From assembly GCA_024998815.1 (NCBI GenBank), contig JACEUQ010000002.1, positions 758,501 through 822,500 on the forward strand: DNA of 64,000 bases, in the 5' to 3' direction. Of the stretch, positions 1-64,000 are shown one piece after another; positions within the stretch are counted from its first letter, which is position 1; each line of letters begins with the position of its first letter. The position numbers and the translations under genes were made by a program. This stretch comes from Opitutus sp. GTDB lineage: Bacteria; Verrucomicrobiota; Verrucomicrobiia; Opitutales; Opitutaceae. The notes below the pieces were generated by a model, which worked only from the letters and a program-made list of their open reading frames with translations, was not told the DNA's origin and did not search any database.

Positions 1-154
1 TGCTGGATTGAGGGCTGAGCGAGTCGCGGGTGCGTCGAACCGTGCGAAGGAACGGGTGCGGACAGGCGCATGGCGGGTTTAGGTACGCTTCCCTTAACGG
101 CACAATCGCGGCCTACTTTAGTTGTTTTTTCCGCAGACCGAACCGTAACAAGCG

Positions 155-200
155 GCTCCTAGCTCCTAGCTCCCAGCTCCTAGCTCCTAGCTCCCAGCTC
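155..200. repeat. 21-bp minisatellite (two units plus four bases)
   Basis: Two perfect 21-bp units built from the word GCTCCTA and its variant GCTCCCA are followed by GCTC. The array lies just beyond the stop codon of the small gene on the minus strand. It is a candidate for length variation between strains. The 154 bases before it show no gene I can support. Confidence 0.8.
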
Positions 201-444
201 AATGCGGCCGCCCAGCCCGCCCGCCACACAGACCGACCGGAATGTCACTCACGCCGCCGAGAAATTGCACCGCCTTGGCGTAGCTGCGTCCCTCTAAAAA
301 ATGCACCAATTGCGGATGCAACGTCGACCGGCCTTGGGCCAACAGCTCGTCGAGCCGGACCAGCTCGGCGGCGATGACGCCTCCATTAGCAGCGGTTATC
401 CCATCAAGGAGCGAAATTAGAGAGGCTTTGATCTGTGTTTCCAT
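199..444 (-). CDS. small hypothetical protein (81 aa)
   Basis: An 81-residue protein starting METQIKASLISLL, predicted mostly helical, with an internal stretch HPQLVHFLEGRSYAKAVQFL that looks like a genuine soluble helical protein rather than a shadow frame. Two upstream ATG codons (456 and 453) are possible, but the ATG at 444 gives the most natural N-terminus. It is divergent from sucA, and about 200 bases separate the two starts. No function can be assigned. The overlapping plus-strand frame is Arg-rich and is the likely shadow. Confidence 0.55.
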   Translation of the reverse strand: METQIKASLISLLDGITAANGGVIAAELVRLDELLAQGRSTLHPQLVHFLEGRSYAKAVQFLGGVSDIPVGLCGGRAGRPH

Positions 445-642
445 GTGAAGCATCACCCCAAATTAAGTTCGCTGCTCAGTCAGTTAGAAAAATTACAACT
501 TGGGGTTCCAGGACGCTGCGTCGGGGATGGCTCTTGAGTTAAAAATTTAGGCGCGGCACGGTCACCCCCCTTTTCCTCCATTATCGCTATTCATAGCCGC
601 AGACCCGTGTAAGTCCCCTCCGGCCATTAGGCCGCCTATTTC

Positions 643-3384
643 ATGATCACCCAGCCCCAGTCCTCACCCGCCAACTCCGAAGTCATCGAGGCGGCCTATA
701 ACGCTTGGCTTACCAATCCCGACTCGGTCGATCCGACCTGGCGTGCGTTTTTCCAAGGCTTTTCACTCGGCAGCAAAGGCTCGGCCATGGCCAACGTCGC
801 CGCCGCGGGGGTCAACGTACTCGACAGCAACAAACAGGCCCAGGTGCTGCGCTTGATCAACGCCTACCGCGCCCACGGCCACATGCAGGCGCACCTCGAC
901 CCGCTCAGCCCCCCGCCCGCGCCCTTCCCGCGCCTCAACTACCAGCACTTCGGGCTCACCGAAGCCGACCTCGAACAGTCGTTCTCCGTCGGCAATTTCC
1001 GCGGCGGCGGCCAGATGAAGCTGCGCCTGTTGATCAGTTCGCTGAACGAGATTTTCTGCGGCCACATCGGCGTGGAATACCTGCACATGCAGGACCTCGA
1101 CGCCCGCGACTGGCTGCAACTGCGCATGGAGGAAGCCCACAACCGCCCCTCTTTCACCCGCAACCAAAAGATCCGCATCCTGCGCCGCCTACACAAGGCC
1201 GAGCTGTTTGAAAAGTTCCTCCACACCCGTTTCGTCGGCCAGAAGCGCTTCTCGCTAGAAGGCGGTGAAACCATGATTGCGGCCTTCGACGCCATGATCG
1301 AATACGCCCCCGAGCTCGGCGTGGAAGAGTTCGTCATGGGCATGGCCCACCGTGGTCGTCTCAGCGTACTCACCAACATCCTACGCAAGCCCTTCGAGGT
1401 GCTCTTCGAGCAATTTTCCGAAAACTACATCCCCAACACCGTCGGTGGTGACGGCGACGTGAAGTACCACCTTGGCTACGAGGCCGAGCTCACCACCGCC
1501 TCCGGCCACAAGGTCGAGGTTCGCCTCACCCCCAACCCCTCGCACTTGGAAATCGTTAACCCGGTGGTCGAGGGTCGGGCCCGCGCCCGCCAACGCATCC
1601 GTGGCGACGTCGACCGCCGCCGCGTCTGCCCGTTCCTCATTCACGGCGACGCCGCTTTCGCCGGCCAAGGCGTCATCCCCGAGACGCTCAACTTCTCGCA
1701 ACTGCCCGGCTACCGCACCGGCGGCACCGTACACTTGGTGATTAACAACCAGATCGGTTTCACCACACAGCCGAGCGATTCCCGCTCCACGCGCTACTGC
1801 ACCGACGTGGCCAAGATGATCGAGGCGCCCGTCTTCCACGTGAACGGCGACGACCCCGAGGCGGTCTGCTACGTCACCCGCCTCGCGCTCGAATTCCGCG
1901 TCAAATTCCAGCGCGACGTGGTGATCGACATGTATTGCTACCGCCGGCATGGCCACAACGAGGCCGACGAACCCGCCTTCACCCAGCCCACGCTCTACAA
2001 GAAGATCGCCGCTCACCCGCTGATCTCCGCGCCCTACTCCGCGCGCCTGATCCGCGAAGACACGCTCAACGAGGCCGGCGCCGAGGCCATCAAGGCCGAG
2101 TACACCGCCGCGATGGAAGCCTCCTTCGCCAAGGCCAAAGCCGCCGAAGCCGCCACCCAGGCCGCTGGTAAAACCAACAGCCCGTTCGCCGGCTCCAGCG
2201 CGATTTTCCAACCTGGCTACAACCACATCCACGTGGACACCCATGTATCCGCCGAAGCCCTCGCCAAGGTCGTGGCCGGCATCACCCATCTGCCCGCCAA
2301 CTTCAAAGCCAACCCCAAGATCAAGCGATTCTTGGATACACGCGTTCAGGCCCACAAGGACGGCGGCCCGATCGACTGGGGCTTCGGCGAGGCCCTCGCC
2401 TTCGGCACCCTACTGCTCGAAGGCAGCCCCGTGCGCCTGTCCGGCCAGGACTGCGAGCGCGGTACCTTCAGCCACCGCCACGCCGTCATCTACGATTCCG
2501 AGACCCGCGAAAAATACACTCCGCTGCTCAACATCGACGCGAAGCAGGAGCGTTTCTGTGTTTACAACTCGCTGCTCTCCGAGGCCGCCGTGCTCGGCTT
2601 CGACTACGGTTACTCGCTCGATTACCCCCAGATGCTCTGCATTTGGGAGGCCCAATTCGGCGACTTTGCCAACGGTGCCCAAGTCGTAATCGACCAGTTC
2701 CTCGCCTCCTCCGAATCCAAGTGGCAGCGAATGAGCGGCATGGTGCTGCTGTTGCCCCACGGTTACGAAGGACAAGGCCCCGAGCACAGCTCGGCCCGCC
2801 TCGAACGCTTCCTCCAGCTCTGCGCCGAGGACAACATGCAGGTGGCCAACATCACGACCCCGGCCAACTATTTCCACGCCCTGCGCCGCCAGATGAAACG
2901 CGACTTCCGCAAGCCGCTCATCGTCATGTCGCCGAAGTCGCTGCTGCGCCTGCCTGCCGCCACCTCCAAACTGGCCGAATTCACCTCCGGCAGCTTCGAA
3001 GAGATCATCCTCGATCCGCAGCCGCCCAAGCAGGCCAAGCGCCTGATTCTCTGCTCGGGCAAAGTGTACTACGACCTCGACGCCTACCGCACCGCCAACA
3101 ACGTCACCGACACCACGCTGGTGCGCATCGAGCAGATCTACCCGCTCCACAAAACCAAGCTCGCCGAAATCGCCAAGGAGCACGCTGCGTCCAAGCTCAT
3201 CTGGTGCCAAGAGGAGTCGCAGAACAACGGCTCGTGGAGCTTCCTCGCCCCGCAGCTCGAGGAGCTCTTCGGCCGCAAGGCAACCTACGCCGGTCGCGAC
3301 GCCTCGGCCTCCCCGGCCGTCGGCTCGCTCGCCGTCCACAAACAAGAACTCGCCGCCTTCCTCAAGGACGCCTTCACGCTCTGA
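643..3384 (+). CDS. sucA: 2-oxoglutarate dehydrogenase E1 component
   Basis: This is the thiamine-diphosphate E1 subunit (913 aa, close to the usual 900-950) that decarboxylates 2-oxoglutarate and passes the succinyl group to the lipoyl arm of SucB. The N-terminus has the family E2-binding segment with [28 protein letters not shown] and the cofactor region ending [16 protein letters not shown] follow, then the C-terminal transketolase-like domain with [18 protein letters not shown]. It is the first gene of a sucA-sucB-lpdA operon in the usual order. No strong Shine-Dalgarno sequence precedes the ATG, but the conserved N-terminus fixes this start. Confidence 0.97.
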
Positions 3385-3392
3385 TCGTATCC

Positions 3393-3465
3393 TTAACGCA
3401 AAGACGCGAGGCCGCAAAGATCGCCCAGTTCCGATCCTTTGCGTGTTTCGCGGCCTTTGCGTTAA
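3393..3465. repeat. imperfect inverted repeat between sucA and sucB
   Basis: TTAACGCAAAG at the left end and CTTTGCGTTAA at the right end are exact inverted copies, and the arms between them are partly complementary (GCGAGGCCGCAAAGATC against GATCCTTTGCG). The structure fills almost the whole sucA-sucB gap and could fold in the mRNA as a processing or stability element. It has no terminator-like T run on the plus strand, so co-transcription of sucB remains likely. Confidence 0.7.
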
Positions 3466-3488
3466 AACTCCCCTTTAAAAAAACCACC

Positions 3489-4775
<1,287 letters not shown>

Positions 4776-4778
4776 ACC

Positions 4779-4870
4779 ATCTTTCTCTTTAGTCTTAATC
4801 GTTCTCTTTATCCTTCCGCAGGGACAAACCGAGAACGAGTAAGAGAAAGAGGAAAGAGAAAGAGTTAAAA
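4779..4870. repeat. purine/pyrimidine tract repeat (R5) between sucB and lpdA
   Basis: A pyrimidine-rich arm (CTTTCTCTTT, CGTTCTCTTT) is followed after about 40 bases by a purine-rich arm (GAGAACGAGTAAGAGAAAGA). Together they form a long imperfect hairpin spanning the whole gap. The same GAGAACGAGTAAGAG words recur near 34.2, 41.65 and 43.2 kb. The right arm also places AAAGAG close to the lpdA start and may double as its ribosome-binding region. Confidence 0.65.
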
Positions 4871-4872
4871 CC

Positions 4873-6255
4873 ATGTCCTCCTCCCAAACTTTCGATCTCA
4901 TCGTCATCGGCGCCGGTCCCGGCGGCTACGTCTGCGCGTTCCGCGCCGCCCAGCTCGGCCTCAAGGTCGCCCTCATCGACAAACGCGCCACCCTCGGCGG
5001 CACCTGCCTCAACGTCGGCTGCATCCCCAGCAAGGCCCTGCTCGCCTCCTCGGAGCACTTCCTGTTCGCGCAAAAACACGCGGCCGAACACGGCATCAAA
5101 ATCGACGGCGTCTCCATCGACGTCGCCGCTATGCTCAAAAAGAAGGACGGCATCATCACCAAATTAACCGGTGGCGTCGCTGCGCTCGCCAAGGCCCGCA
5201 AGGTCACCGTCATCACGGGTGAAGCCGCCTTCGTTTCCGCCTCCACGGTCGCCGTCGGCGACCAGCAGCTCACCGCCAAAAATATCGTCATCGCCACCGG
5301 TTCCGCCCCGGTCGAGCTGCCGTTCATGAAGTTCGATGGCACGACGGTCATCTCCAGCACCGAAGCCCTGACCCTGACCACCGTGCCCAAGAAGCTCGTG
5401 GTCGTAGGTGGCGGCGCCATCGGTCTCGAACTCGGCTCGGTCTGGGCCCGCCTCGGCGCCGAGGTCACCGTGGTTGAGTTCTTGCCCAAAATCGCCGCGA
5501 CCTTCGACGACGACATCGTGCGCAACTTCACCCGCCTGCTGCAAAAGCAGGGGCTCAAGATCGAGTGCGGCGCCAAGGTCACCGGCTTCGCCAACGGCAT
5601 CCTCACCGCCGAGCGGGAGGGCAAAGTCTTGGAATTCCCCGCCGACAAGGTGCTCGTCGCCGTCGGCCGTCGCCCGTTTGCCGACAACCTCAACCTCGCC
5701 GCCGCCGGCGTCGCACTTACAGACAAGAAGCGCATCCAAGTCGACGCCCACCTTAAGACCACCGCTGCGGGCGTGTGGGCGATTGGCGACGTGATCGACG
5801 GCCCGATGCTCGCGCACAAGGCCGAGGAAGACGGCATTGCCGTCGCCGAGTGGATCGCCGGTAAACACGGCCATATTAACTGGGACCTGATGCCCGCGAT
5901 TGTTTATACCGACCCGGAGCTCGCCTCGGTGGGCCTGGGTGAAGACGCCGCCAAGGCCAAGGGCCTGGCGATCAACGTGGGCAAGTTCAACTTCGCCGCC
6001 AACGCCCGCGCCCTGGCCAACGATGCCGGCGACGGCTACGTGAAGATCATCGCCGACGCCAAAACCGACAAAATCATCGGCGCGCAAATCCTCGGTAAGA
6101 ACGCTGGCGAACTCATTAGCGAGATCGTCACGCACATGGAATACGGTGGCAGCGCCGAAGATTTGGCCCGCACGATCCACGCCCACCCGACGATGTCGGA
6201 AGCGGTGAAGGAAGCGGCGATGGCGGTGAGCAAGAGCGCGATTCACGCGATCTAA
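4873..6255 (+). CDS. lpdA: dihydrolipoyl dehydrogenase
   Basis: The flavoprotein E3 (460 aa) reoxidises the dihydrolipoyl arm of SucB with NAD+. The N-terminal FAD motif is IVIGAGPGGYVCAFRAA. The redox disulfide lies in GGTCLNVGCIPSK (C45 and C50). The NAD motif is VVVGGGAIGLELGSVW, the second FAD motif contains AIGDV, and the C-terminal His-Glu pair is in [10 protein letters not shown]. It is the last gene of the operon, followed by a clear terminator. A 245-bp copy of its 3' end recurs at 8137-8381. Confidence 0.97.
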   Translation: MSSSQTFDLIVIGAGPGGYVCAFRAAQLGLKVALIDKRATLGGTCLNVGCIPSKALLASSEHFLFAQKHAAEHGIKIDGVSIDVAAMLKKKDGIITKLTGGVAALAKARKVTVITGEAAFVSASTVAVGDQQLTAKNIVIATGSAPVELPFMKFDGTTVISSTEALTLTTVPKKLVVVGGGAIGLELGSVWARLGAEVTVVEFLPKIAATFDDDIVRNFTRLLQKQGLKIECGAKVTGFANGILTAEREGKVLEFPADKVLVAVGRRPFADNLNLAAAGVALTDKKRIQVDAHLKTTAAGVWAIGDVIDGPMLAHKAEEDGIAVAEWIAGKHGHINWDLMPAIVYTDPELASVGLGEDAAKAKGLAINVGKFNFAANARALANDAGDGYVKIIADAKTDKIIGAQILGKNAGELISEIVTHMEYGGSAEDLARTIHAHPTMSEAVKEAAMAVSKSAIHAI

Positions 6256-6287
6256 GCGACAGGATCAGCTTCACGCCTCGATAACCA

Positions 6288-6314
6288 GCCCGCCCTCAAC
6301 CGGCGGGCTTTTTT
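6288..6314 (+). terminator. rho-independent terminator of sucA-sucB-lpdA
   Basis: A seven-base stem GCCCGCC/GGCGGGC with a short loop is followed by six T residues, 33 bases after the lpdA stop codon. Confidence 0.88.
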
Positions 6315-6320
6315 GTGCGT

Positions 6321-6494
6321 ATACCAGTTAGCGTTCCAGTTGAGGCTTACGGCATCCTTGAGCTCACGCTCAAGGCCACACTCGTAACGAACATACTCCT
6401 CGTGGCCTTGAGCGTGAGCTCAGGGTGTTTCCCCAATGGTATTCGCTCCCTCATGGCCAAGTTAATTAAGCTCATCTTGACCGCGAATTGATAT
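6321..6494. repeat. R1 palindromic element, full-length copy (174 bp)
   Basis: The core is two inverted arms, each itself a hairpin: CCTTGAGC and GCTCAAGG around a four-base loop. Outer ends read ATACCAGTTAGCGTTC on the left and, inverted, near ATACCAATTCGCGTTC on the right, with TA at both edges. A second full copy of exactly the same length is at 21449-21622. Shorter versions occur at 23.3, 33.1 and 42.9 kb. The organisation resembles a REPIN or a small MITE. No transposase for it is visible here. Confidence 0.82.
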
Positions 6495-6550
6495 CAGCGC
6501 TCCAGCATCGGAGGGCCTCCTACGTGTTAAGCCTGAATTCCGAAGTTCAA

Positions 6551-6701
6551 ACCAACCACAGATTACACAGATTGCACAGATACAATCCCTTAGGAGGTAA
6601 ACGGACTCAGCTTGATCCCCTTTTTTTCATCCTGTCTTCAAATTCAGTAACACTCTGTTATCTGTGCTCATCTGTGAATTCCGTGGTTAAAACTTCGGCG
6701 T
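6551..6701. repeat. CACAGAT-type inverted repeat (R6)
   Basis: AACCACAGATTACACAGATT near 6550 and the inverted word set ATCTGTGCTCATCTGTG near 6660 bracket about 80 bases. A half copy (CATCTGTGAAATCTGTGG, then TTAAAACTTCGGCGTT) recurs at 17562-17603. The right arm overlaps the end of the 191-aa gene and encodes its last residues. Confidence 0.65.
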
Positions 6702-7233
6702 TCGGGTTAAGTTCTCCACGCTCCACGCGCCCCAGTAAGTCGCGCAAGAGTGCGCGGCGTTTTTGCTGAAAGCGGCGCTGGCGGGCGGCATTGGTGGCAC
6801 GCTTGTCCGCCACCGGCACCGGCGGGCGGCCGCGGCGCAGGCGCACCGGCAGATCGGGCGCGGAGGTGAATAAGTTGCGGCGCTTGAAGGCCGGCGGCGT
6901 GTCGCGCAGGGCGAGCAGACGCGAGCGCGGGCCTTCGTCTGCAAACCAGGGCACGGGTGCGATTCGCTCCGGCTCAAAACACCAAGTCGGCGGCTCGGCG
7001 CGTATTCGGGTGGCCAACCAGTCGGCATAGGCCGCAAGCGTGGCATCGGCCAAAGCGCCCTCGGCAAAACGACCCGCCAATCGCAGCGGTGCCGCCGCAA
7101 ACGTCTGGGCAAGCGCCGGCCTCGATCCCAGCTTGCGCACCGTGTGCAACCAGTCCGCCAGCTCGCGGCCGAAACGCTCGAGCGTATCGGCGCGGGCGGC
7201 CACCTCGGCCAATGTTTGCGGACGCGGTTGCAT
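6658..7233 (-). CDS. hypothetical protein paired with nucleotidyltransferase (191 aa)
   Basis: I do not recognise the family. The N-terminal half is helical and Ala-rich. The middle contains EPPTWCFEPERIAPVPWF, and the C-terminal third is very basic (RRGRPPVPVADKRATNAARQ), which suggests nucleic-acid contact. It starts five bases after the stop of the nucleotidyltransferase gene on the same strand, so the two are almost certainly co-transcribed and may be functional partners in a toxin-antitoxin-like arrangement, though no hallmark proves this. The last residues, NAEVLTTEFTDEHR, come from the R6 intergenic repeat, so the native C-terminus may have been replaced. Confidence 0.75.
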   Translation of the reverse strand: MQPRPQTLAEVAARADTLERFGRELADWLHTVRKLGSRPALAQTFAAAPLRLAGRFAEGALADATLAAYADWLATRIRAEPPTWCFEPERIAPVPWFADEGPRSRLLALRDTPPAFKRRNLFTSAPDLPVRLRRGRPPVPVADKRATNAARQRRFQQKRRALLRDLLGRVERGELNPNAEVLTTEFTDEHR

Positions 7234-7238
7234 AAAAA

Positions 7239-7787
7239 TCAGCCGATGTCGGCAAGTGTGGTTTCAACCATTTCCCGCGCGCGCTCGGTGAGTGCATCGT
7301 GCGGGAAGAAGCGGGCAAAAATCGCATCCACCTCTTCGCGGGAAGCCGGCTTGAGTTTGCCAAGGAGGAAGCGGATGTCGGGCGCGTCGCCCGGATAACC
7401 CGGCAACGGCGGACGGCAGGCGCGCAACTTGAGCGCCAGCAGGTAGGCGGCCGTCGGCACGGTGACCTGGAGCCCCGGACCAAACATCTCCGCCGGCAGT
7501 GCTCGTTTGGCTTCCTGCTCCGACAAAAACTGGGCGACATCGGAGTTGATCCAGTCCTCGGGCAACCCCAGTTCGAGCGCGACCCGAAGGGCAAGGCGAT
7601 GGCCGATAGCGGAGGGACGAATCAACGCGTCCACGTCCTTGGTGCTGTCGCGCGAACCATAGACCAAGGTGAAAACGGCGCCGCCATACAAAGAAAGTTC
7701 CAACTCCAAGCCCTCGGCCACAGCAAGCTCGCCTAGGCGTCGCAACGCTTGATTCAGGCGATCTTTATCCAATGGCTCGTAAGGCAT
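7239..7787 (-). CDS. nucleotidyltransferase-fold protein (182 aa)
   Basis: A small protein with the polymerase-beta-like nucleotidyltransferase signature LYGGAVFTLVYGSRDSTKDVDALI (residues about 32-55): a Gly-Gly turn followed by an acidic D-x-D. It resembles the minimal nucleotidyltransferases (DUF6036 or AbiEii-like) common in toxin-antitoxin and defence loci. It is the first gene of a two-gene minus-strand operon. The ATG at 7787 directly abuts a 30-bp perfect palindrome and no Shine-Dalgarno sequence is visible, so a leaderless or autoregulated transcript is possible. The substrate is unknown. Confidence 0.8.
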   Translation of the reverse strand: MPYEPLDKDRLNQALRRLGELAVAEGLELELSLYGGAVFTLVYGSRDSTKDVDALIRPSAIGHRLALRVALELGLPEDWINSDVAQFLSEQEAKRALPAEMFGPGLQVTVPTAAYLLALKLRACRPPLPGYPGDAPDIRFLLGKLKPASREEVDAIFARFFPHDALTERAREMVETTLADIG

Positions 7788-7817
7788 TAAATAAAACGTT
7801 AGCTAACGTTTTATTTA
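7788..7817. promoter_or_regulatory. 30-bp perfect palindrome abutting a start codon
   Basis: A perfect inverted repeat with half-site AAATAAAACGTTAG and a central AGCT. Its edge touches the ATG of the nucleotidyltransferase gene. Its A/T-rich flanks contrast with the GC-rich surroundings. It could be an operator for autorepression or an mRNA hairpin masking the start. It also occupies the place where the ribosome-binding site should be. Confidence 0.7.
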
Positions 7818-7948
7818 TTTCAAGAACGATCGGAGTCCGTTGAAAATGGGGAGTGAGAGGGTCGGGGCGTTACAGGGATACATTCGGGCCGATGTCCACG
7901 TTTCGGGTCTTTCTTGCCGGCTCCTGTACCCATGTAACGCCCCGCCCC

Positions 7949-8098
7949 GAATGGCGCTTAGTTAAGGGGGCTGATCGGTGTATCTGGCTTAGGTCGCCCC
8001 TTCAGGGCTTTTATCGTTACCTCATGATGCCTAGGGCGTTGCCCTAGGCTAGGGTATGACGCCCCGTTGGGGCTACCCTGCCTAACTAAGCGCCATTC
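7949..8098. mobile_element. 150-bp MITE, copy 1, with 11-bp target duplication
   Basis: The ends are inverted: GAATGGCGCTTAGTTA on the left and TAACTAAGCGCCATTC on the right. The interior contains the palindrome CCTAGGGCGTTGCCCTAGG. The element is flanked by the direct repeat CGCCCCGCCCC at 7938-7948 and 8099-8109. A second copy of exactly 150 bp lies at 17086-17235 with a different 11-bp duplication. It has no coding capacity. Confidence 0.88.
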
Positions 8099-8136
8099 CG
8101 CCCCGCCCCCATTTTGGGCGCCCCATTTTGGGCGAC

Positions 8137-8381
8137 CCCTGGCCAACGATGCCGGCGACGGCTACGTGAAGATCATCGCCGACGCCAAGACCGACAAAAT
8201 CCTCGGTGCGCAAATCCTCGGTAAGAATGCAGGTGAACTCATCAGCGAGATCGTCACGCACATGGAATACGGTGGCAGCGCCGAAGATTTGGCCCGCACG
8301 ATCCACGCCCACCCGACGATGTCGGAAGCGGTCAAGGAAGCGGCGATGGCGGTGAGCAAGAGCGCGATTCACGCGATCTGA
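8137..8381 (+). pseudogene. duplicated 3' end of lpdA
   Basis: These 245 bases align without gaps to 6011-6255, the last 81 codons of lpdA. I count nine differences: seven silent codon changes, one Ile-to-Leu change and one stop-codon swap (TAA to TGA). The fragment has no conserved start; the open frame runs upstream into repeat DNA. The mostly silent pattern means both copies evolved as coding sequence, so the fragment looks like the tail of a related lpdA allele left behind by an integration or recombination event. Confidence 0.9.
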
Positions 8382-8416
8382 GCGAGGGGTAAAAAGCAGC
8401 GCGAGCCTGGCGGCAC

Positions 8417-8466
8417 AAAGTAGCGCAGACTTCCAGTCTGCTCCCTGGAGTCTGCGCTACTTTTTT
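8417..8466. repeat. R2 palindrome (GTAGCGCAGACTTCCAGTCTGC)
   Basis: AGTAGCGCAGACTTCCAGTC and its inverted partner ending GTCTGCGCTACTTTTTT form a strong hairpin downstream of the lpdA fragment. The trailing T run means it could also terminate plus-strand transcripts. At least seven more copies or half copies occur in the window. Confidence 0.85.
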
Positions 8467-8529
8467 GGGCGCCTGCATCGTCAACGTGCAGCGTTGACCT
8501 TGCGGGAACCTGCCGGTCAATTCCGCCCC

Positions 8530-8751
8530 ATGCTCACTCTGCCTGAAGACGAACTCACATTCCTAACCGACTTGGTCAAAACCTCCCGTCAAAAGCCCCA
8601 CCATGTCGAGTGGGTTGATCGTGACGGCACCGAGCGCGTAACCGTGCTAACGCCAGCGGAAGCGGTGCGGGTCAATAAAGTGGCTCACGGCCTGAAGATT
8701 TCCAAGGGCGAGGTCCTGCGTCAGGCCGCCCACGTTCCAGTTAAGAAATAA
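8530..8751 (+). CDS. duplicated small hypothetical protein, copy 1 (73 aa)
   Basis: Starts MLTLPEDELTFLTDLVKTSR and ends VLRQAAHVPVKK. A near-identical protein is encoded at 17678-17899, differing at one residue (Gly versus Ser in KISKGEVLR). The homology extends about 40 bases upstream of the ATG and about 70 bases downstream to the R4 palindrome, so gene and flanks were copied as one unit. I recognise no domain. The central DRDGTERVTVLTPAEAVRVNKVAHGL could be a small DNA- or protein-binding fold. An upstream in-frame ATG (8494) is not conserved in the other copy, so I place the start at 8530. Confidence 0.72.
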   Translation: MLTLPEDELTFLTDLVKTSRQKPHHVEWVDRDGTERVTVLTPAEAVRVNKVAHGLKISKGEVLRQAAHVPVKK

Positions 8752-8822
8752 CCAAGTCCCCCCCCCTCGCCCGCATCCCACCCCGCTAGTTTCCCTGACC
8801 CCCAAGCCAAAGTGTCACCTAG

Positions 8823-10484
8823 GAGCCTGTCGGACTTGGAAAAATAAACGCATTAAATATTTGTATTATATTGACTACCAATTAAAAGCGTAACTAAGTA
8901 GTTCCATGGCAACCAAGTTCGTTATAATTGATCGGCGCACTCCGTTACTGCTGCCGCCCGACCTGCGGGATTGGGTGAAGCCGGATCACTTGGTGCATTT
9001 TATCATCGATGCGGTTGACTTGATCGACGTCAGTTCGGTGTCCGTAAATCAGCGTGGGAGCGGCAGTGCGCAATACCCGCCGTCGATGCTCCTGAGTTTA
9101 CTGACTTACAGTTACGCGACGGGAGTTTTTTCCAGCCGCCAAATTGAGCGCACGACCTATGAAAACGTGGCAGTGCGCCTGCTCTGTGCCGACACGCACC
9201 CCGACCACGATACGATTTGCACGTTCCGCCGGGAGAACCGGGAATTGGTGCAAAAAGCTTTTGCTCAATTACTTCAGATGTCTGCGGCGTGCGGAGTGTT
9301 AAAGATCGGCAACGTCACGGTGGCCGTCGATGGCACCAAAATACTTGCCAACGCCAGCAAGCACTCGGCGGTGAGTTATGCCCATGCGGTTAAGACGATG
9401 GAAGTCCTTGATCTGGAAATCGCTGAACTGTTGCGCAAAGCCGACGCTGCGGACGCGATCCCGCTGCAAGACGGGTTGACGATCCCCGCAGAGATCCAGC
9501 GGCGCGAGGAGCGCAAGGCGACGTTGGCCAAGGCCAAGGCGGAAATCGAGGCCCGGGCGCATCTGCGGTTTCAGGCGGAACAAGCTGAGTATGAAGCTAA
9601 AATGGCAAAACGCTCCGCGTCCGAAGCCGACACGGGTAAAAAACCGCGTGGCCCAGTTCCCGTTCAGCCCGACCCCACTCCGGGCACGAAAGACCAGGTC
9701 AACCTGACCGATGAAGTCAGCCGGATTATGAAAACGGGCAACGGCTTCCAGCAGTGTTATAATGCACAAGCCGGGGCCGACACCGACTCGCGCCTGATCG
9801 TCGGTGCGCGGGTCTGTAATGCGCCCAATGATAAACAGCAGCTTGAGCCAAACCTGGCGGCCATCGCGCAACATATTGAGGTGGCGAACGTACTGATTGA
9901 CAGTGGTTTTGTGAGTGAAGCGGCGGTGACAAAGGCCGAGTCCGCACCGGACGCAACCACAACGGGCGTAACTGTATATGCAGCGATGAAACGGGAGCCG
10001 CATGGCCGCACGATCGCCCAACTCGAACAGCACGAAGACCCGCCGCAACCGGGCCCCGAGGCGAGCTTCGCCGAACGCATGATCCACCGCACCGCTACGG
10101 CCGCCGGACGAGCGTTATATAAACTACGGCAAGAAACCATTGAACCGATTTTTGGTATTATAAAAGAGGCGCTCGGCTTCCGACGTTTTTTAATGCGCGG
10201 ACTGGAAAAAGTATCCCTCGAATGGGAGCTGGTGTGCCTGGCCTACAACTTTAAGCGTCTTCATCGCCTCAACGCCAAACTGCGGCCGGCCTAACCTCGC
10301 CAACGCAGGAAAACCAACCCTCAAACACCAAAAAAATCCGGACGCGCCATTGATTAACCGCCCTAATCCAACGGGCCACAGCCCGAAGGAGTATTTTAGG
10401 CCCCAAAATCTATCCGCCACACTCAAAGTTGGCGCGCGGGCCGGGGACTTGGCCCGAACCCGCTTTTTTCAGTCCGACGGGCTG
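8823..10484 (+). mobile_element. IS1182-family insertion sequence
   Basis: The ends are inverted: GAGCCTGTCGGACTTGG on the left and, read inward, CAGCCCGTCGGACTG on the right. Both edges are flanked by CTAG (8819-8822 and 10485-10488). The left flank is a half copy of the R4 palindrome (CCAAAGTGTCACCTA), so the element landed in that repeat. It carries one intact transposase gene. Confidence 0.88.
8906..10294 (+). CDS. IS1182 family transposase
   Basis: A 462-aa transposase with the family N-terminal helical region (YPPSMLLSLLTYSYATGVFSSRQIE) and VAVDGTKILANASKH, which holds the first catalytic Asp. An internal coiled-coil insertion follows (residues about 170-245), then GFQQCYNAQAGAD with VLIDSGFVSEA, and the C-terminal EPIFGIIKEALGFRRFLMRG with the catalytic Glu. 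It appears full length and uninterrupted, so the element may be active. Confidence 0.93.
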   Translation: MATKFVIIDRRTPLLLPPDLRDWVKPDHLVHFIIDAVDLIDVSSVSVNQRGSGSAQYPPSMLLSLLTYSYATGVFSSRQIERTTYENVAVRLLCADTHPDHDTICTFRRENRELVQKAFAQLLQMSAACGVLKIGNVTVAVDGTKILANASKHSAVSYAHAVKTMEVLDLEIAELLRKADAADAIPLQDGLTIPAEIQRREERKATLAKAKAEIEARAHLRFQAEQAEYEAKMAKRSASEADTGKKPRGPVPVQPDPTPGTKDQVNLTDEVSRIMKTGNGFQQCYNAQAGADTDSRLIVGARVCNAPNDKQQLEPNLAAIAQHIEVANVLIDSGFVSEAAVTKAESAPDATTTGVTVYAAMKREPHGRTIAQLEQHEDPPQPGPEASFAERMIHRTATAAGRALYKLRQETIEPIFGIIKEALGFRRFLMRGLEKVSLEWELVCLAYNFKRLHRLNAKLRPA

Positions 10485-10487
10485 CTA

Positions 10488-10710
10488 GGGCGTGTCTGGT
10501 TAAGATTGGAGCCAGATGAGGATGCAGGCGATGGAGACCATGGCGGCGAAGGTATCCGCGCATGGTCGGCCGCAGCGTTGCGCCCCAGTCAGCTTGTCCC
10601 GCTGGGCCTTATTTTTTTAGCTCGTCCCAATCGACATCGCTCGGAACGAATCTTTGTTGTTGGTTAACAGAATTATACAAATAGACCGCCAATCTTTACC
10701 GGACACGCCC
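10488..10710. mobile_element. IS5-family remnant (223 bp, internally deleted)
   Basis: Near-perfect 22-bp terminal inverted repeats: GGGCGTGTCTGGTTAAGATT on the left and, read inward, GGGCGTGTCCGGTAAAGATT on the right, with TA at both edges. The minus strand next to the left end encodes ADTFAAMVSIACILIWLQS then stop, the typical C-terminus of IS5-type transposases. The rest of the gene is deleted. The remaining bases up to 10769 hold nothing I can name. Confidence 0.8.
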
Positions 10711-10769
10711 TAGGGCTCCGGATCATACCCCGGAACGAACGCAGGGCAGGACAGCCTAGGGGCGTGCGG

Positions 10770-12434
10770 TTAAAACCCGTAGCCCGCTCGCAGCCAAATC
10801 CGCGGCATCGGCTCGCTGCTGGTGTCGGACTCCGGGGCTCCGCCACTCGTGCGCCAGGCCAACGCAAGGTCGGCGCTCCAGCGGTTGCGCTGAAAACGCA
10901 CACCCAGGCCGACGCCACTCAAGTCACGCTCGTTGGCTGTCGTACTCGCCGTGGGGTGGGTGTTTTGGTAAATGCGGCCGGCATCGACAAACAGGTAGGG
11001 CGTGAATGCCCCAACCGCGTAACGTAATTCGGCTTGCGCCAACAGCCCTTGGTCTCCGGTCGCTTCCCCTGTGGGGTAGGCGCGGATTCCACTCGCCCCG
11101 CCCAAGCTCAACTTTTCTGACGAATCGAGATTATTGGCCGCCGCCTGAGCGTTGATTCGCCCCATCAAACTCCAGCCCTGCGGCAGGTACTGAATTCGCA
11201 CCACATCTACATTAAATTTGTGAAAGGTGCCGCGGGTGTCGGTGGTGTCGGCCGCCGTCAAGTTTGCATCCAGGTCGAGGCGGCCGGGAGTCCAACTGAC
11301 GCTGCCATAGGTGATGCCGCCCCCGCACCAGAGGTCGCGGCGATCAAATTGAAGGCTGATTGGGAGTGAGATACTGGAACGCTCTTCCTCCGAGCCCACG
11401 CTGCTGCGTTCGTCGTGCAATTCTTTCGATTGAAAAGCGGTCGTTAGCGAGAGGTTGGAGGCCATGGAGCGGATCAGCGGATAGCTGACACTTCCCGTGG
11501 TGACTTTGGCCACGCCGGTGGCCCCGAGATTGGCGAATTCCTTGCCCAATTCGTAACTGGTGTAGGCGTAACCGGCCGATCCGCGTAAACCGGAAGTGCC
11601 GAGCGGCGTGTTGTAATTAAGTGAACCGAGCAGCAGATCTTCGTTACTGGCGAGGGTGCGCAACGTGATCTGGTCGCCGAGCTGGAAGGGGCTGTTAATC
11701 GCCAGGTTCGCCTGGGCCCGATATTGGCCACTGAAACGGCTCCCCCAGTTGTCCAGCCCCACGTCGCCGGTGATCAGCGCGGTCCGCTCCACTTTCACGC
11801 CAAGGTCGCCGGTTCCCGATTCGGCTCCGGGTTTGATCACCGGGGTGGTGGCGACCCCGGGCTGATCATTCAAAATCAACACCGCGCGTTCCAGCGAGGC
11901 GGTGGCGATGACCGCGCCCGGCTGCAACGGCGCTAAGAAACGTTGCGCTTGCTGGGCCAGTTTGGGGTCGGCGCTTTCGGCCGTCACCTGGCCATAGCGG
12001 CCTTCAAAAATATCGATTTGCAAGGTTCCGTCTTTCAAATCTTGCGGAGGCAGGACGGCGCGCGCGAAGGGATACCCACGCGCCCGGTACAGGGCGTCGA
12101 TTCGCTCGGCCAGCTGGCGCAGGCCAGCTAAATCCAGCGGTTGCTCCAAGGCGTTCGCCAGCGTGTGTTGCAGTTCGTCGGTGGCTACCTGGGTATTGCC
12201 GACGAAATGGATGGCGTGCAGGACGACGGTCGCCTCCGTCGGGCTTTTGGGCACGGCCGCTTTCGGAGTGGTCGGCAAGGCGACTTCGGGGTTGGGACGC
12301 GGCGCGACCGGGGGAGGCTGTAGTTGTTGCAGGGTTTCGCCTGCATTCGGCGCGGTTTGCGCCAAACCGGCGGAGCTAACCACGAGAGACGTCGCTAAAA
12401 CCAGCGCATGACCAGGGGAGAGTTTCATGAACAA
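10770..12434 (-). CDS. TpsB-type outer-membrane transporter (ShlB/FhaC family)
   Basis: The outer-membrane pore of a two-partner secretion system (554 aa). It has an N-terminal signal peptide (LVLATSLVVSSAGLAQ), a Pro-rich linker, a POTRA-type region (residues about 70-150, with VLHAIHFVGNTQVATDELQ and RARGYPFARAVLPPQDLKDG), then a 16-strand-type barrel. The barrel contains the family loop motif as IRAYPTGEATGDQG and ends in an aromatic residue (AGYGF) as expected for Bam-dependent insertion. It lies 39 bases downstream of the TpsA gene on the same strand, so it very likely exports that protein. Confidence 0.93.
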   Translation of the reverse strand: MFMKLSPGHALVLATSLVVSSAGLAQTAPNAGETLQQLQPPPVAPRPNPEVALPTTPKAAVPKSPTEATVVLHAIHFVGNTQVATDELQHTLANALEQPLDLAGLRQLAERIDALYRARGYPFARAVLPPQDLKDGTLQIDIFEGRYGQVTAESADPKLAQQAQRFLAPLQPGAVIATASLERAVLILNDQPGVATTPVIKPGAESGTGDLGVKVERTALITGDVGLDNWGSRFSGQYRAQANLAINSPFQLGDQITLRTLASNEDLLLGSLNYNTPLGTSGLRGSAGYAYTSYELGKEFANLGATGVAKVTTGSVSYPLIRSMASNLSLTTAFQSKELHDERSSVGSEEERSSISLPISLQFDRRDLWCGGGITYGSVSWTPGRLDLDANLTAADTTDTRGTFHKFNVDVVRIQYLPQGWSLMGRINAQAAANNLDSSEKLSLGGASGIRAYPTGEATGDQGLLAQAELRYAVGAFTPYLFVDAGRIYQNTHPTASTTANERDLSGVGLGVRFQRNRWSADLALAWRTSGGAPESDTSSEPMPRIWLRAGYGF

Positions 12435-12473
12435 GAAAGGGGAAGAGTTTATGATTAAAGGGAATGGGGTCGT

Positions 12474-15400
12474 TTAACGGCCGAACCGCAGGTCCGAGGC
12501 AGGGGAGAGAAAATCCTCCGGGATAAAAATACCGCCTCGTACAACTAACACGGTTAACGGTCCGCTCGAGGTCATGCTCGCACCCTCGAAGTCGCCGTGC
12601 TTCGGATTTAGCTCATTGGGTGCACGGGTATCGCCCGTGCTATCCAGGAAACTCCCGCCGGTCTTGAAGCCAATAGCCACAATCGGATCGGGGATCACCG
12701 GGACCAGCTTGGTCACAAGGGTCTGGGTTGTGCTCACGGCCACGGGAGTCGCCTCCCGCTCACGGTAGATGGCGTGCAGACCGGTGCCGAGCGCCGGGGT
12801 GAATTGGGTGGTTGTCTCGTCGCTGCCATAGCGGAAGCGGCCACTGCTTGCACCCAACAGCGCGGTCAACCCCGTGCTACCTTCGAGAGAACCGGTGAAT
12901 AAAGTCGCCCGTCCGCCGCTGCCGGTGGTGAAGGTCGGGCTGCCGCTCAGGACAATGTTGCCACCGGCGGCGGTGTTGGGCGTGGCGCTCTTGCCTGCGT
13001 TGAACACGATGGCCGAAGCGGTGGTGTTGGCGGTGCTGATATTCTGACTGACCGTCAGGTTGCCTGTGCCGGTTTCCACCGTGACGAGTCCGGTGGCGGT
13101 GATGCCGTTGGTCGCACCGACCGTGCCGATCGCCAGCGTGTCACTATCGAAGAACGAAATACCGCCGGTATTCGCCGCCAAGGTGGTTACATTGTTTGCG
13201 GTGTTCGTCAGCGTGTAGCTGCCACCCGTGCCCAACAAGGCGAGGCTGCCCGCAGTGATACCGGCCGATTGGGTGACCGCACCGGTGGTGTTGAGCGTGA
13301 GGGTATTGCTGCCGACGTTTAACGCCCCACCGACGACGATGTTACCGGTGTCGCTCAGTAAGATCACGCTGTCGTTGGCGGTGAATGCCCCTGTGGTGAT
13401 CAGGCCGGTGCCGTCGGATCGTCCGACCGTAATGCTCGAAAAGCCGTCGACGAAGTTCGTCGAAAAGTGAGCGGCGCTGAGGGCGAGGGTGCCGGCGCCA
13501 CCGCCCAGGCCAATGGTGGTGGCGGCAGTCAGTGGCTTGATCGTGAGTGCTCCCGTGGAGCGGTAGGTGCCCTCCAGGCTGACGGTATCGGCCGTGAGGG
13601 TGATCGCGCCGGTGGTGCTGGCCCCGCCCACGGTCGAGTTGCTCGCAATCGAGATCCCGCGCGAGGCGGAACCCAACCCAGCAGTGCCCGTGAGGCTGAT
13701 CGCCCCGCCGGTTGAGCTGACCACGTTGCTGTTACTGGAGCCCTCAAAGCTGATGCCGTGGTTGGTGTCGCCGGTGCCACCGCCGACACCAATGACCGTG
13801 AGGGCGCCGTTTTGTGTACTCACGGTGATGGTGCCCGTACCCGAGGAGTTATTCAAATTGACGCCATAATTGGCCACGTTGCCGCCGCCGGTTTCGTTGC
13901 CGCCCTGGCCGTTGAGGGTGATGGTGCCTGTGCCGGTGGTGGACACGGTGACGTTGCCGCCGGTGTCGCCCACCAGCTCGATGCCCTTGGCCCGACCGGC
14001 CGTGCCATCGCCATCGCGCCCCTGGCCATTCATCGTGATGTTACCTCCGGCGGCCGAGATCGTGGAATTACCAATCGTGATACCCATGTTGCCGGCACTT
14101 GGGCTGATGGTGTCGGAAATGTAATTGGCAACCGTTCGCAAGCCGTTGGCATTGCCGGAGCCATCACCGGCGGTGCCACCGCCCAGAGTGATGTTGCCGC
14201 CGTTGCTGCTCAGGGTGGTGCCAAACAGGGCAATGCCACCGCCGCCGGTGTTGTCGCTGTCACTGTTGAGCGTGATGCCGAGGGTGCCCGTGGACGACGA
14301 GATGCTGCTGCCGGAATTGAGCAGGATGTCGCCCGTGGTCTTGATCCGCAAAGTCGCGTTGCCGCCGCTGGCGTTGGTGATCGATTTGTTGGCGAGAACG
14401 CTGAAGTCGGTGTCGGCGGTAGTCTGGGTCAGCGTGGTGCTGGCCGCGCCGAGGGTCACGTTGCCGGTGTAGGTCTGCGCCCCGGTGGTGGTGACGCCTC
14501 CGCCGTTGATGGCGACGGTGGGGGCCGTGACGTTGAAAGAGGCCAGCGCTTTCGAGCCGCCGACCGCAGCGCTCAAGGTGACGGTCCCTGCGCCTGCATT
14601 GATCGTGAGCGGGGAGGCCGCCAGGTTGGTCTCACGCAGGTAACCGGTTACAGTGTTCCCCGTTTTGGGCAGGTCATTCCATTGCCCTTGGGTTCCGGTA
14701 AACTGAAGCGCGGACTCGGCTTCATCAGTCAAGGCGGATGACCCATTGAAGTTATTGGGTTCACCGGAACTGAAGTTCGAATACCCACCCGCTACGGTGC
14801 TGCCCCCGCCGCTGCCGTTGGTGTTTTGGGTGAAAAAAATCAGTCCGTTGGTGTCCAGACTGGCCTCGGGGCCGGCCACCCAGCGCCAACTGCTATTGCT
14901 GCCAATCCCCGTCACACGCCGGCCACCCAACCAATAGTCGGAAAAGTTCGTCGCCCGGCTGGCGATGGAATTTTCGAGCCGTGAGGTAATCGTCGCGAGG
15001 TAGGTGTCATTGGTCGCAGTGCCGGACCCTGATTGGGCCGCAGCCAAGGCAGCTGTCCAATCCAAGCCACTGGTGACGGCGGTGTAGCTGTTGCCCGAAT
15101 TCACCAGACCGCTAAACGACACGCTGCCACCGGCGGTGTTGATGGTGAGGCCACTGGTGTTGGCGATGATCGTTTCGCCCTGGAGTGAGAAACTACCACC
15201 TCCGGTGGACAGGGTGAGTGCGCTACCCCCGCTAAAATACACATCGCCCCCGAGCAAGGTGGTTACACCGTTGATCGAGCCGCTCGCTCCGGTACCGAAT
15301 TCGAGATTGCCGCCGTTGGTAGTGAGGTTGCTGCTCACCTGGATGTAGCCAGTGCCATTGCGGTCCGTGTCAGCGTCAAACACCAGGCCCAAGGTGCCGG

Positions 15401-16853
15401 TGGTCGATGAGATATCCGCATTGATGACGATGTCGCGGTGGGCGTTAAGCCGGAGTGTGGCATTGCCGCCGCTGGTTTTGCTGATGGTACTGGAAACGGT
15501 GATATCGCCGCTTTGGCTGCCGCCCGAACCGGTGGAGATCACCACATTGGTGCCGGCGTTGAGCTGAGTTTCCAGATCGGTGTTGAGGATAAACGACGAG
15601 TCGGCGGTCGAGGTCCAATTGGGGAAGCTCGGGCCGCCGGTGGTCGCGGTGCTGCCGATCTCGATGTTGATGGGGTCGAGCAGCCACTGGCCGCCTTGGC
15701 CGTTGGGCGCGGAGGCATTGGCGGTGATGCCCGCCACATCGAGCCAATAGCCGGAGGTTTCAATCGCACCACCGTTGCCGCTGAGCGCTCCGCCTTTGGC
15801 CTGAATCACGCCGTGGGCGCGGGTCTTCGAAGCGGCGTTATGAATATCGCTCCAGAGCACGACTTTGCCGCCATCGCCGGACTGAGTGGCGCTGGCGTCG
15901 ATCTGGGCCCCGGACTCCATGGTCACGGTGGTAGCTTGACGCAGAGAACCGCTGCCTTGCCAGTCGCCGCCGACCAACACCGTGCCGCCGCCGGTCGGGC
16001 CGGTCGCGGTTAAACGTGAGGTGTTCGCCAGGGTAATATGGTCGGCTTCGAGTACGATCCGGCCGCCTTGGTTCGTCAGGCTGCTGGCCTCGATCACGCC
16101 GCTGTGGTTAATCACACTGGTCTGAAGACTGTTTGCAGCTCGGGCCGAGAGATACACCTGGCCCCCCGAGGCGCGAATTGCCCCGCCTGTGGCGATCTGG
16201 GCGTCGAGAGCACCTTGGGTGATTTGCAGTTTGACCGGCCCGCCGAGGTCAAGCGTGGCGGCCTGGCCGGCACCGAGCAGGACGTTGCCGCCCGCCGCCT
16301 CGATGCTTCCGGTGGTGGTGACGGTGGCCGCGATCAACGCGATGCTGCCGCCGAGGCCGTTTTCGCCGCTGGCGATGAGTGTGCCTTGGTTGATAACGGA
16401 AGCGCCGCTGTTGCCGGCAAACGCGTAGTTACCGGCCATAAAATCGCTTGCGCCTAGGTTCAGTGTACTGGCAACCAAGCTGCCGACGTTGACCTGGGCG
16501 GTGGGGGTGAAGAGCACGCCATTGGGGTTGACCAAAAAAACCTGGCCGTTGGCCCGGAGCGCCCCCTGGATCACCGACACATCGGTGCCCACGACCCGGT
16601 TAAAGGCCACGGCACTGGCCGACGGCTGGACAAATTCGACGGTGTGGCCGGCGCCGATGTTAAAGCTCTGCCAGTCGGCCGCGAGTTTGGGTGTGGCCTG
16701 CGTGACAGTGAGGGTGGTGCCGGTCTGGTGGATCGTGCCGCTGCCGGCCACGATGCTACCTCCCGTGGGCAAATCAGCCGCCCAGGCCGCGATCCAGGTT
16801 GTCGCGACAAAACCAACTGAAAGGAATCCGAAGCGATAAGGCGTAAAAGTCAT
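12474..16853 (-). CDS. TpsA-type exoprotein with embedded C-type-lectin-like domain
   Basis: A 1459-aa secreted protein. After a signal peptide comes the TPS secretion domain (residues about 25-290), with hemagglutination-type motifs AFNRVVGTDVSVIQG and VFLVNPNGVLF. A long Gly/Thr/Ser/Asn-rich repetitive region typical of a beta-helix follows. Residues about 585-738 interrupt it with a lectin-like fold: YLATITSRLENSIAS, DYWLGGRR, WRWVAGPEA, GEPNNFNGSS, then GQWNDLPKTGNTVTGYL. The beta-helix resumes afterwards. The C-terminus lacks a barrel, consistent with export through the adjacent TpsB. A surface adhesin or glycan-binding role is an inference. The upstream minus-strand leader is A/T-rich (16920-16965). 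Confidence 0.92.
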   Translation of the reverse strand: MTFTPYRFGFLSVGFVATTWIAAWAADLPTGGSIVAGSGTIHQTGTTLTVTQATPKLAADWQSFNIGAGHTVEFVQPSASAVAFNRVVGTDVSVIQGALRANGQVFLVNPNGVLFTPTAQVNVGSLVASTLNLGASDFMAGNYAFAGNSGASVINQGTLIASGENGLGGSIALIAATVTTTGSIEAAGGNVLLGAGQAATLDLGGPVKLQITQGALDAQIATGGAIRASGGQVYLSARAANSLQTSVINHSGVIEASSLTNQGGRIVLEADHITLANTSRLTATGPTGGGTVLVGGDWQGSGSLRQATTVTMESGAQIDASATQSGDGGKVVLWSDIHNAASKTRAHGVIQAKGGALSGNGGAIETSGYWLDVAGITANASAPNGQGGQWLLDPINIEIGSTATTGGPSFPNWTSTADSSFILNTDLETQLNAGTNVVISTGSGGSQSGDITVSSTISKTSGGNATLRLNAHRDIVINADISSTTGTLGLVFDADTDRNGTGYIQVSSNLTTNGGNLEFGTGASGSINGVTTLLGGDVYFSGGSALTLSTGGGSFSLQGETIIANTSGLTINTAGGSVSFSGLVNSGNSYTAVTSGLDWTAALAAAQSGSGTATNDTYLATITSRLENSIASRATNFSDYWLGGRRVTGIGSNSSWRWVAGPEASLDTNGLIFFTQNTNGSGGGSTVAGGYSNFSSGEPNNFNGSSALTDEAESALQFTGTQGQWNDLPKTGNTVTGYLRETNLAASPLTINAGAGTVTLSAAVGGSKALASFNVTAPTVAINGGGVTTTGAQTYTGNVTLGAASTTLTQTTADTDFSVLANKSITNASGGNATLRIKTTGDILLNSGSSISSSTGTLGITLNSDSDNTGGGGIALFGTTLSSNGGNITLGGGTAGDGSGNANGLRTVANYISDTISPSAGNMGITIGNSTISAAGGNITMNGQGRDGDGTAGRAKGIELVGDTGGNVTVSTTGTGTITLNGQGGNETGGGNVANYGVNLNNSSGTGTITVSTQNGALTVIGVGGGTGDTNHGISFEGSSNSNVVSSTGGAISLTGTAGLGSASRGISIASNSTVGGASTTGAITLTADTVSLEGTYRSTGALTIKPLTAATTIGLGGGAGTLALSAAHFSTNFVDGFSSITVGRSDGTGLITTGAFTANDSVILLSDTGNIVVGGALNVGSNTLTLNTTGAVTQSAGITAGSLALLGTGGSYTLTNTANNVTTLAANTGGISFFDSDTLAIGTVGATNGITATGLVTVETGTGNLTVSQNISTANTTASAIVFNAGKSATPNTAAGGNIVLSGSPTFTTGSGGRATLFTGSLEGSTGLTALLGASSGRFRYGSDETTTQFTPALGTGLHAIYREREATPVAVSTTQTLVTKLVPVIPDPIVAIGFKTGGSFLDSTGDTRAPNELNPKHGDFEGASMTSSGPLTVLVVRGGIFIPEDFLSPASDLRFGR

Positions 16854-17085
16854 GAGGAAAGGAAACTAAGGGTTTATCCCTAGGCTTTACGGCACCCCCC
16901 GCGCATTTCTTTAATCTAAGTCGTTAAAAAATATAGAATTTATCGAAAATTGGGGGAGGGTAATCCGAGAGTGGAGGGGCGCTTCCATCCATCCATTAAC
17001 TAATTCCACATCACAATATTATGGGCTTTTACCGTTTCTGCATTATTTTTCAAACCCGATAAATCGACAAAAATCACCCTGGCCA

Positions 17086-17235
17086 GAATGGCACTTAGTT
17101 AGGCCCGACCGCCCCAAAGGGGCACTCGATCAAAGCCTAGGGCAACGCCCTAGGAATCATGGATTAAGGTACACCAGCCCTGAAGGGGCGACTTAACCGA
17201 AAAAGACGATAGCCCCGCCTAACTAAGTGCCATTC
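17086..17235. mobile_element. 150-bp MITE, copy 2, with 11-bp target duplication
   Basis: Same length and ends as the 7949-8098 element (GAATGGCACTTAGTTAGG and CCTAACTAAGTGCCATTC), with the interior palindrome CCTAGGGCAACGCCCTAGG. The flanking direct repeat here is CACCCTGGCCA (17075-17085 and 17236-17246), unlike the repeat at copy 1. This indicates two independent insertions. Confidence 0.9.
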
Positions 17236-17246
17236 CACCCTGGCCA

Positions 17247-17677
17247 CTTCAGACCTTTTCTTTCTTCAGCGGTTGTGGGTCTCCGGCCAGACCCTTGCCG
17301 GAGACATTCGATCACCAAAACCAACCAAATCGCCCCGCCCCCCCCCTAAGCACCGCCCGCGCACGCGGCAGTTGCTGCGTCATCGAGATGCCTCCGACCC
17401 TGCGTTTTTTCTCAGCTGGCAACTGCGCACAGGCGAACACGGAGTTCGAGCGTTTCATATCCCCAAAGCGCGAAATCCCACTCCAAATGTAGCCATGTAA
17501 CACCCGGTCCCTTACGGCTGCTGCTGGTTATCCCCTCTTAAAATTCATCAACCGTCTGCGATCTGTGCCCATCTGTGAAATCTGTGGTTAAAACTTCGGC
17601 GTTTGGAATTAACGCCAAGGCCCCATGACCAAAACGAGCGGCGTTGACCTGCGCGGGGCGTCCGGTCACTCCGGCCC
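17247..17677. other. intergenic stretch with hairpin and R6 half repeat
   Basis: No convincing gene. Near 17280-17306, GTCTCCGGC and GCCGGAGAC form a perfect nine-base stem. 17562-17603 is an R6 half copy matching 6669-6710. The last 40 bases are homologous to the region upstream of the first 73-aa gene copy. Short open frames here are Pro/Arg-rich and look non-coding. Confidence 0.6.
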
Positions 17678-17899
17678 ATGCTCACTCTGCCTGAAGACGA
17701 ACTCACGTTCCTAACCGACCTGGTCAAAACCTCCCGTCAAAAGCCCCACCATGTCGAGTGGGTCGATCGTGACGGCACCGAGCGCGTCACCGTGCTAACG
17801 CCAGCGGAAGCGGTGCGGGTCAATAAAGTGGCTCACGGCCTGAAGATTTCCAAGAGCGAGGTCCTGCGTCAGGCCGCCCACGTGCCGGTTAAGAAGTAA
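17678..17899 (+). CDS. duplicated small hypothetical protein, copy 2 (73 aa)
   Basis: Nearly identical to the protein at 8530-8751 (one Ser for Gly). The ATG and the upstream sequence GCGTTGACCT are shared by both copies. Downstream, both copies lead within about 70 bases to the R4 palindrome. The palindrome is complete here and interrupted by IS1182 at copy 1, so this locus shows the likely ancestral arrangement. Function unknown. Confidence 0.72.
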   Translation: MLTLPEDELTFLTDLVKTSRQKPHHVEWVDRDGTERVTVLTPAEAVRVNKVAHGLKISKSEVLRQAAHVPVKK

Positions 17900-17949
17900 C
17901 CAAGTTCCTCCCTCGCCCCCGTATCACGCCCCGCTTGTTTCCCTGACCA

Positions 17950-17990
17950 CCAAGCCAAAGTGTCACCTAATAGGTGACACTTTGGCTTGG
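17950..17990. repeat. R4 palindrome (41 nt), left copy
   Basis: An odd-length palindrome with arms CCAAGCCAAAGTGTCACCTA and its inverse around one central base. It could act as a terminator-like hairpin for the 73-aa gene. An identical copy at 18452-18492 lies on the other side of the inserted MITE block. Further copies are split by IS1182 (8.8 kb) and IS1380 (28.4 kb). Confidence 0.9.
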
Positions 17991-17991
17991 G

Positions 17992-18206
17992 CTGGAGTTT
18001 GGCCCCAAAACGAGTTGAGATCCGTCCCCCCAGCTAAGGTAGAAGCTTACCGCAGGTAGCAACGGCATGGGTTTCGATGCGTTCGTTGACGTGCGGGTGG
18101 CTGTTGCGAAGTCTGCGAAACTCTCCGGAGTGATCAGCTCAGATCGCCATACATGATGCGCCGCACCTGTGTGGTTCTTGGCACGAGTTAAACGGCCAAA
18201 CTCCAG
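17992..18206. mobile_element. MITE sharing ends with the AbrB/transposase element (215 bp)
   Basis: Begins CTGGAGTTTGGCCCCAAAA and ends GGCCAAACTCCAG, the same 13-bp terminal inverted repeat as the 1820-bp elements at 57.7 and 59.6 kb. The interior has short matches to the transposase end of those elements (GAAGTCTGCGAAACTCTC versus GAAGTCGGAGAAACTCTC). It has no gene. It is followed directly by the 244-bp block also found after the second big element. Confidence 0.8.
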
Positions 18207-18450
18207 ACCTTGAGCTCACGCTCAAGGCCACGTTCGGGCGGGTGCGGCCTGGAGTGTGCCTTTGCCTGGGTGGCTTTGGCTCGGTGTGGCTTCGTGCGTG
18301 AGCACGAGGTGTTTTTTCTGGCTGCGGTGCGCCGAATCCTTGAGCTCACGCTCAAGGCCACAAGGAGTGTGTTCGCGAAGAGTGTGGCCTTGAGCGTGAG
18401 CTCAAGGATTCGGCTGATCTGCGTTCGACTAGTCAGGGGCCAAACTCCAG
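18207..18450. repeat. 244-bp block with nested R1 arms, copy 1
   Basis: The block contains one single R1 arm and one full R1 hairpin pair and ends ACTAGTCAGGGGCCAAACTC CAG, the same end as the AbrB/transposase element. A copy of identical length and apparently identical sequence occurs at 61382-61625. In both places it sits immediately after a GGCCAAACTCCAG end. Confidence 0.85.
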
Positions 18451-18451
18451 A

Positions 18452-18492
18452 CCAAGCCAAAGTGTCACCTAATAGGTGACACTTTGGCTTGG
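18452..18492. repeat. R4 palindrome (41 nt), right copy
   Basis: Identical to 17950-17990. With one extra base on each side the two make a 43-bp direct repeat (17949-17991 and 18451-18493) that brackets the 459-bp insertion exactly, as a target-site duplication would. Confidence 0.9.
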
Positions 18493-18552
18493 GCGAATGA
18501 GGAAACTGGGGGGTGGGGGGAGGGGCGGCGGTTAGATCGCTAGAGTGCTGAT

Positions 18553-20586
18553 TTAACCCTGAAACTGCCGGTGGGTTTCGATCTGCGCGGCAAAGGCCGC
18601 CTGCTCCGACTCGGGTAAACCGGCGGGGAATTTCGAACCGCTGCGGCGCCAGCGCACCAGCCACTCTTCACCCAGCGCCTTGGGCGCGAGCGGATGCGTG
18701 GCGATCGACTCCCGTTGCGTGAACCCGATCGTGGTCGTCGCCTTCGGGCCCGTGCCCGCGCCTTCAGCCACACAGAATCCTGCCGTCAACAAGGCCACCC
18801 GCACCGCCGTCGAATTCGAATAGGTGTATAGCTCCGCCGCTTTCCCGCCACACTGGCGGGCGATGCGCGTAAAAACCGCCGCCGTCCACAGCCCGGTATC
18901 GGTTTTTGAGGAAAACGGGTCGTAGAAAATCACGTCGGGTGCCGGACTGGTTTCGATAAACGAAAGGAAGTCACCCTGGCGCAGCTCCCAGGTGAGTAAC
19001 CCCGAGGCGTGGGCCCAGCTGCCGTTTTCCAGCAGGCGATAAGGAGCGCCGTGGCGCAGGTGGGGGAATTGATGCGGGTGCTTGGCAGCCAGCTTGAGCG
19101 GGTCGAGGTCGCACTCAAAACTCTCGATGCGCAGCGGACGCACCGCCGACGGCCCGTGCTCGGCCAACACTGTTTCGAAGCAGCGCAGCGCCGCCATGGC
19201 GTTGTGCGCCGCACCCAGACCGACGTCCCACAGCACCACCTCGGCGGTGTCCTCGGCGGAGCGTTTCAAGAGCCGCGCCGCCAGATACGACTGGTCGATG
19301 TAGAGGGTTTTCGCCTCATCCTCGGGGCGGTTAACCGAGTGCATGATCTCGCCAGAGCTGATTTGGCGGATACTCGAAAAGCCTTTTTCGGAGGTGTGAA
19401 TCGTGTAATCGCCGAGCTGCGGGGCGCGTTCAGCCTTGGGCTTTTTCTCGGGGATCGTGGGGTTATCCTCATCGGTGCGGACCAGGTCGAGGCGCTTGCG
19501 CTCGTAGTAGGCGAGCCAGGTGCCGGTGAGGATGGCCTCGCGGATTTCGCGCATGAGCTGGTGGTAATACCAGATGTTGTGCTGGCCGAGCAGGTGCCAG
19601 CCGAGGTTTTCGCCGGTCTTAACCAGATGGTGAAGGTAGCCGCGTTCGTAACGCAGGCAGGTCGGGCAACCGCAGCGCGCGTCGAGCGGGCCCTGCTGGA
19701 ATTTATACACGGTGCGGGCGATGTGCATCTTGCCGTGTGAACTGAAGGCGGTGCCGCGCTGGGCAAGCTGCGTCGGGATGATGCAGTCGAACATGTCCAC
19801 GCCGCTGTTCACCGCCTCCAAAATGTCGATCGGCGTGCCTACGCCCATCAGGTAACGCGGCAAGTTTTCCGGCAGGTGCTCGGTAACCAGGTGCGTGAAT
19901 TCGTAGCGTTGGGCGTGAGTCTCGCCGACGGCGAGGCCACCAATGGCCAGGCCGTCGAACGGGAGGTTGCGCAGGTAGGCGGCGCTTTGTTTACGCAGGT
20001 CGTGGTGGCAGGCGCCTTGCACGATGCCGAACATGGCTTGCGGCGAGTCACCTCGGGCGCGCAACGAGCGCTCGGCCCAGCGGTGCGTGAGGTGCATGGC
20101 CGCCTCGGCCTGATCATAGGGCGCGGTCGAGGGAATGCACTGGTCCAACACCATCATGATGTCGCTGCCAATGGCGCGCTGCGTAGCAATGCTCAGCTCG
20201 GGCGTGAGGTTGTGAACCGTGCCGTCGACGTAGCTTTTGAATTTGGCGCCGTCCTCCTCCATCGCTCGCGAGTGCGGCAGGGAAAAAATCTGAAAGCCGC
20301 CCGAGTCGGTCAGCACCGGGCCGTCCCAGCTCATGAAGCGGTGGATGCCGCCGAACTTTTTAAACACCTCGGGGCCGGGACGCAGGAGCAGGTGGTAGGT
20401 GTTGGCCAACAGCACGCTGGAGCCGGCGCCCTTGAGCGTGTCGATGGTCTGGGATTTGACCGTGGCCTGGGTCCCCACGGGCATGAAAACGGGCGTACGC
20501 ACCTCGCCGTGGAGGGTGGTGAACCGCGCGGCGCGGGCTTTGGAGCCGGGGGCGGTTTTTTCGAGGGTGAAATTGAGGCGCGACAT
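18553..20586 (-). CDS. tgt: tRNA-guanine transglycosylase fused to an MnmD-like methyltransferase
   Basis: A 677-aa fusion. Residues 1 to about 385 are Tgt, which exchanges guanine 34 of certain tRNAs for the queuosine precursor: VLTDSGGFQIFSL (catalytic D94), GGLAVGE, GVDMFDCIIPTQ (nucleophile D267), and zinc ligands in CGCPTC (C305, C307, C310) with H336. Residues about 393-677 match the MnmC N-terminal methyltransferase fold: a SAM-loop-like LWDVGLGAAHNAMAALR and FYDPFSSKTDTGLWTAAVF. Both halves modify position 34 of tRNAs. The usual PTRxxR string reads PTQLAQRG here. Divergent from engB with a 211-bp gap. Confidence 0.92.
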   Translation of the reverse strand: MSRLNFTLEKTAPGSKARAARFTTLHGEVRTPVFMPVGTQATVKSQTIDTLKGAGSSVLLANTYHLLLRPGPEVFKKFGGIHRFMSWDGPVLTDSGGFQIFSLPHSRAMEEDGAKFKSYVDGTVHNLTPELSIATQRAIGSDIMMVLDQCIPSTAPYDQAEAAMHLTHRWAERSLRARGDSPQAMFGIVQGACHHDLRKQSAAYLRNLPFDGLAIGGLAVGETHAQRYEFTHLVTEHLPENLPRYLMGVGTPIDILEAVNSGVDMFDCIIPTQLAQRGTAFSSHGKMHIARTVYKFQQGPLDARCGCPTCLRYERGYLHHLVKTGENLGWHLLGQHNIWYYHQLMREIREAILTGTWLAYYERKRLDLVRTDEDNPTIPEKKPKAERAPQLGDYTIHTSEKGFSSIRQISSGEIMHSVNRPEDEAKTLYIDQSYLAARLLKRSAEDTAEVVLWDVGLGAAHNAMAALRCFETVLAEHGPSAVRPLRIESFECDLDPLKLAAKHPHQFPHLRHGAPYRLLENGSWAHASGLLTWELRQGDFLSFIETSPAPDVIFYDPFSSKTDTGLWTAAVFTRIARQCGGKAAELYTYSNSTAVRVALLTAGFCVAEGAGTGPKATTTIGFTQRESIATHPLAPKALGEEWLVRWRRSGSKFPAGLPESEQAAFAAQIETHRQFQG

Positions 20587-20797
20587 GCGAATTGAAAAGG
20601 GACGGGAGGGTGGCGGAGGACGGTCGGTCGGTAGACGGACTGGGGCCGGATTGACGGAGGACGGAGTGGCGGATTAACGGACGCGGTGCCGAAGGAGGGG
20701 CGAGTAAGGGGAAATTTGGGGCGGGTGCGAAGTACTTTGTTCGCCCTAAGGGTCGCAGAGCTTGAAATGCAGCGCCGACCGCGTCGGACTGCGCCTC

Positions 20798-21403
20798 ATG
20801 AAAATCAAAACGGCCGTCTTCGAGATCAGCGCCCAAACCCTTGCGACGAGCCCGCGTTGGACTTTGCCCGAGTTCGCCTTTATCGGCCGCTCCAATGTCG
20901 GCAAGTCGTCCCTGATCAACCTGCTCACCGAAAACAACCGCCTGGCCAAGGCCTCCGACGCGCCCGGCAAGACCAAGTTGATCAACTTTTTCCGCATCAA
21001 CGCCAACTGGTGCCTGGTGGACTTCCCCGGCTACGGCTACGCCAAGATCGCCAAAACCCAACGCGCCGATTTCAACGAGGCGGTGGCCGACTTCATCGAG
21101 GAGCGCGAAAACCTTGTTCACCTGTTTGTGCTGATCGACTCGCGTCTTGCTCCGCAAAAAATCGACCTGGAGTTTTTGCGCTGGGTGGTGACCGCCGACG
21201 TGTCGTACTCGCTGGTGTTCACCAAAACCGACAAGCAGTCCAACTCGGTGACGCAGTCGAACATCGCCCTGTTTAAGCATGCGATCGCGGAGTTCGTGCC
21301 CGAGCAGCCGGCGGTTTTCACCAGCTCGTCGACCACGCGCAAGGGCCGCGACGAGATCCTCGACTTCATCTCGGCGGCGCTGAAAACAGCCAAGGCGGGC
21401 TGA
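20798..21403 (+). CDS. engB: ribosome biogenesis GTP-binding protein YsxC/EngB
   Basis: An essential-type small GTPase (201 aa) for large-subunit assembly. G1 is FIGRSNVGKSSLIN, the G2 region includes APGKTKLINFF, G3 is DFPGYGYAK, G4 is FTKTD, and G5 lies in FTSSSTTRKG. An in-frame ATG at 20762 would add twelve residues, but MKIKTAVFEIS at 20798 is the natural N-terminus. It stands alone, divergent from tgt and followed by repeats. Confidence 0.95.
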   Translation: MKIKTAVFEISAQTLATSPRWTLPEFAFIGRSNVGKSSLINLLTENNRLAKASDAPGKTKLINFFRINANWCLVDFPGYGYAKIAKTQRADFNEAVADFIEERENLVHLFVLIDSRLAPQKIDLEFLRWVVTADVSYSLVFTKTDKQSNSVTQSNIALFKHAIAEFVPEQPAVFTSSSTTRKGRDEILDFISAALKTAKAG

Positions 21404-21448
21404 GACGCGGGTATGGGACGAGGAGTTTCGCCGTAGGTTCGTTTCGTT

Positions 21449-21622
21449 ATACCAGTTAGCGTTCAAGTTGAGGCTTACGGCATCCTTGAGCTCACGCTCA
21501 AGGCCACACGCTTCGCGAACACGCTCCTTGTGGCCTTGAGCGTGAGCTCAGGGTGTTTTCCCAATGGTATTCGCTCCCTCATGACCAAGTTAATTAAGCT
21601 CATCTTGAACGCGAATTGGTAT
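21449..21622. repeat. R1 palindromic element, second full-length copy (174 bp)
   Basis: Same length and structure as 6321-6494, with outer ends ATACCAGTTAGCGTTC and GAACGCGAATTGGTAT. The inner pair is CCTTGAGCTCACGCTCAAGG and its inverse. TA dinucleotides sit at both edges. Confidence 0.85.
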
Positions 21623-21623
21623 T

Positions 21624-21690
21624 AGTAGCGCAGACGTCATAGTCTGCCTCGGGATGCTTCTGAGCAGACTGGAAGTCTGCGCTACTTTTT
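21624..21690. repeat. R2 palindrome copy
   Basis: AGTAGCGCAGAC followed by the inverted GCAGACTGGAAGTCTGCGCT with a T run. It directly abuts the R1 element, so two repeat families are stacked between engB and the next gene. Confidence 0.85.
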
Positions 21691-21765
21691 CGGGCCGAGA
21701 CCTTCACCCTTGAAAACCGGCAGGGAGCGGAACGAAGATGCCGCTACCACTATCTCTATCGTCGT

Positions 21766-23259
21766 ATGAGCACCACCCAGTCCCCTAGCCCGCTGTCAGT
21801 TGTCCCGTTTATCGCCGCCGATGCCGGGTTGTTGCTCACGGCCGGACTGATCGGCTGGTTCACCCCGGGCGAACTCACCGGCGGGCCTTTGCTAGCCGTA
21901 GTGAGCTGCGTCGGACTGGGTGCGGTAGCGATGATTTATCCCTTTATTGTTAACGACGTCCACCAACGCGATGTCGCCCTGGCCGAGCGTCAGCGCGAGT
22001 TGGCCGAGCTGGTCACCGCGTCCAATGCCCACACCTCACGCTGGGGCACCCAATGGGCCGCCGCCGCCACTGGTCTTGAAGACGCCGCCGCTCTCGCCAG
22101 CCGCAGCCTTGCCGCAGCCGAACGCCTGCCCGTGGTTTTCCAGCAAACCGCCGAGGCGCTCACCCTGAAATTAACCGAAGCTGAGCAGCTCGCCCAGGCC
22201 CGCGCCGAACGCGCCGCTCAGCAGGAATCCGCCTTGGCAGCCCAGCTCGGCGCGCAACTGGCCGCCCAGCTCGAACAACAGGCCGAGCAACTCGCCCGAC
22301 AGGCCGCCGTGTCCGGTGCGCAAAACTCGGCTCTGGCGACGCGTGAAACAGCCCTCATCCATCACTCGGCGAAACTCGACGGCCAGTTAACGACGCTCAC
22401 CGGCCAACTGTCTGCGTTGACCGGCCAAGTGGAGAAAAACGCCACGCAAGAGTCCGCCTTGGCCGCCCGCGAAGCGAGCCTCGACAGCCAGATGGCGACC
22501 TTCGCAGAGCAGTTTGCCGCGCTCACCGCCCAGGTTGCGCCCATCGGCACGGCGGCGGCGGAATTTAAAACGACTCTCCAGGAGTTCGGTCGCTTTGAGG
22601 CAAACGTGCGCGAACACCGCGCGGCGATCGCGGCCTCGCTGAGCGAATTCCCAGTCGCTGCGGAACAGGCGCGCAGCGCTCGCAGCGAGTTGCAGGACGC
22701 CCTTGCTGCGGCACCGGTTAAACTCGCGGCCGAAGTCGAGCAGCGGGTGTCCGTCGCCGAGGTGCGCCTTGGCGCCACCACCGCAGCCCTCACCGCACGC
22801 TTGGCGGAGGTGGAGGCAGCCGTGGCGGGATTGGTTAACCAATTGAACCGCGTTGCGGAAGTGGCCGCCGCAGCGCCCGTGACTCTCGCACCCACGTTGG
22901 CCGCTGAAGCCCCCGTGCAGCAGGCACCCGCAGCCGCTGTTGTGGTTGCAGCGGTGGAGGTGGTGGAGGCAGTCGTGCCGGTGGTTGCAGCAGCACCCGA
23001 AGTTGCGCCAGTCGAGGCGGTGCAGGAGCCGGTGATCGTCGTGGCGCCCGCAGCCCCGCCTGCAACCGTGGCGGTGGCCGCAGTCGTTCAAACACCCACC
23101 GGAGTGACCGCCGCTGCCCAAGCGCCTAAAGCCGCTCCGGGCGCGCCGACGGCGGCGGCGAAAACCCCGATTCGCAGCGAGTCGATCATGGACCCGTTCA
23201 TCATCCCCAAGAACGGCTACGCCGCGCTCGCCGACGCGATGGATCTGGGCGACGCGTAA
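21766..23259 (+). CDS. membrane-anchored coiled-coil protein (497 aa)
   Basis: Two adjacent hydrophobic segments (residues about 12-32 and 41-62) are followed by a very long Ala/Glu/Gln-rich coiled coil (about 70-370), with repeated words such as QESALAAQLGAQLAAQLEQQ. A Val/Ala/Pro-rich low-complexity stretch follows. The last residues, SESIMDPFIIPKNGYAALADAMDLG, look folded and conserved. The layout resembles RmuC- or MotB-like anchored filaments, but no catalytic motif is seen. Function unknown; a scaffold or septal role would be a guess. Confidence 0.8.
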   Translation: MSTTQSPSPLSVVPFIAADAGLLLTAGLIGWFTPGELTGGPLLAVVSCVGLGAVAMIYPFIVNDVHQRDVALAERQRELAELVTASNAHTSRWGTQWAAAATGLEDAAALASRSLAAAERLPVVFQQTAEALTLKLTEAEQLAQARAERAAQQESALAAQLGAQLAAQLEQQAEQLARQAAVSGAQNSALATRETALIHHSAKLDGQLTTLTGQLSALTGQVEKNATQESALAAREASLDSQMATFAEQFAALTAQVAPIGTAAAEFKTTLQEFGRFEANVREHRAAIAASLSEFPVAAEQARSARSELQDALAAAPVKLAAEVEQRVSVAEVRLGATTAALTARLAEVEAAVAGLVNQLNRVAEVAAAAPVTLAPTLAAEAPVQQAPAAAVVVAAVEVVEAVVPVVAAAPEVAPVEAVQEPVIVVAPAAPPATVAVAAVVQTPTGVTAAAQAPKAAPGAPTAAAKTPIRSESIMDPFIIPKNGYAALADAMDLGDA

Positions 23260-23322
23260 TACGTCGCGTTCAAGATAAGCTTAAGGAAAACGGTCCGTGG
23301 GGCAGCGGCATCCGTGGGGCAA

Positions 23323-23425
23323 TCACCCTGAGCTCACGCTCAAGGCCACGGGGAGTGTGTTCACGAAGGGTGTGGCCTTGAGCGTGAGCTCAAGGATGCG
23401 GTAAGCCTCAACTTGAACGCTAACA
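23323..23425. repeat. R1 short copy
   Basis: Inverted orientation relative to the full copies. It holds the core hairpin pair and the end CAACTTGAACGCTAAC but lacks the 57-bp extension. Confidence 0.75.
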
Positions 23426-23487
23426 CGCCTAAGGACAGCCACGGCCAGGCTTGCAGCGGACCGACCCGCGCTCGGCTCCATCGCCGC

Positions 23488-24102
23488 TCAGCGCCGATCG
23501 GGGCGCTTGAGGGTAAAACGGTCGCGGGTGGTCACGTAGTTTTCGCCGCCCAGCCGCCCGACGGTATCGAGTAAGGCGGGATCAATCGTCCCAGCGGCGC
23601 CGAGAACCGCGTCGCTCACATAGGCGGCAACGATGCGCCCAAACACCACGCTGGCTGCTCCCGCGCCCTCGCCCATCGGCACGATGGAGTGCAGTCGGCA
23701 CTCGAAGGCGACCGGAGCCTCCGCCACCCGTGGCGGGCGCACCTGCGTCGAGGCGACGGCGGCGATGCCGAATTTATCAAACTCACTCTCACCGTACGGC
23801 AGCAGGGCGGCGCAGGCGTTCATCTTTTCGGTGAGGACGTGGGAAACTAGATTCACCACAAATTGCCCGGTCGCCTCGATATTGCGCACGGTGTCCTTCT
23901 TTTCGCCGGCGCGGTTGTTGACAGCCGAAAACATCAGCGTGGGCGGGTTGCCGGTGATGCCGTTAAAAAAGGAAAAGGGGGCGAGATTGGTGCGCCCGTC
24001 GGGCGAGATCGTGGACACCCAGGCGATTGGCCGGGGGGTGATTGTATCCGCCATCCAGTTATAAGCGTCACGAGGAGAAAGCGCGGTGAAATCGAGGTGC
24101 AT
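23488..24102 (-). CDS. flavin reductase-like domain protein
   Basis: A 204-aa FMN-binding split-barrel protein of the flavin reductase family. ITPRPIAWVSTISPDGRTNLAPFSFFNGITGNPP is the typical N-terminal flavin-binding segment, and DTVRNIEATGQFVVNLV is also characteristic. Such proteins reduce or carry FMN for partner oxygenases or act alone as oxidoreductases. The physiological partner is not evident from the neighbours, which are apt on the opposite strand and the coiled-coil gene. Confidence 0.88.
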   Translation of the reverse strand: MHLDFTALSPRDAYNWMADTITPRPIAWVSTISPDGRTNLAPFSFFNGITGNPPTLMFSAVNNRAGEKKDTVRNIEATGQFVVNLVSHVLTEKMNACAALLPYGESEFDKFGIAAVASTQVRPPRVAEAPVAFECRLHSIVPMGEGAGAASVVFGRIVAAYVSDAVLGAAGTIDPALLDTVGRLGGENYVTTRDRFTLKRPDRR

Positions 24103-24206
24103 CGCGGCACCTTGTCGGCCGCACCGAAGTGACGCAACGCACGAGCTCGCGACCGCTCAAAGATTAACGCAGCGCAAGGCGTCTATTTGTGGAGCTTAAG
24201 GGCATA

Positions 24207-24276
24207 AAAGTAGCGCAGGCTTCCAGCCTGCTTCTGCTTTTCCACGCCGAGCAGACTGGAAGTCTGCGCTACTTTT
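24207..24276. repeat. R2 palindrome copy
   Basis: AAAGTAGCGCAGGCTTCCAG and the inverted arm ending TCTGCGCTACTTTTT lie between the divergent flavin reductase and apt genes. The left arm carries compensating changes within its own hairpin (GGCTTCCAGCC). Confidence 0.8.
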
Positions 24277-24345
24277 TCACCGCCTTTCGGCCTGAAAGCG
24301 GGCTCGCACGCCAAAAGCGAAGCGGCCACGGTTGGCGTTTTCCCC

Positions 24346-24897
24346 ATGGCCTATCCCGACACCGAATCCTACCTGAAAGCTCGCATTCGCACCGTCCGCA
24401 ACTGGCCGCACGCCGGGATCAACTTCCGCGATGTCACCACCCTGTTTCACGACCCGGAAGCCTTCCGCGTTCTGGTGGAAAGCTTTTCGCTGGATGCGAC
24501 CCGGCTCGGGGTGAACCTGCTGGCGGCGGTGGACGCGCGCGGGTTTATCCTCGGCGGGGCGCTGGCTTACCAACTGAACAAGCCCTTCATGCTGGTGCGC
24601 AAGAAGGGCAAGTTACCCTTCGACACGGTGGGCACCGACTACGCCTTGGAGTACGGCAAAGCCTCCATTGAAATCCACACCGACGCGTGCAAGCCCGGCG
24701 ACCGCGTGCTCATCGTCGACGACCTGATTGCGACAGGCGGCACGGTGCTGGCGGCGGCTAAACTGGTCCGCTCGCTGGGTGCCGAGGTGGTGGGTGTGGC
24801 GGCGGTGATCGACCTGCCGGAGCTGGGCGGCTCGGCCAAGCTGGCCGCTGAAGGTATCGCGGTGCATGCGCTCTGCCGGTTTTCGGAGACGGAGTAA
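24346..24897 (+). CDS. apt: adenine phosphoribosyltransferase
   Basis: A purine-salvage enzyme making AMP from adenine and PRPP (183 aa). The start MAYPDTESYLKARIRTVRNWPHAGINFRD includes the conserved adenine-site region. The flexible-loop part has KKGKLPFDTV, and the PRPP-binding motif is VLIVDDLIATGGTVLAA. It is followed by two plus-strand genes that may share its transcript. Confidence 0.94.
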   Translation: MAYPDTESYLKARIRTVRNWPHAGINFRDVTTLFHDPEAFRVLVESFSLDATRLGVNLLAAVDARGFILGGALAYQLNKPFMLVRKKGKLPFDTVGTDYALEYGKASIEIHTDACKPGDRVLIVDDLIATGGTVLAAAKLVRSLGAEVVGVAAVIDLPELGGSAKLAAEGIAVHALCRFSETE

Positions 24898-24951
24898 CGC
24901 CCACTTCCCGCTTGCCCGATGGAAATCCGGGCGGCACGTTAACTCCACTGT

Positions 24952-25695
24952 ATGTCCGCCCCAGTCCCCCTCGACGAAGCTCCTTGGAAATCCGGCCTGC
25001 GTAGCGCGCGCGCCAACCTCGTGCCCGGCCTCGCCCTGCAAGCCTTCGCGCTGGTGGTGGTGCTCGGCTACTACTGGCACGGCCCCACCCACGCGTTGCT
25101 CGCCCAACTCAGCGAATTGCGCGCCAGAATGGGAATGTCCTTCGCCATCCTTTCTACCGGCCTGTTCGGCGGCTTGCTGCCCCTGCTCTACCTCAAAAGC
25201 ACCCCCGCCACCCGCGAACAACTCAGCTGGCGCGCCGGCTTCGTTTACACCGCGTTTTGGGCGTACAAGGGCATCGAGGTGAGCCTGTGGTACGGCTTCC
25301 TGGCGCTGACCTTGGGCGACGCCGTGGACGTGGGAACGGTCACCGCCAAAACCGTGATCGACCAGTTCATCTATTGCCCGATTTGGGCCGTGCCCTCCAC
25401 GGCGGTCTTTTATTTCTGGTACCAACACGGCTGCAGCCTCGCCCGCCTCAAGGCCGACTTCCGCGAACCTCGCTGGTATGGCCGCCGCGTTCTGCCGCTG
25501 CTGTGCGCCAACCTCGGCGTCTGGCTGCCGCTGGTTTGCATCATCTACGCGTTGCCCACGCCCCTTCAACTCCCGCTGCAAAACATCGTCCTGTGCTTCT
25601 ACACGTTGCTGCTCGCCCACATGTTGAACCGCTCCGTCCGCGCACCGAGCGCATTGCCCGCAACTGCCTCGGCCCCCGTGGGTCTCAGCAGTTAA
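24952..25695 (+). CDS. integral membrane protein, possibly Mpv17/PMP22-like (247 aa)
   Basis: About five or six hydrophobic segments. TVIDQFIYCPIWAVPSTAVFYFWYQ followed by FREPRWYGRRVLPLLCANLGVWLPL resembles the DQ and W-P-Q/N-F signatures of the Mpv17/PMP22 family, but the match is loose. It lies 14 bases upstream of the DsbD-like gene on the same strand, so the two are probably co-transcribed. Substrate or role unknown. Confidence 0.75.
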   Translation: MSAPVPLDEAPWKSGLRSARANLVPGLALQAFALVVVLGYYWHGPTHALLAQLSELRARMGMSFAILSTGLFGGLLPLLYLKSTPATREQLSWRAGFVYTAFWAYKGIEVSLWYGFLALTLGDAVDVGTVTAKTVIDQFIYCPIWAVPSTAVFYFWYQHGCSLARLKADFREPRWYGRRVLPLLCANLGVWLPLVCIIYALPTPLQLPLQNIVLCFYTLLLAHMLNRSVRAPSALPATASAPVGLSS

Positions 25696-25709
25696 CTCTC
25701 GCAACTCCC

Positions 25710-27908
25710 ATGACCTTCCACGCCTCTCGTTCGTTCGCCCTGCTGCTCTTCGTCTCGATCTGCGCTTGGTTCGGGCCCACCGCCCGCGCACAGGTCGAGG
25801 CCTCGCTCACCGCCGCCGACGAGTCGGTGCAGCCCGGGCGCCCGCTCACCGTGGCCCTGCGGCTGGTTCACGAAGCGCCGTGGCACACCTACTGGCTCAA
25901 CCCCGGCACCGGTTTGCCCACCCAACTGAGCTGGAAACTCCCGCCCGGCTGGACCGCCTCGCCCATCCACTGGCCGCTGCCCAAGGTAATCAGCGACCCA
26001 CAAGGCACCATCGCCGGCAACGGCTACGAAGGCGTCCTCTACCTGCCCGTCACGTTGACCCCGCCCTCCGACCTCCCCCCCGGCAGCAGCGTCACCCTCG
26101 CCGCCGACGCCAGCTGGCTCATGTGCGCCGACACCTGCGTGCCGGGCAAAGCCACCGTCTCGCTCACCCTGCCCATCTTGGCCAGCCCGCCCGCCGCCGA
26201 TCCCCTTCACGCCGCCGCCATCGCAGCAACCCTCGCCGACCAACCGCGCGAGTTAACCGGGCTGTCCGCTCGCGCCACCCGCCAAGGCGACAAGATCAAC
26301 CTGCGCCTCACCCACGCCGCCCCCGACGCGCAGCCGCTTCCACCGGCGCAAAAACCGTGGTTTTTCGCCAACGATGAGACCATCGCCTTCGACCAACCCC
26401 AGACCGTGCGCCCCGCCGCGTCGAACTCCACGGGCAGCGCCGCCACCGCCTCGCCGGCCACCAGCGGCATCGGCGGCGAATGGCTGAGCCTCGACCTGCC
26501 CGTCACCCCGGAACTCGCCGCCGCCCCCACGCGGCTCATCGGCGTGCTCCGCATCGAGGGCGAACCGGCCGCCACGGGATTGCGCATCGACGTCCCCATT
26601 GAGCCCGCCTCGCTCGTCCCGACGGCTGCAAACGGGGCTGCGGCGACGACGGGCGGCTTCGGCGTCACCCGCGCCACACCCGAGGCGGCGGTGGCGGTGG
26701 ACACCCTTGCCGGCACCCTGCTGCTGGCTTTTGTGGGCGGGCTGATCCTCAACCTGATGCCGTGCGTCTTCCCGGTTCTGGGGATAAAAATCCTCGGCTT
26801 CGTTAACCAGGCTGGAGCCGACCGCCGCAAGGTCACGCTGCACGGCCTCGCGTTCGCCGGCGGGGTGTTGCTCTCGTTCTGGACGCTGGCGGGCGCGCTC
26901 GCGGTGTTGCGCGCTGGTGGCGACCAACTCGGTTGGGGCTTTCAACTCCAGTCGCCCGGCTTCGTCTTTGCCCTGGCTGCGGTGATGCTGGTGTTCGCGC
27001 TGAGCATGAGCGGGGTGTTTGAATTCGGCCTGCGCGCGGTCGGCGTCGGGTCCGGCCTGCAAACCCAGGGCGGCTTCACCGGCTCGTTTTTTACCGGCGT
27101 GCTCGCAACCGTGGTGGCGACCCCGTGCAGCGCGCCGTTTCTGGCGCCCGCTCTCGGCGCTGCGCTGGCCTTGCCGGTGGTCGAATCGTTCGCCGTGTTC
27201 ACCGCCATCGCGGTCGGTTTGGCGCTACCCTACCTGCTGCTCTCGATTTTCCCGCAGGCGGTCAAACTGCTGCCCCGCCCCGGCGCTTGGATGGAAACCT
27301 TTAAACAAGCTATGGCGTTCCCGCTGTATGCGACCGTCGGTTACCTGATTTGGGTGTTGGCCGGGCAGCTCAAAGCCGACGACACGGCGCTGCTCGCGGT
27401 GTTACTTGGCCTGACCGTGATCGCCATGGCTACCTGGCTGTACGGACGCTACGCCACGTACAGCGCAACTCCCGCGCGCGCCCGCCTTGGGGTGCTCGGC
27501 GGGCTGATCCTGCTTGGACTCGGACTCGGCTTGGGCTGGCCGCGACCCAGCGCGCCCACCGAAATCGTCTGGCAGACCTGGAGTCCCGAGGCGGTGGCTC
27601 GGGCCGTGGCGGACGGCAAACCGGTGTACGTCGATTTCACCGCGCGCTGGTGCTTCACCTGCCAGACCAACAAGAAAGTGGTCTTCGGCTCAGCCGAGGT
27701 GCTCAAAACCTTCCGCGAGCGCGAGGTGGTTACCCTGCGCGCCGACTGGACCGACGCCGATCCACGCATCACCGCCGAGTTGGCGAAGTGGAACCGCAGC
27801 GCGGTGCCCTTTAACCTCGTTTATCTGCCTGGCAAACCGGCACCCATCGCGCTCCCCGAGTTACTCACCCCCGGAACCGTGCTGGACGTCCTCAAGAGCG
27901 CACCGTGA
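25710..27908 (+). CDS. DsbD/ScsB-type thiol:disulfide interchange protein
   Basis: A 732-aa transmembrane reductant conduit. A signal peptide (LLLFVSICAWFGPTARA) leads into a periplasmic DsbD-alpha-like domain with WLMCADTCVPGKATV. The eight-helix DsbD core has its paired cysteines in NLMPCVFPVLG (C352) and ATPCSAPF (about C472). A C-terminal thioredoxin-like domain carries WCFTC (C648, C651). Electrons pass from cytoplasmic thioredoxin through the membrane to periplasmic thiols. The ATG at 25710 starts the signal peptide. The last 17 bases overlap the convergent DUF3817 gene. Confidence 0.92.
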   Translation: MTFHASRSFALLLFVSICAWFGPTARAQVEASLTAADESVQPGRPLTVALRLVHEAPWHTYWLNPGTGLPTQLSWKLPPGWTASPIHWPLPKVISDPQGTIAGNGYEGVLYLPVTLTPPSDLPPGSSVTLAADASWLMCADTCVPGKATVSLTLPILASPPAADPLHAAAIAATLADQPRELTGLSARATRQGDKINLRLTHAAPDAQPLPPAQKPWFFANDETIAFDQPQTVRPAASNSTGSAATASPATSGIGGEWLSLDLPVTPELAAAPTRLIGVLRIEGEPAATGLRIDVPIEPASLVPTAANGAAATTGGFGVTRATPEAAVAVDTLAGTLLLAFVGGLILNLMPCVFPVLGIKILGFVNQAGADRRKVTLHGLAFAGGVLLSFWTLAGALAVLRAGGDQLGWGFQLQSPGFVFALAAVMLVFALSMSGVFEFGLRAVGVGSGLQTQGGFTGSFFTGVLATVVATPCSAPFLAPALGAALALPVVESFAVFTAIAVGLALPYLLLSIFPQAVKLLPRPGAWMETFKQAMAFPLYATVGYLIWVLAGQLKADDTALLAVLLGLTVIAMATWLYGRYATYSATPARARLGVLGGLILLGLGLGLGWPRPSAPTEIVWQTWSPEAVARAVADGKPVYVDFTARWCFTCQTNKKVVFGSAEVLKTFREREVVTLRADWTDADPRITAELAKWNRSAVPFNLVYLPGKPAPIALPELLTPGTVLDVLKSAP

Positions 27909-28212
27909 AGGGAGCCCGGAGCCATTTAGCATCCACATAAAACGTACCGAAGGGCAGAAAGCTCGCGGTCATGACCAACCCGGTACGCGTCACCGACCAG
28001 CCCTCATCGATGGCGGCCTGAAGCGCGGCGGCGAGATAAGCGATAAACAAGACGCCGTGCGCCATCCCGATCACCCGCACCCATTCCGGCTGGCCCCAGA
28101 AATACTTTAGCGGCATGGCCAGCCCCAGCAGCAGGAGAAACGAGGTGCCCTCCAGCCAACCGATCAAGCGCAGGCGTCCGCGTGGCGAAGTAAAAATCAT
28201 CATTCCCGGCAT
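27892..28212 (-). CDS. DUF3817 family membrane protein (106 aa)
   Basis: A small membrane protein with the DUF3817 pattern: RLIGWLEGTSFLLLLGLAMPLKY, then GMAHGVLFIAYLAAAL, then ASFLPFGTFYVDAKWL. About three transmembrane helices. The ATG at 28212 is the first in a cluster of Met codons (MPGMMIF). The longer open frame upstream lacks family-like sequence. Overlapping convergent stop region with the DsbD-like gene. Function unknown. Confidence 0.85.
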   Translation of the reverse strand: MPGMMIFTSPRGRLRLIGWLEGTSFLLLLGLAMPLKYFWGQPEWVRVIGMAHGVLFIAYLAAALQAAIDEGWSVTRTGLVMTASFLPFGTFYVDAKWLRAPFTVRS

Positions 28213-28381
28213 CGAGCAGCAGGCGGTAAACGAGGGCAAGTTTCGGATTTCAGTTTCGCGCCAGCAGCACGGCGCCCGCTGTTTGATTAGCAGTGAACGG
28301 CTTTTCTTCGGGAACCCCAAAACCCGCAGGCTTGTTCGCAGCGGCAACCCCAGTTTGCCCCAGCCCAAAGTGTCACCTAAT

Positions 28382-30122
28382 CCTAAATCCGGCAATAGAA
28401 AGTGCGGCCGGCGGGCGTTGCCCGTCGGATAGATGAGGGTGGAGAGTGCTGCGGCAGGCTGAACGGAAGCGCGATCAGCTTGGGGCGGTGGCCAAAGGCG
28501 GTTCAGGGCCGAGTACAGGGAAGTTTTCCTGTAAAATCCTCGCTACGATTTGCCCCCAGCGCTGGGCGACACTCCATTGCTCCGCATTATGAAGGATACC
28601 ATGTAACCATCTGGCCAGCTTTGTGATGAGTTCACTCAGGCGAGGTGCCTCGGCATGGCTCAAGCGCACGTCCAGGCGGCGTTGACCGGAGTGTTCGCTC
28701 TGCCGGGTCGCTCCGCAGAGCAGACGGGGACGTGTACTCACCGCCTCGTGGTGCTGACCGGGTTGAAGCAGGCGGTGATAGAGCGTCCACCAGTTGTAAA
28801 CCAGTGCGGCCAAACGCGCGGCGTGCTGACAGGAGTTTAGCTCCTGGGAGGTAAACCCCGACCAGCTCCACTGGTTCTTGAGCTCGTCGAAGGGGTTTTC
28901 CGCGCCCCCACGTTCCCGATACAGGGTGGCAAGGGTAAGGATCTCGTAGGGCAGGCTCGTAACGAGGATCTGATGTTCGTAGATGATCGGCTCGCAGGCG
29001 GCCGCGTCGGGGATGTTCAGCAGCAAAGCGTGGTCGGCTTGCTCGCGCACGAGGCGGCGGCGGGCCCGGGGGTGGCGTTGGTCGTTGAGGCGACGGCGCA
29101 AGACCACCACACGTCGGGCCCGGTTCCAGCCTTGCAGGCGCAGGCAGCTTTCGCAGCCCTGCCAGCCTTGTCCGGCGTCGGTCCAAGCGGTGGTGGTGGT
29201 GCGTTCAAGCGCGGCCACCAGCTCGCGGGCCTTGGCGGTGCGGCGCAGTTTGAACAAATAGTTGAGTTTACGCGCTTCAGCTTCACTGAGCAGCGCCTCC
29301 TGGCCATAGGCGCAGTCACCGCGCAAAAGATGGGGCCGGCGCTCGGCTGGCAGTCGGTCGATGAGCGCCCACAGCCCCGCAAAACCATGTCCGGCGGCGG
29401 ATTGATCGCCGGGGTGCACCTCCACGTCCAGACACAGGCGCAAGGTGGCGATCCAGTAGGTGTGGTAGGCGTGGCTGGGGCGTCCGGGCTTTTGCGGGTT
29501 ATAGCCGATGCTGGCACCTTCCTGACGTCCATAGATGGGCTTGATGGTGACATCGATGTCGAGGATCCACTGGTTATCCAAAAACCCATGACAGGTTTGG
29601 TCGAGGTGACGCCGCAACCAGTCCTGCCCCTGCTCGGCACCGATGCGAGCCAGCGCCCGGCGCACACAATCCTCGCTGACAATCGACTTAAGTCCGAGCA
29701 GGCTCGGGGCAATGTCGTCGCCGCGCAGGGCCGCGAGGTGCGCGTAGCGATAGTGCCCGGAGAGCATCCCCAAAAGCAGGGTTCCAATCACGTCGCGAGG
29801 GCGGTGTGCGCGGTTGCTGCTGTAACAAAGCGGCGTGTCCGCAACCAGTGCCTCGAAGCCTCCTGTCGCACACAAGTACTGCGTGAAAAACACCAGTGCC
29901 CCCAAGGGGCTCACCGGCAACTCTGGGGCGAACTGCGCACGAAAACGTCCTCCGGGTGTATCCACAATCAACACCTCGGCGGCATCGCTTGGCGTTGCCT
30001 TGTGATCAGGGTTTTCTGACTCACCCTCGGGGTGAGCTTTTTCCGGCGGTAAAAACGGCGGCATATGACAGCCAAACAATCACCTGCGTGATTTTTGGCT
30101 AGTTTCTATTGCCGGATTTAGG
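28382..30122 (-). mobile_element. IS1380-family insertion sequence, copy 1 (1741 bp)
   Basis: Perfect 20-bp terminal inverted repeats CCTAAATCCGGCAATAGAAA. Flanked by a 5-bp duplication CTAAT (28377-28381 and 30123-30127). The flanks rejoin into an R4-type palindrome, so the element sits at the centre of that repeat. Identical in length to copy 2 at 43679-45419. Confidence 0.96.
28475..30079 (-). CDS. IS1380 family transposase, copy 1
   Basis: A 534-aa DDE transposase. LDIDVTIKPIYGRQEGASIGYNPQKPGRPSHAYHTY holds the first catalytic Asp and the GYNP-KPGRPSH signature of the family. LLRGDCAYG carries the second Asp. YRERGGAENPFDELKNQWSW is the YREK-like C-terminal segment with the Glu. Intact and identical in translation to the second copy, so at least one recent transposition has occurred. 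Confidence 0.95.
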   Translation of the reverse strand: MFGCHMPPFLPPEKAHPEGESENPDHKATPSDAAEVLIVDTPGGRFRAQFAPELPVSPLGALVFFTQYLCATGGFEALVADTPLCYSSNRAHRPRDVIGTLLLGMLSGHYRYAHLAALRGDDIAPSLLGLKSIVSEDCVRRALARIGAEQGQDWLRRHLDQTCHGFLDNQWILDIDVTIKPIYGRQEGASIGYNPQKPGRPSHAYHTYWIATLRLCLDVEVHPGDQSAAGHGFAGLWALIDRLPAERRPHLLRGDCAYGQEALLSEAEARKLNYLFKLRRTAKARELVAALERTTTTAWTDAGQGWQGCESCLRLQGWNRARRVVVLRRRLNDQRHPRARRRLVREQADHALLLNIPDAAACEPIIYEHQILVTSLPYEILTLATLYRERGGAENPFDELKNQWSWSGFTSQELNSCQHAARLAALVYNWWTLYHRLLQPGQHHEAVSTRPRLLCGATRQSEHSGQRRLDVRLSHAEAPRLSELITKLARWLHGILHNAEQWSVAQRWGQIVARILQENFPVLGPEPPLATAPS

Positions 30123-30173
30123 CTAATAGGTGACACTTTGGATCGGTGGCTTGGCGTGAAAGCCAATCGCACT

Positions 30174-30200
30174 CAGCAGACTGGAAGTCTGCGCTACTTT
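30174..30200. repeat. R2 half copy
   Basis: Only the right arm GCAGACTGGAAGTCTGCGCT is present, between IS1380 and the cupin gene. The left arm is missing. Confidence 0.7.
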
Positions 30201-30220
30201 GAGGAAACCTGAGCGCACCT

Positions 30221-30718
30221 ATGACTGCCGAGACGCTCCACCCCACCGCTGCCGCGATCATTGCCGCGCTCCAACTCGAAGCGTTGCCCAACGAGGGCGG
30301 CTTTTTCCGCCCGGCCTACCGCAGCGCCCTGTGCCTGCCGAACGGGCGGGCAGCCGGATCCGCGATTTATTTTCTGCTCACGCCCAAAGGTTTTTCCGCC
30401 CTCCACTCCCTGAGCACTGAGGAGCTTTGGCACTTTTATGCAGGCGATCCAGCCGAGCACCTGTGCCTCGATCCGGCCACCGGCAACGGCACCAAAACCC
30501 GGCTTGGCCCCGAAATACTGAATGGCCAGCGGCCGCTGCTCGTGGTGCCGGCTGGTGCGTGGCAGGGCGCGCGACTGGCCCCCGGCGGCCGTTGGGCCTT
30601 GCTCGGCTGCACCCTGAGCCCGGCTTGGGACGAGCGTGAATTCCGCCTCGGTGAACGCACCCCGTTAACCTCGGCCTTTCCGCTTTGGGCAGAGGAGATT
30701 CGCGCACTTACACGTTGA
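30221..30718 (+). CDS. cupin superfamily DUF985 protein (165 aa)
   Basis: Small beta-barrel protein of the DUF985 cupin group. LEALPNEGGFFRPAYRS is its typical opening, then SAIYFLLTPKGFSALHSLSTEELWHFYAGDP, VVPAGAWQGARL and LLGCTLSPAWDEREFRLGE. Members are thought to bind sugars or act as epimerase-like enzymes, but no reaction is established. It lies 43 bases before pdxH on the same strand, so co-transcription is possible. Confidence 0.88.
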   Translation: MTAETLHPTAAAIIAALQLEALPNEGGFFRPAYRSALCLPNGRAAGSAIYFLLTPKGFSALHSLSTEELWHFYAGDPAEHLCLDPATGNGTKTRLGPEILNGQRPLLVVPAGAWQGARLAPGGRWALLGCTLSPAWDEREFRLGERTPLTSAFPLWAEEIRALTR

Positions 30719-30761
30719 TTTTGACAGGGCCACCTCGCCGCGCATCTTCACCCCCTAAACC

Positions 30762-31403
30762 ATGTCTCTCGCCGATCTCCGCAAAGACTACAGCTTGTCG
30801 GGCTTGTTGGAAAAAGACCTCGCCCGTGACCCCATCCGCCAATTCGAGCAGTGGTTCCAACAAGCCGAGGCGGCCCAGGTCATCGAGCCGAATGCCATGA
30901 CGCTCGCCACCTCGACGCGCGAGGGCCGACCCTCGGCTCGTACCGTATTACTCAAGGGACTCGATGGACGTGGCTTTGTTTTTTTTACCAACTACGAAAG
31001 CCGCAAGGGCCGCGAACTCGCCGAGAACCCCCGCGCCACACTCCTGTTCCCCTGGCTGGCGTTGGAGCGGCAGGTCATCGTCGAGGGCGAGCTCAGCCAG
31101 GTCAGCCGCGAGGAGAGTGCTGCGTATTTCCACAGTCGGCCGCGGGCCAGCCAGCTCGGGGCGTGGGTATCGCAGCAGAGTTCCATCATCACCGGCCGCT
31201 CAATTCTGGAAGACTCGTTAAAGGCCTTGGAGAAAACCCACGCAGGCGCCGAGATCCCGCTGCCTCCCGCCTGGGGCGGCTATCGCCTGACGCCGAAAAG
31301 CATCGAGTTCTGGCAGGGCCGCCGCAGTCGCCTGCATGACCGCATGCGTTACCGCCGTGACGCTGTCGGCGGGGAGTGGATTATCGAACGGCTCGCCCCC
31401 TGA
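30762..31403 (+). CDS. pdxH: pyridoxine/pyridoxamine 5'-phosphate oxidase
   Basis: The FMN-dependent last step of pyridoxal 5'-phosphate synthesis (213 aa, usual length). MSLADLRKDYSLSGLLEKDL is the family N-terminus. AMTLATSTREGRPSARTVLLKG with FFTNYESRKG builds the FMN site, and SRPRASQLGAWVSQQSS and the C-terminal EFWQGRRSRLHDRMRY complete the substrate site. A histidine kinase gene follows 15 bases downstream. Confidence 0.95.
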   Translation: MSLADLRKDYSLSGLLEKDLARDPIRQFEQWFQQAEAAQVIEPNAMTLATSTREGRPSARTVLLKGLDGRGFVFFTNYESRKGRELAENPRATLLFPWLALERQVIVEGELSQVSREESAAYFHSRPRASQLGAWVSQQSSIITGRSILEDSLKALEKTHAGAEIPLPPAWGGYRLTPKSIEFWQGRRSRLHDRMRYRRDAVGGEWIIERLAP

Positions 31404-31418
31404 ACCTTCGCGTTAACC

Positions 31419-33044
31419 GTGCCTGTCGCCTCCGCTAAAAAACGCCCGAGCTCGCGCCCGTCCGACCGCCTTCTCGCCGCGGCCCTCGCCACCCTGGGCG
31501 AAGGCGTGCTCATCGCCAGTGCCTGCTGGCAACGGGGTGGATTTCCCGTCGTTTTTGCCAACGCCAGCCTGTGCGCGCTGACGGGCTGGTCCACCGCCGA
31601 GCTGCGCGGTCAACCCCACGGCCACCTCCACGCCGATCAACGCTCGCTGGCGGCACTGCGCCGCTGGCGCACCGACCCCAACCCTGCTGAGACGCTCACC
31701 GGCGAAGGTTACCTGAAGCGCCGCGAGGGCGGCCCGCTTTACGCGACTTGGACCTACAGCCTTGTCACCGATCCACGAGGGCGCGTCACCCACGTCGCCG
31801 TCACCTACCGCGACCTAACCGCGAAGCGCCGCCTGCAAGAAGACCTAATCCACTCGCAGCGCCTGGAGGCGGTCAACCGCTTGGCGGGCGGTGTGGCGCA
31901 CGACTTCAACAACCTGCTCTCGGTGATCAACGGCTACTCCGAAATCCTGGGTGCAAAACCCGCCCTGCGCGAGGCCGCCCGCGAGCTCGGCGAGATTCAC
32001 CGCGCAGGCATCGAGGCCGCCGGCTTGGTTCGTCAACTGCTCGCCTTCAGCCGCCGTCAATCCATGACGCCTCTGGTCGTGAGCTTGAACCAACTGGTTG
32101 CAGACAACGCCGGCATCTTGGCCAAGCTCCTCGGGGCGGATAAATCGCTCTCCCTCGACCTCGCCGCCACCACCGATCACGTGTGCGTGGAGCCTGCTCA
32201 GCTTCAGCAGGTGCTGCTCAATCTCACGCTTAATGCCCGTGACGCCATGGACGTCGGCGGGCGGGTCACCCTGCGAAGCGCCAACCACACGGTTTCCCCC
32301 ACCGGCCACGCCCGCCGCGACGCCCCCGCTCCTGGGCGTTATCTCAAGCTGAGCGTTCAGGACGACGGACGCGGCATGGACGAGGTGATCCAGGCCCAGC
32401 TCTTCGAACCCTTTTTCACCACCAAGCCGCACGGCCAGGGCACCGGCCTCGGCCTCGCCTTGGTTTACGGCGTGGTGCAGCAAAGCGGCGGATTTATCTG
32501 TGTGCGCAGCGCCCCGGGCGAGGGATCCTGCTTCGAAATTCTACTCCCCGAGGTAACCGAGGCGTTGTCGCAACAACCCACCTCGCTCGGGCCGCTGCCC
32601 TCGACCCGAGGCAAGGAAACCGTGCTGCTGGTCGAAGCCGACCTCGTTGTCGCCAAGATGGTCGGCGGCATTCTCACTGCCGATGGTTACACGGTCCTCA
32701 CGGCCCCGCGTGCCAGTGCCGCGCTGCCGCTCGTGCTTCGCCACGGCAAACCGGTGCACCTGCTCATCGGCGAACTCAACCCGGCTGAAGGCGCGAAACT
32801 CGCCGGTACGCTGCAGGCCCGCCACCCCGAACTGCGCCTGATCGCCACGGACGCCAAGTCCACTCCGACCCGCGCCGGCGTGGTGGCGCACGGCCACCGC
32901 ACGCTTCCCAAACCCTACGCGATGAGCACGCTCTTGCAGACCGTGCGCGCCGTACTCGACGAACCCTCGCCTCAACCGGAATCCGCACCCGCCATCCACC
33001 GGAAAAGCCCCGCCCATGCTCATTCGCGATCAAAACGAGATTAA
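31419..33044 (+). CDS. PAS sensor histidine kinase with degenerate receiver domain
   Basis: A 541-aa cytoplasmic hybrid kinase starting at GTG. A PAS-like sensor covers residues about 25-145. The dimerisation and phospho-acceptor box is LAGGVAHDFNNLLSVINGYS (H161). The ATPase domain has NLTLNARDAMD, DDGRGM and GTGLGLALVYGVV. The C-terminal receiver-like domain (about 400-525) opens GKETVLLVEADLVVAKM, but the usual phosphorylated Asp region reads LLIGELNPAEG with Glu instead of Asp, so phosphotransfer there is unlikely. The last residues come from a dispersed repeat (R7). No transmembrane segment. Confidence 0.88.
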   Translation: MPVASAKKRPSSRPSDRLLAAALATLGEGVLIASACWQRGGFPVVFANASLCALTGWSTAELRGQPHGHLHADQRSLAALRRWRTDPNPAETLTGEGYLKRREGGPLYATWTYSLVTDPRGRVTHVAVTYRDLTAKRRLQEDLIHSQRLEAVNRLAGGVAHDFNNLLSVINGYSEILGAKPALREAARELGEIHRAGIEAAGLVRQLLAFSRRQSMTPLVVSLNQLVADNAGILAKLLGADKSLSLDLAATTDHVCVEPAQLQQVLLNLTLNARDAMDVGGRVTLRSANHTVSPTGHARRDAPAPGRYLKLSVQDDGRGMDEVIQAQLFEPFFTTKPHGQGTGLGLALVYGVVQQSGGFICVRSAPGEGSCFEILLPEVTEALSQQPTSLGPLPSTRGKETVLLVEADLVVAKMVGGILTADGYTVLTAPRASAALPLVLRHGKPVHLLIGELNPAEGAKLAGTLQARHPELRLIATDAKSTPTRAGVVAHGHRTLPKPYAMSTLLQTVRAVLDEPSPQPESAPAIHRKSPAHAHSRSKRD

Positions 33045-33046
33045 TT
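33019..33046. repeat. R7 repeat word at kinase gene end
   Basis: TCATTCGCGATCAAAACGAG recurs at 47999-48027 as TCATTCGCGCTCAAAATGAG followed by GCTAATT, and partly near 52671. Here it supplies the final codons and stop of the kinase gene. Confidence 0.55.
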
Positions 33047-33067
33047 ACCCTAGTTTATGGGAAGCGG

Positions 33068-33188
33068 ATACCTTGGGGAAACACCCTGAGCTCACGCCTA
33101 AGGCCACTATGAGTTTGTTCGCGAAGCGTGTGGCCTTGAGCGTGAGCTCAGGGATTCCGTAAACCTCAACTTGAAAGCTAATGAGTAT
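33068..33188. repeat. R1 short copy (121 bp)
   Basis: Inverted R1 running from ATACCTTGGGGAAACACCC to AACTTGAAAGCTAATGAGTA, without the 57-bp extension of the full copies. This shows that the word CCAATGGTAT inside the full copies is itself an element end. Confidence 0.8.
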
Positions 33189-33218
33189 TAAAGCCCCACG
33201 CCTCCCCCGCCCCCGCTC

Positions 33219-34148
33219 ATGAAAATCTTGCTCACCGGCGCCTCCGGACTTGTTGGCAGCGCCTTCGCCCAAGCCGCCACCCGTCGCGGCCACCACGTTA
33301 TCGGTTTAGTCGGCACCTACGCCGGAACCGTTCCCGGACTAGCCGAGAAACGCGCCCTCGACCTGACCGATGAGGCCGCGCTCACCGCAGTCGTCCTGGA
33401 GACCTTCCCCGAGGCCATCGTCAACTGCGCGGCCATTTCCGAACCCGCCCAGTGCGATGCCGATCCAGCCCGCGCCCAAGCCCTCAACGTCGCCCTGCCC
33501 GAGCAACTAGCACGGCTCGCCCACCACCTGAGCGCCAAGCTCATTCACCTCTCGTCCGAGCAGGTTTTCGATGGCACCAGCGCCGAACCCTACACGGTTA
33601 AAAGCACGGTTAAACCGTTCAACCTTTACGCCCGCCAGAAGGCCGAAAGCGAACGCCTGGTGCTGACCGCAGCGCCCCTCATGTCGGTCACGCTGCGCGT
33701 CCCGTTGCTCAGCGGCAACAGCCTCACTGCGCAACGCAGCCTGCACGAGCGCCTGTTTGCAGCCTGGGCTGCGGGCCAGACCCCGCACGTGTACACCGAC
33801 GAATTCCGCCAGCCCTGCACGGCGGGCAACCTCGCCGAGCTGATGGTCGAAATCCTCGAACGCAACGACGTGCGCGGGGTGTTTCACTGGGCCGGCGCCG
33901 ACCTGCTTTCCCGCCACGAACTCGCCCGCCGCATCCGCGCGCATTTCAAGTTAAGTGAAACCTCCGCGCCACTTCTCGCGCTCTCCCGCGCCGATGACCC
34001 GAGGGCAGCCTCAAAACGCCCCGCCCGCCTGGGGCTCGACCTCAAACCCCTGGCCGGCGTGGTCAAAACCCCGATCGAGACCTTTGCCGCGCAACTCGAC
34101 CAGTTCATCATCCCGCCCGCCTGCCGCGCCTGGTATTTCAGCGCGTAA
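33219..34148 (+). CDS. RmlD-like NAD(P)-dependent sugar-nucleotide reductase
   Basis: A 309-aa extended short-chain dehydrogenase. The cofactor motif is ILLTGASGLVGSAFAQAA, then IVNCAAISEPAQCDADP, LIHLSSEQVFDGTSAEPYT and the catalytic pair in LYARQKAESERLV. This is the dTDP-4-dehydrorhamnose reductase (RmlD) pattern. No other dTDP-rhamnose gene lies nearby, so the true substrate is uncertain. Confidence 0.85.
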   Translation: MKILLTGASGLVGSAFAQAATRRGHHVIGLVGTYAGTVPGLAEKRALDLTDEAALTAVVLETFPEAIVNCAAISEPAQCDADPARAQALNVALPEQLARLAHHLSAKLIHLSSEQVFDGTSAEPYTVKSTVKPFNLYARQKAESERLVLTAAPLMSVTLRVPLLSGNSLTAQRSLHERLFAAWAAGQTPHVYTDEFRQPCTAGNLAELMVEILERNDVRGVFHWAGADLLSRHELARRIRAHFKLSETSAPLLALSRADDPRAASKRPARLGLDLKPLAGVVKTPIETFAAQLDQFIIPPACRAWYFSA

Positions 34149-34160
34149 CCGCCACCCCCA

Positions 34161-34305
34161 ATCGTTCTCGTTCTCCTACTCCTACTCGTTCTCGATTCCT
34201 CATCCCAACGCCGAGCTCCAGCCAGCCTCGGCTCCATCCGCCAGATCCTAGAACGCTTAGGAGCAGGAGAACGAGTAAGAGTAAGAGCCCGAGTAAGAGC
34301 CCGAT
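34161..34305. repeat. R5 tract pair between reductase and lipoate ligase genes
   Basis: TCGTTCTCGTTCTCCTACTC on the left and GGAGAACGAGTAAGAGTAAG on the right are inverted counterparts about 60 bases apart and fill the gap. They can form a long stem in the transcript. The last copies sit about 15 bases before the ligase start. Confidence 0.75.
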
Positions 34306-34318
34306 TCCCCCAAAAACC

Positions 34319-35044
34319 ATGCAGCTCCACATCCTTCCTGAGCGGACCGCCGGTGCCGCGGAAAACATGGCGGCGGACTTCCTGCTGCTGAACCGCTACC
34401 CTGCCCCGGAAAGCGCCCGGTTTCGCCATTACAGCTGGCGCATGCCCGCCGTGACGTTCGGCTTCGGCCAAAAAATCGCCTATGTGCGCGAGCAACTCAA
34501 GGCCCTCGCCCCCGACGAGCACTTGGACATCACCCGTCGGCCCACCGGTGGCGGCGTGGTGGATCACCGCGATGACTGGACCTTCGCCTTGGTCATCCCG
34601 CGAGGCCAACCACTCTACGATGCCCGCGCCACCGAGAGCTACCGCCGGGTCCACGCCGATTTGGTGGCCGCCCTCCAGGCCCAAGGTCAGCCCGTAGTGC
34701 TGAAAGAACGCTGTGACTCCGCCTGCTCAGGTGAACCCACCAGCGCGCCCACCGTCTGCTTCATCCGCCCAGAACTCTACGACGTACTCCATGCCGAGAC
34801 CGGCGCCAAAGTCGCCGGGGCGGCGCAGAAACGAACCAAGCACGGGCTCTTGTTTCAGGGCAGCATCGCCAAGTCGGCACTGGGCGAAGTGGACTGGGAT
34901 GCCTTCACCGAGGCCTTCACTACCCGCCTCGGTGAAACTCTCGGGGCCGAAGCGCTAACCAGCCCGTGGCCGGAATTTGCAGAGGGCGAAATGGACGGGC
35001 TGGTCGAGCAATACTCCGAAACCGGCTGGCTAGAATACCGCTGA
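34319..35044 (+). CDS. lplA: lipoate-protein ligase A family protein
   Basis: A 241-aa ligase of the biotin/lipoate A/B family, attaching lipoate (or octanoate) to E2 subunits. RRPTGGGVVDHRDDWTFAL is the lipoyl-binding loop, and AKVAGAAQKRTKHGLLFQGSI carries the conserved lysine that contacts lipoyl-AMP. The likely target in this window is K44 of SucB. It lacks the extra C-terminal domain of the long LplA form, so it may need a separate activator or act as an octanoyltransferase. Confidence 0.88.
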   Translation: MQLHILPERTAGAAENMAADFLLLNRYPAPESARFRHYSWRMPAVTFGFGQKIAYVREQLKALAPDEHLDITRRPTGGGVVDHRDDWTFALVIPRGQPLYDARATESYRRVHADLVAALQAQGQPVVLKERCDSACSGEPTSAPTVCFIRPELYDVLHAETGAKVAGAAQKRTKHGLLFQGSIAKSALGEVDWDAFTEAFTTRLGETLGAEALTSPWPEFAEGEMDGLVEQYSETGWLEYR

Positions 35045-35380
35045 TCGCCGGCGGGCAACGAAGGCCTCAAGCGCCCCGTTTTAGGAGGAGAAATCCCTTT
35101 CCGAGCCGACACGAATTCGACCGTTTTGAAGGGAACGAAACCGGCCACAACCGCCGCCACTGAAGGCCATCAACCGCGCCCAAAAACGCCGTATCGAAAA
35201 AAAGGATGCAGGCCCAAAAAGCCCGCCGTTTTTGCGTAAAAACACCCCTTTTCGCTCACTGGGCACTTGCATTTATAAAAGACTCACTGATGCTCGCCAC
35301 GCGCGGCGCATAATGCGCCAAACGCCCGAAACCACTTTCGGGCGTCCTACCAGAACCTAAAATCCATACAGGAACATCCC
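35045..35380. other. intergenic leader region with two hairpins
   Basis: No supported gene. GGCGCATAATGCGCC (35305-35319) is a perfect small palindrome. CGCCCGAAA and TTTCGGGCG (35323-35344) form a nine-base stem just before the histone-like gene, without a T run. A TTTATAAAA stretch at 35272-35280 could be part of a promoter for that gene. A minus-strand frame here (35081-35272) is not convincing. Confidence 0.55.
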
Positions 35381-35566
35381 ATGGCCAAAGCCACCAAGAC
35401 CGTTAAGAAAGTTGTCGCTGCCAAGAAGCCCGTCGCTGCCAAGAAGGCTGTCGTCGCCAAGAAGGCCGTCGCTGCTAAGAAGCCCGTCGTCGCCGCTAAG
35501 AAGGCTGTCGTCGCCAAGAAGCCCGTCGTAGCTGCCAAGAAGGCCGTCGTCGCCAAGAAGAAGTAA
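35381..35566 (+). CDS. Lys/Ala-rich histone H1-like protein (61 aa)
   Basis: Nearly the whole protein is repeated AAKKPVAAKKAVVAKK-type units, like the tails of eukaryotic H1 and bacterial Hc1/AlgP proteins that bind and compact DNA non-specifically. The coding DNA is itself a tandem repeat, so the number of units may vary. It has a hairpin-rich leader and a strong terminator, so it is a monocistronic and probably well-expressed gene. Confidence 0.9.
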   Translation: MAKATKTVKKVVAAKKPVAAKKAVVAKKAVAAKKPVVAAKKAVVAKKPVVAAKKAVVAKKK

Positions 35567-35593
35567 CGAGCCCGTCTCGCTGCCTTTTTAAGG

Positions 35594-35626
35594 AAAAAGC
35601 CGCCCGATTTTCGGGCGGCTTTTTTG
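35594..35626 (+). terminator. terminator of the histone-like gene
   Basis: AAGCCGCCCGA and TCGGGCGGCTTTTTT form a nine-base GC stem with a short loop followed by a T run, 28 bases after the stop codon. Confidence 0.92.
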
Positions 35627-35674
35627 TGCCTGCATCAGTCGTTATTGAAGCCCGAAACGGCCGGATTACCTCCG

Positions 35675-35737
35675 AAAAGTAGCGCGGACTTCCAGTCTGC
35701 CTCAGAGCTGAAATGCAGGCTGGAAGCCTGCGCTACT
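35675..35737. repeat. R2 palindrome copy
   Basis: AAGTAGCGCGGACTTCCAGT and inverted CAGGCTGGAAGCCTGCGCTA. Diverged, with paired changes in the right arm. Confidence 0.75.
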
Positions 35738-35773
35738 CCAGACCGCCTGCGGAGCTCGTTAAGGCGCTACAGT

Positions 35774-36112
35774 TCAATCCATCCAGTACCCGCCCTTACC
35801 CTTGTCATTGCCTGCACCGACCGCCTCCAACTCCTCGGCGTGCTCCTCGGGAACCTGCTCCAACGGGGCAAACCGCTCGGAGGAAAAACCCAGTTCTTGC
35901 TGGCCCGCGTGAAACGGATCGGTGGGGTTAACCAGCTCGGTGAGCAGCAAGCCCACGGTGGCGCTATCGCCGCCTTTGACGACCTTTTCCCGGCCGAGAA
36001 ACACCTCTCGAATGGTGTAGGTCGAACCCTTTACCGGGAGCTGCTTGTAGATGGCGCGGACCACCGCGACGAAGCTATCGTTGGTGCAGACGACTTTCTG
36101 TCCTTTGATCAT
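35774..36112 (-). CDS. hypothetical protein, small regulator-like (112 aa)
   Basis: Opens MIKGQKVVCTNDSF, has a central LPVKGSTYTIREVFLG and ends SSERFAPLEQVPEEHAEELEAV. This layout (short beta-rich domain, SxRFxPL motif, acidic tail) resembles small phage- or plasmid-borne proteins of unknown function seen in many bacteria. It lies upstream of the DUF5069 gene's end, on the same strand in the opposite order, with 59 bases between. Function unknown. Confidence 0.75.
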   Translation of the reverse strand: MIKGQKVVCTNDSFVAVVRAIYKQLPVKGSTYTIREVFLGREKVVKGGDSATVGLLLTELVNPTDPFHAGQQELGFSSERFAPLEQVPEEHAEELEAVGAGNDKGKGGYWMD

Positions 36113-36171
36113 GATGAAGGGAAACTACGGGGAAGGTTTGCACGGACGCAACTGGCGGTTGCGAAGGAAGC

Positions 36172-36633
36172 CTACTCGATGCGGCCTTCGTCGAAGTCGA
36201 TCAGGTCAGGGACACTGATGATCTGCTCGGCGCGGTCGGCGCAGCCCATGGCGGTGAGGGCCTCTTTTAAGAACTCACGCCCGGCCGGGGTCAGCCCCTT
36301 TTGCACGAGTTCGCGGTTCCATTTTATCGCGCGCACGTCGGCAGGGAAGAGCGCGAGGAGACCGGCCTCAATCTCCGCGGCAGTCGTTGCCGTATGGACG
36401 ATTTTTTCCACCGCAGCCGGCTCGACGCCCAGGTGCATACAGAGGAAGCGGTCGAGGCCACGCTTGTAGTTCTTGGCGTAGCTGGCCGGGAGCGCGCCGT
36501 GGGCTTTTACGTAGGCGCACTTGGCCAGGAACCGGGGCAGGTAGAGCAGGCCGGTCGCCGGGTGCGGTTGGTAGGGCGAAGGCAGGCAGGTGAGCACCTC
36601 TCCGGTCGAACCGGGAATGGGTTTGGACAACAT
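36172..36633 (-). CDS. DUF5069 domain protein (153 aa)
   Basis: Matches the DUF5069 pattern: TGLLYLPRFLAKCAYVKAHGALPASYAKNYKRGLDRFLCMHLG, with later helices. Stand-alone DUF5069 proteins are common in Verrucomicrobiota. No biochemical role is known to me. The start at 36633 gives MLSKPIPGSTGEVL; a shorter start is not obvious. Confidence 0.8.
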   Translation of the reverse strand: MLSKPIPGSTGEVLTCLPSPYQPHPATGLLYLPRFLAKCAYVKAHGALPASYAKNYKRGLDRFLCMHLGVEPAAVEKIVHTATTAAEIEAGLLALFPADVRAIKWNRELVQKGLTPAGREFLKEALTAMGCADRAEQIISVPDLIDFDEGRIE

Positions 36634-36787
36634 GGGGGTTACTGGACCCGAGTGCGGGGCGCTTGAAAACTCCTTTCTGCGCCCCGACGAAGGACGAGCG
36701 CTGCTCCGTCTCCAGAGGCGGTAACATTGATCTTGTCGGATTGAGCTCTGAGGTAGTGCGGTGCTTTGAATGTGACCGCCTCCGGCA

Positions 36788-38272
36788 TTAAAGACCGAGG
36801 GCAGCTTCGATAGCCTTCACCGAAGTGCGCAGAATCTGGAGCCGAGCGTGGCGTTTGTCATTCGCGGGAACGAGGTGCCAAGGCGCATCGGTGGTCGCGG
36901 TAAGCGCCAGCATATCGCCGACGGCAATCTCGTAGGCGGCCCATTTATTCCGGTTACGCCAGTCCTCGTCGTTAATTTTATGCTGCTTGTAGGCCGTCTG
37001 CTCGCGCTCACGAAAGCGCCGCAATTGCTCCTCCTGGCTGACGTGCATCCAGAACTTGATCACAATGGTGCCGTGCTCGGTCAATTGGCCCTCAAAGTCG
37101 TTGATCTCGTCGTAGGCCCGGCGCCATTCGGCCTCGCTGCAAAAGCCCTCGAGGCGCTCAACAAGCACCCGCCCGTACCAGGAGCGGTCGTAAATCGAGG
37201 TGAGCCCAGCTCGCGGCAGGTGGCGCCAGAAACGCCACAGGTAGTGATGAGCATTTTCCTCGTCCGTGGGCTTGGCCACGGGAATTACCCGATAATCCTG
37301 GGCATCAATCGCGCTCGTCAGACGCCGAATCGCCCCGCCTTTGCCCGCCGCATCCCAACCTTCGAATACAAAAACGATGGAGCGCTGCGCTTTCTGGGCG
37401 GCGCGGGTAGCGCGGTTGAGGCGACCCAACCACTTCTCGCGCTTGGCCTCGTAGTCTTCCGATGACAATTTCTGGTCCAGCGGCAGAGCAAGCAAACCCG
37501 CCAGTCCATCCGGCCGCAGCGAGACAGGAACACTGGGCGCTGGCACCCGGACCCGGGGCGCATCGAAGCGCTGTAAATGTGCCTCCAGTTGACTCACCAA
37601 AAGGGCGGCGACCTCGAGGTTCCGCTTGCGGGAATCCGCCGCATCGATGACCACCCAAGGGGCTCCGGTGCGGTGGGTTTCCTCGCGTAAACGAGTAGTA
37701 GACTGGGCGATCCGGGCATGGTTGCGATGATGCCGGCGAGCCTCATCGGTCACTCGCCAAGCCGTATCGGGATTGTCGGCCAGTTCGTCGAGGCGCCGGC
37801 GCTGGTCGGACTCGGAAAGGTGGAGCCAGATTTTGATGATGAGCGTGCCGTTATCGGAGAGGAGTTTCTCAAAGGCCCGAATGTGGCCGAGGTGGCGCTC
37901 GATATGCGCAGGCTTGGGTACGTCGCCAGCCTGGGCGCGCAAAAGCTCGGTGTACCATGAGCCGGCAAAAACCCCCAGGCGGCCATACGACGGCAGGCAG
38001 CGCCAAAACCGCCACATCAAGGGGCGCTCGCGCTCCTCGTCGGAGGGTTCACGAAAGGCGACGGTCTCCACCCCGCGCGGGTCGAGCCAGGCGCTCAGGG
38101 TGTTGATCACCTCGCCACGGCCACCGCCTTCCTCGCCAGCGAAAATGAGCAGAACCTTGGTCGGCGCTGCCTTGAGCCGAACCTGCAACTGAACGAGCTT
38201 CTCCCGTAAAGCCGGGACCCGCTCTTCGTAGATTTTTTTAGTCAATCGAGGGGCCGGAATCTCTTGGGTCAT
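36788..38272 (-). CDS. pap: polyphosphate:AMP phosphotransferase (tandem PPK2 domains)
   Basis: A 494-aa two-domain PPK2-class enzyme that phosphorylates AMP to ADP with polyphosphate. The N-terminal domain keeps the fold, but its Walker A is degenerate (IFAGEEGGGRGEVINTL). The C-terminal domain has a full one (FVFEGWDAAGKGGAIRRLT) plus KPTDEENAHHYLWRFWRHLP and the lid IYDRSWYGRVLVERLEGF. One inactive-looking plus one active half is the known class II Pap architecture. Confidence 0.92.
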   Translation of the reverse strand: MTQEIPAPRLTKKIYEERVPALREKLVQLQVRLKAAPTKVLLIFAGEEGGGRGEVINTLSAWLDPRGVETVAFREPSDEERERPLMWRFWRCLPSYGRLGVFAGSWYTELLRAQAGDVPKPAHIERHLGHIRAFEKLLSDNGTLIIKIWLHLSESDQRRRLDELADNPDTAWRVTDEARRHHRNHARIAQSTTRLREETHRTGAPWVVIDAADSRKRNLEVAALLVSQLEAHLQRFDAPRVRVPAPSVPVSLRPDGLAGLLALPLDQKLSSEDYEAKREKWLGRLNRATRAAQKAQRSIVFVFEGWDAAGKGGAIRRLTSAIDAQDYRVIPVAKPTDEENAHHYLWRFWRHLPRAGLTSIYDRSWYGRVLVERLEGFCSEAEWRRAYDEINDFEGQLTEHGTIVIKFWMHVSQEEQLRRFREREQTAYKQHKINDEDWRNRNKWAAYEIAVGDMLALTATTDAPWHLVPANDKRHARLQILRTSVKAIEAALGL

Positions 38273-38394
38273 GAGCCGAGAATAGAGGCTTCGCCCCAGC
38301 AGCGTGTCGAGCCGTGTTTACTATCCGCCGAGGGTTTGGCGGGGGCGTTAAAATACACGCGCGAAAAGTGCTACCAAAACAGCAGAGTTTCCGG

Positions 38395-40319
38395 CACCGC
38401 CGATTCATTGAACAGCTAAACACCTGAATACTAACAAAGGAGCGGAATAAGCGGGACAAGCCCTAGGAAATCATTTTGGCTGGGTGAATGATGCCGGCCG
38501 AAACGAACCCGTCGAACCCCCAAGGGGAGGTGATTTCGCTGCGCCACTTGCAGGTGCAGGTGCTAGACAGCCCCGAGTTAAACGCCCGAGCGCAGGGGCT
38601 GCTTGAGGAGCATCACTATCTGGGCGCGGTGAAACCGGTGGGCGAGCGGCTGCTGTACGCGGTGAGCGATGCGCAGGGCACCTGGGTGGCGGTGCTGGTG
38701 TTTGCGGCGGCGGCGCTGCACCTGCGCGGCCGGGAGGCGTGGATTGGCTGGAGTGGCGAACAGCGCCGACGCCGATTGGCGCTGGTGGTCAACAACGTGC
38801 GGTTCCTGCTGCTGCCCAAGCCGGCGGTGCCCAACTTGGGCTCGGCGGTTTTGAGCCGGGTGCTCGGCCGGCTCAGTGCCGACTGGCAGTCGCGTTACGA
38901 GCACCCCGTGCTCGTCGTGGAAACCTTCGTCGACCCCGAGCGTTTTACGGGAAGTGTATACAAGGCATCCGGGTGGACCGAGTTGGGCCTGACCAAGGGC
39001 AACACGCGTAAGTCGCGCGATTACTACGAGCACCACGCCAAGCCCAAGCGCTTGTTTGTGCGCGAGCTGGAGCCCCGGGCCCGGAGAGCTCTTCAGGCAG
39101 GGCAGATCAAACCCTCGCTGGCTGCGGTGGAGGCGAAAGTTCCGGTGCGAAGTACCCTGAAGGCCCCCGATTTAATCAGCCTGGCGGAGGCCTTCCGGCA
39201 AGTGCCTGAATACCGCGCCTACATCGGGGCCTATCCCTTGCACGCGCTGCTGGCGATCACGGCGGCGGCCTATCTGGCCGGAGCACCCCGCGGCCAACGT
39301 GACCTGGCCGCTTTCGCCCGCCGGCTCTCCCCGGTCCAACGCCAAGCCCTCGGGGTGATCCGCCGCCGCGGCAAATACGGCGCTCCCAGCCAGCCCACCT
39401 TTAGTCGGCTGTTCGCCCGCGTTCAGGCCTCGCGCATCGAGGAGGTTTTACTCGCCCACCAACGTCAGGTGCGAGGCGAGCCCCCCGACAGCGAGATCGT
39501 GGTCATCGACGGCAAAGTCCCCAAGCACAGCGGCGGACAAAACGTCGTGACCGCGGTTACCTCGCCGAGCTTGTTTTATCTCGGCAGCGAGGTCGTCGCC
39601 GAAAAAAGTAACGAGATTCCCGCCGCCCGCGCCCTGTGTGAGAGACTCGATTTGGTCGATAAACTCGTGAGCCTTGATGCCCTGCATACCCAGGCGGACA
39701 CCGCGCGGGCGATCGTACTGGAGCATGGCGGCGACTACCTGTTCACCGTCAAAGGCAATCAGCCCGGCTTGCAGAAAATCGTAGCAGCGCAAGTGCCCGA
39801 TCCGGGCGCCCCTTTTTTGACCCGTTAAAAGATCCCGCTGCCGAGCAACGTACCACCCAGGAAAAGAAGCACCCCGTGACGCGCACCCTGGTGGCGCGCG
39901 AGTTGAGCGCGGAAAGCGCCTGCTTCCCCCTGGTGGCGCAAGCCGCGAGAATCTGCCGAAAACGCCACGGCAAGCCCACCGAGACCGTGGCGCTGATCAC
40001 CAGTCGCCCCGCCGCCGAGTTGACTCCCGCCCAATGGCTGGAGGTCAACATTGCGCACTGGGGAATCGAGACCGGTTTGCATGCCCGCCTCGACGCCTCG
40101 CGCCAGGATGATCGCTGCCGATTACGCCGCCCGAACGCGGTGCGCATCCACGGCATGTTCAACCGCTGGGCCAACAGCCTGTTCATGCACTGGCGCGGTC
40201 AACGAACTAAAAAACGCCACCTTTATACCTCCGACTTTATCGCCCACATGTCCGAAAATCATGACCGTCGCGCGCTCCGCGCACTTACCTCGGTAAACTT
40301 CCCGCTATGAATCGGCGCT
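38395..40319 (+). mobile_element. ISAs1-type element with DruA domain (1925 bp)
   Basis: Flanked by the 10-bp direct repeat GAGTTTCCGG (38385-38394 and 40320-40329), the size expected for the ISAs1 family. The inner end word CGCCGATTCAT (38398-38408) is repeated inverted at 40307-40317, overlapping the transposase stop. The single gene is frameshifted at a T run. Confidence 0.85.
38488..40310 (+). CDS. DruA (DUF4338)-ISAs1 transposase fusion, needs -1 frameshift
   Basis: Frame one runs 38488-39828 (446 aa). Its N-terminal ~200 residues match the DUF4338/DruA domain: LLEEHHYLGAVKPVGERLLY, VPNLGSAVLSRVLGRLSADW, VETFVDPERFTGSVYKASGW. An ISAs1 transposase follows, with YPLHALLAITAAAYLAGA, VVIDGKVPKHSGGQ and LFTVKGNQPGLQKIV. 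The rest (NIAHWGIETGLHARLDASRQDD, FNRWANSLFMHWRG) is in the -1 frame to 40310 with no stop between. The shift coincides with T TTT TTG at 39813-39819. Either programmed -1 slippage or a lost T explains it. Confidence 0.85.
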
Positions 40320-40443
40320 GAGTTTCCGGGACGAAGCCCAAGCAAAGCTTGGCACAGTCACATTTTGCGGATAAAAACTGCGCAGCAATAAGGGAATTTG
40401 GTGCGTGTCACCCGCCCTATTTTCGCCCTAGGTTTTTGCCCGC

Positions 40444-41433
40444 ATGAGCAAACAACCCATTCGCGTCGCCGTGACCGGAGCAGCCGGTCAGATCTCCTAC
40501 TCGCTATTGTTCCGCATCGCCTCCGGCGCGATGTTCGGCCCCGACCAACCGGTCATCCTGCAACTCATCGAGGTGCCTTTTGAAAAGGCCATGAAGGCGC
40601 TTGAAGGCGTCGCCATGGAACTCGACGACTGTGCCTTCCCCCTGCTGCAAAGCATGGTCCTAACCGACGACCCGCGCGTTGGTTTTAAAGACGCCAACTG
40701 GTCACTGCTGGTCGGCGCCAAGCCCCGCGGACCCGGCATGGAGCGCGCCGATCTCCTTAAGGACAACGGCAAGATTTTCATCGGCCAAGGTAAGATCATA
40801 GACGAGGTCGCCGCTGCCGACGCCCGCGTCGCCGTGGTGGGTAACCCCGCCAACACGAACTGTATGATCGCCGCCTCGCAGGCCAAGCGCCTCACCGCCG
40901 ATCGCTTCACCGCCATGGTGCGCCTCGACCAGAACCGCGCCCAGGCCCAGTTGGCCAAGAAGGCCGGCGTCGCCCTCACCGCCGTCAAAGACATCTTCAT
41001 TTACGGTAACCACAGCCCGACCATGTTCCCCGCCTTCGCCCACGCCTCCATCGGCGGTAAGTCGGCCATCGACGTGATCAACGACAAGGAATGGCTCACC
41101 GGCCCGTTCCTTGAGACCGTCGGCAAACGCGGCGCCGCGATCATCGCCGCCCGCGGCCTCTCGTCGGCCGCCTCGGCCGCCAACGCCCTCGTCGACCACG
41201 TGCACAGTCTAGTGACCCCCGGTGCCATCCACTCCGTCGCGGTGAAGTCCGAAGGCCGCTACGGCTTCGACCCCGAAGTCTGGGCCGGTATGCCCGTGCG
41301 CACCACCACGCCCGGCAGCTACGAGGTCATCACCGGTTATGAGATGTGCGAATTCGCCAAGTCGAAGATCGCCCTCACCAACAAAGAGCTGGTCGAAGAG
41401 CGCGCCGCCGTCATCGACATGATCAAGGGCTAA
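40444..41433 (+). CDS. mdh: malate dehydrogenase
   Basis: The NAD-dependent malate dehydrogenase of the TCA cycle (329 aa, the longer cytosolic-type form). The cofactor motif is [19 protein letters not shown]. Substrate residues lie in [17 protein letters not shown] and [12 protein letters not shown], and the catalytic His is in [11 protein letters not shown]. It follows the ISAs1 insertion directly but retains its own leader and has a terminator. It works in the same cycle as sucA-sucB-lpdA. Confidence 0.96.
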
Positions 41434-41461
41434 TCGCCCCCATCCCGAGCATCCCTCGCAA

Positions 41462-41492
41462 AAACGGCGCCCTCCCCGGGCGCCGTTTTTTT
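41462..41492 (+). terminator. terminator of mdh
   Basis: AACGGCGCCC and GGGCGCCGTT pair around a five-base loop and run into seven T residues, about 30 bases after the mdh stop. Confidence 0.93.
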
Positions 41493-41504
41493 GTGCGAGG
41501 TGAG

Positions 41505-41640
41505 GGGCCACCTTGGGGTGGGCTGGATCGGGCGGCCGAAAAAAGTAGCGCAGACTTCCCAGTCTGCCTCGGGCGATTGCCGGAGCAGACTGGAAGTCTG
41601 CGCTACTTTGCGAACACGGACGACACGGAGGTCGTCCCTC
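41505..41640. repeat. R3 repeat with R2 nested inside
   Basis: The left R3 arm (GGGGCCACCTTGGGGTGGGC) and right R3 arm (AACACGGACGACACGGAGGT) are separated by a complete R2 unit beginning GGCGGCCGAAAAAAGTAGCG. The same nested arrangement is at 53.9 kb, whereas 48.07 kb has R3 alone. Confidence 0.8.
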
Positions 41641-41644
41641 CGCA

Positions 41645-41690
41645 ATCGTTCTCGTTCTCCTACTCTTACTCGTTCTCGACTCCGACTCCG
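41645..41690. repeat. R5 tract, pyrimidine arm
   Basis: TCGTTCTCGTTCTCCTACTC with its continuation is the inverted counterpart of 43203-43240. The pair brackets ptsH-kdsB. Confidence 0.7.
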
Positions 41691-41742
41691 TTTCCGGATG
41701 CCGACGAGCACTTCGACGCTCACGTCGCCCCCCAAGCGGCCA

Positions 41743-41770
41743 CAAAAAAGGCGGCCCGCTTGGGGCCGCC
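41743..41770 (-). terminator. terminator of the HPr gene
   Basis: Read on the minus strand, GGCGGCCC and GGGCCGCC pair across a short loop and are followed by TTTTTT, about 45 bases past the HPr stop codon. Confidence 0.85.
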
Positions 41771-41813
41771 TGCTTCAATTCGGGGTTTTTGGGTCAACCC
41801 GTTCCGTGGCCAG

Positions 41814-42113
41814 TCAGGCCTCGTCGAACTTGCGCGTGAAGAGCTGTTCGAGCTCGGTGAGCATCTGCGGGGCGTCGTCGCCGGTGGCGAGGAACTTGAC
41901 CTTCGAACCTTTGCCGGCAGCGAGCATCATCAAGCCCATGATGGACTTACCGTTAACCTGCTCCTCGTCTTTTTTGACAAAAACGTCGGCCTTAAATTTG
42001 TTGGTGATACGCACGATCATGGCCGCCGGGCGTGCGTGAATGCCCATTTTGTTCTGAACAACCAGTTCCTTCACATTCGGGCTGGGGGTAGTAGTAGTTT
42101 TATCCATTGCCAT
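41814..42113 (-). CDS. ptsH: HPr family phosphocarrier protein
   Basis: A 99-aa HPr-like protein with an N-terminal Thr/Ser/Pro extension before [20 protein letters not shown], which holds the phosphorylatable His (H26). [18 protein letters not shown] carries the regulatory Ser (S57), so both EI-type and HprK-type phosphorylation are possible. Two close ATG codons (42113, 42107) compete; the first is used here. The upstream open frame to 42158 is not family-like. No EI or EII gene is nearby, so a regulatory (NPr-type) role is plausible. Confidence 0.9.
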
Positions 42114-42185
42114 TTGCCTAAGCAGAGTCCGGCGCGAGGCGACGGCTTGCAACCCCAAAACCGGAACCCCAGCGTTTGCCCCACC

Positions 42186-42932
42186 ATGTCCAAGACCGCG
42201 ATCATCGTTCCCTGCCGGCTCGAATCCACGCGCTTCCCCCGCAAACTGTTACACCTCATCAAGGGGCGTCCGTTGCTGCTGTGGGTGGCCGAGCGCATCC
42301 GCCAGGAAGCCCCGGAATTCCCGCTTTTTTTCGCCGTGGACGACGAGTTGTTGGCGGCCCCGCTGCGTGCGGCCGGGTTCACCGCGATCCTCACCGGGGT
42401 GCAACACCAGAGCGGTACCGACCGCATCGCCGAGGCCAACCGCACCGTGCAGGCCGACCAGGTTATCAACGTGCAGGCCGACGAGCCGCTGGTGACCCGA
42501 GCTCAGATTTTGACCCTGGCCGAGCTGATCAGCGGCACGGCGGCGATGGCCACGTTGGGCACGCCGTTCACCACGGCGGCGGATTTCAACAACCCCAATC
42601 AGGTCAAAGTGGTCTTCGCGCCAGGCGACGGACGTGCACTTTATTTCTCCCGCGCGCCGATTCCCTATGGCCGCGACCGCGCCGGCGTGGTCGACGACGC
42701 CTGGGTACAGGCCAACCCGTGCTTCAAACACCTCGGCCTCTACGCGTACAAAGCCGACCTCATCGAACGCTTCGCCCGCTTGCCGCTGGGGCGCTACGAG
42801 CAGCTGGAAAAACTGGAGCAACTGCGGGTTTTGGAAAACGGTTACGAGATCCGCTGCGGGGTGACCAACGACCCGACCATCGGCGTCGATACGCCAGAGG
42901 ATGCGGTCAAGTTTGAGCAGTGGCTGGGCTGA
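42186..42932 (+). CDS. kdsB: 3-deoxy-manno-octulosonate cytidylyltransferase
   Basis: Activates Kdo as CMP-Kdo for LPS core assembly (248 aa), evidence for an outer membrane with Kdo-containing LPS. The nucleotide site is [17 protein letters not shown]. The central [14 protein letters not shown] and [11 protein letters not shown], and the later [30 protein letters not shown] and [12 protein letters not shown], are all family signatures. The open frame extends far upstream, but [11 protein letters not shown] at 42186 is the natural start. Confidence 0.95.
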
Positions 42933-43105
42933 TACTGCGGAGCGCTCAAGTCGAGTCTCGCCGCATCCTTGAGCTCACGCTCAAGGCCACACCCTTCGTT
43001 GACACACTCCCCGTGGCCTTGAGCGTGAGCTCAAGGATGTTTACCCCAAGGAATCCGCAGCTCCAGGAACCGATTTCATTCAGCTCACCTCGAACGCGAA
43101 TTCGC
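42932..43105. repeat. R1 element, diverged copy (about 174 bp)
   Basis: The left edge overlaps the kdsB stop codon. The hairpin core CCTTGAGCTCACGCTCAAGG and inverse is intact, while the outer end is degenerate (ATACTGCGGAGCGCTCAAG). The right end reads CGAACGCGAATTCG. Confidence 0.75.
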
Positions 43106-43202
43106 CCGAAAGGCCCGGATTTCGAAACCGGAGTTAAGTCCGATACACGAGGGCCGACCTCAGTGTCGTCCGCGCCAGAGGCCGGAAAATACGCCGGGCT
43201 AG

Positions 43203-43240
43203 AGAACGAGTAGGAGTAAGAGTAGGAGTAGGAGAACGAT
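43203..43240. repeat. R5 tract, purine arm
   Basis: GAGAACGAGTAGGAGTAAGA and continuation, the inverse of 41645-41690. Confidence 0.7.
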
Positions 43241-43262
43241 TGCGGCCGGAGATCCGCGCCCC

Positions 43263-43678
43263 TCACCGTTTGATCGCCGTGATCCACATGATTTCGCAGG
43301 CGCCGCCGCGGGTGTCGGTCCGGCTGAGCGACGAACGCCAGGGGTCGCCGCCACCCGGCTTGGTGACCTCGACCAAAAAGCCGTCGAGGGTCACCACGTC
43401 GTGGCGTTTAATCGCCAGCAGTTGCCGGCGGATTTCGGGGGTGGCGGGCAGGCAGTGGGTGTTGGCGGAGTGGCAGGCGATCTGATCGGGAGGCAGAGGT
43501 TCTTGGCCGGACCAGGAGTACTCATACCAGCGGCCCGATTGGGAGATGCTCAGTGCGTTGATCACGGCGGCGGTGGACATGGGGCCCCAGCCAAGCGCGA
43601 GGTCCAGCGGCGCCACCTCCGCAGCGGCATCGTAGCGGTAACGCTGGCGGGAGAGCACCACGGCCTTGATCGAATAAT
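43263..43678 (-). pseudogene. 3' part of a conserved hypothetical gene split by IS1380
   Basis: Encodes the C-terminal 136 residues of a conserved hypothetical protein: VVLSRQRYRYDAAAEVAPLD, LGWGPMSTAAVINALSISQS, HSANTHCLPATPEIRRQLL, RHDVVTLDGFLVEVTKPGG and GACEIMWITAIKR. The N-terminal 58 codons lie on the other side of the IS (45420-45593). Removing the IS and one ATAAT copy joins the two parts in frame (ITPLAYY then SIKAVVLSR), giving 194 aa. Function unknown; the family recurs in many Gram-negatives. Confidence 0.92.
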
Positions 43679-45419
43679 CCTAAATCCGGCAATAGAAAGT
43701 GCGGCCGGCGGGCGTTGCCCGTCGGATAGATGAGGGTGGAGAGTGCTGCGGCAGGCTGAACGGAAGCGCGATCAGCTTGGGGCGGTGGCCAAAGGCGGTT
43801 CAGGGCCGAGTACAGGGAAGTTTTCCTGTAAAATCCTCGCTACGATTTGCCCCCAGCGCTGGGCGACACTCCATTGCTCCGCATTATGAAGGATACCATG
43901 TAACCATCTGGCCAGCTTTGTGATGAGTTCACTCAGGCGAGGTGCCTCGGCATGGCTCAAGCGCACGTCCAGGCGGCGTTGACCGGAGTGTTCGCTCTGC
44001 CGGGTCGCTCCGCAGAGCAGACGGGGACGTGTACTCACCGCCTCGTGGTGCTGACCGGGTTGAAGCAGGCGGTGATAGAGCGTCCACCAGTTGTAAACCA
44101 GTGCGGCCAAACGCGCGGCGTGCTGACAGGAGTTTAGCTCCTGGGAGGTAAACCCCGACCAGCTCCACTGGTTCTTGAGCTCGTCGAAGGGGTTTTCCGC
44201 GCCCCCACGTTCCCGATACAGGGTGGCAAGGGTAAGGATCTCGTAGGGCAGGCTCGTAACGAGGATCTGATGTTCGTAGATGATCGGCTCGCAGGCGGCC
44301 GCGTCGGGGATGTTCAGCAGCAAAGCGTGGTCGGCTTGCTCGCGCACGAGGCGGCGGCGGGCCCGGGGGTGGCGTTGGTCGTTGAGGCGACGGCGCAAGA
44401 CCACCACACGTCGGGCCCGGTTCCAGCCTTGCAGGCGCAGGCAGCTTTCGCAGCCCTGCCAGCCTTGTCCGGCGTCGGTCCAAGCGGTGGTGGTGGTGCG
44501 TTCAAGCGCGGCCACCAGCTCGCGGGCCTTGGCGGTGCGGCGCAGTTTGAACAAATAGTTGAGTTTACGCGCTTCAGCTTCACTGAGCAGCGCCTCCTGG
44601 CCATAGGCGCAGTCACCGCGCAAAAGATGGGGCCGGCGCTCGGCTGGCAGTCGGTCGATGAGCGCCCACAGCCCCGCAAAACCATGTCCGGCGGCGGATT
44701 GATCGCCGGGGTGCACCTCCACGTCCAGACACAGGCGCAAGGTGGCGATCCAGTAGGTGTGGTAGGCGTGGCTGGGGCGTCCGGGCTTTTGCGGGTTATA
44801 GCCGATGCTGGCACCTTCCTGACGTCCATAGATGGGCTTGATGGTGACATCGATGTCGAGGATCCACTGGTTATCCAAAAACCCATGACAGGTTTGGTCG
44901 AGGTGACGCCGCAACCAGTCCTGCCCCTGCTCGGCACCGATGCGAGCCAGCGCCCGGCGCACACAATCCTCGCTGACAATCGACTTAAGTCCGAGCAGGC
45001 TCGGGGCAATGTCGTCGCCGCGCAGGGCCGCGAGGTGCGCGTAGCGATAGTGCCCGGAGAGCATCCCCAAAAGCAGGGTTCCAATCACGTCGCGAGGGCG
45101 GTGTGCGCGGTTGCTGCTGTAACAAAGCGGCGTGTCCGCAACCAGTGCCTCGAAGCCTCCTGTCGCACACAAGTACTGCGTGAAAAACACCAGTGCCCCC
45201 AAGGGGCTCACCGGCAACTCTGGGGCGAACTGCGCACGAAAACGTCCTCCGGGTGTATCCACAATCAACACCTCGGCGGCATCGCTTGGCGTTGCCTTGT
45301 GATCAGGGTTTTCTGACTCACCCTCGGGGTGAGCTTTTTCCGGCGGTAAAAACGGCGGCATATGACAGCCAAACAATCACCTGCGTGATTTTTGGCTAGT
45401 TTCTATTGCCGGATTTAGG
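43679..45419 (-). mobile_element. IS1380-family insertion sequence, copy 2 (1741 bp)
   Basis: Same length and same perfect 20-bp ends as copy 1. The 5-bp target duplication is ATAAT (43674-43678 and 45420-45424). It disrupts a protein-coding gene in codon 58. Confidence 0.97.
43772..45376 (-). CDS. IS1380 family transposase, copy 2
   Basis: Translation identical to the copy at 28475-30079 (534 aa) with the same GYNPQKPGRPSHAYHTY signature. The lack of divergence between copies points to recent transposition or gene conversion. Confidence 0.95.
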   Translation of the reverse strand: MFGCHMPPFLPPEKAHPEGESENPDHKATPSDAAEVLIVDTPGGRFRAQFAPELPVSPLGALVFFTQYLCATGGFEALVADTPLCYSSNRAHRPRDVIGTLLLGMLSGHYRYAHLAALRGDDIAPSLLGLKSIVSEDCVRRALARIGAEQGQDWLRRHLDQTCHGFLDNQWILDIDVTIKPIYGRQEGASIGYNPQKPGRPSHAYHTYWIATLRLCLDVEVHPGDQSAAGHGFAGLWALIDRLPAERRPHLLRGDCAYGQEALLSEAEARKLNYLFKLRRTAKARELVAALERTTTTAWTDAGQGWQGCESCLRLQGWNRARRVVVLRRRLNDQRHPRARRRLVREQADHALLLNIPDAAACEPIIYEHQILVTSLPYEILTLATLYRERGGAENPFDELKNQWSWSGFTSQELNSCQHAARLAALVYNWWTLYHRLLQPGQHHEAVSTRPRLLCGATRQSEHSGQRRLDVRLSHAEAPRLSELITKLARWLHGILHNAEQWSVAQRWGQIVARILQENFPVLGPEPPLATAPS

Positions 45420-45593
45420 ATAATAGGCCAGCGGGGTGATCGTGTTGTCGCCGTGGTTAAAGGGCCGAGGCAGCGCGACGTCGGATTGGACGGGGTCGTG
45501 CGCCGCAGGCATGCCGCGCCACTTCGCCTCCGGTTCGTGCCAGTAAAACCAAGCGGCGAACGCGAGAAGGGAGAAGACCAGGAGTTTTTTCAT
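45420..45593 (-). pseudogene. 5' part of the IS1380-disrupted gene
   Basis: Starts MKKLLVFSLLAFAAWFYWHE, a signal anchor or signal peptide, and continues to HGDNTITPLAYY at the IS edge. The reconstructed product is therefore an exported or membrane-anchored protein. An R2 palindrome lies just upstream, in its promoter region. Confidence 0.9.
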
Positions 45594-45610
45594 GTGAAGC
45601 GAAGTCGCGG

Positions 45611-45671
45611 CGTAGCGCAGACTTCCAGTCTGCATTGGCCCCCTAGCAGACTGGAAGTCTGCGCTACTTTT
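45611..45671. repeat. R2 palindrome copy
   Basis: GTAGCGCAGACTTCCAGTCT and the inverted GCAGACTGGAAGTCTGCGCT with trailing T residues. Confidence 0.85.
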
Positions 45672-45712
45672 CGGAGCTAGGGGCTCGGCGAGGGGGCGGG
45701 CTCGGGCGCGCA

Positions 45713-45745
45713 CAAAAAAGCCGCCCGGCGGTGGGGCGGCTTTAA
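45713..45745 (-). terminator. terminator of carA
   Basis: On the minus strand, AAAGCCGCCCC and GGGCGGCTTTTTT form a GC-rich stem followed by a T run, just past the carA stop codon. Confidence 0.9.
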
Positions 45746-45753
45746 TCAAGCGC

Positions 45754-46926
45754 TTAGATTTTACCGGCCTTGCGCTTCTCAATCAGGTTGTAGAAGTCGG
45801 TGAACAGCGGGTCAGCGTCGTTCGGGCCGGGTGCGGCTTCGGGGTGATACTGCACCGAAAAGACGGGCAGCTCCTTGTGGCGCAGGCCCTCGACCGTGTT
45901 GTCGTTAAGATTGATCTCCGTGACGATCGCGCCGCCCTTGGCCAACGACAGCGGATCGGTGGCGAAGCCGTGGTTTTGCGCGGTGATGGAGACTTTTCCC
46001 GTTTCGAGGTTTTTCACCGGCTGGTTGCCGCCGCGATGGCCGAACTTGAGCTTAAAGGTGGTGCCGCCCACCGCGTGGGTGATCATCTGATGGCCTAGGC
46101 AGATGCCGAAAATCGGGTAATGCGGCAGCAGGCCCGTGACGGTGCGGTGGATGTAACCGAGCGCGGATGGGTCGCCGGGACCGTTGGAGAGGAAAACGCC
46201 GTCGGGCGCGTGCTCTTTGATCTGCTCGGCGGTGGCAGTGGCGGGGAACACTTTTACGTCGAAGCCGTGGTTGACCAGCTTGCGGAAAATGGAGTGCTTG
46301 GCGCCGAAATCGAAGGCCGCGATGGTGAAGCGCTTGGCGGGCGTGTGGGGCAGGCCGAAGGTGGTGCCGGCGGGCACGTAAACGGCGTTGTGGTTGGCAG
46401 CATCATCGGCGCGCCACAGGTAAGGCTCTTTGCAGGTGGTGTCCTTAACGTAGTCGCTGCCAGCCATGTCGTGCCAGGCCTTGGCGCGGGCGACCGCCTC
46501 GGCGTCGGTGAGCGCGAGGGTGGAAAGGCAGCACTTCATCGCGCCATCGACGCGGAGCTTTTTGGTGAGGGCGCGGGTGTCGACCTCGCTGATGCCGGGG
46601 ATGCCGTACTTGCGCAGGTAGGCGTCGAGGGAGGACTGGCTGCGCCAGTTGCTGACGATGGGGGAGAGTTCGCGCACGACCAAGCCGCTGGCGCGGGGCA
46701 CGGAGGCCTCGGTGTCCTCGTCGTTGACCCCGTAGTTACCGATCATCGGCGAGGTCATGGTGACGATTTGGCCGTAATATGAGGGATCGGTGATGATCTC
46801 CTGATAGCCGGTCATGGACGTGTTGAACACGCATTCGCCCGCGATCGTGGCATCGGCGCCAAAGGCGCGGCCGCGAAACACGGAACCATCTTCGAGGGCG
46901 AGGACTGCAGGTTTGAACGTGGACAT
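45754..46926 (-). CDS. carA: carbamoyl-phosphate synthase small subunit
   Basis: The glutaminase subunit (390 aa) supplying ammonia to CarB for arginine and pyrimidine synthesis. The N-terminal domain opens ALEDGSVFRGRAFGADATIAGECVFNTSMTGYQE. The class I amidotransferase has IFGICLGHQMITHAVGG (nucleophile Cys), ITAQNHGFA, and YHPEAAPGPND with the His-Glu pair. carB is not adjacent in this window. Its own terminator suggests a monocistronic unit. Confidence 0.95.
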   Translation of the reverse strand: MSTFKPAVLALEDGSVFRGRAFGADATIAGECVFNTSMTGYQEIITDPSYYGQIVTMTSPMIGNYGVNDEDTEASVPRASGLVVRELSPIVSNWRSQSSLDAYLRKYGIPGISEVDTRALTKKLRVDGAMKCCLSTLALTDAEAVARAKAWHDMAGSDYVKDTTCKEPYLWRADDAANHNAVYVPAGTTFGLPHTPAKRFTIAAFDFGAKHSIFRKLVNHGFDVKVFPATATAEQIKEHAPDGVFLSNGPGDPSALGYIHRTVTGLLPHYPIFGICLGHQMITHAVGGTTFKLKFGHRGGNQPVKNLETGKVSITAQNHGFATDPLSLAKGGAIVTEINLNDNTVEGLRHKELPVFSVQYHPEAAPGPNDADPLFTDFYNLIEKRKAGKI

Positions 46927-47252
46927 TTAAAAAAGGACGAAAAGGTGTCGGGTCGCGCCTGCCAAGGGGTTTTTAAAAAAAACCGCAGAGCGGGATTTTC
47001 TCCACCTTTTCCAGGCGCGGGCGTCACCCCGCTCGGTGGCGGGAGGGCCGGCACACGTAGGGGAGGAATACGAGGACACGGGGAGCGAAAGGGGCCAAAA
47101 CTCGGCCTTAGACCCACCCTATGGGGTGAAAGGTTCCCTCCTCGGCCCACATTTGGGTTAACGAACCCATATTCGATCCGGACGCCCCAAGGTAGTCTGG
47201 GACTCGTCTGGTACCACCAGCGCCATCCCAACCCATTCACCGGAGCCCAATC
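46927..47252. other. divergent intergenic region carA / sigma factor
   Basis: 326 bases between divergent starts. An A/T-rich palindrome near 46969-46985 (GGTTTTTAAAAAAAACC) lies in the carA leader. GTTAACGAACCCATATTCGA near 47158 could belong to the sigma-gene promoter. Nothing coding is supported. Confidence 0.5.
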
Positions 47253-47978
47253 ATGATTCAGCACGCACGTTCAGGTCGCACGGTCACCCTCGCCAAGCCC
47301 GAGGCTAAAACCGAGGCCGCTTACGATTCACTTCTTGTCCAGCGCTTCAACGCCGGCGACGAGACCGCCTTTATCGAGATCATGCAGCGCTACCACGCGC
47401 GCCTCTTCAGCCTCGCCCACAACCTGCTACGCAACGCCGCCGATGCCGAGGAAATCGTCCAAGACGCGTTCATCCGCGCGCATCGCGGCCTGGCCAACTT
47501 CCGCGGCGATTCCTCGCTGGCGACCTGGCTTTATCGCATCGCGCTCAACTTGTCGCGCAACCGCTACTGGTACTTTTTCCGCCGCCGCAGGCAGGACTCC
47601 CTCTCCCTGGAGCGCCCCCCGTCCGAGGACTCCAACATCACATTCGCCGACATGATTGCCTCCGACGACGCCAATCCCGCCCAAGAAACCGCCACCCATG
47701 AATTCGTAACGCTGATTTCTCTGTGTATGGACAAGTTAGAACCATCTCACCGCGAGATCCTGACCATGCGCAACGTCATCGAGTTGCCCTACGAGGACAT
47801 CGCGGTGGCCCTGCGCATTAATGTCGGCACGGTCAAAAGCCGCATCGCCCGTGCCCGCGAAAACTTACGTAAACTCCTGGCAGAATGCGCCCCGGAGTTT
47901 GGCCCTGAATCCGTACCGGGCGACTTCTTCGAATCGGGCCGCATTGCCCACGGACGCAGTGGCATTGCCTGCGCTTGA
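47253..47978 (+). CDS. ECF-type RNA polymerase sigma factor
   Basis: A 241-aa sigma-70 family regulator. Region 2 is DETAFIEIMQRYHARLFSLAHNLLRNAADAEEIVQDAFIRAHRGL, then FRGDSSLATWLYRIALNLSRNRYW. Region 4 is LEPSHREILTMRNVIELPYEDIAVALRINVGTVKSRIARARENLRKLL. An N-terminal extension of about 25 residues and a C-terminal tail of about 30 residues lie outside the core. No anti-sigma gene follows: the next gene is on the opposite strand. Its control therefore cannot be read from context. Confidence 0.93.
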   Translation: MIQHARSGRTVTLAKPEAKTEAAYDSLLVQRFNAGDETAFIEIMQRYHARLFSLAHNLLRNAADAEEIVQDAFIRAHRGLANFRGDSSLATWLYRIALNLSRNRYWYFFRRRRQDSLSLERPPSEDSNITFADMIASDDANPAQETATHEFVTLISLCMDKLEPSHREILTMRNVIELPYEDIAVALRINVGTVKSRIARARENLRKLLAECAPEFGPESVPGDFFESGRIAHGRSGIACA

Positions 47979-47998
47979 GCCGAGGCGGCTGCGGATCC

Positions 47999-48027
47999 TC
48001 ATTCGCGCTCAAAATGAGGCTAATTCG
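47999..48027. repeat. R7 repeat word
   Basis: TCATTCGCGCTCAAAATGAG then GCTAATT, matching 33019-33046. CTCATT and AATGAG are inverted ends of the word. Confidence 0.55.
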
Positions 48028-48065
48028 ACGAGGGGTTGGCGGCATGATTACATGCCGCTGATCTA

Positions 48066-48125
48066 GGGAGGGCCCACCTCCGTGTGGGCTGGCTCGAACA
48101 CGGACGACACGGAGGTCGTCCCTCC
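48066..48125. repeat. R3 repeat, empty form (60 bp)
   Basis: GGGAGGGCCCACCTCCGTGT leads through GGGCTGGCTCG directly into AACACGGACGACACGGAGGT and GTCCCTCC. The other two R3 copies have an R2 unit inserted exactly between CTCG and AACACGG. Confidence 0.85.
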
Positions 48126-48229
48126 ATAAACTAACGACTGCAAGCAAGCTGCATTCTTTGGTAATTTACCTCACCTAGACCACGCATGATCAATCCACTG
48201 GATTCACCTTGGGCGTTCCAGTCTCTGGC

Positions 48230-49516
48230 TCAGTCCATTCCGAATGCCTTGCGGAGCTCTGCCAAGGCGCTCTCGGGCATTGGCACCAACGGCCCGAGCG
48301 GTCGGCTCAACTGCAGCGCTTCCGCGGTGGCCTCCAGAACTTCGAGCCGGTCAAACGCCTCCAGCAGGGTACGGCCCACGATGAGCGCTCCTTCATTCTC
48401 AATCAGCAGAACGGGACATTTTTTAAGAGACATCCTTGCAGCCAGCGCCTCGGCGTCGTTGACCACACAGGCAAAGGGCACCTTGGGGGCATCGCCGAGC
48501 ACCAAGTAACTCTCCGGGATGGTGCGCGAACTAAACTCGACATCGGTCATACAAAACGCACTGGCGCACATCGGCTGGGCATTGATGATCACTCCGATTT
48601 CTGGATTCGCCGCGTAAATGAGGCCATGCAAACGGCTTGTGCGGCTGCCACGTTTACCCATCTCCATCGAATCCTTGGTCGCGCGAACAAGGCTGGATGG
48701 ATTCAAATCGAGCCGATCCCGGCGGCGCGGTGTGATCACAAACTGCTGCGCGTCCAACCGCGCCGAAATGGCTCCGGCGGTGCTAATCATCAGCTTCTGG
48801 CGGTAAGCGCGCTGGGCAAACGCACACACTTCGGTGCGCAACTCCTTTTCATGATTGGTGGGCACCTGCGAAACCAATGGGGTGTAATCCGGCACGGCAT
48901 GGCCGGTGAGCATGTCATTGGGCAACGTGCGCAATTCGCCCAACGCCGACGCGCGGATCACCGTCTGCGCCACGAACTCTAGGGTCTCAAAACGCTGGAA
49001 CGCTTCAGCCAAATCCCGCCCACCGATGACCACGCCGTGGTTTTCCAGCATCACGCAGTCCGCGCCCCCGGCAAAGGCAGCCGCGATTTTGTCACCTAGT
49101 TCCTGACTGCCTGGGCAGGCATAAGGCGCATAAGCGATCTTGCCGCACAGGTTGTAGGCGTGGGTTTGCACGCGAGTCTCGGGCAAACGGCGTACGATAC
49201 TGAACGCCACCAGAGCTCCGGGATGGGCGTGCACGATCGCCTTGATGTCGGGGCGAACACGGTAAATTTCCCGGTGAAAGGGGAATTCCGAGGAAGGCGG
49301 GTGCAGCCCCTCGCGGGAACCATCCGCCTTGACCCGCACGATGTCGGTAGATCGCAGCGAGCCTTTATCTACACGGGAAGGGGTGATCCAAATGCTCCCA
49401 TCGGGATCAAGGATCGAGAGGTTACCTCCCGAGGTCGTCGTCATGTGGTAGCGATAGATACGATCCATCGTTGCCACCAGTTCGTCACGCGGATGCAGCC
49501 ATGATTGGGTGTCCAT
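48230..49516 (-). CDS. tandem class II aldolase/adducin domain protein (428 aa)
   Basis: Two class II aldolase folds in one chain. The N-terminal one (residues about 5-215) has MTTTSGGNLSILDPDG, AIVHAHPGALVAFS (the metal His pair) and VMLENHGVVIGG, so it can bind metal and is probably an active aldolase or epimerase of the fuculose-phosphate type. The C-terminal one (about 225-428) has MISTAGAISARLD, but the His motif reads VIINAQPMCAS and the later motif LLIENEGALIVG, so its metal ligands are lost. Substrate unknown. Confidence 0.88.
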   Translation of the reverse strand: MDTQSWLHPRDELVATMDRIYRYHMTTTSGGNLSILDPDGSIWITPSRVDKGSLRSTDIVRVKADGSREGLHPPSSEFPFHREIYRVRPDIKAIVHAHPGALVAFSIVRRLPETRVQTHAYNLCGKIAYAPYACPGSQELGDKIAAAFAGGADCVMLENHGVVIGGRDLAEAFQRFETLEFVAQTVIRASALGELRTLPNDMLTGHAVPDYTPLVSQVPTNHEKELRTEVCAFAQRAYRQKLMISTAGAISARLDAQQFVITPRRRDRLDLNPSSLVRATKDSMEMGKRGSRTSRLHGLIYAANPEIGVIINAQPMCASAFCMTDVEFSSRTIPESYLVLGDAPKVPFACVVNDAEALAARMSLKKCPVLLIENEGALIVGRTLLEAFDRLEVLEATAEALQLSRPLGPLVPMPESALAELRKAFGMD

Positions 49517-49587
49517 AAAAACAATCGGAATCTACCAAATTCACTCAGTCAATCTCACGGCAACCGGTGCGGAGTGTTCCGCAAAGT

Positions 49588-52509
49588 CTACGCTAAGAGG
49601 CTGGGTTTAGCCTCCAGAAGCGGTGCAATTACCGCATTCAACTCAGCAATAGCAAATGGCTTAGATAGGCGAATATAGCTATCTGCGCCTAGGTTCCCCC
49701 CTGCCCCTCCGTACCGGTTGTGGTCACCGCTCATCAAGATCACCGGCAGACCAGGGCGCAGCGCCCGCATATCCCCGATCAGTTCGAACCCGTTGCGGCC
49801 GGGCATCGAGAGATCCACGATAGCGAACGAAAACGCATCCGGGGTGGCGGCGAAAACAGCGGCGCCATTGAGCCCGTTATCCGCCGCGACGACTTCGAAG
49901 CCGGCCATGGTGAGCACGGCGGCCACAAACGTGCGCAGCACTTCCTCGTCATCGACCAGCAACACCTTACGGCCGCCCCCCGCCAACACCGCCACCGGCG
50001 CGCAAGGCGACTCAACCACCACCGGTGTCTTCTGAATAACCGGAAGATAAACCTCGAAGCAGGTCCCCTGTCCGGGCGCACTGCGCAGGCGAATCGTCCC
50101 CCCATGATCATGCACGATGCCGTGCACAATCGACAGCCCCAGCCCCGTTCCCTGGCCTTCGGGTTTGGTGGTGAAAAATGGGTCGAAGATTCGCGCCTGC
50201 GTCTCCTGATCCATGCCGCAGCCATCATCGGCCACCGACAAACACACCTGTGCGCCCGCCGGATTCATCCGGCCATCGACCGACAATTCCTCGGCGGGAC
50301 GTACATCCAGCGTGATCTGGCCTTGTTTGGCCCCAATGGCGTGGGCTGCATTCAAGCACAGGTTCATGAGAACCTGCTGGAGTTGGCCGTAATCGCCCAA
50401 AACTTCGCTCAATGCGGGGTTTTTCTGGGTGCGGATTACGATCGAGGACGGCAAGCTGGCGTTTAGAATCGGCAGCGTTTCATCCATTAACTGCTTAATC
50501 TGCATTGATTTGCGCCCAACGCTGGGAGTGCGCCGCGAGAACAACATCAGGCGCTTGACCAAATCGCGCGCACGCAGACCCGCGCCCCGTGCCCGCCCCA
50601 TCCAATCGCCCGCGGGATGCGCTTCGGGCAACAACGGCAGCGCCAGTTCGAGGCATCCAATCATGCCGGCCAACAAATTATTAAAGTCATGCGCAATGCC
50701 TCCTGCCAGCGTGCCGAGCGTCTCCATCTTCTGCGCCTGCCCAAACTGGATTTCCAACTGCCGCCGACTCAACTCCGCCTCCTTTTTATCCGTAATGTCG
50801 CGGTTCATGCCCAGCAAGCGCTGCGGCAACCCATCCCCGTCGCGCAACAGGTACCCGTTGCCCTCGATCGTGCGCAATGCCCCGTCGGAGCGGCGGATAA
50901 TGCGAAACTCGAAGGATTGAAAAACCCGCCCGCCGCGCATGTCCACGATCGTCTGGTCCATGCGCGCCAGATCGTCAGGATGGACGCTACTGCGAAAAGC
51001 CTCAAGAGAGCCACCCGCCTCCTCACGACTCCAACCGAAGAGCGAGTGCATGGCATCGTCCCAGTCGAGGTAACCGGTCTGCAAATCATACTCCCACACC
51101 CCGAGGTTCGAGGCACGCATCACCAAATCGAGCCGCCGCACCAGCGCCTGCTGGGTCTCCTCGCGACGCTTCTCCAAATCGATATCGGTGTAGGTGCCGA
51201 TCATGCGCCGTGGTTTGCCCGGCGCGGACCATTCAATCACCCGCCCACGCGCAAGAATCCACTTCCACGAACCATCCTTGCAACGCATGCGCTGCTCGAC
51301 GACATGGTGCTCGGACTGGCCGCGAAAATGGTCCGCCGCCGAGTCCAGCGCCCGCGGCAAATCGTCCGGATGCACCAGTTGCTCCCACTCCTTGACCATG
51401 TTGCTCAACTCATCCTCGGCGTAACCGAGCATCGATTTCCACCGCTTGGAGTAAAACACCATACCGGTATCGACACGCCAATCCCACATGCCATCGCCGG
51501 AACCATCCATGGCGAAACGCCAACGGGCCTCCGACTCGCACAAGGCCGCCTCAGCCTCTTTGCGGTCAGTGATGTCGTACAACACCACCAGATGATCGGT
51601 CTCGTAGGCCGCTGAACTGGGCGCTGCATTGGCCAGTACCGTCTTACGCATCCCATTTCTACACGTGAGGGTGAACTCCATCGGCGTAAACGGGGTGCCG
51701 GAGCGTTTTGAGCGCTCCAACTCTACCTGCCAAATACCGCTCGCCCAATGGCGATATGCCGCATCGGGATAAGCCTTGGTCCACCACTCCGCGAGCGTGG
51801 GAATCTCCTCCCGCGAATAACCAAAAATCTGGGTGAACGCCGGGTTCAGGAACGTGATCACGCCGCGGTCGTCGTTGAGCACCATCGGCACCGGCGACAC
51901 CTCGATGATCGCGCGGAAGCGGTTTTCTTTTAACGCGAGTGCAGCCTCGGCGCGTTTGTGCGCAGTGATGTCACGGCCAAACGCCAGCATGCACACCCGC
52001 CCGTCCAGCTCCACCAAGCTGGCATTCACCTCCACCGGAAACTCAGACTGATTCTTGCGGCGGTGAATGAACTCAAACGCCAAGCCGTCGCCTGCCAACA
52101 TACGCTTGATGCGCGCCGCCGCCGTCGCGCCCGATTTTGCCGTGTTCAAATCCGTAATAAGCATGGATAGCAGCTCCTCGCGCTTGTATCCATAAACCCG
52201 GCACGCCGACTCGTTTACATCCAGGATTCGGCCTGAATTCGCCGGCTCGATTGAGAGCAAAAAAACCGGATCCGGGGCACCTTCAAACAGTGTACGGTAA
52301 CGCCGCTCGGTGGCCCGCAACGCCGCTTCCACGCGCTTCTGATCCTCAAGTAGCGCTTGCAGGGCTTTGCGCGACAGCGCCGACTCGGTGAGCTCGCGGG
52401 CAAGATGCACCTTTACCGAAAACTCCTTCTCCGCCGCCTCAAGCTCCAAAGCCATCGTCAGCTGCGCGGGGCGAGAGGGGGAAACGGGGTTCAAAAAGTC
52501 ATCGGCCAT
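49588..52509 (-). CDS. multi-PAS hybrid histidine kinase (973 aa)
   Basis: A cytoplasmic hybrid kinase. A short helical N-terminus is followed by four PAS/PAC units: RYRTLFEGAPDPVFLLS, RFRAIIEVSPVPMVLND, RWRFAMDGSGDGMWDWR and LVMRASNLGVWEYDLQTG. The kinase box is LAGGIAHDFNNLLAGMIG (H607). The ATPase domain has NLCLNAAHAIG, DDGCGMD and GTGLGLSIVHGIV. The receiver has VLLVDDEEVLR and the phospho-acceptor in AIVDLSMPGRNGFEL (about D899). No output-domain response regulator is adjacent, so the partner lies elsewhere. Signals are probably sensed in the cytoplasm. Confidence 0.93.
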   Translation of the reverse strand: MADDFLNPVSPSRPAQLTMALELEAAEKEFSVKVHLARELTESALSRKALQALLEDQKRVEAALRATERRYRTLFEGAPDPVFLLSIEPANSGRILDVNESACRVYGYKREELLSMLITDLNTAKSGATAAARIKRMLAGDGLAFEFIHRRKNQSEFPVEVNASLVELDGRVCMLAFGRDITAHKRAEAALALKENRFRAIIEVSPVPMVLNDDRGVITFLNPAFTQIFGYSREEIPTLAEWWTKAYPDAAYRHWASGIWQVELERSKRSGTPFTPMEFTLTCRNGMRKTVLANAAPSSAAYETDHLVVLYDITDRKEAEAALCESEARWRFAMDGSGDGMWDWRVDTGMVFYSKRWKSMLGYAEDELSNMVKEWEQLVHPDDLPRALDSAADHFRGQSEHHVVEQRMRCKDGSWKWILARGRVIEWSAPGKPRRMIGTYTDIDLEKRREETQQALVRRLDLVMRASNLGVWEYDLQTGYLDWDDAMHSLFGWSREEAGGSLEAFRSSVHPDDLARMDQTIVDMRGGRVFQSFEFRIIRRSDGALRTIEGNGYLLRDGDGLPQRLLGMNRDITDKKEAELSRRQLEIQFGQAQKMETLGTLAGGIAHDFNNLLAGMIGCLELALPLLPEAHPAGDWMGRARGAGLRARDLVKRLMLFSRRTPSVGRKSMQIKQLMDETLPILNASLPSSIVIRTQKNPALSEVLGDYGQLQQVLMNLCLNAAHAIGAKQGQITLDVRPAEELSVDGRMNPAGAQVCLSVADDGCGMDQETQARIFDPFFTTKPEGQGTGLGLSIVHGIVHDHGGTIRLRSAPGQGTCFEVYLPVIQKTPVVVESPCAPVAVLAGGGRKVLLVDDEEVLRTFVAAVLTMAGFEVVAADNGLNGAAVFAATPDAFSFAIVDLSMPGRNGFELIGDMRALRPGLPVILMSGDHNRYGGAGGNLGADSYIRLSKPFAIAELNAVIAPLLEAKPSLLA

Positions 52510-52855
52510 GGCGAGCGATCAATGGGGTTCAACGAAATGCTAACGACAGGTAAACCGTGGGGACAGAATTCGTCCGCGCCAAACCAAAAGAAGGGAACTT
52601 CCGCGCAAAGCTGCAAACGCCCACACCCAACCCCGAAACCCTAACGAGATTCGGCCCGGCACGAACCGTCATTCGCGCTTTTGATGCAGGTTACCCCTGG
52701 CACCACCGAGCCCTTTCTCAATCTACTCTAATAAACTACAACAATTCGTCTTGAAAGTGCGCTGAATTGGCCGGGACGGCCAACCCTACATCGCCGGATT
52801 CTGTGTAGCGTTGGCCGTCCCGGCCAATTCGGCTCACCTTAAACCTGAATTACCT
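52510..52855. other. intergenic region with 19-bp perfect inverted repeat
   Basis: AATTGGCCGGGACGGCCAA (52765-52783) and its exact inverse (52811-52829) flank 27 bases that also contain a CCTACA/TGTAG pair. The structure lies past the stop of the 2-hydroxyacid dehydrogenase gene on its downstream side. A fragment of the R7 word occurs near 52671. No gene is supported. Confidence 0.7.
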
Positions 52856-53851
52856 TCACACCACTCGGTCCGCCATCGCCGCACCGCCCGCGACAAACGC
52901 GGCGAAGTTTTTCAAAAAATGGGCTACCAGAGCCTGGTCCTGGTCGCTGCGTACACCGGCGGTATGCGGCGTGAGAAAACAATTCGGCGCCGTCCACAAG
53001 GGGCTCGACGGCGGCAGCGGCTCCTCGGCGAAAACGTCCAAATAAGCCGCCCCAAGCCGCCCGTTTTCCAGCGCCTGCACCAGCGCACGTTCGTCCACCG
53101 TGGAGCCGCGCCCGATGTTATAAAACCGCGCCCCCGGCTTGCACGCGCTCAGTCGGCGGGCGTTGACATAGTTGGCGGTGGCCTCGTTGTCGGGCAGCAG
53201 GTTGATGATATGGTCGGCCTCGCCCAGCACCGAAGAAACGCGCTCTTCGGAGATGACGTGAACGCCGCGCTCACTGTGGGTTTTACGGCGCACGGCGTAA
53301 ATTTTCATCCCGAAGGGGGCGAGCAGTTCGGTTAACCGCCGCGCGATCGTGCCGTAACCAAGCAGGAGAACGGTCTGGCCGTTGAGCAGCACCGAGGCTG
53401 CGCGACGCTCGAAAAACTGCCAGCGGCGCTCCCCGAGTTGCTCGGCGTGCGAGGCGAGCAGTTGACGGCCGAGGGCGAGCATCATCCCGAGTACGTGTTG
53501 GGCGCAGGGCTCGGCAAAGACGCTCGAACTGCTGGTGAACACCGAACCTCGGGCGCGAAAGGATTCCAAAAAATCGGGGGTGTCGTAGCGACCGTAACCC
53601 GCGCTAGTCACCGCCAGCCAGCGGACTTTTGGGTTCCGCAGACAATCGCCCGCGTCGGGCTGACCCAGCACCACATCGGCCTCCAAAAACCCGGCGTCGG
53701 AGGGGCCGGCGACGAGCACAGAAGCGGAGCGCTTTTGGGCGAAAACCAGCCGGTGTTCGGCAAGCCCGAAGGCGAGGCGTTGTTCTGCGGGGGTGGAGAG
53801 CGCGGCGTTACACCAAATCGTAAGAGGCGGGTTCATGGCAGGCGAAGACAT
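52856..53851 (-). CDS. D-isomer-specific 2-hydroxyacid dehydrogenase family protein
   Basis: A 331-aa NAD(P)-dependent reductase. The cofactor domain has VLLLGYGTIARRLTELLAPFGMKIYAV. The catalytic residues are Arg in NIGRGSTVDERAL, Glu in DVFAEEPLPPSSPLW and His in LTPHTAGVRSDQD. The substrate domain is split around it as usual. MNPPLTIWC at 53836 is an alternative start. The substrate (glyoxylate, hydroxypyruvate or other) cannot be told. Confidence 0.9.
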   Translation of the reverse strand: MSSPAMNPPLTIWCNAALSTPAEQRLAFGLAEHRLVFAQKRSASVLVAGPSDAGFLEADVVLGQPDAGDCLRNPKVRWLAVTSAGYGRYDTPDFLESFRARGSVFTSSSSVFAEPCAQHVLGMMLALGRQLLASHAEQLGERRWQFFERRAASVLLNGQTVLLLGYGTIARRLTELLAPFGMKIYAVRRKTHSERGVHVISEERVSSVLGEADHIINLLPDNEATANYVNARRLSACKPGARFYNIGRGSTVDERALVQALENGRLGAAYLDVFAEEPLPPSSPLWTAPNCFLTPHTAGVRSDQDQALVAHFLKNFAAFVAGGAAMADRVV

Positions 53852-53939
53852 CGGAGGTTACAACGGGACGAATGGGAGGTCCAACGGTGAGGCCACAAAA
53901 AGGCGCGACGCCGATGGGTCGCGCCTCGAAAACGAGCCG

Positions 53940-54084
53940 AGGGAGGGTCCACCTCCGTGTGGCCTAGCTCGGGCGGCCGAAAAAAGTAGCGCAGACTTCC
54001 CTGTCTGCCTTGGGCGCTTGCCGGAGCAGACTGGAAGTCTGCGCTACTTCTCGAACACGGACGACACGGAGGTCGTACCTCCGC
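53940..54084. repeat. R3 repeat with R2 nested inside
   Basis: R3 arms GGGAGGGTCCACCTCCGTGT and AACACGGACGACACGGAGGT. The inserted segment 53972-54049 starts GGCGGCCGAAAAAAGTAGCG and is bracketed by CTCG on both sides. Confidence 0.85.
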
Positions 54085-54486
54085 CGAGCCTAACTGGTGA
54101 CGGATAATTCAAGACGTCACCTCGTTCCTAGGGGCGGAATTAGGCTCGGATAATTCAATAAGCCCGAGTTTGGGATAAATAAAACGTCCCTGCTGGATAA
54201 TTCAATGGATCGTTTTGTTCGCGGTTTTTCAATTACCTCGAACGACTAGCACTGTTGGGTGAACAATGCATTGCCACCCGCATGAAGCATAAGTTGACCA
54301 GATTCTCCTGCCCAAGATTTTTAAGGCGATTTGCACTCTGGAAGCACCTCACTGGCTAAAATTACAGATGCGCATCTTGGACCGATACGTTTCCCATACA
54401 CCTTTGCGGAGATAAGTGGGTTACTGGGACAACCGAGCAGGCAGCTGCGGTTAATGAGCGTCAAGCAACTTGCAGGCCTGCTTGTG
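54085..54486. repeat. triple direct repeat GGATAATTCAA
   Basis: Three exact copies at 54102-54112, 54148-54158 and 54195-54205, spaced 46 and 47 bases. The remainder of this A/T-richer region up to 54486 holds no gene I can support. It could be a binding-site array or the remains of a tandem repeat. Confidence 0.7.
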
Positions 54487-54744
54487 TTACTCACCGAATA
54501 GCCACGCGACACTGACTTTTAGGACACCGGCAATCGCTTTGATTTCGTAGTCACGAAGAAAGCGTTTTCCGTTTTCGATTCGGGTTACGGTCGGTCGATC
54601 AAGATCGAGACCACGAACAGCTAACCGAGCAGCAAATTCGCGCTGGCTTACCGCAGGATCGAGTCTTTCACGCGCAGCGCGAATTCGAAGGCCAATGATA
54701 TTATGCCCTCTGCGAGTTGCTGGAATTTTGTGTTTCGGTGCCAA
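54487..54744 (-). CDS. XRE-family helix-turn-helix regulator (85 aa)
   Basis: A compact Cro/CI-type DNA-binding protein: IIGLRIRAARERLDPAVSQREFAARLAVRGLDLDRPTVTRIENGKRFLRDYEIKAIAGVLKVSVAWLFG, a complete five-helix domain. The open frame extends to 54780 only with a TTG start and an odd N-terminus. A TTG at 54744 gives MAPKHKIPATRRGHN, which looks native, so I place the start there. An operator-like inverted repeat overlaps this start. It is divergent from a small membrane protein gene, a layout typical of regulator-effector pairs. Confidence 0.8.
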   Translation of the reverse strand: MAPKHKIPATRRGHNIIGLRIRAARERLDPAVSQREFAARLAVRGLDLDRPTVTRIENGKRFLRDYEIKAIAGVLKVSVAWLFGE

Positions 54745-54753
54745 AGTGACACC
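54737..54753. promoter_or_regulatory. operator-like inverted repeat 1
   Basis: GGTGCCAAAGTGACACC, a 17-bp near-palindrome overlapping the likely XRE start codon. Confidence 0.55.
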
Positions 54754-54782
54754 TTGACCATAACAAAGACCGCATCTCAATG

Positions 54783-54799
54783 GGTGTCATTATGACACC
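54783..54799. promoter_or_regulatory. operator-like inverted repeat 2
   Basis: GGTGTCATTATGACACC, a perfect odd-length palindrome covering the start region of the divergent membrane gene. It shares GGTG and TGACACC ends with repeat 1, centre to centre 46 bases. Confidence 0.65.
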
Positions 54800-55304
54800 A
54801 TTAGATGAAATCAGGAAATTGCCCTATTATTGGCCTGCATTGATAACTTTGGGCGTAGTCGTCCTACTTACCGTTACGAGCATCGCAATTTACACCCGTG
54901 CCACTAACCCGAAAGTTCGGCAAACTGGACCTTTGATGGCATGGACTGGGCAAAGTGAATTCGGCTATACCCGTGTGGAACTGTGGAAGACGGATGGCGC
55001 CTCTTACCTCCAAGACATTGTTATTCAAGCAGCTGAGAGCGCCAATTCCATAACCACAAAAGTGGCAATTGTGAAAGTCCCCGGTGATATTCAAATTAAA
55101 CCGGATATTAACACTCTGTTTGTGAGCGTTGAAGACAGTCGTAAGTGGGATAGTTCCGATAGCGGAGTTGTCGCATCAACAGGGAAAGATGGCATGTTGA
55201 AATTATTCGTTATTGGTACATACCGATTTCTAAAACCCTGTGTGTCGAACGACAACCAAACGTCGACATCAGCGACAATCAAAAATCGACACGGAAGTCG
55301 GTGA
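54792..55304 (+). pseudogene. membrane-anchored hypothetical protein truncated by IS21
   Basis: Starts MTPLDEIRKLPYYWPALITLGVVVLLTVTSIAIYT, one transmembrane helix with a short cytoplasmic N-terminus. A beta-rich external domain follows (FGYTRVELWKTDGASYLQDIV and so on). The IS21 left end begins at 55241, so the final ~21 residues (SNDNQTSTSATIKNRHGSR) are encoded by the insertion sequence and the native C-terminus is lost. Base composition is A/T-richer than the neighbours, which suggests transfer. Function unknown; probably controlled by the divergent XRE protein. Confidence 0.75.
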
Positions 55305-55358
55305 TTAGAACGGCGCTGGTCTGCGCTGAGGAGAGGCTCGGGGCCTTAAGCAGGCCCA

Positions 55359-56855
55359 ATGATTACCGAGCACCAGTATCAGCGACTAATGAAGACTCAA
55401 AAAGACCCGCCCAACGTGCGGAAGGCAGCCATGAAGGCGGGCATGCACCGGCATACGGCCACCAAGTACATCAAACAGGGCCACGGCCCGCGTAAACCCA
55501 CAGAGCCACGCAGTTCGCGCCGGGCCGATCCGGTGACCGAGCTCTGGCCCGAGGCCAAGCGGTTCCTCGAAGGAACTCCCGAGTTGGAAGCCAAGGCGCT
55601 CTTCTCGCATCTGCTGGCCAAACTCGGGCCCGAACACGTCAGCTTGCCCGCGCGCGCCCTGCGCACGTTCCAGCGCCGAGTGCAGGCGTGGCGCCGCCAT
55701 CACGGTCCGCCCAAGGAGGTCTTTTTTCCGCAGGTGCTTAACCCCGGCGAGTTTGTCCAGGTCGACTGGACCCACGCCGCCGAGCTCGGGGTCACGGTGG
55801 CGGGCGAGGTTTTCAACCACTTGCTCTGCCACGCTGTTCTCCCGTTTAGCAACGTGCAGTGGGCGGTGCCGTGCCAGTCGGAGTCGCTGCTCTCGCTCAA
55901 GGTCGGGTTGCAGGACGCCCTGTGGGCCTTCGGCGGGGTGCCGGTGGGGCTCCAAACCGACCAGAGTTCCACCGCCACCCATCAGCTCAAACGTGGCGAG
56001 GCGGCCCGGGGGTTTAACACCGAGTACCTCGCCCTGTGCGCCCACCTGGGGCTCAAGCCGCGCACGATCAACAAGGCCTGTCCGCAGGAAAACGGCGACA
56101 TCGAGTCGGCCAACGGGCACTTGAAGCGGCGGCTCAAAAGTCACCTGGCGCTGCGTGGCTCGCGCGATTTTGCCAGCGTGGCCGATTACGCGGCCTTCGT
56201 GGCCAACGTTTGCAGGGGCGCCAATCTCCAGCGCACGGTGCGCTTTACCGAGGAAAGCGCCACCCTGCGAGCGTTGCCCGCAACCCGTTATCCGCAGGCC
56301 GAGGAGAGCGCCGTACGGGTGTCGAGTTTTAGTACGATCCGGGTTAAAAACCACGCCTACTCGGTGCCCTCGCAGCTGATCGGCTCGATGGTCGGAGTCG
56401 AACTCGATGAGCAAACCGTGGTGGTGCGCTTCGAGCGCGAGGAGGTGCTGCGTTGCCCACGCTCGAGCCACGGCGGCGCGCGAATCGACTACCGCCACGT
56501 GATCGCCTCGCTGGTGCGCAAACCCGGGGCCTTTGCTGGCTACAAGTACCGCGAGGAACTGTTCCCCGGCACGGCGCTACGCCAGGCCTACGATGCCCTA
56601 CTCAGCGCGGCGCCCGCCAACACGACGGGCTGGGCGGACCGCCATTACCTCGCTCTGCTGGTCCTGGCTGCCGCGCACGGCGAAAACGAGGTCTGCGCGG
56701 TCATCGGTGTGGCCCTGCGAAGCGGCGAACTGCCGACCCCGGACTGGGTGGAGCCGAGGCTGCGCGCCACCGTGGTGCCAGCCCCCTCGATGCCGGTGCT
56801 GGCGCCCGAGCTCGGGGCCTACGACCGGCTGCTGAGCGGGGAGGTGGCCGCATGA
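55359..56855 (+). CDS. istA: IS21 family transposase IstA
   Basis: A 498-aa integrase-type transposase. The N-terminal helix-turn-helix has NVRKAAMKAGMHRHTATKYIKQG. The catalytic core has EFVQVDWTHAAELGV (first Asp), GVPVGLQTDQSSTATH (second) and CPQENGDIESANGHLKRRLKS (Glu). The C-terminal beta-barrel has AYSVPSQLIGSMVGVELDEQTV. Overlaps istB by the ATGA of its stop. Confidence 0.95.
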   Translation: MITEHQYQRLMKTQKDPPNVRKAAMKAGMHRHTATKYIKQGHGPRKPTEPRSSRRADPVTELWPEAKRFLEGTPELEAKALFSHLLAKLGPEHVSLPARALRTFQRRVQAWRRHHGPPKEVFFPQVLNPGEFVQVDWTHAAELGVTVAGEVFNHLLCHAVLPFSNVQWAVPCQSESLLSLKVGLQDALWAFGGVPVGLQTDQSSTATHQLKRGEAARGFNTEYLALCAHLGLKPRTINKACPQENGDIESANGHLKRRLKSHLALRGSRDFASVADYAAFVANVCRGANLQRTVRFTEESATLRALPATRYPQAEESAVRVSSFSTIRVKNHAYSVPSQLIGSMVGVELDEQTVVVRFEREEVLRCPRSSHGGARIDYRHVIASLVRKPGAFAGYKYREELFPGTALRQAYDALLSAAPANTTGWADRHYLALLVLAAAHGENEVCAVIGVALRSGELPTPDWVEPRLRATVVPAPSMPVLAPELGAYDRLLSGEVAA

Positions 56856-57610
56856 GCACCGACCCTACCGATGCGCTGCCGATCCTCTTGCGCGCGCTCA
56901 AGCTGCCGACGATGGCCCGCGAACACGCCGGGGCGCTCGCCCGGGCCGAGGCCGAGAACTGGGGCTACCGCCGCTTCCTGCTCTACTTGCTGGAGACGGA
57001 GGCGGGCGAGCGGTTGCGCGGCCGCATCGAGCGCCTCCTCAAAGAATCGGGCCTACCCGGCGGCAAGACCCTCGGCACCCTCGACGAAGCGCGGTTGCCC
57101 GAAAAGGTACGCCGACAACTGCCCAGCTTGCTCGACGGTGAACTGGTGCGCCGTGGCGACAACCTGCTGTGCTTCGGTCTGCCCGGCCGCGGCAAAAGTC
57201 ACCTGGCCGCCGCGCTCGGACGCGAATGGATCCAGCGACACCAGCTGAAGGTCTTGTTTATGCCGACCTTCAAACTGGTCGGGCAGTTGCTGGTGGCCAA
57301 GCGCGACCTGCGGTTGCCCTCGGCGCTGGCCAAGCTGGCCCACTACGACGCGGTCATCCTTGATGACCTCGGCTACGTCCCACAGGGCCGGGAGGAGACC
57401 GACGTGCTCTTCACCTTCCTGGCTGAACGCTACGAAAAGCGCACGGTGGTGATCACCTCGAACCTGGTGTTCAGCCAATGGGATCAGATCTTCAAAGATC
57501 CGATGACCACCATGGCCGCCGTAGACCGGCTGGTGCATCATGCGGTCATCCTGGAGTTTACCGGTGAAAGCCAGCGACTCCAGGCGGCTGCAAAGAGTCC
57601 TAAACGCTGA
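56852..57610 (+). CDS. istB: IS21 family helper ATPase IstB
   Basis: A 252-aa AAA+ protein that assists IstA in target capture. Walker A is CFGLPGRGKSHLAAALG (Arg where most have Thr), Walker B is YDAVILDDLGYV, and sensor 1 is VVITSNLVFSQWDQIF. The ATG lies inside the istA stop (ATGA), indicating translational coupling. Confidence 0.95.
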   Translation: MSTDPTDALPILLRALKLPTMAREHAGALARAEAENWGYRRFLLYLLETEAGERLRGRIERLLKESGLPGGKTLGTLDEARLPEKVRRQLPSLLDGELVRRGDNLLCFGLPGRGKSHLAAALGREWIQRHQLKVLFMPTFKLVGQLLVAKRDLRLPSALAKLAHYDAVILDDLGYVPQGREETDVLFTFLAERYEKRTVVITSNLVFSQWDQIFKDPMTTMAAVDRLVHHAVILEFTGESQRLQAAAKSPKR

Positions 57611-57707
57611 GCCCGGCGGGTGCCGGTGGGTGCCGGTGGTCGTTCAACGACACCGGAGCCGACGACCGACAAGGGCGCACGAGCCAAAAGCGGGCGAGAG
57701 CCAAACC

Positions 57708-57724
57708 GGCCGCCTTCGGCGGCA
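57708..57724. repeat. 17-bp hairpin direct repeat, copy 1
   Basis: GGCCGCCTTCGGCGGCA, a hairpin GCCGCC/GGCGGC with TTC loop plus one base each side. Identical copies are at 59545-59561 and 61626-61642. They bracket and separate the two tandem elements. Confidence 0.95.
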
Positions 57725-57774
57725 CTGGAGTTTGGCCCCAAAAGCAGGTGGATGCGAAGCGGCCGGAGGCCCGG

Positions 57775-59187
57775 TTACGCAGCGCGGAAGAGTGCTTCAG
57801 CCAAGAAGGGTGGCGCTTTTGATGAGTTCGTGGAGGGAGGGTCGGTCGACGTGAAGTCGGAGAAACTCTCTGGGGCGATCTGGTCGGCCCAGCATTCGCT
57901 GCGCAGGGTGCGCAAGAGGTCCCCCGTGGAACTGGTCGCAGGCGAGGCGCCCGAAGAGTGCGTGCGCCATTTGGGCGGGCGAAGATGCGGCGGCGGATCA
58001 GGGGTTTGCCCCGCAGGATCGCCGAAGAGCAGGGCGGCGATTAACAACAGCGCATAGGCGGCGACGGTGGCGGCGGGTTGGTTGCGGTTGGAGGCGGCGG
58101 TGCGCAGTTGTGCCTGGCCGGTGCCGATCAGGGTTTTCTCATCCCGGAAGTTTCCCTCGATGCCCCAACGCCAGAGGTAATACTGGAGTTGGTCACCCAC
58201 GGGCATATCCGGGTCGGTGCAAACCAAGAAGGCAGGCTGGCGATAGAGCAGCTTCGAGCCTGCGCGCAATCGGTAGCCCACCGGGGCGATCACCATGACT
58301 TGCAACGGGAGCGTCGCCCCGGCTTTACGCCACAGCACCGGCCCGAGGGTCTTGATTTTAAAGGTGTGCTTTTTTCCGGCCGCATAAGCCTCGACGCTTT
58401 GCCAGGCCACGGTGTCGTCGGTGCGCAGCTCTTCCGGGGTCTGGACCGGCGCGCCATAGACCGGCGGGCGACCGGTGGCCGCGGGTGGTCCAGGCAGGGC
58501 GTTGAGCACGGCGTCCCGGCGGATCCGGCCGATATAAACGGTCTTGGCGGGCAGGCCCTTGAGTACGACCGCATTGGTGTAACTGCCATCGCCGGCGACC
58601 ACCAGTTTGCGCGTGTCTGGCAGCGCCTGGCGAAGCTGCTGGATGCGGGCGAGCGCGACGACATTAAGCCGCTGCTGTTTTTTCTTCTCCGTGTACTGCT
58701 GAACCTCGTCGGTAGTGGCTTTTTTACCCGGCTTTGGCGGCGTCGGCGCGTGGGTGAAATCCACCGGAATCATCCGGGCGTGTCCGTCGGAACCAGGCCA
58801 GGCCGCAGAGAGTTGCACATAGCGCTGGCCGCGCACCAGGTTGGTTTGGAACGCGGGGCCGAGCGGATCGCGTTTCCAGCCGACGCCGTCGATCTTGACC
58901 CCGGTTTTGCGTACCAGGGTGTCATCGATGGCGGCCACCAACGGGGTAAGCGCCGGCAGGTTTACCTCAAGCTCATGGAGGACCGTGCGGAAAAGCCCCG
59001 CCGGCTTCACCCGGTCACGCGAATACAACCGGTAGTCGGCCGTCCAGTCCTGCTGGGCACGCCCGCACAGACAAATCAGGTTGGTAAGAGTCCCCCGGCA
59101 CGGTGAAACCAGTGCCGCCATGAGATGCCCCTGCAGTCTCCGGGCGCACTCGGGGGCGGCGCAAGCCGCAGCACAAGCCCGTTTCAT
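57775..59187 (-). CDS. DDE transposase (IS4/IS701-like), copy A
   Basis: A 470-aa transposase. VAAIDDTLVRKTGVKIDGVGWKRDPLG includes the first Asp, VVAGDGSYTNAVVLKGLP the second, and YLWRWGIEGNFRDEKTLIGTGQAQLR the YREK-type segment with the Glu. The start at 59187 (MKRACAAACAAPECA) overlaps the stop of the AbrB-like gene as ATGA, arguing for coupled translation and against the earlier Met at 59217. I cannot name the IS family with certainty. Confidence 0.88.
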   Translation of the reverse strand: MKRACAAACAAPECARRLQGHLMAALVSPCRGTLTNLICLCGRAQQDWTADYRLYSRDRVKPAGLFRTVLHELEVNLPALTPLVAAIDDTLVRKTGVKIDGVGWKRDPLGPAFQTNLVRGQRYVQLSAAWPGSDGHARMIPVDFTHAPTPPKPGKKATTDEVQQYTEKKKQQRLNVVALARIQQLRQALPDTRKLVVAGDGSYTNAVVLKGLPAKTVYIGRIRRDAVLNALPGPPAATGRPPVYGAPVQTPEELRTDDTVAWQSVEAYAAGKKHTFKIKTLGPVLWRKAGATLPLQVMVIAPVGYRLRAGSKLLYRQPAFLVCTDPDMPVGDQLQYYLWRWGIEGNFRDEKTLIGTGQAQLRTAASNRNQPAATVAAYALLLIAALLFGDPAGQTPDPPPHLRPPKWRTHSSGASPATSSTGDLLRTLRSECWADQIAPESFSDFTSTDPPSTNSSKAPPFLAEALFRAA

Positions 59188-59441
59188 AAGTCGTCCCAGC
59201 CGATCGGATAAACCCAACTGGACTTTTTTTTAACGCCTACGTCCACCAGCTCGGGCGTGACCGGCATAACGGGCGCGACCAGACTGCGTGAGAGGACCAA
59301 ATGATGCGCGTCGGTGACGGTCCACTCGACGGCCTCCGACTTGGCGAACCCCATCGTCTGGGCGATGGAAGCGGGTAATGTCACATACCACTGCTCACTG
59401 TTTTTGCGGATGATGCGCTGAACTTTGGTGGTGGTGCTCAT
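59184..59441 (-). CDS. AbrB/SpoVT-like DNA-binding protein of the element, copy A
   Basis: An 85-aa protein: KVQRIIRKNSEQWYVTLPASIAQTMGFAKSEAVEWTVTDAHHLVLSR is a swapped-hairpin AbrB/MazE-type domain. A short tail ends in WVYPIGWDDL. MSTTTKVQR at 59441 is the natural start. It is encoded just upstream of, and overlapping, the transposase, so it probably represses or titrates transposase expression (inference from position and fold). Confidence 0.85.
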   Translation of the reverse strand: MSTTTKVQRIIRKNSEQWYVTLPASIAQTMGFAKSEAVEWTVTDAHHLVLSRSLVAPVMPVTPELVDVGVKKKSSWVYPIGWDDL

Positions 59442-59544
59442 GGTCCGACACCATCGTTCATGGCCACGCTTTTTCCCATGGGCCCGACGCCCCATTTATC
59501 TCTACGGCCTTCTCCGGGCCAACTAGTCAGAGGCCAAACTCCAG

Positions 59545-59561
59545 GGCCGCCTTCGGCGGCA
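59545..59561. repeat. 17-bp hairpin direct repeat, copy 2
   Basis: GGCCGCCTTCGGCGGCA, exactly filling the gap between the end of copy A and the start of copy B. Confidence 0.95.
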
Positions 59562-59611
59562 CTGGAGTTTGGCCCCAAAAGCAGGTGGATGCGAAGCGGC
59601 CGGAGGCCCGG

Positions 59612-61024
59612 TTACGCAGCGCGGAAGAGTGCTTCAGCCAAGAAGGGTGGCGCTTTTGATGAGTTCGTGGAGGGAGGGTCGGTCGACGTGAAGTCGGAGA
59701 AACTCTCTGGGGCGATCTGGTCGGCCCAGCATTCGCTGCGCAGGGTGCGCAAGAGGTCCCCCGTGGAACTGGTCGCAGGCGAGGCGCCCGAAGAGTGCGT
59801 GCGCCATTTGGGCGGGCGAAGATGCGGCGGCGGATCAGGGGTTTGCCCCGCAGGATCGCCGAAGAGCAGGGCGGCGATTAACAACAGCGCATAGGCGGCG
59901 ACGGTGGCGGCGGGTTGGTTGCGGTTGGAGGCGGCGGTGCGCAGTTGTGCCTGGCCGGTGCCGATCAGGGTTTTCTCATCCCGGAAGTTTCCCTCGATGC
60001 CCCAACGCCAGAGGTAATACTGGAGTTGGTCACCCACGGGCATATCCGGGTCGGTGCAAACCAAGAAGGCAGGCTGGCGATAGAGCAGCTTCGAGCCTGC
60101 GCGCAATCGGTAGCCCACCGGGGCGATCACCATGACTTGCAACGGGAGCGTCGCCCCGGCTTTACGCCACAGCACCGGCCCGAGGGTCTTGATTTTAAAG
60201 GTGTGCTTTTTTCCGGCCGCATAAGCCTCGACGCTTTGCCAGGCCACGGTGTCGTCGGTGCGCAGCTCTTCCGGGGTCTGGACCGGCGCGCCATAGACCG
60301 GCGGGCGACCGGTGGCCGCGGGTGGTCCAGGCAGGGCGTTGAGCACGGCGTCCCGGCGGATCCGGCCGATATAAACGGTCTTGGCGGGCAGGCCCTTGAG
60401 TACGACCGCATTGGTGTAACTGCCATCGCCGGCGACCACCAGTTTGCGCGTGTCTGGCAGCGCCTGGCGAAGCTGCTGGATGCGGGCGAGCGCGACGACA
60501 TTAAGCCGCTGCTGTTTTTTCTTCTCCGTGTACTGCTGAACCTCGTCGGTAGTGGCTTTTTTACCCGGCTTTGGCGGCGTCGGCGCGTGGGTGAAATCCA
60601 CCGGAATCATCCGGGCGTGTCCGTCGGAACCAGGCCAGGCCGCAGAGAGTTGCACATAGCGCTGGCCGCGCACCAGGTTGGTTTGGAACGCGGGGCCGAG
60701 CGGATCGCGTTTCCAGCCGACGCCGTCGATCTTGACCCCGGTTTTGCGTACCAGGGTGTCATCGATGGCGGCCACCAACGGGGTAAGCGCCGGCAGGTTT
60801 ACCTCAAGCTCATGGAGGACCGTGCGGAAAAGCCCCGCCGGCTTCACCCGGTCACGCGAATACAACCGGTAGTCGGCCGTCCAGTCCTGCTGGGCACGCC
60901 CGCACAGACAAATCAGGTTGGTAAGAGTCCCCCGGCACGGTGAAACCAGTGCCGCCATGAGATGCCCCTGCAGTCTCCGGGCGCACTCGGGGGCGGCGCA
61001 AGCCGCAGCACAAGCCCGTTTCAT
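59612..61024 (-). CDS. DDE transposase (IS4/IS701-like), copy B
   Basis: Translation identical to copy A (470 aa), with the same ATGA overlap with its AbrB-like gene. Both copies look intact. Confidence 0.88.
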   Translation of the reverse strand: MKRACAAACAAPECARRLQGHLMAALVSPCRGTLTNLICLCGRAQQDWTADYRLYSRDRVKPAGLFRTVLHELEVNLPALTPLVAAIDDTLVRKTGVKIDGVGWKRDPLGPAFQTNLVRGQRYVQLSAAWPGSDGHARMIPVDFTHAPTPPKPGKKATTDEVQQYTEKKKQQRLNVVALARIQQLRQALPDTRKLVVAGDGSYTNAVVLKGLPAKTVYIGRIRRDAVLNALPGPPAATGRPPVYGAPVQTPEELRTDDTVAWQSVEAYAAGKKHTFKIKTLGPVLWRKAGATLPLQVMVIAPVGYRLRAGSKLLYRQPAFLVCTDPDMPVGDQLQYYLWRWGIEGNFRDEKTLIGTGQAQLRTAASNRNQPAATVAAYALLLIAALLFGDPAGQTPDPPPHLRPPKWRTHSSGASPATSSTGDLLRTLRSECWADQIAPESFSDFTSTDPPSTNSSKAPPFLAEALFRAA

Positions 61025-61278
61025 AAGTCGTCCCAGCCGATCGGATAAACCCAACTGGACTTTTTTTTAACGCCTACGTCCACCAGCTCGGGCGTGACCG
61101 GCATAACGGGCGCGACCAGACTGCGTGAGAGGACCAAATGATGCGCGTCGGTGACGGTCCACTCGACGGCCTCCGACTTGGCGAACCCCATCGTCTGGGC
61201 GATGGAAGCGGGTAATGTCACATACCACTGCTCACTGTTTTTGCGGATGATGCGCTGAACTTTGGTGGTGGTGCTCAT
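61021..61278 (-). CDS. AbrB/SpoVT-like DNA-binding protein of the element, copy B
   Basis: Identical in translation to the copy at 59184-59441 (85 aa). Confidence 0.85.
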   Translation of the reverse strand: MSTTTKVQRIIRKNSEQWYVTLPASIAQTMGFAKSEAVEWTVTDAHHLVLSRSLVAPVMPVTPELVDVGVKKKSSWVYPIGWDDL

Positions 61279-61381
61279 GGTCCGACACCATCGTTCATGG
61301 CCACGCTTTTTCCCATGGGCCCGACGCCCCATTTATCTCTACGGCCTTCTCCGGGCCAACTAGTCAGAGGCCAAACTCCAG

Positions 61382-61625
61382 ACCTTGAGCTCACGCTCAA
61401 GGCCACGTTCGGGCGGGTGCGGCCTGGAGTGTGCCTTTGCCTGGGTGGCTTTGGCTCGGTGTGGCTTCGTGCGTGAGCACGAGGTGTTTTTTCTGGCTGC
61501 GGTGCGCCGAATCCTTGAGCTCACGCTCAAGGCCACAAGGAGTGTGTTCGCGAAGAGTGTGGCCTTGAGCGTGAGCTCAAGGATTCGGCTGATCTGCGTT
61601 CGACTAGTCAGGGGCCAAACTCCAG
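61382..61625. repeat. 244-bp block with nested R1 arms, copy 2
   Basis: Same as 18207-18450. It starts directly after the GGCCAAACTCCAG end of copy B and finishes with another GGCCAAACTCCAG, then the third 17-bp hairpin. It may be a tail acquired by some members of the element family. Confidence 0.85.
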
Positions 61626-61642
61626 GGCCGCCTTCGGCGGCA
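61626..61642. repeat. 17-bp hairpin direct repeat, copy 3
   Basis: GGCCGCCTTCGGCGGCA, the right boundary of the whole 57725-61625 insertion. Confidence 0.95.
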
Positions 61643-61831
61643 GTCAGTGCGGGGAGGGAGCCAAGCTCCCTCCCCTGCACCCCTCCCTATATTTTCTTAT
61701 TGAGACGGAAGAAGATCAATCGGGTGGGGAGGAGCGGACTCCTCCCCTACACCCCCTCCTCCCTTCGGCTTACGTGTGTCGAAGTCTGATTGTCGTCAGT
61801 GTCGAAATCAGATTGTCGTTGAACACTGCGC
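61643..61831. other. GC hairpins and an IS21-type end
   Basis: Two related hairpins (GGGAGGGAGCCAAGCTCCCT and, 80 bases on, GGGGAGGAGCGGACTCCTCC) precede TGTGTCGAAGTCTGATTGTC at 61775. With its following GTGTCGAAATCAGATTGTCG, this resembles an IS21 left end. No istA 5' region follows it directly. Confidence 0.55.
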
Positions 61832-62104
61832 ATGCAAATTCGCAGCAAGCTCAGCGCCCTGTTTGAATCGAGAGAAAATCGCACTCTGCGACGCGAAACA
61901 GACTTGGCTAAGGACGAATCTGAAGAAAGTTTTGCCAATTCGGTTTTTGATTCCGACGCCCTGTTCAGGGATAAAACTGAGAAGATCGAACACGAATCTC
62001 GGTCGGCTATGGCCGAGCGAATTGATCGTTTCTTGGACTTCGTTGCCGATGACCCTCTTGTCCATGCCATGATCATTCTAGTGCTTACTTGCAATAATAA
62101 GTGA
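61832..62104 (+). pseudogene. small hypothetical gene truncated by IS630 (90 aa)
   Basis: MQIRSKLSALFESRENRTLRRETDLAKDESEESFANSVFDSDALFR and so on: a charged, non-GC-skewed composition that looks like a real soluble protein, unlike the shadow frame on the other strand. The IS630 element begins at 62081, so the last residues (LTCNNK) are transposon-encoded. Function unknown. It may itself be a fragment. Confidence 0.5.
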
Positions 62105-63195
62105 TATTGTATCCGCTTTGTAGATGGGACGAAAAGCCGTGCGAATCACTTGTAGCGAGGGGGATCAGCAATCCCTAGAAAAACGGGCAACCAGCCGGAT
62201 TGAGTCGAGGCAGCGAGTTGAGCGCGCCCGGATGATCCTTGGGTGCGTGAGTGGCGAGCAGGTGCAAGAGGTGGCGCGCCGCTGCAACACCAGGCCGAAC
62301 ACCGTAATAAAGTGGAGGGATCGCTTTGTGCTGCTTGGCATGAAGGGGCTGGATGATGCGGCACGGCCGGGCGCGAAGCGCACCTACGGTGAGGACTTTC
62401 GAGATCGGGTGCTGGCTTTATTGGAAGGGCCACCCCCTCCGGGGCAGGCGCGCTGGGATGGTCCAGCGGTGGCCCGTGTGCTCGGCGGCTCGGTGCACGC
62501 GGTCTGGCGAGTGCTGCGCAAGGAGGGCATTTGCCTGCAGCGCCAGCGCTCGTGGTGCGTGAGCACTGACAAGCAGTTCGCAGCCAAGGCAGCCGATATC
62601 GTCGGGCTCTACCTGAGCCCACCGGAAAAGGCATTGGTGATAAGTGTGGATGAAAAGCCTGGCATCCAAGCCCTAGAGCGCGCCACCGGTTACGTGGAGA
62701 CCGACAATGGTAAAATCGTCCAGGGACTCAAAAGCACCTACAAGCGCCACGGTACACTCAACTTGTTCGCTGCCCTTGATGTGGCCACGGGCTTGATCAA
62801 GACGCAGAAAACCACCCTTAAGCGCCGGGAGGAGTTCCTGCTGTTCATGGACCAAGTGGTGGCGGATCACCCGCCCGAGAGAGAACTCCACGTGATTTTG
62901 GATAATTATTGCACCCACAAAAAGTGCGACGCTTGGCTCGCTCGGCACCCCAATGTCCACTTCCACTTTACCCCAACCTCGGCGAGTTGGCTCAATCAAG
63001 TTGAAATCTGGTTCGGCATACTAACAAGGAAGGCGCTACGGGGCGCGAACTTCAGAAGCGTCGCCGAACTTAGTCAGGCCATTGACGCTTTCGTCGCCGC
63101 CTACCTGCCCAATGCCAAGCCGTTCAAGTGGCGCAAGCGCGAGGTCAAGGGAAGCCAACTCAGAAATACTATCATTAATCTACGCAATTAAGCAC
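62081..63195 (+). mobile_element. IS630-family insertion sequence (1115 bp)
   Basis: Inverted ends GTGCTTACTTGCAATAATAA and, read inward from the right, GTGCTTAATTGCGTAGATTA (imperfect). Flanked by TA on each side (62079-62080 and 63196-63197), the standard IS630 target. Confidence 0.9.
62124..63191 (+). CDS. IS630 family transposase
   Basis: A 355-aa transposase. The N-terminal double helix-turn-helix has VQEVARRCNTRPNTVIKWRDRF and a winged-helix part. The catalytic triad lies in LVISVDEKPGIQALER, HVILDNYCTHK and FTPTSASWLNQVEIWFGIL (D, D, E). Single intact frame, so the element may be active. Confidence 0.95.
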   Translation: MGRKAVRITCSEGDQQSLEKRATSRIESRQRVERARMILGCVSGEQVQEVARRCNTRPNTVIKWRDRFVLLGMKGLDDAARPGAKRTYGEDFRDRVLALLEGPPPPGQARWDGPAVARVLGGSVHAVWRVLRKEGICLQRQRSWCVSTDKQFAAKAADIVGLYLSPPEKALVISVDEKPGIQALERATGYVETDNGKIVQGLKSTYKRHGTLNLFAALDVATGLIKTQKTTLKRREEFLLFMDQVVADHPPERELHVILDNYCTHKKCDAWLARHPNVHFHFTPTSASWLNQVEIWFGILTRKALRGANFRSVAELSQAIDAFVAAYLPNAKPFKWRKREVKGSQLRNTIINLRN

Positions 63196-63224
63196 TAGTG
63201 CTGAGGGAAAACCGAGCATGGTGG

Positions 63225-63611
63225 TTAGGCCCGCAAGGCTTTGACCAGCGCTGCCACCGCCGCCGCCTCGGCCCCGCGTACGACCACTCCGTCGGGCAGC
63301 GTCACCCTCAGTGCCTCGGCGCTCGCGCTCAACTCGCTCGGCTTCGGAGGCGGCAGATTCACCTCGGCAAATCTCACCGGTACAACCGATTTACTCGGGC
63401 CGACTGCGCCGTCGCGTCGCCTGCCCTCCGACACCCACGAGGCAAACGTCTGATACTTGACGCCCTCGCGCCGGGCAAACGCCGCCTGCGTCAGCCCGCT
63501 TTGCTCATAGGCTGCGAGCAATTCCTGTCGCCGCGCTTTCGGCGTAATCCTGCGCCCCTTTGAATCCCGCTTAGTTTCGTCCACCACCAAATCCGCTGTG
63601 ATCATTTTCAT
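63225..63611 (-). CDS. tnpA: IS66 family accessory protein TnpA (element remnant)
   Basis: A 128-aa HTH accessory protein: RRQELLAAYEQSGLTQAAFARREGVKYQTFASWVSEGRR, with the usual variable C-terminus. tnpB begins five bases downstream (ATG at 63217-63219, MLGFPSAL) but is cut after eight codons by IS630, and no tnpC is seen. No IS66 end lies upstream, where a foreign istA fragment begins at once. An orphan fragment of an IS66 element. Confidence 0.85.
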   Translation of the reverse strand: MKMITADLVVDETKRDSKGRRITPKARRQELLAAYEQSGLTQAAFARREGVKYQTFASWVSEGRRRDGAVGPSKSVVPVRFAEVNLPPPKPSELSASAEALRVTLPDGVVVRGAEAAAVAALVKALRA

Positions 63612-63614
63612 CCA

Positions 63615-64000
63615 GCCAAGATCTGCAAACCGACCACGCCTACACCGGCGGCTACGAATCGGTGAAGCGCTTCGTGCGGGCGCTGGCGGCGGTGACGCCG
63701 CTGCCGTTCCGGCGGATGGAAACCGCCCCGGGCGAGCAGATGCAGGTGGACTTCGGCCAGGGTGCCCCGGTGGTCGAGTCCGGCAAAAAGCGACGGCCGC
63801 ACCTGTTCCGGGCGACCTTAAGTTTTTCCAGTAAGAGCTACAGCGAGGTGGTCTGGCGGCAGGATACCGAGAGCTTCCTTCGCTGCCTGGAAAACGCCTT
63901 CCGGCGCTTCGGCGGGGAGCCCAAGACGATCATCCCCGATAACCTCAAGGCGGCGGTGTTGCAGGCGGATTGGTTCGATCCGGAACTCAACCCTAAGCTG
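63615..64000 (+). pseudogene. IS21-type istA fragment, 5'-truncated, runs off the window
   Basis: In-frame sequence QDLQTDHAYTGGYESVKRFV then PGEQMQVDFGQGAPVVESGKK, SYSEVVWRQDTESFLRCLENAFRRFGG and KTIIPDNLKAAVLQADW, the centre of an IstA catalytic domain (first Asp in VDFGQ, second in PDNLK). It differs from the IstA at 55.4 kb. The N-terminal ~90 residues are missing, replaced by the IS66 fragment. It continues beyond 64000. Confidence 0.88.

What the first reader, a model, noticed from the sequence alone, without database searches (positions are those of the whole stretch)
38488..39100. DruA (Druantia) domain fused to a transposase
The N-terminal ~200 residues match DUF4338, the domain of the Druantia anti-phage protein DruA, and are continuous with an ISAs1 transposase core. 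Either the defence protein derives from a transposon-encoded DNA-recognition module or transposons borrow it. The element has a clean 10-bp target duplication, so the fusion is carried by a genuinely mobile unit.
Basis: partly seen in the sequence, partly recalled or inferred. Interest (0 to 1): 0.72.

Follow-up and report, generated by a model that had tools for sequence, protein, structure and literature searches.

The report
Mom-like DruA domain in frameshifted transposases
A jumping gene present in about 20 copies in this genome makes a transposase with a built-in relative of a phage DNA-modifying enzyme (Mom), and it needs a deliberate reading-frame slip to make the active enzyme; this suggests that the "DruA" domain known from phage defence mostly belongs to mobile DNA.

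Summary
The fusion is real. Window 38395-40320 is a complete 1926-bp IS element. Its ORF1 carries a DruA domain (PF14236, 92 bits) joined to an ISAs1 transposase. Fifteen full-length copies (97.5-100% identical) lie in this genome. The target duplication is 9 bp, not 10.

ORF1 stops between the second and third catalytic residues of the DDE transposase. The Glu lies in the -1 frame, after CCCCTTTTTTG. All 15 copies share this split, and the downstream frame is under purifying selection. Elements across many phyla break at about the same place at homopolymer tracts (CnTn needs -1, TnCn needs +1). ISAs1 elements without DruA are single ORFs. This looks like programmed recoding, probably transcriptional slippage.

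The DruA domain is predicted to be a GNAT fold whose closest solved relative is phage Mu Mom, a DNA-modifying enzyme. Its serine aligned with Mom's inactivation site, and its His and Asp, are nearly invariant in transposon DruAs but appear replaced in true Druantia DruA.

DruA also occurs fused to IS4 and IS701 transposases and beside IS66 transposases. The ISAs1 fusions form one clade that excludes Druantia DruA. So DruA looks like a recurrent mobile-element GNAT domain. Its catalytic role is inferred, not shown.

The parts
38386..38394 (.). left 9-bp target-site duplication AGTTTCCGG
   Evidence: identical to 40321-40329
38395..38408 (+). left terminal inverted repeat CACCGCCGATTCAT; start of the 1926-bp element
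38488..39828 (+). ORF1, 446 aa: DruA domain + ISAs1 transposase up to and including the first two catalytic Asp; stops in frame 0
38536..39102 (+). DruA / Mom-like GNAT domain (aa 17-205)
   Evidence: PF14236; AlphaFold2 pLDDT 91.8; Mom 8bv8 Z 15.2
38614..38616 (+). codon of His43 (aligned with Mom His48 in 231-aa numbering; 100 of 101 ISAs1 fusions)
38842..38844 (+). codon of Ser119, aligned with the Mom serine mutated in the inactive S124A structure
38932..38934 (+). codon of Asp149, aligned with Mom Asp139 (231-aa numbering)
39250..39795 (+). ISAs1 transposase core, first part (NF033564 positions 2-182)
39508..39510 (+). first catalytic Asp (DGK motif, aa 341), assigned by family resemblance
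   Evidence: alignment
39676..39678 (+). second catalytic Asp (DALH motif, aa 397), assigned by family resemblance
   Evidence: alignment
39795..39807 (+). hairpin GCCCG-ATC-CGGGC just 5' of the slip tract (-8.5 kcal/mol in the 24-nt window)
39809..39818 (+). slip tract CCCCTTTTTT (frame 0: GCC CCT TTT TTG), -1 shift needed
39819..40310 (+). -1 frame continuation: C-terminal part of the transposase
40068..40070 (+). catalytic Glu codon (HWGIE motif), in the -1 frame; assigned by family resemblance
   Evidence: alignment
40307..40320 (-). right terminal inverted repeat ATGAATCGGCGCTG; end of the element
40321..40329 (.). right 9-bp target-site duplication AGTTTCCGG

Best explanation
This is an active insertion sequence from a clade of ISAs1 transposons whose transposase acquired, once, an N-terminal Mom-like GNAT (DruA) domain. 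Ordinary decoding makes the 446-aa ORF1 product: an intact DruA domain plus a transposase without its catalytic Glu. That product probably can bind ends but cannot cut, so it is a likely inhibitor. A programmed slip at CCCCTTTTTTG, most likely insertion of one extra nucleotide by RNA polymerase helped by the hairpin just upstream, puts a minority of products into the -1 frame and yields the full DruA-DDE transposase. The DruA domain most likely acyl-modifies DNA, by analogy with Mom, at the transposon or target bound by the same protein. Shown: the fusion, the split frame, its conservation and selection, multi-copy mobility, the predicted GNAT fold and retention of Mom-equivalent residues. Inferred: transcriptional rather than ribosomal slippage, an inhibitor role for ORF1, and DNA modification as the domain's activity.
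For: Fusion. Mobility: 15 full-length copies with no gaps; 9- or 10-bp duplications in 10 copies, and two more (L002, L009) with exchanged flanks. No in-frame ISAs1 copy was found in the genome that could act in trans. After the slip tract, changes among the 15 copies are synonymous in the -1 frame (30 of 49, 26% expected, p 3e-7) but not in frame 0 (p 0.74) or +1 (p 1.0). Frame split across DruA-ISAs1 loci. Tract order and shift direction agree in 45 of 49 distinct sites. An upstream hairpin is enriched: TnCn mean -7.7 vs -3.8 control, p 6e-5; CnTn -5.5 vs -3.6, p 0.009; nothing downstream. Frame-split relatives elsewhere have inverted repeats and 9-10 bp duplications (L038, L041, L170, L197). 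Ten of ten intact non-DruA ISAs1 loci are in frame. One fusion origin fits both trees. Mom-like fold; Mom HMM matches 37 of 58 members, best 2.4e-8; Ser, His and Asp retained. DruA dN/dS 0.08-0.22. Published: C_CC.U_UU.N are strong -1 heptamers (PMC4066793); T5C5 with a 5' hairpin drives slippage in a Roseiflexus IS630 (PMC5009743); both-direction frameshift clusters exist in DDE_Tnp_1 transposases (PMC3711429); Mom domains are fused to nucleases in jumbo phages (PMC7824862).
Against: No experiment shows slippage, transposition or DNA modification. The tract-order/direction link rests on only about two independent switches on the tree, so the pooled p-value (1.5e-9) overstates it. For the window's own site a ribosomal -1 slip at C_CCU_UUU or U_UUU_UUG is equally possible. 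Some members (Proteobacteria; L042 in Verrucomicrobiota) are in frame, so recoding is not essential to the architecture. Mom similarity is remote (19% identity in the structural alignment), and a GNAT fold could acylate protein or be non-catalytic.
Confidence: 0.6

Rival explanations
1. The frame split is programmed -1 ribosomal frameshifting (as in IS1/IS3), at C_CCU_UUU or U_UUU_UUG, not transcriptional slippage.
For: The window tract in register GCC CCT TTT TTG fits X_XXZ_ZZN, and C_CC.U_UU.U/G/A are high-efficiency heptamers in E. coli (PMC4066793). One group uses CAAAAAAAG, which contains the classic A_AAA_AAG.
Against: In relatives the C-to-T boundary sits in different codon phases (GCC CCT TTT TTG, ACC CCC TTT TTG, ACC CCC CTT TTG), while only the first fits tandem re-pairing. 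Many relatives need +1 at TnCn; a 2016 review states that no IS using +1 ribosomal frameshifting had been identified (PMC5009743). The structure signal is 5' of the tract, none 3'.
Confidence: 0.3
2. The split is inactivating decay or sequencing error, and transposition was driven by an in-frame copy in trans.
For: L018 and L019 carry additional frame breaks, so decayed copies exist.
Against: All 15 full-length copies share the split, no in-frame copy was found, the -1 frame downstream is under purifying selection, and unrelated genomes break at the same place.
Confidence: 0.04
3. The DruA domain is a non-catalytic DNA-binding module that recognises the terminal repeats.
For: It sits N-terminal, where transposases often have DNA-binding domains (established knowledge of transposases; no tool result here supports end binding).
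Against: The predicted fold is GNAT with Mom-equivalent active-site positions nearly invariant. The transposases already have DNA-binding regions. The same domain is used with transposases of unrelated families and as a separate protein beside IS66.
Confidence: 0.15
4. The DruA domain is a GNAT acyltransferase that modifies a protein (transposase or host factor) rather than DNA.
For: Most of the structural matches are protein or small-molecule acetyltransferases.
Against: Mom is the best match by a clear margin (Z 15.2 vs 12.9) and has sequence-profile support.
Confidence: 0.2

Closest known systems
ISAs1 family insertion sequences (NF033564)
   Same: same DDE transposase core, inverted repeats beginning CA, 9-10 bp target duplication
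   Different: extra N-terminal DruA domain; element 1.9 kb; transposase split over two frames, whereas the intact DruA-less ISAs1 elements examined are single ORFs
Druantia DruA (type I Druantia defence)
   Same: same Pfam family PF14236; shared GxxxR...RD.WIGW region
   Different: true DruA (from druA...druE loci on Nitrosococcus and P. putida plasmids, and beside a large helicase gene in Meiothermus) is about 410 aa, on a long separate branch, and has W/S/G/S where transposon DruAs have H/Y/S/D
Phage Mu Mom (PF25680, PDB 8bv8)
   Same: GNAT fold, His-Tyr, Ser, Asp at aligned positions
   Different: not fused to a transposase in Mu; only remote sequence similarity; activity untested here
Roseiflexus IS630 element with T5C5 transcriptional slippage (PMC5009743)
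   Same: hairpin directly 5' of a T/C tract; several +1 relatives here have exactly TTTTTCCCCC
   Different: different transposase family; the window element has the reverse order CnTn and needs -1
IS1/IS3 frameshifting elements
   Same: truncated product plus trans-frame transposase
   Different: here the truncated product already contains two of the three catalytic residues and a GNAT domain

Membership tests
DruA domain family (PF14236) | Pfam score above the gathering cut-off | tested here: met
   92.1 bits vs 27
ISAs1 insertion sequences | transposase matches NF033564 above cut-off | tested here: met
   98 bits vs 70 for the first part; second part 30 bits in the other frame
ISAs1 insertion sequences | terminal inverted repeats and 8-10 bp target duplication | tested here: met
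   14-bp repeats, 9-bp duplication
ISAs1 insertion sequences | single-ORF transposase, as in the intact DruA-less members examined | tested here: not met
   hence filed as a variant subgroup, not a standard member
Druantia defence system | druA next to druE helicase and partner genes | tested here: not met
   element lies alone between unrelated genes; true loci have DEAD/DEAH helicase genes
Druantia defence system | match to the PADLOC DruA model | tested here: inconclusive
   E 0.041, 11 bits
Mom family (PF25680) | Pfam score above cut-off | tested here: not met
   window 17.4 bits vs 27.1; relatives reach 2.4e-8. So 'Mom-like', not a member
Mom family (PF25680) | GNAT fold with the serine that is mutated in the inactive structure | tested here: met
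   predicted fold Z 15.2; Ser119 aligned
Mom family (PF25680) | acyl modification of adenine in DNA | not testable with these tools
   needs biochemistry
Programmed recoding of IS transposases | conserved slip tract in the ORF overlap and selection on the trans-frame ORF | tested here: met
Programmed recoding of IS transposases | fusion product detected | not testable with these tools
   needs RNA sequencing or proteomics

The most novel reading that the evidence does not exclude
DruA-bearing insertion sequences are self-marking transposons: a Mom-like enzyme tethered to the transposase (ISAs1, IS4, IS701) or encoded beside it (IS66) modifies adenines on the transposon or target DNA, for example to protect the moving DNA from restriction. 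Druantia defence recruited a version of this domain that lost the Mom-type catalytic residues. Defence DruA would thus be a domesticated transposon accessory domain.
Probability: 0.3. Interest if true: 0.85.

Novelty: new variant of a known kind. Interest (0 to 1): 0.62.

Why it matters
DruA has been viewed mainly as a defence gene of unknown activity. Most of its relatives found here are tied to transposases of several families, it looks like the phage Mu DNA-modifier Mom, and the transposon forms keep the Mom residues that Druantia DruA has lost. That gives a concrete, testable activity and a possible origin. Automatic annotation of DUF4338 proteins as 'Druantia' may often mislabel transposon proteins. 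The natural set of slip sites (CnTn, TnCn, A-runs; -1 and +1) in one transposase clade is also a good system for studying how slippage direction is encoded.

Tried and rejected
One alignment failed on guessed coordinates. A DruA match in a 1827-aa frame at C2:572504 proved to be a stretch of masked N. Phage collection: no tblastn match to the domain. PDB sequence search with the DruA profile: no meaningful match, so the fold link comes from the AlphaFold2 model. I tested on the tree whether the sites linking tract order with shift direction are independent: only two independent pairs, so I do not rely on the Fisher p-value. L078/L084 were first counted as a third recoding class, but they are relatives of an in-frame element and look decayed. 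A literature search for a DruA-Mom link: none of the papers listed held DruA together with GNAT or Mom; one paper calls DUF4338 a GNAT domain (PMC10853773). The second structure job was not used.

Full report
WHAT IS THERE. The window holds one complete insertion sequence at 38395-40320 (1926 bp), with 14-bp imperfect inverted repeats (CACCGCCGATTCAT / CAGCGCCGATTCAT) and a 9-bp target duplication AGTTTCCGG. The same genome has 15 full-length copies, 97.5-100% identical and without gaps, plus interrupted or diverged ones. Nine copies have a perfect 9-bp duplication and one a 10-bp one; two more (L002, L009) have exchanged flanks.

THE FUSION. ORF1 (38488-39828, 446 aa) scores 92.1 bits to Pfam DruA and 98 bits to the ISAs1 transposase model.

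THE MISSED FEATURE: A SPLIT FRAME. ORF1 ends after the second catalytic Asp. The rest of the transposase, with the HWGIE glutamate, is in the -1 frame from 39819 to 40310. The catalytic residues are assigned by resemblance to the DDE family, not by experiment. Every full-length copy has the same tract, C4T6G, with two bases changed upstream in L011. Changes among the 15 copies in the downstream region are synonymous in the -1 frame (30 of 49; 26% expected; p 3e-7) but not in the other two frames. No in-frame ISAs1 copy was found in the genome. The split is therefore most likely functional.

RELATIVES. A scan of 84,980 species' genomes for the DruA domain gave 80 loci from Verrucomicrobiota, Kiritimatiellota, Acidobacteriota, Pseudomonadota, Bacillota, Planctomycetota and others. 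Most are DruA-ISAs1 fusions, and most of those are split between the second Asp and the Glu. Two main tract types occur. CnTn tracts need -1 (26 of 29 distinct sites) and TnCn tracts need +1 (19 of 20). Several TnCn tracts are exactly TTTTTCCCCC. A third group is split between the two Asp codons at CAAAAAAAG, which contains A_AAA_AAG. Some, mostly proteobacterial, are in frame. Tract order switched only about twice on the tree, so the pooled Fisher p (1.5e-9) must not be read as independent evidence. Relatives with split frames also have inverted repeats and 9-10 bp duplications (L038, L041, L170, L197). In contrast, ten of ten intact Verrucomicrobiota ISAs1 loci without DruA are in frame. On the transposase tree the DruA-less elements (with L156, which the script had labelled as fused) lie together on a branch with support 99.

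HOW THE SLIP PROBABLY WORKS. I favour transcriptional slippage for four reasons. The tract varies in codon phase. Both shift directions occur in one clade, which a genome-wide study took as a sign of transcriptional realignment in transposases (PMC3711429). A hairpin lies directly 5' of the tract: in the window GCCCG-ATC-CGGGC, and significantly in the TnCn class, with nothing downstream. The same arrangement (T5C5 after a hairpin) is an established slippage signal in a Roseiflexus IS630 element (PMC5009743). A simple physical rule would explain direction: in CnTn a backward slip, and in TnCn a forward slip, each place rU opposite template dG, a tolerated wobble, giving one base gained or lost. 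This rule is my inference. For the window itself ribosomal -1 slippage at C_CCU_UUU, a strong heptamer in E. coli (PMC4066793), is not excluded.

WHAT THE DRUA DOMAIN IS. AlphaFold2 on 58 relatives gave a confident model (pLDDT 91.8). Its best solved match is phage Mu Mom (8bv8, Z 15.2, 170 residues, 19% identity), ahead of all other GNAT enzymes (12.9 and below). Mom's Pfam profile matches 37 of 58 members, best E 2.4e-8, but the window itself only reaches 17.4 bits, under the cut-off. A profile alignment to Mu Mom (E 2.5e-4) pairs Mom His48-Tyr49, Ser114 and Asp139 (231-aa numbering) with window His43-Tyr44, Ser119 and Asp149. Ser114 is the residue replaced by Ala in the structure titled 'inactive mutant S124A'. 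In ISAs1 fusions these residues are present in 100/101 (His), 94/101 (Tyr), 100/103 (Ser) and 99/101 (Asp); in three true Druantia DruA proteins the aligned residues are W, S, G, S (the C-terminal half of that alignment is uncertain). A published analysis already calls DUF4338 a GNAT domain (PMC10853773), and Mom domains fused to nucleases are described in jumbo phages (PMC7824862). The domain is under purifying selection (dN/dS 0.08-0.22 between relatives).

WHERE ELSE IT OCCURS. In Verrucomicrobiota genomes the same domain is N-terminal to IS4/Tn5-type transposases (735-807 aa, single ORF) and to an IS701 transposase. A stand-alone form of about 300 aa lies directly upstream of, often overlapping, IS66 transposase genes (six loci) and one weakly IS1380-like gene. 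The tree puts all ISAs1 fusions in one clade (SH-aLRT 95) and Druantia DruA on a long separate branch. The root was placed by choice, so whether defence DruA came from transposons or the reverse is not settled. The number of transposase families involved favours mobile DNA as the main home.

LIKELY WORKING MODEL. Most translation gives a 446-aa protein with an intact Mom-like domain and a transposase lacking its Glu, a plausible inhibitor. Rare slippage gives the active enzyme. The DruA domain may modify DNA near the bound ends or target. These last points are inference; the tests are listed under decisive next steps.

Noticed in passing
L002 and L009 (G000 C3 773666 and 37879): Two oppositely oriented copies have exchanged flanks (each left duplication matches the other's right), as expected from an inversion of about 736 kb by recombination between them, or from an assembly join.
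   Followed up: partly
window 40320-40444: The element sits about 124 bp upstream of an ORF at 40444-41433 that resembles malate dehydrogenase, facing the same way; on the other side is an ORF resembling a polyphosphate kinase 2 (36788-38272, minus strand). Insertion may affect their promoters. Names are by eye, not tested.
   Followed up: no
L027 (G000 C1 about 58700-62200): One copy of the element is interrupted between DruA and the transposase part by another transposase gene.
   Followed up: partly
L200 (G326 C127 47500-53500): A 1220-aa ORF joins a DruA-like region to a P-loop NTPase-like region next to another ORF; may be a defence system related to the DndF fusions described in the literature.
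   Followed up: no
BFVD matches of the model: Several phage proteins annotated as homing endonucleases or endonuclease-like (about 500 aa) contain a fold like this domain, so Mom/DruA-like GNATs may be accessory parts of other mobile DNA enzymes.
   Followed up: no
L227 (Candidatus Thiodictyon plasmid pTs417): A DruA-ISAs1 fusion annotated as 'ISAs1 family transposase' is followed by a 131-aa 'hypothetical protein' at the place of the split C-terminal part: annotation has probably cut a recoded gene in two.
   Followed up: partly

Follow-up and report, generated by a model that had tools for sequence, protein, structure and literature searches.

Hairpins duplicated at the insertion sites of a DDE transposable element in an Opitutus genome

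The length of the target duplication that accompanies transposition is generally fixed by the distance between the two active sites of the transposase (PMC4940900). Repeats of exactly 4 bp belong to the definition of the IS701 family, and those of the IS4 family have a set length of about 7–13 bp (PMC2266710). The element described here differs from both in having direct repeats of 14–43 bp, which are hairpins; it shares a YREK motif and a Tn5-like predicted fold with the IS4 family and Tn5, and carries that motif in full, unlike most IS701 members. Some of its features are known already. Long direct repeats of variable length are indicated, by titles cited in PMC2266710, for the IS4-related IS1634 and IS1549, but the protein match of IS1634 to our transposase is weak. 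Targeting of hairpins by a DDE element without primary-sequence consensus has been described for IS1272 and TnSha1 of the IS1182 family, where multi-ended composite forms occur as they do here (PMC5678879, PMC4923244). However, on insertion of IS1272 the target hairpin is lost and no repeat is formed, whereas our element duplicates the whole hairpin. Duplication of a whole stem-loop was drawn as hypothetical by Wan et al. (Fig. 13, pathway b) beside the hairpin-removing pathway proposed for IS1272 (PMC5678879), and the present element would be the duplicating counterpart, so far only hypothesised, of hairpin-deleting IS1272. Insertion sequences that target REPs are also reported to insert at repeated extragenic palindromes (PMC1525189); our element uses and duplicates both REP-like and unrelated hairpins. 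A further parallel is provided by spacer integration in CRISPR: Cas1-Cas2, an integrase, acts at the two edges of a palindromic repeat, where it joins both strands, and the whole repeat is thereby duplicated (PMC4940900), but this enzyme is unrelated and acts on one fixed repeat per array, in contrast to any genomic palindrome here. In the papers searched we found no documented case of an insertion sequence (IS) that duplicates a whole stem-loop or palindrome. IS1182 repeats reportedly range from 0 to 60 bp, according to a 2014 review by Siguier, and an undocumented precedent may exist within that family. PATE elements, considered as another possible precedent, were set aside: they are IS605-related and make no duplications.

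The window, i.e. the whole stretch of DNA that was analysed (64 kb), holds three exact copies of the 17-mer GGCCGCCTTCGGCGGCA and no further one. The first-pass annotation had placed them at 57708, 59545 and 61626 and read each as a complete hairpin with one extra base at either end; both statements are correct, the hairpin being of 15 bp (Table 1). It had also described two tandem 1820-bp elements. The two 1820-bp units are indeed identical (0 mismatches), but the second of them stops short of the right-hand 17-mer, which borders a 2064-bp composite, made of the 1820-bp IS and a 244-bp module that ends in another copy of the terminal repeat. The same module serves as the right half of a 459-bp element near 18 kb, and the same 2064-bp unit is found again at two other loci (L046 and L072). 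The composite probably originated by insertion of an IS into the hairpin inside a 459-bp derivative, as can be seen at L066, and its later move would have used the IS's own left end together with the right end of the derivative. The separate 43-bp case which had been pointed out near 17.95 kb is real as well, since the repeat ACCAAGCC...GGCTTGGG flanks the 459-bp element. A paralogous site at 8.8 kb was considered as an empty site for this copy, but it is not a clean one because its palindrome is truncated.

Table 1. Coordinates of the element copies, their genes and the flanking hairpins in the window
Feature	Position	Strand
Target hairpin of 459-bp derivative, left copy, 43 bp = 41-bp palindrome + one base per side	17949..17991	
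459-bp non-autonomous derivative (MITE), same ends, internal third end, without transposase	17992..18450	
Target hairpin of 459-bp derivative, right copy	18451..18493	
Target hairpin copy 1, G-GCCGCC-TTC-GGCGGC-A	57708..57724	
1820-bp insertion sequence copy 1, ends CTGGAGTTTGGCCCC / GAGGCCAAACTCCAG, genes on minus strand	57725..59544	-
Transposase gene copy 1, 480 aa, DDE_5 / IS701_3-like, Tn5-like predicted fold, YREK motif	57775..59217	-
Small AbrB/MazE-like ORF copy 1, 103 aa, overlaps transposase start	59184..59495	-
Target hairpin copy 2, junction between both elements	59545..59561	
2064-bp composite, moved as a single unit: IS copy 2 + captured 244-bp half of 459-bp derivative	59562..61625	-
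Insertion sequence copy 2, identical to copy 1	59562..61381	-
Transposase gene copy 2	59612..61054	-
Small AbrB/MazE-like ORF copy 2	61021..61332	-
Internal hairpin ACCTTGAGCTCACGCTCAAGGC; IS inserted in it in another copy (L066)	61382..61403	
244-bp module with third end, right half of 459-bp derivative	61382..61625	
Target hairpin copy 3	61626..61642	

The transposase has a DDE_5 catalytic domain (PF13546, 44.3 bits for a cut-off of 27). Its nearest protein model is NCBIfam IS701_3 (NF049999), which it matches at 157.5 bits, below the cut-off of 170, and which is matched by all 14 aligned relatives. Neither the IS701 model NF033540 (34 bits for a cut-off of 150) nor the IS4 model NF033591 (34 bits for 152) is passed; the IS1634 model gives a weak match in 10 of the 14 members (best E-value 1.2e-6), and no IS1182 model is among the matches listed for the transposase and its relatives. 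The YREK motif, Y-(2)-R-(3)-E-(6)-K, is complete in transposase A1 (Y347, R350, E354 and K361), the last three residues being invariant, and the tyrosine nearly so, across 14 relatives. A search of PDB sequences with the transposase profile gave nothing meaningful. The AlphaFold model (pLDDT 79.5) has as its top PDB match the Tn5 transposase 4dm0 (E-value 8.9e-10, TM 0.51), and an RNase H-like core with Tn5-like/IS4-like architecture is predicted from it. The small gene beside the transposase, which is kept there in most relatives, is weakly MazE/AbrB-like: 6 of 9 relatives match MazE_antitoxin at E-values of 0.1 or less (best 1.1e-4).

Search of the genome (4.24 Mb in three contigs) with the 13-bp end CTGGAGTTTGGCC revealed 149 exact copies, and 53 loci around such ends were retrieved and every end in them was read. 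They contain the 1820-bp IS, derivatives of 459 and 329 bp that carry a third end internally, composites of 2064 bp, and larger units bearing other cargo. Direct repeats of 14–43 bp were found at 44 end pairs; each is a palindrome, and many unrelated sequences serve across the loci while the elements stay unchanged. As had been expected from the window, repeat length is variable and tracks the hairpin at each site. Stems of 6 bp or more adjoin 107 of the 116 outer ends, as against 1.2% of random positions. The target is chosen by dyad symmetry, and a chance origin of the repeats is excluded by these genome-wide data. Nor is the hairpin a part carried by the element, since identical elements occupy different hairpins. 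One site, L050, is degenerate.

Besides the window, tandem arrays are present at L035, L045 and L082, and one may ask whether they record successive insertions. The three hairpins of the window could instead have arisen by unequal recombination between copies: its two IS copies are identical, a crossover of the type P-IS-P × P-IS+244-P would yield the same array, and in several copies (L048, L073 and L076) the hairpins on the two sides are unlike, which suggests that copies do recombine with one another. But the parents of such a crossover would still need a duplicated hairpin, and at L035 three copies of one hairpin are shared by an IS and an oppositely oriented 458-bp derivative, an arrangement that recombination between like elements could not make. 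For the window, the array itself does not distinguish the two origins, of which we hold recombination to be the less likely.

The geometry of the repeats was studied on 46 resolved insertions, 33 from this genome and 13 from relatives (41 distinct repeats), for which flanks were read in our genome and in four others; L062 and L099, although similar in appearance, were left out on account of a mutated element end. Mirrored positions in the repeat pair at a frequency of 0.80, compared to a background of 0.26, and pairing falls to 0.24–0.26 once the frame is shifted by a single base. Centred pairing is significant (p<0.01) in 44 of the 46 events. The outermost pair lies 1 nt inside the edge of the repeat in 30 cases, at the edge itself (0 nt) in 12 and 2 nt inside in 4, so that the repeat is usually the stem-loop plus one base per side: it is centred on the dyad and its length tracks the stem-loop. 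This holds for a bulged stem (L086) and for arms with an asymmetric internal loop (L134), where the repeat still spans the full hairpin. A natural experiment is provided by the core GCAGACTTCCAGTCTGC preceded by AGC, for which L062 was read directly. Followed by CT, the core gives a repeat of 17 bp, followed by TT one of 19 bp, and followed by TC one of 23 bp, in which this C pairs, past one mismatch, with the G that lies two bases ahead of the core. The claim that the element copies the palindrome entire stands as regards centring on the hairpin, but it is not strictly always so, because at L046 (18 of 28 bp) and at L081 (21 of about 33 bp) the palindrome is longer than the repeat, which takes in only a symmetric inner portion of it, and at L051 the repeat falls short of the full palindrome by one pair. 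Partial extrusion would account, admittedly ad hoc, for L046 and L081.

From these observations it appears very probable that this DDE IS and its non-autonomous derivatives insert specifically at palindromes, whatever their sequence, and duplicate the stem-loop in its entirety, presumably by attack on a cruciform. The transposase would act on the extruded cruciform (or on paired hairpins), the two 3′ ends of the element would be joined at the 5′ foot of each arm, and gap repair would then copy each hairpin. Since both feet meet at the four-way junction whatever the arm length, one fixed spatial geometry would produce a variable linear repeat. Moreover, each insertion would regenerate the hairpin, so that the site remains usable, and hence tandem arrays such as that of the window could form. 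The first-pass annotation, whose overall interpretation is supported, had proposed that a folded palindrome is recognised; hairpin targeting and duplication are observed, whereas folding at the moment of attack is what we infer. A wider proposal, towards which we lean with some reserve, is that cruciforms extrude in living cells and that a clade of DDE transposases uses their four-way junction as the place where the ends are joined, reads the duplication length from DNA secondary structure and regenerates its landing site with each insertion. If the ends are joined there, the duplication length would be set by secondary structure and not by active-site spacing. The footprint would then depend on how the target folds and would have no fixed length, unlike in most known transposons; the insertions would constitute a natural record of palindromes extruded or folded in cells, and the element could serve as a model for a DDE enzyme that reads a four-way junction, with a cellular parallel in the whole-repeat duplication of CRISPR adaptation.

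Folding could also take place in single-stranded DNA. The target would in that case be a hairpin on one strand, in the lagging strand or in a transcription bubble, with the complementary strand joined later. Hairpins readily form in single-stranded DNA, and a precedent is provided by the IS200/IS605 elements, which use single-stranded targets. Two observations make this rather improbable: a full direct repeat on both sides requires a staggered join on both strands, and both orientations of the element are found on the same REP target (L032 and L037).

Another possibility is that folding plays no part, the palindrome being read as plain double-stranded DNA by a symmetric transposase or by an AbrB-like dimer, with cuts at its outer edges. 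Symmetric proteins commonly bind symmetric sites, and the AbrB/MazE-like gene adjoins the transposase in most relatives. Against it, however, are lengths that range from 14 to 43 bp with no common sequence, and a boundary that tracks the last stem pair across the bulge of L086, the asymmetric internal loop of L134 and the single mismatch of the REP core (17, 19 and 23 bp). Furthermore, the relative in genome G176, where no AbrB-like gene was detected, still obeys the hairpin rule. Reading of the unfolded duplex is, in our opinion, improbable.

That the repeat arises at insertion is shown by the empty sites. At L066 the IS occupies the hairpin inside a 459-bp derivative; once the IS and one 22-bp hairpin are removed, what is left matches the uninterrupted element at L052 (the same element as that near 18 kb in the window) without a difference over 459 bp. 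This exact empty site, from the same genome, holds a single hairpin. More generally, 83 uninterrupted hairpins from the target families were examined, and a second direct copy lies within 60 bp of just one of them. Ordinary insertion with short fixed repeats into pre-existing tandem hairpins, as might be imagined from the 4-bp repeats typical of IS701 members (PMC2266710), has next to no chance of being correct, given that uninterrupted hairpins are single and that, at dozens of unrelated targets, the repeat begins just where the element ends. Outside this genome, the interval of the sister genome G020 that matches L100 has the same gene neighbourhood and single hairpins without doubling, but it offers only partial evidence because its hairpins are others than those at L100; we found no sister species in which an empty site carries the same hairpin, and a search for a same-genus empty site for L054 in G041 and G097 gave no useful similarity.

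The rule of hairpin duplication is conserved in relatives of about 32–48% transposase identity. Duplicated hairpins flank the elements in G005 and G064 (about 46–48%), in G188 (L117) and in G176 (32%). Neither hairpin nor repeat was seen at the flanks of the distant G155 relatives (L123 and L133), to which the tree gives no firm placement. In a Rhizobium/Sinorhizobium outgroup, at 26% identity, the repeats are CTNAG sequences of 4–5 bp without hairpin. The host probably belongs to the Opitutaceae or stands near them, since the best taxonomic anchors are L115, a fragment of 88% identity in an Opitutus MAG, and L114, from a MAG of Verrucomicrobia subdivision 3.

The small non-autonomous derivative, which has the same ends as the IS, is interrupted near its base 200 by a group II intron of ~2.17 kb (Rfam RF00029) at loci L032, L037, L039 and L078, the last with two copies; the L032 intron has a reverse transcriptase ORF of 602 amino acids. 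Judged by size, L031, L048, L068, L080 and L082 carry it too. The intron-bearing units have transposed in their own right, duplicating hairpins as they did so; the intron therefore appears to travel as a passenger of an element that targets hairpins.

One and the same IS630-like gene (355 aa) was found inserted near the right end of one IS copy and one derivative (L081, L056), and this IS copy and this derivative are each flanked by an intact hairpin repeat; the gene is also present next to the window array.

Three-ended structures occur in the window and at L046, L072 and L066. The 2064-bp composite forms when an IS picks up half of a derivative and transposes via the farther end; its likely precursor is seen at L066. 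At L048, L073, L076, L094 and L119, the two ends of a copy bear different hairpins, as expected from recombination between copies, and such copies can serve as rearrangement markers. At L103 (genome G064), the stem is identical on both sides and the loops are inverted (TTTAC versus GTAAA).

Coordinates of the features in the window and at two other loci
Feature	Locus	Positions	Remark
Three-ended composite	window	59562-61625	
IS630-like gene	window	62124-63191	adjoins window array
Element with inserted IS630-like gene	L081	3501-6437	
Element with inserted IS630-like gene	L056	1001-2576	
Tandem repeat	window	35395-35583	18-21 bp unit

Relatives in genome G155 (L123, L133) have similar ends, with neither hairpin nor repeat; the L123 element splits a coding sequence at ADFYVAP/DGNPGT. 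The distant relative on Rhizobium and Sinorhizobium plasmids (L139-L149), present in many copies, has CTNAG as target and a repeat of 4-5 bp.

Elsewhere in the window, a tandem repeat translates as AAK-rich repeats (CGTCGCTGCCAAGAAG...).
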